Source of the DNA: Ilumatobacter sp.
GTDB taxonomy: Bacteria; Actinomycetota; Acidimicrobiia; Acidimicrobiales; Ilumatobacteraceae
NCBI GenBank assembly: GCA_029263275.1
Contig: JAJCXU010000105.1
Span: forward strand, 1-13,790
Length of the DNA: 13,790 nucleotides
Direction of reading: 5' to 3'
In this document: positions 1 to 13,790 of the stretch, piece after piece
Layout of the letters: every line of letters begins with the position of its first letter
Position numbering within the stretch: position 1 is the first letter of the stretch
Notes under the pieces: generated by a model
Databases searched by the model: none
What the model was told of the DNA's origin: nothing
Seen by the model: only the letters and a program-made list of their open reading frames with translations
Made by a program: the position numbers and the translations under genes

Positions 1-497
1 TCGTTCGCATTCGGGTTCTCGAAGTCGTCGACGGCGTGCAGGAGCGAGATCGAGAACCACACCCCGCCGATACTGACCAGCAGCCCGACAGCGCCCGTGA
101 TGATGCCGGTCAACGCGAACCCAGCACCAACATTGGCCGACTTCGCTCGGCGTCGGCCCTTGACGCCGAACACGATTGCCAGCACGGCGGCGACGACGCC
201 TGCAGCGACGATGAAGGGCATCCAGCCGATGCCGATCGCCACGATGCCGAGCACCATCGACGCGGTCGCGATCGTGTTGCGGCCGCCAGCCGCTGTTGAA
301 CCGGTCGGCGGAACTGGTGTTGGCGTGGCAGCGACGGCGGGTGCTGGCCGAGCGCCCGCCGGATCGACGAAACGTTCGCCGTCGGTCGACACATCGGCAG
401 TCCAGGCCTGACCGTTGTGGTAGCGCAGATCGAAGCGCGACGTGGGGTCGGTGTGCCAGCCGGCGTTGCCGCTCGGGGTGTTGGCGCCGTCGACCAT
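1..497 (-). CDS. Partial membrane protein, DUF2510-like N-terminus plus DUF4190-like two-helix domain
   Basis: Reading the minus strand from the ATG at 497 gives 165 uninterrupted residues; the C-terminus is lost at the window edge. Residues 13-45 (GWHTDP...LRYHNGQAWTADV) match the DUF2510 pattern of a GW-DP motif, then LRYxxGxxWT, a short domain found at the N-termini of many actinobacterial membrane proteins. An Ala/Pro/Thr-rich linker (about 48-70) follows, then two hydrophobic segments (about 79-110 and 124-150) separated by a basic loop, GVKGRRRAKS, which is the layout of DUF4190. No enzymatic role is known for either domain; a membrane-anchored protein of unknown function is all that can be said. 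It is divergent from the phosphatase gene. The start was chosen because a TAGGTT -10 element lies 8 nt upstream, which suggests a leaderless message. Confidence 0.8.
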   Translation of the reverse strand, partial: MVDGANTPSGNAGWHTDPTSRFDLRYHNGQAWTADVSTDGERFVDPAGARPAPAVAATPTPVPPTGSTAAGGRNTIATASMVLGIVAIGIGWMPFIVAAGVVAAVLAIVFGVKGRRRAKSANVGAGFALTGIITGAVGLLVSIGGVWFSISLLHAVDDFENPNAN

Positions 498-511
498 GGC
501 GCCGCAACCTA
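498..511 (-). promoter_or_regulatory. Putative leaderless -10 for the DUF2510 gene
   Basis: The minus strand reads TAGGTT (511-506), then 8 nt, then ATG at 497. TANNNT at this spacing would place transcription start at or next to the start codon. No Shine-Dalgarno sequence and no clear -35 are visible. Confidence 0.55.
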
Positions 512-527
512 CCGAGGTAGACAGGGA

Positions 528-541
528 TAGGTTGCGGCCCC
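528..541 (+). promoter_or_regulatory. Putative leaderless -10 for the histidine-phosphatase gene
   Basis: TAGGTT (528-533) is followed by 8 nt and then ATG at 542. This mirrors the minus-strand promoter exactly. The expected -35 zone overlaps the opposing -10, so the two promoters probably compete for polymerase. Confidence 0.55.
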
Positions 542-1219
542 ATGGAAATCGTTCTCATCCGGCATGGCCAGCCCGAGTGGATGCGCGACGATCTCAACGT
601 CGAGAATCCGCCACTGACGGACCTCGGACACCACCAAGCGAAGCGGATGGCCGAAGTGCTCGCCACCGAGTCGTTCGACGAGGTGCTCGTGTCGCCACTC
701 AGGCGTGCATGCCAAACAGCCGCGCCGTTGTACGCCGCACTCCAGCGACCCGAAACCATCGAGCCGTGGTTGCGCGAGATCGGTGACCCCGACTGGCACG
801 GGACGCCGTACGCGTTGGCGCAAGAGGCGTACCGCGAACTGCTCGCAAGACCGTCGCTCGAACGCTGGACCGGTCTCGAAGGCGGTGAGTCCGTCCGCGA
901 CTTCGCTGATCGGATCATTGCGGGTGTCGATGGGTTCATGGCGCAGCGAGGTGGGGTGCGGACCGACGGAGCGTTGCCGGTGTGGCGGCTCGAACGTCCC
1001 GATCAACGAATCGCCATCGTCGCGCACGCCGGCACCAACTCGATGACCATCGGTCACCTGCTGGGTGTCGAGCCGGTTCCGTGGCAATGGGAGCGCTTTC
1101 AGCTCAATCACACGTCGATCACCCGGCTCGAGACCTTCGAACTCGGCGACGGGCATGCCTTCGGGTTGAGCTCGCTCGGGAACTCAGAGCACCTCGCGCT
1201 CGACGACCGCAGCCGCTGA
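542..1219 (+). CDS. Histidine phosphatase (phosphoglycerate-mutase-like) family protein
   Basis: This 225-residue cytosolic protein belongs to the histidine phosphatase superfamily, which transfers phosphate through a phospho-histidine. The family signature LIRHGQ is at residues 5-10, with His8 the expected nucleophile. SPLRRACQTA (51-60) supplies the second phosphate-binding arginine. The second catalytic histidine is H162 in IVAHAG, and E79 in WLREI is a plausible proton donor. The length is normal for the family. The substrate cannot be read from sequence: members act on sugar phosphates, nucleotides, cofactor precursors or small phosphoesters. The gene stands alone, with 34 bp to the next gene, which has its own promoter. 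The ATG at 542 puts the RHG motif at the very N-terminus, as is usual, and sits behind a leaderless-type -10. Confidence 0.88.
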   Translation: MEIVLIRHGQPEWMRDDLNVENPPLTDLGHHQAKRMAEVLATESFDEVLVSPLRRACQTAAPLYAALQRPETIEPWLREIGDPDWHGTPYALAQEAYRELLARPSLERWTGLEGGESVRDFADRIIAGVDGFMAQRGGVRTDGALPVWRLERPDQRIAIVAHAGTNSMTIGHLLGVEPVPWQWERFQLNHTSITRLETFELGDGHAFGLSSLGNSEHLALDDRSR

Positions 1220-1241
1220 CGGTCCGACTCGCGACGAAAAC

Positions 1242-1253
1242 TATGGTCGCGCC
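1242..1253 (+). promoter_or_regulatory. Putative leaderless -10 for the methyltransferase-SDR unit
   Basis: TATGGT (1242-1247) is followed by 6 nt and the ATG at 1254, inside the 34-bp gap after the phosphatase stop. No Shine-Dalgarno sequence precedes the ATG. Confidence 0.55.
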
Positions 1254-2357
1254 ATGAGCGACCCGACGACGATCGAGACCGATCCCGACAAGCTGAAGAT
1301 GTTCGGCTTCAACGTGTTCACCCAGTTGAGCGGAGCAGTGACCGCCGGCATGATCCACCTCGGCGATCGGTTGGGACTCTTCACCGCGCTCGCCGATGCG
1401 GGCATAGCGATCACCACTGCCGAACTGGCGGATCGAACCGGCCTCTCAGAACGCTGGGTGCGCGAATGGGCATACAACCAAGCCGCGGCGCGGCTGCTCG
1501 ACGTCGACGACGCCGATGGAGCGGGCAGCGAGCGGTTTGGGCTGTCGCCTGAGGGCGTTGCGGTCCTTGCGTCGCCCGATCACCCCGCAAGCGGCACCGG
1601 GATGTTCCATCGCTTTCCGCAGACGATGGCGGCACTCGACGTCATGCCCGAGAGCTTTCGGACGGGCGTCGGTCATGACTACGACAGCCACGGCGAGGAG
1701 GGAGCCGTCGGTATCGAGCGCAGCTTCGAACCTTGGAACAAGGCGCACCTGATCCCCACGGTGCTGCCGAGCCTTGACGGCGTCGTCGAGCGCTTACACA
1801 CCGGCATCACCGTGGCTGACATCGGCTGTGGAGCCGGGGGAGCGGTGATGATGATGGCTGCGGCATTCCCGCACTCGACGTTCATCGGCTACGACATCTC
1901 ACGACACGCGCTCGATCGTGCCGAAGCCCGTCGAATCGAGACTGGCGTGCAGAACGCCCGCTTCGTCGACCCGCGCGAGGAGGCGCTGCCCATCGATCGG
2001 TCGGTCGACTTCATCACGACCTTCGACTGCATCCACGACATGGCACATCCCACACGGATGGTCGAGTCGATTCGCTCGGCGCTCGCCGATGACGGCACCT
2101 GGTTGCTGGTCGACATCAAGGGACGCGACACGTTCACCGACAATGTCAAACAGAACCCGATGGCCGCGTTGATGTATGGCATCAGTGTGCTCTCGTGTAT
2201 GTCGTCGGCGCTGTCCGAGCCCGACGGCGAGGGCTTGGGAACGCTGGGGCTTCCCGAGAGCAAGGCCCGTGAGATGTCCGCTGCGGCAGGCTTCTCGCAG
2301 TTCCGCACCATGGACGTCAAGCACAACCTCAACGCCTTCTACGAGATTCGGCCGTGA
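1254..2357 (+). CDS. Class I SAM-dependent methyltransferase with N-terminal winged-helix domain (Rv2258c-like)
   Basis: The protein has 367 residues. Residues about 15-105 form a winged-helix/dimerisation region (AELADRTGLSERWVREW, 56-72), as in O-methyltransferases and Mycobacterium tuberculosis Rv2258c, which is of similar length. The Rossmann methyltransferase core follows: motif I VADIGCGAGG at 187-196 binds SAM, and the acidic residue D214 in IGYDIS should hold the ribose hydroxyls. DFITTFDCIHDM near the end of strand 4 is the expected post-I region. The N-terminal domain normally makes the dimer and caps the substrate rather than binding DNA, so this is unlikely to be a transcription factor. 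The substrate is unknown. The stop overlaps the next gene by 4 bp (GTGA), so the SDR is almost certainly translationally coupled and may act on the same small molecule. Confidence 0.88.
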   Translation: MSDPTTIETDPDKLKMFGFNVFTQLSGAVTAGMIHLGDRLGLFTALADAGIAITTAELADRTGLSERWVREWAYNQAAARLLDVDDADGAGSERFGLSPEGVAVLASPDHPASGTGMFHRFPQTMAALDVMPESFRTGVGHDYDSHGEEGAVGIERSFEPWNKAHLIPTVLPSLDGVVERLHTGITVADIGCGAGGAVMMMAAAFPHSTFIGYDISRHALDRAEARRIETGVQNARFVDPREEALPIDRSVDFITTFDCIHDMAHPTRMVESIRSALADDGTWLLVDIKGRDTFTDNVKQNPMAALMYGISVLSCMSSALSEPDGEGLGTLGLPESKAREMSAAAGFSQFRTMDVKHNLNAFYEIRP

Positions 2358-3145
2358 CGCGACTGTCGCAGCTCTCTCGCTCGGTCGACGGCAGTGTTGC
2401 CATCGTCACCGGTGCCGCCAGCGGCATGGGTCGCGCCACTGCGCAGCTGCTGGCGGACGAGGGCGTGCGAGTCGTGGTCGCTGACCTCGGCGCCGATCGT
2501 GTTGCCGCCGTGGTCGAGGAGATTCGGGCGGCTCATGGCGCAGATGCCGCGCTCGGAGTCGAGTGTGATGTCGCGAGCCACGACCAGCTGAAGAACCTGG
2601 TCACGCAGACGATGGACTGGGCCGGGCGCCTCACCATCGTCGTCAACAACGCGGGCGTCTCGATGATCAATTCGGTCGTTCAGCCCGAGGACGAGTTCGA
2701 AGCGAACTGGGCGCAAACACTCGACATCAATCTGACCGCGCAGGCCCGTTTGGCCCGGCTCGCGGTTCCGCATCTCGTCGATTCAGGTGCAGGCCGCATC
2801 GTCAACATCGCATCCACGGAGGCGATCGTCACGACCGGCGGTCTCGCCGCCTACGCGGCATCCAAGGCCGGTGTGGTGGGACTCACCAAGAGCCTCGCTG
2901 TCGAGCTCGGCCGAAGTGGCATCACGGTCAACTGCATCTGCCCCGGACCGATCGACACCGCGATGACGGAGGCGATCGACGTGGAGGCGAAGGAGAAGTA
3001 CGCCCGTCGGCGGGTTCCGCTCCGGCGATACGGAGTCCCCGAGGAGGTGGCGCACATGACGCTCAACCTGTGTCTCCCGGCGTCGAGCTACGTCAATGGC
3101 GCCATCATCCCCGTTGACGGTGGCATGAGTATCCGCCACACCTAG
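2354..3145 (+). CDS. Short-chain dehydrogenase/reductase (FabG-like SDR)
   Basis: A classical SDR of 263 residues catalysing NAD(P)-dependent oxidation or reduction of an alcohol or ketone in the cytosol. The nucleotide-binding TGAASGMG is at 19-26, with the acidic D44 in VVADLG suggesting NAD(H) preference. NNAG is at 98-101. The catalytic residues are N125 (DIN), S154 (NIAST), Y167 and K171 (YAASK). The PGPID motif (197-201) and a C-terminal NGAIIPVDGG are typical of the FabG-like tetrameric branch. The GTG start lies in the methyltransferase stop (GTGA overlap), so the two genes form an operon. The substrate cannot be named; steroid, fatty-acyl or secondary-alcohol oxidation are all possible. 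It ends 10 bp from the convergent AttH-like gene. Confidence 0.9.
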   Translation: MTRLSQLSRSVDGSVAIVTGAASGMGRATAQLLADEGVRVVVADLGADRVAAVVEEIRAAHGADAALGVECDVASHDQLKNLVTQTMDWAGRLTIVVNNAGVSMINSVVQPEDEFEANWAQTLDINLTAQARLARLAVPHLVDSGAGRIVNIASTEAIVTTGGLAAYAASKAGVVGLTKSLAVELGRSGITVNCICPGPIDTAMTEAIDVEAKEKYARRRVPLRRYGVPEEVAHMTLNLCLPASSYVNGAIIPVDGGMSIRHT

Positions 3146-3155
3146 TTCGACGGGG

Positions 3156-4292
3156 TCAGCCGGCCCAGCCGTCGGTCAGTCCGGTCAGACCGGTCGGGTC
3201 GTGGCGACCGAAGGCGAGCTGTTCGAGCACGCCGAGTCCGGTGTGCTCGCCGAGGCCGCCCGTCGTCGTGGCGCGGACGATGGACTGGATGTGCACGTGG
3301 TGGAAGGCGTTTGGGTCCTCGACAGGGAGCGACCACCGGTCCCCGCCAACGGCCAAGTCGCCCTTCCAGACGCCATGGCGCCATTCGGGGTGGCCATACC
3401 CGATGCCGAGCATGTGGAAGTCGAACAGCGGCTCGAGCCGAATGGTCGACGCCTCGCCTTGCCAGGGCTCGAAGTCGATTTCGAACCACTCGGCACGTCG
3501 GGTACCCGGTTGCCAGCCGACCCGGTAGTCGACCGACCGCATCGCTTCAGCCGGTTCGGCTGCATCGTCAGTGTTGGCGAGCGCGACGAACCCGGTCTCG
3601 TGCCAACGCTTGCCGTCGAACAGCTCATTGATGTCGAAGTGGGTCGAGAACGTGTCGAAGTTCAGCGGCGCCCAGAGCCAGAAGAACTGGGGGTCGGCAA
3701 CGGGAGCGCCGGTGGGTGCGGGCTCGCCGACCGGACGAACTCCCCACGATCGATCACGGCTTCCGACCGTCTCGCCGGGTTCGAGGTCGACCACCTCACC
3801 GTCGATTTCGATCCATCCCTCCCAGTCGCCGAACTGGGTCATGCGTGTCGAGTCCATGATGACTCGCTGGCCAATCTGATTGAAGAAGTGTGGTTCCTGA
3901 ATCGCAGCGGAGCGACGAACGAACGTGAGGTCGGCGCGAAGCCCGTGTTCGGGCGCGTCGACAGCGAGGCGGAGCGCGTTCAGCGGCTCGATCACCTCGA
4001 CCTCGATCGGGCCGACGACGTTCGCTTCAGACCGGTCGAGCGGAGCGCGACGCGAGGCATGGACGTTGATCTGTTCGGCGTCGATGGACCGACCATTGAC
4101 GACCACGCTGAAGTGCGCGTCGGCGACGTGACGGTTCGGATAGAGACCCATCCCGAGTGCGAAGAACAGTCGGGTGTCACGCGTGTAGCCGTTGAAGAAG
4201 TAACGGTCGTAGTGGTTCAGGTCGGTTCCCGCGGTTTGGGACACGGGGTGTGACGTTTGATGGATCGGAAAGTCGTCGAACGAACTCAGCAC
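3156..4292 (-). CDS. AttH/CrtC-like (DUF7064-like) conserved protein
   Basis: A 378-residue protein with no signal peptide or membrane segment. It looks like a mostly beta, lipocalin-like double-domain protein. The motif GSRDRSWGVRP (177-187) and the C-terminal GIGYGHPEWRHGVW (296-309) resemble the conserved motifs of the AttH / hydroxyneurosporene-hydratase-like superfamily, including proteins annotated as DUF7064/DUF7065 in mycobacteria and other actinomycetes. CrtC hydratases in the wider superfamily add water to isoprenoid double bonds, but most actinobacterial members are uncharacterised, so no reaction is assigned. Many aromatic residues (FFWLWAP, 203-209) are consistent with a hydrophobic pocket. 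The GTG at 4292 was chosen because a TAGCGT -10 lies 7 nt upstream. The gene diverges from ctaA and converges on the SDR; a role linked to either is speculation. Confidence 0.7.
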   Translation of the reverse strand: MLSSFDDFPIHQTSHPVSQTAGTDLNHYDRYFFNGYTRDTRLFFALGMGLYPNRHVADAHFSVVVNGRSIDAEQINVHASRRAPLDRSEANVVGPIEVEVIEPLNALRLAVDAPEHGLRADLTFVRRSAAIQEPHFFNQIGQRVIMDSTRMTQFGDWEGWIEIDGEVVDLEPGETVGSRDRSWGVRPVGEPAPTGAPVADPQFFWLWAPLNFDTFSTHFDINELFDGKRWHETGFVALANTDDAAEPAEAMRSVDYRVGWQPGTRRAEWFEIDFEPWQGEASTIRLEPLFDFHMLGIGYGHPEWRHGVWKGDLAVGGDRWSLPVEDPNAFHHVHIQSIVRATTTGGLGEHTGLGVLEQLAFGRHDPTGLTGLTDGWAG

Positions 4293-4305
4293 TCGACCGA
4301 CGCTA
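4293..4305 (-). promoter_or_regulatory. Putative leaderless -10 for the AttH-like gene
   Basis: The minus strand reads TAGCGT (4305-4300), then 7 nt, then GTG at 4292. It lies back-to-back with the ctaA -10, only 4 bp away. Confidence 0.5.
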
Positions 4306-4309
4306 CTCG

Positions 4310-4322
4310 TAGCATTGACCCC
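4310..4322 (+). promoter_or_regulatory. Putative leaderless -10 for ctaA
   Basis: TAGCAT (4310-4315) is followed by 7 nt and the ATG at 4323. This selects 4323 over the upstream in-frame ATG at 4257, which would lie inside the divergent gene. Confidence 0.55.
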
Positions 4323-5240
4323 ATGTCAGAGGGTCGGCTCAGAGACATTGCTCGGTACCGCCAACTCGCCATCATCACGACCGTTGGCGTCGGCATACTC
4401 ACGGTGGCCGGTGGCGTGGTGCGGCTGACCGGGAGCGGTCTGGGATGTGACGATTGGCCGAACTGCAACAGCGAGCGCTTCGTCGACGTGTCATCGGGCC
4501 ATACCGCAATCGAACAGATCAACCGGTTGGTCAGCGGGGTGGTCGGGATTCCGACGTTGCTGCTGGCCATCGCGGCGTTTCGGATCCGCCCGCACGTCAC
4601 CGGTCTGCGCTGGCCTGCGGTTGGTGTGCTCGTCTCGGTGCTCGCCAACGGCGTGCTCGGCGGCATCGCGGTTCGGTCTGACCTTCATCCCGCGCTCATC
4701 CAATCGCACTTCTTGTTGGCGATGGTGTCGATTGCGTTCGGCATGGTCGCGGTCCATCGGTCGAGCGGCGCAATTTCCCGACGGACCGGTCGGGCCGGTC
4801 AGCTGGCATCGCTGTTGACCGTGCTGACTGCGGCTGCGTTGGCGACGGGCACGGTCGTCACCGGAACCGGGCCACATGCCGGCGAGGAAGATGTCCGGCG
4901 GTTTGGCTTCGACATCTCGAACGTCGCACGCATCCATAGCGTCTCGGTGCTGCTCGCGCTCGCGCTGGCCGCAGTGCTGGCGTGGACGGTTCGTTCCGGC
5001 GGCGCATCGAACGCGGCGGTGCGTACACCCTTGACCGCGTGGGTCTTTCTTGGTTGTCTGCAGGCTGCTGTTGGCTACACGCAGTACTTCAACGGCGTGC
5101 CTGAACTCTTGGTCGGCACGCACATCGCGCTCGCAACCGGGTTGTGGGCCATCACGATGTGGCTGATGCTGAGTGCGGTTCCACTGGTGTTGTCGCAACG
5201 TGAACACAAGATTGCGATGCAGGGAGTGGAGACCGTCTAG
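4323..5240 (+). CDS. ctaA: Heme A synthase (CtaA/COX15 family)
   Basis: CtaA oxidises the C8 methyl of heme O to the formyl of heme A, the cofactor of aa3-type cytochrome oxidase, in the cytoplasmic membrane. The 305-residue product has about eight hydrophobic segments. VVRLTGSGLGCDDWPNC (32-48) is the family signature, with C42 and C48 as the extracytoplasmic cysteine pair seen in B. subtilis-type enzymes. H60 and E64 (GHTAIEQINR) follow. Further heme-ligand candidates are H129 (IQSHF), H205 (RIHS) and H267 (GTHIA), in the expected helices. GPHAGEEDV (183-191) is another conserved loop. I chose the ATG at 4323 because it has a properly spaced -10; starting at 4257 would add 22 polar residues and overlap the divergent gene. 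No ctaB or oxidase subunit is nearby. Its stop codon is part of the next promoter. Confidence 0.92.
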   Translation: MSEGRLRDIARYRQLAIITTVGVGILTVAGGVVRLTGSGLGCDDWPNCNSERFVDVSSGHTAIEQINRLVSGVVGIPTLLLAIAAFRIRPHVTGLRWPAVGVLVSVLANGVLGGIAVRSDLHPALIQSHFLLAMVSIAFGMVAVHRSSGAISRRTGRAGQLASLLTVLTAAALATGTVVTGTGPHAGEEDVRRFGFDISNVARIHSVSVLLALALAAVLAWTVRSGGASNAAVRTPLTAWVFLGCLQAAVGYTQYFNGVPELLVGTHIALATGLWAITMWLMLSAVPLVLSQREHKIAMQGVETV

Positions 5241-5251
5241 AGTACCGCTCC
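5238..5251 (+). promoter_or_regulatory. Putative leaderless -10 for the liv operon, overlapping the ctaA stop
   Basis: TAGAGT (5238-5243) is followed by 8 nt and the GTG at 5252. Its first three bases are the TAG stop of ctaA. No Shine-Dalgarno sequence precedes the GTG. The gap is only 11 bp, so read-through from ctaA could also contribute. Confidence 0.5.
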
Positions 5252-6637
5252 GTGCTGACCAGGTCTCTCGGGGAACCGCCGTCCAAGCGGGCTCGCCACA
5301 TTTCACACCAGCGATCCAGTCGACGCTCGACTTGGTCGACCACTCTGCTCGCGTTCGTTGCGGCACTGCTGGCAGTCCTTGCCGTCGGCGGACCAGCGAT
5401 GGCCCAAGACGGCGGTGAAACCCTCGGTGGAACGATGCGTGCGAAGGACGATGCTGGCGAGGACATCTTCGTCGAAGGTGTCGAATTCACCGTGTTCGAT
5501 GAAGACGGCAATGTCGTCGGCACGGCGACCACGGATGCCGAAGGTGTGTGGCTCATCGACCTGCCTGGCTCTGGCGTGTACTCCGTCGAGCTCAACACAG
5601 ACACCCTGCAAGGTTTCGAGCTCCGTAACCCCGACAACAACCCGCTGACGGGTGTCGAGGTGCAGCCGACCACGAACAAGAACACGCTGTTCCCACTGGG
5701 TGAGCGTGTCATCGAGGAGTCCAACTCGATTCGAGCGGTGCAACTGTTCGTCGACGGCATCAAGCTGGGCATGATCATTGCGATGTGCGCCATCGGCCTG
5801 TCGCTCATCTACGGCACAACCGGTCTCACCAACTTCGCGCACGGCGAGATGGTCACCTTCGGCGCCATGATCGGCTTCCTCTTCCACGTGACGTGGCAGT
5901 TCGACTTCCTCGGAAGCTGGATGACCTCACTGGTCTTTGCTGCGGTCGTGGCGATCATCGTCACTGGCCTGGCCGGCGGCCTCTTCAACGAATTCGTCTG
6001 GAAGCGGCTCCGCAATCGAGGCGCGAGCCTGATCTCGGCACTTGTCGTGTCAATTGGCCTGTCGATCTTCTTCCGTTACGTGTTCCTGTATCAATTTGGC
6101 GGTCGGGCGGGCTTCTACCGCGACTACCGCATCGGCGAGAACGTCGAATTCTTCGGGATCTTCACGATGCTCCGCAAGGACATCTTCATCGTGGTGTTCG
6201 GTGCAATCGTCCTCGTCGCGGTCGCGACTGCACTGCGTAAGACACGCGTCGGCAAAGCTATGCGGGCGGTGGCCGACAACCGTGACCTCGCTGAATCGTC
6301 GGGAATCGACGTCGAACAGGTCATCCGCTGGGTCTGGATCATCGGCAGTGCGCTGGCCGGTCTCGGTGGCGTGTTGTTCGGTCTCACCGAGAACGTCAAC
6401 TGGGAGATGGGCTTCCGCCTGTTGCTGCTGATGTTCGCTGGCGTCACACTCGGCGGGCTCGGTACCGCCTACGGCGCGCTGTTCGGCAGCCTCATCGCTG
6501 GTGTCTTCATCCAGATGTCGACACTGCTGCCGTTCATCTCGAGCGACATGAAGAACGTCGGTGCATTGCTGGCGTTGATCATCATCCTCCTGGTGCGCCC
6601 ACAGGGCCTCCTCGGACGAGCGGAACGGATCGGATAG
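5252..6637 (+). CDS. livH: LIV-type ABC transporter permease LivH with an N-terminal extracytoplasmic domain
   Basis: LivH is one of the two membrane subunits of the branched-chain amino acid importer. At 461 residues it is about 150 longer than a standard LivH. Residues 1-51 look like a Sec signal peptide with a long basic N-region, a hydrophobic core (31-46) and an AMA/QD cleavage site. Residues about 55-150 form a beta-rich domain with VEFTVFDEDGNVVG and TATTDAEGVW, like carboxypeptidase-regulatory/CNA-B folds. The permease proper starts near 160: GLSLIYGTTGLTNFAHGEMV (182-201) is the LivH hallmark, and AMRAVADNRDLAESSGID (336-353) is the EAA-type coupling loop that docks on the ATPases. 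It ends in the typical LVRPQGLLGR. The GTG start gives a sensible signal peptide and a leaderless promoter. LivM starts 9 bp after the stop. Confidence 0.92.
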   Translation: MLTRSLGEPPSKRARHISHQRSSRRSTWSTTLLAFVAALLAVLAVGGPAMAQDGGETLGGTMRAKDDAGEDIFVEGVEFTVFDEDGNVVGTATTDAEGVWLIDLPGSGVYSVELNTDTLQGFELRNPDNNPLTGVEVQPTTNKNTLFPLGERVIEESNSIRAVQLFVDGIKLGMIIAMCAIGLSLIYGTTGLTNFAHGEMVTFGAMIGFLFHVTWQFDFLGSWMTSLVFAAVVAIIVTGLAGGLFNEFVWKRLRNRGASLISALVVSIGLSIFFRYVFLYQFGGRAGFYRDYRIGENVEFFGIFTMLRKDIFIVVFGAIVLVAVATALRKTRVGKAMRAVADNRDLAESSGIDVEQVIRWVWIIGSALAGLGGVLFGLTENVNWEMGFRLLLLMFAGVTLGGLGTAYGALFGSLIAGVFIQMSTLLPFISSDMKNVGALLALIIILLVRPQGLLGRAERIG

Positions 6638-6642
6638 GGGAG
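6636..6642 (+). promoter_or_regulatory. Shine-Dalgarno site of livM
   Basis: AGGGGAG begins in the livH TAG stop and lies 4 nt before the ATG at 6647. It is one of the few strong ribosome-binding sites in the window and fixes the livM start. Confidence 0.7.
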
Positions 6643-6646
6643 CATC

Positions 6647-7687
6647 ATGGATTGGGGATCAATCATCGAGAGCCTGTTCCGCGGGCTCATCGGCGAAAGC
6701 TTCATAGTTTTCGCTCTGGCCGCCATCGGCCTCAACTTGCACTTCGGTTACACCGGGCTGCTCAACTTCGGCCAAGCGGTGTTCATGGCTGCGGGTGCCT
6801 ACGGCCTCGCCATGATGGTCGCGACCATCGGCCCGGCAGCGAACCGCAACTTCGGGTGGGATCTCAGTGAGAGCACGCTCTTTTGGGCAGGCATCTTCGT
6901 CGGGGTCATCGTGTTCCCGGTGATCTTTGCGTTCGTCATGGGTATTCCGACGCTGCGGCTCCGAGCCGACTATCTGGCGATCGTCACCATTGCCGTGGCC
7001 GAGATCTTCCGCATCGTGGTGCGTTCGCCCCAACCGGGTATCAAGAAGTGGACCAACTCGTCAGACGGCTTGACCGGCTTCTCCGGCACCTTCTACGACA
7101 TGAGTCCATTCGGAACACAGGACCGATACCTGTTCAACCTGTTCACCGGGAACCAGATGTTCCTGGTCATCGTTGGTTGGGTCGTTCTGGCGTTTGCCGC
7201 CGCCGTTTGCTGGCTACTGATCCGGAGCCCGTGGGGCCGGGTCTTGAAGGCGATTCGTGAAGACGAGGATGCCGCTCGGTCGTTGGGCAAGAACGCCTAC
7301 TCGTACAAGATGCAGGCGCTGATCCTCGGCGGCATCTTCGGTGCGGTCGGCGGAATGATCCGGGCCATCGGCTTCTCGGTTGCCCAGCCGGACAACTTCA
7401 TCACCGACGTGACGTTCTTCGTGTGGGTGGCGCTGATCCTGGGCGGTGCCGGCAAGGTGCTGGCACCAATCGTTGGTGCGTCGCTCCTCTACGGCCTCCT
7501 CAACTTCTCTGACACGTTCCTGCGTGAGGGAGTGTCGGCGGATGTGATTCCCGACTCGATCATGACCGGCACGCAGGTCGGTCAGGTTCGATTCATGTTG
7601 ATGGGCCTCGGCCTCGCACTCTTGGCTGCGTTCAGGCCGCAAGGCATCTTCGGCAACAAGGAAGAGATGGCGCTCGATGACCGGTAA
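6647..7687 (+). CDS. livM: LIV-type ABC transporter permease LivM
   Basis: The second membrane subunit of the importer, 346 residues with about eight to nine hydrophobic segments. GLNLHFGYTGLLNFGQAVFM (28-47) is the LivM signature, with the bacterial consensus reading GyaGqlsfGhaaF. LRLRADYLAIVTIAVAEI (103-120) is the second hallmark. The EAA-type coupling loop is GRVLKAIREDEDAARSLGKN (197-216). The protein ends with AAFRPQGIFGNKEE, the usual LivM tail. The length is in the family range and there is no signal peptide or fused domain. The start follows a strong Shine-Dalgarno sequence. The 3' end overlaps livG by 11 bp, so the two are probably translationally coupled. Confidence 0.93.
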   Translation: MDWGSIIESLFRGLIGESFIVFALAAIGLNLHFGYTGLLNFGQAVFMAAGAYGLAMMVATIGPAANRNFGWDLSESTLFWAGIFVGVIVFPVIFAFVMGIPTLRLRADYLAIVTIAVAEIFRIVVRSPQPGIKKWTNSSDGLTGFSGTFYDMSPFGTQDRYLFNLFTGNQMFLVIVGWVVLAFAAAVCWLLIRSPWGRVLKAIREDEDAARSLGKNAYSYKMQALILGGIFGAVGGMIRAIGFSVAQPDNFITDVTFFVWVALILGGAGKVLAPIVGASLLYGLLNFSDTFLREGVSADVIPDSIMTGTQVGQVRFMLMGLGLALLAAFRPQGIFGNKEEMALDDR

Positions 7688-8654
7688 CAATTTCGAAGAC
7701 CAGTTGAAGGACGAGCTGATCCCCGACGCTGGGCCGATCGCCGGCCCACCCGGCGACAGCAGCGACATGAGCGTGGTCACGTCCGAGAAGCTCGCCCTGG
7801 TCGACTCTGAGGCCGCCCGTGCGGCGCTCGCAGACGTCCCGTGGGAGCCGGGGGCCAAGAAGCCTGACCCGATTCTTGTGGCTGACAACGTGGTCCGCCG
7901 GTTCGGTGGTCTGACGGCAGTCGACGCCGAACACGTCGAGGTACAGCGTGGCGTCATCACGGCCTTGATCGGGCCAAACGGTGCCGGCAAGACCACGTTC
8001 TTCAACCTGCTGACGAACTTCGACACCCCCGACGAGGGGACTCGAGTCTTCGACGGGCACAACATCGACAACGTGCCGGCGCACAAGATTGCCAACTACG
8101 GCATGGTGCGCACCTTTCAGCTGACCAAGGCACTGTCGAAGATGACCGTGATCGAGAACATGAAGCTCGGCGCCACCGGCCAGAAGGGCGAAACGCTCTG
8201 GCGCTCCGTGCTGCCGTTCATGTGGAAGAGCCAGGAGAAGGAGATCGAGGCACGCGCCGATGCGCTGCTTGAGCGCTTCAAGCTCTCGCACATGCGCGAC
8301 GAATTCGCCGGAACGATGTCCGGCGGGCAACGCAAGCTGCTCGAAATGGCCCGCGCCTTGATGGTCGAGCCCACGATGGTCATGCTCGATGAGCCGATGG
8401 CGGGCGTGAACCCGGCGTTGACCCAATCGCTGCTCGGTCACGTCACCGGCCTGCGAGATGCGGGGATGACGGTGCTCTTCGTCGAACACGACATGGACAT
8501 GGTCCAAGAGATTTCCGACTGGGTGATCGTGATGGCTGAGGGCCGGATCATCGCCGAGGGCCCGCCGGCGACCATCGGCCAGAACCAGGCCGTGGTCGAC
8601 GCCTACCTCGGCTCTCACCACGACTCCGCACTCGATCTCGACGTTGAACTGTGA
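7677..8654 (+). CDS. livG: LIV-type ABC transporter ATP-binding protein LivG
   Basis: A cytoplasmic ATPase that pairs with LivF to drive import. Walker A is GPNGAGKTT (99-107), the Q-loop is Q148 in RTFQLT, the signature motif is MSGGQ (214-218), Walker B is VMLDEP (235-240) and the switch histidine is H271 in VEHDMD. The sequence after Walker A (NLLTNFDTPDEG) and the GPPATIG near the end are LivG-like. The 325-residue protein is longer than the usual 250-290 because about 65 mostly polar, acidic residues precede the ATPase fold (PILVADNVVRRFGG begins at 65). An internal Met31 exists, but the ATG at 7677 is preferred since it overlaps livM. The acidic extension looks disordered; its role is unknown. 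Confidence 0.92.
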   Translation: MTGNNFEDQLKDELIPDAGPIAGPPGDSSDMSVVTSEKLALVDSEAARAALADVPWEPGAKKPDPILVADNVVRRFGGLTAVDAEHVEVQRGVITALIGPNGAGKTTFFNLLTNFDTPDEGTRVFDGHNIDNVPAHKIANYGMVRTFQLTKALSKMTVIENMKLGATGQKGETLWRSVLPFMWKSQEKEIEARADALLERFKLSHMRDEFAGTMSGGQRKLLEMARALMVEPTMVMLDEPMAGVNPALTQSLLGHVTGLRDAGMTVLFVEHDMDMVQEISDWVIVMAEGRIIAEGPPATIGQNQAVVDAYLGSHHDSALDLDVEL

Positions 8655-8663
8655 GCATTGACG

Positions 8664-9413
8664 ATGTCTGACACGACCAAGCCCGAGCCGCTGCTCGTCG
8701 CCGACAACCTGACCGCCGGGTACATCCCTGGCGTTCACATCTTGAACGACTGCTCGCTCGAACTGGCCGAGGGTGAACTCGTCGGCATCATTGGCCCCAA
8801 CGGTGCCGGCAAGTCGACGCTGGTCAAGGCCATGTTCGGCCTGGTCAACATCCGAGAAGGCCAGGTGCGCCACCGCGGCGAGGAGATCACCAACCTCAAG
8901 GCGAACAAGCTCGTCAGCCGGGGCATTGGCTATGTGCCGCAGAACGACAACGTGTTCCCGGCTTTGACGGTCACCGAGAACCTCGAAATGGGCACCTTCC
9001 TCGACCCATCGCTCTTCAAGAAGGGCGTCGACATCGTCGGCGACATGTTTCCTCGACTGATGGAACGTGCCGATCAGCGCGCGGGGTCGCTGTCCGGTGG
9101 CGAGCGCCAGATGCTGGCGATGGGCCGTGCGCTGATGATGAATCCGTCCGTACTGCTGCTCGACGAGCCGTCCGCTGGCCTCTCACCGGCGCTACAGGAT
9201 GAAGTGTTTATCCGATGCCACCAGATCAACAAGGCCGGTGTGTCGATCGTGATGGTCGAGCAGAACGCCAGTCGTTGTCTCCAGATTTGTGATCGCGGGT
9301 ACGTGCTCGATCAAGGATCCAACGCATACACCGGCACCGGCAAGGAACTCTTGACCGATCCGAAGGTGATCGAGTTGTACCTGGGCACCCTCGTGAAAGA
9401 TCACCAAGACTGA
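8664..9413 (+). CDS. livF: LIV-type ABC transporter ATP-binding protein LivF
   Basis: The second ATPase of the importer, 249 residues and close to the family norm. Walker A is GPNGAGKST (44-52), the Q-loop is Q93 in YVPQNDN, the signature motif is LSGGE (143-147) and Walker B is LLLDEPS (164-170). The switch position is Q200 in VEQNAS, the glutamine-for-histidine exchange normal for LivF. I take the ATG at 8664; a TTG two codons upstream (8658) is also possible, and neither has a strong Shine-Dalgarno sequence. The gap to livG is 9 bp, so expression probably relies on coupling. The C-terminus (ELLTDPKVIELYLG) is the standard LivF tail. Confidence 0.93.
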   Translation: MSDTTKPEPLLVADNLTAGYIPGVHILNDCSLELAEGELVGIIGPNGAGKSTLVKAMFGLVNIREGQVRHRGEEITNLKANKLVSRGIGYVPQNDNVFPALTVTENLEMGTFLDPSLFKKGVDIVGDMFPRLMERADQRAGSLSGGERQMLAMGRALMMNPSVLLLDEPSAGLSPALQDEVFIRCHQINKAGVSIVMVEQNASRCLQICDRGYVLDQGSNAYTGTGKELLTDPKVIELYLGTLVKDHQD

Positions 9414-9415
9414 GC

Positions 9416-10057
9416 TTGACGGTCCTCGTCCTCGTCGTTGCCGGCGCGGTCATCGTCGCCGACTGGTGGGCGGTCGCCACTGCTCGACGTCGAGCCGAAG
9501 TGGTGTGCAAGCCGCTGGGCATGGCGCTGCTCGTCGTGCTGGCAGGTGTTGCCGGCAATGTGTCGACCGATATTCGGCTGCTGGTGATCGCGGGAGCGTT
9601 CTTTGGCCTCCTCGGCGACACCGCACTGCTCTATGAGGGCCAGGCCTGGTTTCTCCGCGGTCTCGTCGCCTTTGCGGTCGGCCATTCGTTCTACGCTGCT
9701 GCAGCGATCGGCCTGGGCATGGGGTCGACGGCGTGGTGGGGCGTTGGCTTCGTCGTGGCGCTGTTTTCTTGGCGCTTTGTCCCGCGTGTTGTCCCCGGCG
9801 CTCGGGCCTGGGGCGGCACGCTGATGATGTCCGCGGTGATCTTCTATGCCGTGATCATCGCGGCGATGGTCATCGGTGCGTTCGGCACCGGCCTGTGGCT
9901 CGCGGCCGCCGGTGCCACCCTGTTCGCCATGAGCGACTGGGTACTCGGTCAACGCGTGTTCGTCGGACCGGAGACATTTCACCGTCTGGCGGTGATGGTG
10001 CCGTACCACGTCGGCCAGACGCTCCTCCTCCTCGGGCTGCTCCAAGTCGGCGTCTGA
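9416..10057 (+). CDS. YhhN/TMEM86-family membrane protein (putative lysoplasmalogenase)
   Basis: A 213-residue integral membrane protein of about eight short hydrophobic segments. The YhhN-family landmarks are visible in order: CKPLGMALLV (32-41), FFGLLGDTALLY (62-73), a GHSFYAA segment (89-95), the conserved AMSDWVLGQRVF (171-182) and YHVGQTLLLLG (199-209). Characterised members, such as mammalian TMEM86B and the Legionella enzyme, hydrolyse the vinyl-ether bond of lysoplasmalogens. The conserved Asp residues D68 and D174 are the usual candidates for catalysis. Whether this organism has plasmalogens is unknown. The TTG start lies 2 bp after the livF stop, so it is the last gene of the liv operon, but a role in transport is not implied. 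It ends 9 bp from a convergent gene. Confidence 0.82.
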   Translation: MTVLVLVVAGAVIVADWWAVATARRRAEVVCKPLGMALLVVLAGVAGNVSTDIRLLVIAGAFFGLLGDTALLYEGQAWFLRGLVAFAVGHSFYAAAAIGLGMGSTAWWGVGFVVALFSWRFVPRVVPGARAWGGTLMMSAVIFYAVIIAAMVIGAFGTGLWLAAAGATLFAMSDWVLGQRVFVGPETFHRLAVMVPYHVGQTLLLLGLLQVGV

Positions 10058-10066
10058 ACCCAGTGC

Positions 10067-10642
10067 TCAGGCCGCCATGGGCCGCGGGTGGAGCTCGTCG
10101 ATCTCGGTCAGGATGTCGGCCAGTGGCCGCATCGGGACGCTGAGAAGCTTGGCACATGTACGACATGTTGTCGGTGGAGGGTGTCCACCATCGTCGACGA
10201 CGTAGAAGCTCGTGTGGCGGTACGAGCTGGGTCGGTCGCTGGCGGCTCGGGCGAACGCGCCGCAGACCGTGACGCGGCGTCCGGCGGGGTCGGCGAGCGG
10301 CGCGACGAAGTCCCGTGTGGAGCGGACGGCATGCGTTCGGTCAGCGGTGCGAGCGCGTTGCGGCGGCGTCGGCGTGACGAGCGTGGGTCGGCGGGCGCAC
10401 CGCCAGCGGTAGGCGCGCTGACGGCAGGCATTGGTGCAGTAGACCTTCGCCCGGCCGGGGCGATGTGGCCGTGCCACGCTGGCTTGGCACACAGGGCAAC
10501 GCCAGACGTTGCAGGACCGAGCCGGACGGGGGAGTTGTTCGGCGGTCTCGCGAAGCGGCTGGAATCCGTTTCTCCAGATCAGGTTGATCCGTGGCCAGGT
10601 GGGCGTGGGCCGTGTGGATGAAGCTCGAGTTCCGACGGTCAT
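10067..10642 (-). CDS. Small protein with two Cys clusters (zinc-ribbon type, CRQRAYR motif)
   Basis: The protein has 191 residues and no membrane segment. The first half holds C49-x2-C52 and C69-x3-C73 around VYCTNACRQRAYR (67-79). This closely resembles the RYCSNACRQRAYR treble-clef/zinc-ribbon element that recurs in small actinobacterial proteins, so it probably binds zinc. The second half carries C127, then C160-x2-C163 after SFYVVDDGGH, a possible second metal site with H143 or H154. An Arg/Pro/Thr-rich linker joins them. The basic content and zinc elements suggest nucleic-acid or protein contacts, but I cannot name a function. Start: the ATG at 10642 has TACGTT 6 nt upstream; the GTG at 10669 would add nine residues and has no such support. 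Confidence 0.65.
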   Translation of the reverse strand: MTVGTRASSTRPTPTWPRINLIWRNGFQPLRETAEQLPRPARSCNVWRCPVCQASVARPHRPGRAKVYCTNACRQRAYRWRCARRPTLVTPTPPQRARTADRTHAVRSTRDFVAPLADPAGRRVTVCGAFARAASDRPSSYRHTSFYVVDDGGHPPPTTCRTCAKLLSVPMRPLADILTEIDELHPRPMAA

Positions 10643-10654
10643 GGCTCGAACGTA
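10643..10654 (-). promoter_or_regulatory. Putative leaderless -10 for the zinc-ribbon gene
   Basis: The minus strand reads TACGTT (10654-10649), then 6 nt, then ATG at 10642. No Shine-Dalgarno sequence is visible. Confidence 0.5.
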
Positions 10655-10710
10655 CGCCCGCACGCTCACAGAGTTGATCGAGACATCTGCCTGGCCCTGA
10701 CGACAACAGC

Positions 10711-10857
10711 GTGGCCGTTCTGATTCGTCTCACGGCCGGGTGGGCGGTGGAGAGTGGCCGTCCTGAATCGTCTCGGGCAGGCGGGCGGGCAGCGGGGCGG
10801 TTGAGACGATTCAGGACGGGGTGAATGGCTTCTGGTGGGGCCCGTGAGACGATACGG
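10711..10857. repeat. Four copies of a 17-bp element in nested inverted arrangement
   Basis: The consensus GAGACGATTCAGGACGG occurs in reverse at 10715-10731 (copy A) and 10758-10774 (B), and forward at 10803-10819 (C) and 10845-10860 (D). B and C are perfect 17-bp reverse complements. A and B are direct repeats over 21 bp with two differences (10711-10731 and 10754-10774). C and D match at 13 of 16. A and D share an 11-bp complementary end (TCGTCTCACGG / CCGTGAGACGA). The order A-B-C-D can therefore fold as an inner 17-bp stem inside a weaker outer one. The elements lie in the 318-nt gene-free stretch between the zinc-ribbon gene and the livK terminator; no gene was found there. Confidence 0.8.
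10775..10797 (+). other. G-quadruplex motif in the loop of the central inverted repeat
   Basis: The plus strand has G-runs at 10775-10777, 10783-10785, 10787-10789 and 10794-10797, separated by loops of 5, 1 and 4 nt. This meets the usual G3+N1-7 rule. The motif fills most of the 28-nt loop between copies B and C. A GC-rich genome produces such motifs by chance, so folding is inferred only. Confidence 0.5.
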
Positions 10858-10861
10858 GATG

Positions 10862-10901
10862 CTGAAAACAACAAGAGCCCGGGACCGAGGTCCCGGGCTC
10901 T
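10862..10901 (-). terminator. Rho-independent terminator of livK
   Basis: Positions 10874-10901 form a hairpin of AGAGCCCGGGA(C) against its complement with a very short loop. Read on the minus strand the stem is followed by CTTGTTGTTTTCAG, a T-rich tail. It lies about 60 nt after the livK stop and is oriented correctly for livK. Confidence 0.85.
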
Positions 10902-10924
10902 CGCCATGTTCAAGTATTCAGTTG

Positions 10925-10955
10925 TTCAGCTGAGCTGAAGCAATCCCCGAAGGGA
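10925..10955 (-). other. Two small hairpins in the livK 3' untranslated region
   Basis: Just after the livK stop the minus strand reads TCCC-TTCG-GGGA (10955-10944), a short stem with a UUCG tetraloop. It is followed by the perfect palindrome TTCAGCT-C-AGCTGAA (10939-10925). With the terminator they make three consecutive hairpins, perhaps protecting the 3' end. Confidence 0.5.
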
Positions 10956-10960
10956 ATGAA

Positions 10961-12358
10961 TCAGACTTCGACCGAACCCTGGACCGAACCGTCAACGACG
11001 ATGGTGCCGGTCTCGTCGAATTCCAGGATGAGGATGGAAGCCTGTGTGGGCTCACCCTCGTCGCGGAACTCGAGCGGGCCAGAAACGCCGTCGTAGTCGA
11101 TGTCAGTGCCGGCCTGGACGAGTGCGAGGCAATCGGCGAAGGTGGTGCACTTTTCGCCGCCACGGGTGACGTCGTTGATCTCAGCGCCGATGGCGACGCC
11201 ATCGTCGGAGCCAGCTGCTTCTGCAGCAAGCGCCATGATGACAACGGTGTCGTACGACTCAGCGGCGTACGAGAAGTCCACCAGGTCGGGATCGACGGCG
11301 AGCAGCTGGTCGCGGAATTCTGCGAGCTGGCCGTCAACGTCGACGCCCGGGAGCGTGCCACGCATGCCAGCGAGGACCGTGGGGTCGTCGAAGGCTGCAG
11401 CGAGGGCGTTACCCATGTTGCCGTCAGTGCCGTAGATGAGCTTCTGAGCCGGGCCGACTTCGTTCTCGATGAGACCCGTGAGGATCTTCGAGGTCTCGTC
11501 GAAACCAATGACGACGATGGCATCCGAGCCAGCGGCGACAGCCTTGGCGACCACGTCATCGAAGTTCTCAGCCTTCGGGTCGTAGATCTCAGCGAGGTCA
11601 ACCACGCCACCCTGTGCCTCGAACGGGCCCGAGGTGAACTCGAGCAAGCCGGTGCCGTAGGCATCGTTGAGCACGAGGAAGGTGGCCGAGGCAGCGCCGT
11701 CAGCGATCATGATGTCAGCGAGCGCTGCACCCTGCACGACGTCGGACGGTGCGGTACGGAAGTACAGGCCGTTGTCGTCGTAGTCGGTGAAGGTCGGCGA
11801 GGTGTTTGCCGGGCTGAAGTGAATCTTGCCAGCCTGCGTGATCTTGTCGATCACGGTCAGCGACACACCGGAGCTTGCAGCACCGATGAAGCCGTCGACG
11901 TCTTCCGCCAGGAGGCGGTCGACCGTGGCATTGGCCACTTCACCGTTGTCGCCCGAGTCGCCCGGGAGCCACTCGATGTCGTTGCCGAGCACACCACCAG
12001 CGGCGTTCACGTCCGCGATAGCTGCTTCGACACCGGCGAATTCCGGCGGTCCGAGGAAGGCAAGGTTGCCCGTCTCAGGAAGGATGCCACCCAGGCGGAG
12101 AACGCCATCGGAGCCACCCTCATCAGGTGCGTCGGTCTCGACGGGTGCGTCGGTCTCTGCCGGTGCTTCCGTCTCGACTGGTGCCTCGGTCTCGACCGGA
12201 GCATCCGTCTCAACGGGTGCGTCGGTTTCGGCTGGGGCTTCTGTCTCTGCGGGTGCGTCAGTCGCGGCGGGCTCATCGTCGTCGCTACCGCAAGCAGCGG
12301 CAACGAGTGTGAGTCCAACGAGCAACGAACCGACGCGGGTCACGCGTGATTTCTGCAT
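10961..12358 (-). CDS. livK: LIV-type substrate-binding lipoprotein LivK
   Basis: The extracytoplasmic binding protein of a branched-chain amino acid (or related) ABC importer, 465 residues, Leu/Ile/Val-binding periplasmic fold type I. Residues 1-22 are a signal peptide ending in TLVAAAC, so C23 should be lipid-modified and anchor the protein outside the membrane. Residues 33-80 are eight hexapeptide repeats T[DE]AP[AVD]E, an acidic tether. The binding fold starts at VLRLGGILPETGNLAFLGPPEFAG (86-109), with ADVNAAGG (115-122) and FIGAASSGVSL (157-167) as typical LivK positions. C404 and C410 may form a disulfide. The ligand is not certain, because the family also binds amides, aromatics and urea. 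It is encoded opposite to livHMGF and converges on it, with its own promoter, strong Shine-Dalgarno site and terminator, as fits a protein needed in excess. Confidence 0.9.
   Translation of the reverse strand: MQKSRVTRVGSLLVGLTLVAAACGSDDDEPAATDAPAETEAPAETDAPVETDAPVETEAPVETEAPAETDAPVETDAPDEGGSDGVLRLGGILPETGNLAFLGPPEFAGVEAAIADVNAAGGVLGNDIEWLPGDSGDNGEVANATVDRLLAEDVDGFIGAASSGVSLTVIDKITQAGKIHFSPANTSPTFTDYDDNGLYFRTAPSDVVQGAALADIMIADGAASATFLVLNDAYGTGLLEFTSGPFEAQGGVVDLAEIYDPKAENFDDVVAKAVAAGSDAIVVIGFDETSKILTGLIENEVGPAQKLIYGTDGNMGNALAAAFDDPTVLAGMRGTLPGVDVDGQLAEFRDQLLAVDPDLVDFSYAAESYDTVVIMALAAEAAGSDDGVAIGAEINDVTRGGEKCTTFADCLALVQAGTDIDYDGVSGPLEFRDEGEPTQASILILEFDETGTIVVDGSVQGSVEV
12119..12262 (-). repeat. 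18-bp tandem repeat encoding the LivK tether
   Basis: Eight in-frame 18-bp units encode T[DE]AP[AVD]E at residues 33-80 of LivK. Codon choice varies between units (third-position changes), so the array is degenerate at DNA level but uniform at protein level. All units preserve frame. Confidence 0.85.
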
Positions 12359-12369
12359 GTTGATTATTT

Positions 12370-12377
12370 CTCCCCCT
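12370..12377 (-). promoter_or_regulatory. Shine-Dalgarno site of livK
   Basis: The minus strand reads AGGGGGAG, 11 nt before the ATG at 12358, within an A-rich leader (AAATAATCAAC). It is the strongest ribosome-binding site in the window and confirms the start. Confidence 0.7.
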
Positions 12378-12421
12378 GTTTGGGCGCGAGCTGGTTGCCC
12401 TCGCTCTCTAAGGTCCTGGTT

Positions 12422-12451
12422 AGACTACGCCTCGTAGAGGGTGAATGCCAA
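12422..12451 (-). promoter_or_regulatory. Putative sigma70-type promoter of livK
   Basis: The minus strand carries TTGGCA (12451-12446), an 18-bp spacer and TAGTCT (12427-12422). This predicts a leader of about 57 nt ahead of livK. The -35 nearly abuts the opposing crotonase -10. Confidence 0.5.
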
Positions 12452-12455
12452 GCAC

Positions 12456-12468
12456 TATCGTCCGGCCA
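12456..12468 (+). promoter_or_regulatory. Putative leaderless -10 for the crotonase-nitroreductase unit
   Basis: TATCGT (12456-12461) is followed by 7 nt and the ATG at 12469. This favours 12469 over the upstream in-frame ATG at 12445, which has no element at this spacing. Confidence 0.5.
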
Positions 12469-13287
12469 ATGCCTGAAGGTCCGACCGAAGTTCGCTACGA
12501 CGTCGCCGATTTTGTCGCCACGCTGACGCTAGATGCGCCCGAGCGGATGAACACCATCTCGCCGCGCATGTTGCGCCAGATCAGCGAGCGGCTCCTTGAA
12601 GCCGACGCAGATCGCGACGTTCGAGCCATCATCCTAACCGGAGAGGGCCGAGCATTCTGTGCCGGCCTCGACCTGCAGGCTCAGATGGCGGGGCCCAAAG
12701 GCGGACTGGGGAGTCTCTCCGACGGAACATCGAAGAACCCGCCCGGCGAGATCGACATGCGCAACACACCGCCGATGGTGCTCCACAACATCGACACTCC
12801 GACGATCTGCGCACTCAACGGCGGCGCGGCGGGGTACGGGCTCGACCTCGCACTGGGCTGCGACATCAGGCTGGCGGCTGACACGGCGAAGTTGAACTCC
12901 GGCTTCGCCAAACGGGGCATCGTGCCGGAAAGCGGCGGCACGTGGTTGCTGCCGCGAATGGTCGGTTACGCGAAGGCCGCGGAGATCGCCTTCACCGGAC
13001 GCACACTCACCGCTGCTGACGCGCTCGAACTTGGCATCGTCAACCACGTGGTCCCAGCGGCAGACCTTGCCGCAACTGCAACCACGCTCGCCGCGGAGAT
13101 CGCCGGCAACGCTCCGCTGGCCGTTCGTGCGATCAAGCGCATGATGCGCGCCGCCGAGACCGAAACGTTCGAGCAGAACGTGCATCACGTCTACCTCCAA
13201 CTCCTTCCGTTGCTCTCGACGGAGGATTTCGCGGAGGGTGTTGCTGCGTTCATGGAGAAGCGCGACCCCGAATTCCACGGCAGATAG
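12469..13287 (+). CDS. Crotonase-family protein, PaaG/ECI2-like enoyl-CoA isomerase
   Basis: A 272-residue crotonase-fold enzyme acting on acyl-CoA thioesters in the cytosol. The CoA/oxyanion motifs are GRAFCAGLDL (60-69) and NGGAAGYGLDLALGCD (117-132). The two catalytic glutamates of true enoyl-CoA hydratases are both replaced: the first by D126, the second by F146 in KLNSGF. Instead E154 sits in GIVPESGGTWLLPRMVG (150-166), the site used by PaaG and ECI2-type isomerases (PDxGGTWLLPR in E. coli PaaG). Double-bond or ring isomerisation is therefore more likely than hydration, although such genes are commonly labelled enoyl-CoA hydratase. The C-terminus (EGVAAFMEKRDPEFHGR) is standard. The start is at 12469, supported by the -10. 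The TAG stop overlaps the nitroreductase GTG by one base. Confidence 0.85.
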   Translation: MPEGPTEVRYDVADFVATLTLDAPERMNTISPRMLRQISERLLEADADRDVRAIILTGEGRAFCAGLDLQAQMAGPKGGLGSLSDGTSKNPPGEIDMRNTPPMVLHNIDTPTICALNGGAAGYGLDLALGCDIRLAADTAKLNSGFAKRGIVPESGGTWLLPRMVGYAKAAEIAFTGRTLTAADALELGIVNHVVPAADLAATATTLAAEIAGNAPLAVRAIKRMMRAAETETFEQNVHHVYLQLLPLLSTEDFAEGVAAFMEKRDPEFHGR

Positions 13288-13790
13288 TGAGTTCGGACGA
13301 CATCGGGCTGCTCGAGGCGCTGGCCACGACGCGGGCTATTCGCCGGTACACCGCTGACCCGGTCGCCGATGCCGACCTCCACCAGATCCTGTGGCACGCC
13401 GGGAGAGCGCCGTCCGGGTCGAACCGTCAGCCGTTCCGTTTCCTGGTCTTGCGCGACGGCCCGAACGCGAGCGCTGCCAAGTCGCTCCTCGGCCACTCGT
13501 TCCGCGACGCGTGGAACGCAAAGCGCTCCGGAACAGAAGGCGAGCGCGGCTACCGGCCCAGTCGCTTCGCCGATTCGATGCAGCACTTCGTCGATCACTT
13601 CGAATCGGTTCCTGTCGTGATCCTGGTCTGCCTCGAGCGGTATCGAGCGGCCAGCCCGTACGAAGGCGCGTCGGTGTACCCGGCATGCCAGAACCTCCTG
13701 TTGGCGGCAAGGGCGCGGGGGTACGGCGGCGCGCTGACGATGTGGCACCTCGGTGTGGAAGATGAACTCCGGGCGATGCTGCGGATTCCA
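13287..13790 (+). CDS. Nitroreductase-family flavoprotein, partial
   Basis: The first 168 residues are present; the 3' end is beyond the window. The fold signature is LLEALATTRAIRRYTADPV (8-26), where the two arginines bind FMN phosphate, then APSGSNRQPFRFLVLRD (41-57) and YPACQNLLLAARARGYGGAL (131-150), the usual FMN-contact helix. Members are FMN-dependent, NAD(P)H-using reductases of nitro groups, quinones or other substrates, acting as dimers. The substrate is not predictable. The GTG start at 13287 shares its G with the crotonase TAG, so the two genes are coupled and may serve one pathway. Confidence 0.85.
   Translation, partial: MSSDDIGLLEALATTRAIRRYTADPVADADLHQILWHAGRAPSGSNRQPFRFLVLRDGPNASAAKSLLGHSFRDAWNAKRSGTEGERGYRPSRFADSMQHFVDHFESVPVVILVCLERYRAASPYEGASVYPACQNLLLAARARGYGGALTMWHLGVEDELRAMLRIP

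Follow-up and report, generated by a model that had tools for sequence, protein, structure and literature searches.

Small DNA-binding proteins that are encoded beside an iterated array, bind that array, and control their own promoter are known from parC/ParR centromeres and iteron/Rep units. Another arrangement is that of the REP/BIME repeats and their RAYT genes, for which the relevant passages of PMC2817692 give REPs at usually more than 100 copies per genome, flanking the gene on both sides. Here we describe an array of a 17-bp element in a stretch of 13,790 nucleotides from Ilumatobacter sp. (contig JAJCXU010000105.1; hereafter the window), together with the zinc-ribbon gene beside it. 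The array is best read, at a probability of roughly 0.6, as a cluster of recognition sites for the adjacent zinc-ribbon protein, which would bind them and probably regulate its own gene. Searches of the open-licence PMC literature yielded no description of this gene or array.

The array and its flanks

The elements of the locus are as follows; genomes and loci are cited below by our own G and L numbers, and contigs by C numbers.

10067..10642, minus strand: zinc-ribbon gene, 191 aa, start codon picked by comparison with relatives
10649..10670, minus strand: promoter-like stretch, TGTGAG at 10670-10665 and TACGTT at 10654-10649 (-12 to -7 from the ATG), found by eye from relatives
10715..10731, minus strand: array site A, GAGACGAATCAGAACGG, two mismatches, the copy nearest to the zinc-ribbon gene
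10758..10774, minus strand: array site B, GAGACGATTCAGGACGG, exact
10775..10802, no strand: 28-nt central spacer between B and C, whose plus strand contains a four-run G motif
10803..10819, plus strand: array site C, GAGACGATTCAGGACGG, exact
10846..10862, plus strand: array site D, degenerate and the weakest, GAGACGATACGGGATGC, three mismatches when the consensus is given R at position 11
10863..10912, minus strand: hairpin with a T-rich tail, 24-nt arms that are 79% complementary, found by eye
10961..12358, minus strand: branched-chain amino acid binding-protein gene, PF13458

The initial annotation of this stretch had reported four copies of GAGACGATTCAGGACGG, two reversed and then two forward. 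The order is as described (A and B on the minus strand, C and D on the plus strand), and the inner pair is indeed an exact 17-bp inverted repeat around the 28-nt gap at 10775-10802; only two of the copies are exact, A and D being degenerate. The four-run G motif attributed to the loop is also present, on the plus strand, i.e., the strand opposite to the gene. The GATTC cores follow one another at intervals of 43, 43, and 43 bp, and the core of site A lies 84 bp upstream of the ATG of the zinc-ribbon gene. The 43-bp spacing thus holds for all three intervals, but its reading as four helical turns is weak, many other periods being found in relatives (18, 34-36, 42-46, and 51-62 bp, among others). 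Periods of 34, 44-45, and 55 bp do differ by about 10.5, but 18, 42-43, 46, and 58 bp also occur, and we therefore do not claim helical phasing.

When the window was scanned with the 17-mer of the initial annotation at up to three mismatches, A, B, and C were matched and D was missed. When the window was dinucleotide-shuffled 200 times, no shuffle gave three or more matches (mean 0.17, largest 2), and these shuffles, together with reversed-pattern controls, rule out a chance origin. Folded as single-stranded DNA, the array region surpasses its 200 shuffles in stability (z -5.06), which an inverted repeat of this kind would be expected to do. The same genome, whose assembly is 70% complete, holds five matches at up to two mismatches, three of them in the window array, and 25 at up to three mismatches as against 8 for the reversed control. 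Other short inverted repeats occur in this genome at L005 (G000:C464) and L016 (G000:C303), and beyond the stretch that matches, these are unlike the array motif.

It had also been stated that nothing coding explains the array. No gene accounts for it, to be sure, but the statement overlooked the conserved neighbouring gene. The candidate promoter-like stretch at 10649-10670 would, if used, yield a leaderless transcript of the zinc-ribbon gene; the regular expression written for the promoter element of the homologues has no match there. On the other side of the array, the hairpin at 10863-10912 is a probable end of the binding-protein gene, judging from its arms and tail, and the terminator scan made no call at it. 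A sequence resembling this hairpin is present in G000:C473 and in G006. The window also has, at 12101-12280, a low-complexity 18-bp tandem repeat close to where the N terminus of the binding protein is encoded. A divergent promoter was rejected for the window, where the gene beyond the array lies in the orientation of the zinc-ribbon gene, with its end at the array; such a reading suits the PHP locus of G006, described below. Orthologues of the binding-protein and ABC genes lie about 0.6 kb apart in G008, without zinc-ribbon gene or array, and have a different gene between them in G007. These are not precise empty sites, because the YhhN gene of the window is missing there as well. In G006, the zinc-ribbon gene and its array lie about 8 kb from the binding-protein orthologue.

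Arrays and zinc-ribbon genes in relatives

The initial annotation had proposed a search for the 17-mer in the genome and in relatives, and the element is found elsewhere: other Ilumatobacter species and two further genera of the family also carry arrays of this motif. Among ten genomes of the genus, clusters at up to two mismatches are present in G000, G001, G003, G006, and G009 and absent from the remaining five, with one match of the reversed control over all ten. Sites per genome are few (2-20), the five genomes with clusters having 5, 7, 20, 10, and 12 when single sites are included. G006 has one array of 16 sites and one of 9, in both of which the left-hand sites are reversed and the right-hand ones forward. 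Across 150 family genomes, at up to one mismatch, 16 had a match, which added clusters in G048 and G109, and a cluster surrounds the single match listed for G129. Isolated copies mostly fall inside called coding frames (12 of 15 sites at 13 inspected loci) and were therefore left out of the array count; one of the three non-coding exceptions, L070, is part of an outward pair that precedes a zinc-ribbon gene. In the 17 centres whose limits could be set, the innermost sites of opposite orientation are 28 to 174 nt apart; three of these centres have a G4 motif (the window, L070, and L191), and arrays of a single orientation occur at L057 and L061. With centre length and G4 motif varying in this way among relatives, a G-quadruplex with hairpin was rejected as the conserved feature.

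What does recur is the gene. A profile of seven zinc-ribbon proteins (A1) matched 41 of the 150 family genomes, many of them by the first module only. We examined 32 two-domain loci; further matches that were not fetched exist (e.g., G110:C417), and L186, which starts off its contig, was not counted. At 29 of the 32 loci, an outward pair or array lies directly upstream of the two-domain homologue, two of these (L280 and L282) being degenerate pairs recognised by eye; the 29 are not independent events, because several loci are close relatives (e.g., L163, L195, and L282). The other three lie near contig ends (L189 at 309 nt, L192 at 620 nt, and L281 at 232 nt) and show one orientation or nothing. 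A motif-blind score, which counts 14-mers at up to two mismatches within 700 nt, reached at least four copies upstream of 20 of 25 two-domain genes, or 18 when L192 and L196, where the repeat is a simple one, are set aside, and downstream of 1 of 24. Among one-domain controls (L204-L225, from the class search, with L226 dropped as cut by a contig end), at least four copies were reached upstream of 1 of 22 and downstream of 2 of the 21 with enough sequence for scoring. With four shuffles of each locus, the maximum was 3 for the two-domain set and 4 for the one-domain set. The array thus adjoins the gene of its candidate binder and does so in relatives, as expected of an operator array, and together the two look like a single regulatory unit, since the relatives of the gene carry their own versions of the array. 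Separately, a gene with the second module only, L278 (G017:C19), has an upstream array of six sites by the untuned score.

Within the genus, the zinc-ribbon gene is present in three of ten genomes, and G048 contains three gene-array units. No zinc-ribbon gene was detected in G003 or G009, both of which contain arrays; these assemblies are 82% and 81% complete, and such incompleteness, like that of the window's own genome, limits any claim of absence.

The motif itself is specific to lineages. The left half of the site is mostly GAGACGATTC, with GTGACGATTC in G109 and G149 and GTGGAGATTC in much of the distant group, and the right arm is specific to the locus, G149 being mixed. For instance, two paralogues of one genome, G109, differ in their right arms, GGGA in 5 of 5 sites at C22 vs. 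ACGA in 9 of 9 at C13, and the three units of G048 have GGGA (6/6), ACGA (3/5), and GAGA (3/4). The arm is ACCA in 5 of 5 sites in G043 and GAGA in 5 of 5 at both loci of G050. Motif distance is correlated with protein distance (Mantel r 0.65, p 0.0001, n=27, with seeds typed from earlier outputs), also within groups (r 0.64, p 0.0001, n=15; r 0.64, p 0.0014, n=12). A first automatic run, in which motifs were mis-picked at three loci, had given r 0.39 overall (p 0.0001) and r 0.10 in group 1 (p 0.25). We would like to note that shared descent alone can produce such a correlation.

Arrays also occur away from zinc-ribbon genes. These orphan arrays lie at a PHP-domain gene (G001 and G006), a polyprenyl synthetase gene (G001 and G003), a glyoxalase-like gene (G001), a photolyase-like gene (G009), and one place in G129. 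The PHP-gene array is present in two of seven genomes (G006 and G001) and absent from G003, G005, G007, G008, and G009. The arms of orphan and gene-linked arrays agree to differing degrees: G006 has GGAA, GGGA, and GTGA in both; G129 matches partially, with GCGA in 8 of 10 orphan and 3 of 7 gene-linked sites; and G001 is mismatched, with AAGA in both sites of its gene-linked pair vs. GGGA or AGGA in 12 of 13 orphan sites. Orphan arrays may be further targets or remnants.

The zinc-ribbon protein, its homologues, and their start sites

The protein of the window has two ligand sets of zinc type, the first being C49-x2-C52 with C69-x3-C73 and the second H104, C127, and C160-x2-C163. Neither Pfam nor NCBIfam has a family for it, and a profile scan of the seven A1 members at E up to 0.1 yielded five weak families, with 0.012 as the best value and PF01797 not among them; no Y1 (IS200-like) transposase and no other transposase or recombinase family was reached. 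Comparisons with known structures gave 19 Foldseek matches at an E cut-off of 10 and 0 at 0.001, one entry listed by VIA-align among the 57 chains compared, and seven matches to the sequences of solved structures that are uninformative (best E 0.051). A possible likeness of the first module to the YacG zinc finger (PDB 4tma), named a gyrase inhibitor in the title of that entry, is too weak for a claim of relationship. A defence origin was rejected, PADLOC matching 0 of 19 zinc-ribbon members, and so was a phage origin, the same members having weak PHROG matches only: phrog_16925 (unknown) in 12 of 19 (best 1.9e-4), phrog_1271 (an HNH endonuclease family) in 8 of 19 (best 4.7e-5), and phrog_8660 (HNH) in one. 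The window protein had 0 matches in plasmid and phage records, and in both G006 and G043 the gene lies on a single contig of 4.8 Mb.

Homologues of either type, i.e., with one or two domains, were found in 119 of 395 genomes of the class. The one-domain proteins of the Acidimicrobiia have the same first module, YC-x3-(C/H)RQ.., as the two-domain proteins; unlike these, they have no second module, and arrays were not seen at their genes by the score given above. Instead, a GTCAC(N)GTGAC palindrome lies near the start at 18 of the 22 loci L204-L225, all outside the family of the window, and in 17 of those 18 it stands just behind a TAnnn(T/A) box resembling a -10 element. Five more one-domain loci outside the family have it in 3 of 5 cases (21 of 27 in total), and one-domain gene starts inside the family have it in 0 of 8. 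When the same loci, of one-domain and two-domain type and with their gene starts, were tiled into 360-nt windows, 21 of 693 windows had the palindrome, and eight genomes have between 1 and 10 copies each of the longer form TCGTCAC(N)GTGAC. The palindrome is perhaps the site of a putative single-target autorepressor. Arrays of distant two-domain genes repeat TCACGTGGAGATTC or TCACGTGACGATTC, an extended sequence related to the palindrome, and one start-site operator may thus have multiplied and shifted upstream into an array; this proposal is weakened by the lack of the palindrome at the family's own one-domain genes.

A second element was noticed at the starts of the homologues. A GTSACACC-like sequence precedes 28 of 32 starts, at -27 to -29 in 25 of them, with variants picked post hoc and no control; the window gene is without the full element. 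For the mycobacterial PafBC/P1 (RecA-independent) DNA-damage promoter, the consensus given in the relevant part of PMC5656591 is tTGTCRgtg - 8 nt - TannnT, which the GTSACACC-like element resembles in place and spacing and from which it differs in its letters. The pattern TGTGACACC-N14-19-ATG has 19 matches (L283-L301) in eight Ilumatobacteraceae genomes, 1-5 per genome, vs. 2 for the reversed control. One of these matches is the start of the G043 zinc-ribbon gene, and nine of the proteins behind the matches were scanned against Pfam, which gave RmuC (2), DUF222 (2), and Y1_Tnp (2). Only some of the matches are gene starts, because 7 of the 19 lead to frames of at most 66 aa. From its sequence pattern, the set is a possible small regulon.

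Possible functions of the array

In the reading that we favour, the zinc-ribbon protein would bind zinc and probably recognise G(A/T)GACGATTC-N4, with the first cysteine module and the helix after it most likely making the DNA contact. The more distant copies are reversed and the nearer ones forward, an arrangement in which several molecules may assemble, perhaps cooperatively, upstream of the gene. Such an assembly, upstream of the protein's own and probably leaderless promoter, would set the expression of the gene, and a few other genes with orphan arrays may, in certain species, be targets of the protein as well. Speaking for this reading are the outward sites directly upstream at 29 of 32 two-domain loci, the different arms of the G109 paralogues, the correlation of motif and protein distances, the related sequence at one-domain starts outside the family and in distant two-domain arrays, the small number of sites in the window's own genome, and the GCGA arms common to both arrays of G129. 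Against it stand the end of the sites at least 72 nt upstream of the start, a long distance for simple steric repression, the arrays of G003 and G009, the mismatched arms of G001, the missing palindrome at one-domain genes inside the family, and the lack of the full promoter-like element before the window gene.

Of the options offered by the initial annotation, a set of operators for one factor fits, with the product of the adjacent gene as the likely factor. An extragenic palindrome or structured RNA is unsupported because of the centres of 28-174 nt, the G4 motif in only 3 of 17, and the arrays of one orientation. The same evidence makes it very improbable that a cruciform, a long hairpin RNA, or a G-quadruplex is the selected feature, as the perfect 17-bp inner inverted repeat, the fold z of -5.06, and the four G runs in the loop might otherwise suggest; in addition, Rfam at gathering scores had 0 matches in the window, a result that bears on described RNA families. 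It is rather unlikely, too, that the sites belong to an unlinked factor, e.g., a global regulator or nucleoid protein, of which the zinc-ribbon gene would be the most constant target. Arrays without a detected gene in the incomplete assemblies G003 and G009, and the mismatch of orphan and gene-linked arms in G001, would agree with such a factor, as would the fact that DNA binding by the zinc-ribbon protein is itself deduced. Nevertheless, paralogous genes within one genome (G109 and G048) have different arrays, which makes one common factor hard to accept, and the related palindrome stands near 18 of 22 one-domain starts, with its longer form being rare.

A selfish or mobile unit, in which the protein copies or moves the repeats as with RAYT genes and REPs, would explain gene-less arrays, several units per genome, and patchy occurrence. 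We consider this unlikely, even with the gene in three of ten genus genomes, the three units of G048, the orphan arrays with their differing flanking genes, and the weak PHROG matches to HNH endonuclease families. The protein reaches no transposase or recombinase family, the sites are few per genome and lie upstream only rather than on both sides, and two orphan arrays keep their gene neighbour in two species (the polyprenyl synthetase gene in G001 and G003 and the PHP gene in G001 and G006).

Beyond a recognition-site cluster for the adjacent protein, we tentatively raise, as a doubtful extension, an undescribed chromosomal class of regulator plus array, i.e., a two-module zinc-ribbon family of the Ilumatobacteraceae with private, expanding, outward-facing arrays that are specific to each paralogue and perhaps arose from the start-site palindrome of the one-domain genes. 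The array might then serve for nucleation (bridging, centromere-like, or damage-linked) rather than as a plain operator. If the recognition-site reading were right, it would provide a new family of DNA-binding zinc ribbons with many natural variants of the recognition sequence, from which a protein-DNA code could be read directly, and one could trace how a lone site grows into an iterated array. The single-contig genomes G006 and G043 would suit experiments on the purpose of arrays of private sites.

Among known systems, the parC/ParR and iteron/Rep units are alike in that a small predicted DNA-binding protein is encoded beside an iterated array. They differ in that the zinc-ribbon gene lies on a 4.8-Mb single contig in G006 and in G043 and is without a plasmid or phage match; neither a partition ATPase nor a replication protein was found among the ten window proteins scanned, the first 4.2 kb lying outside that scan. 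Compared with REP/BIME repeats and RAYT genes, as presented in the pertinent parts of PMC2817692, the sites here are few and upstream only, and no Y1 transposase domain was found in the protein. The two arrangements nevertheless have in common short opposite repeats that are tied to one gene, and in both the repeats and the gene diverge together.
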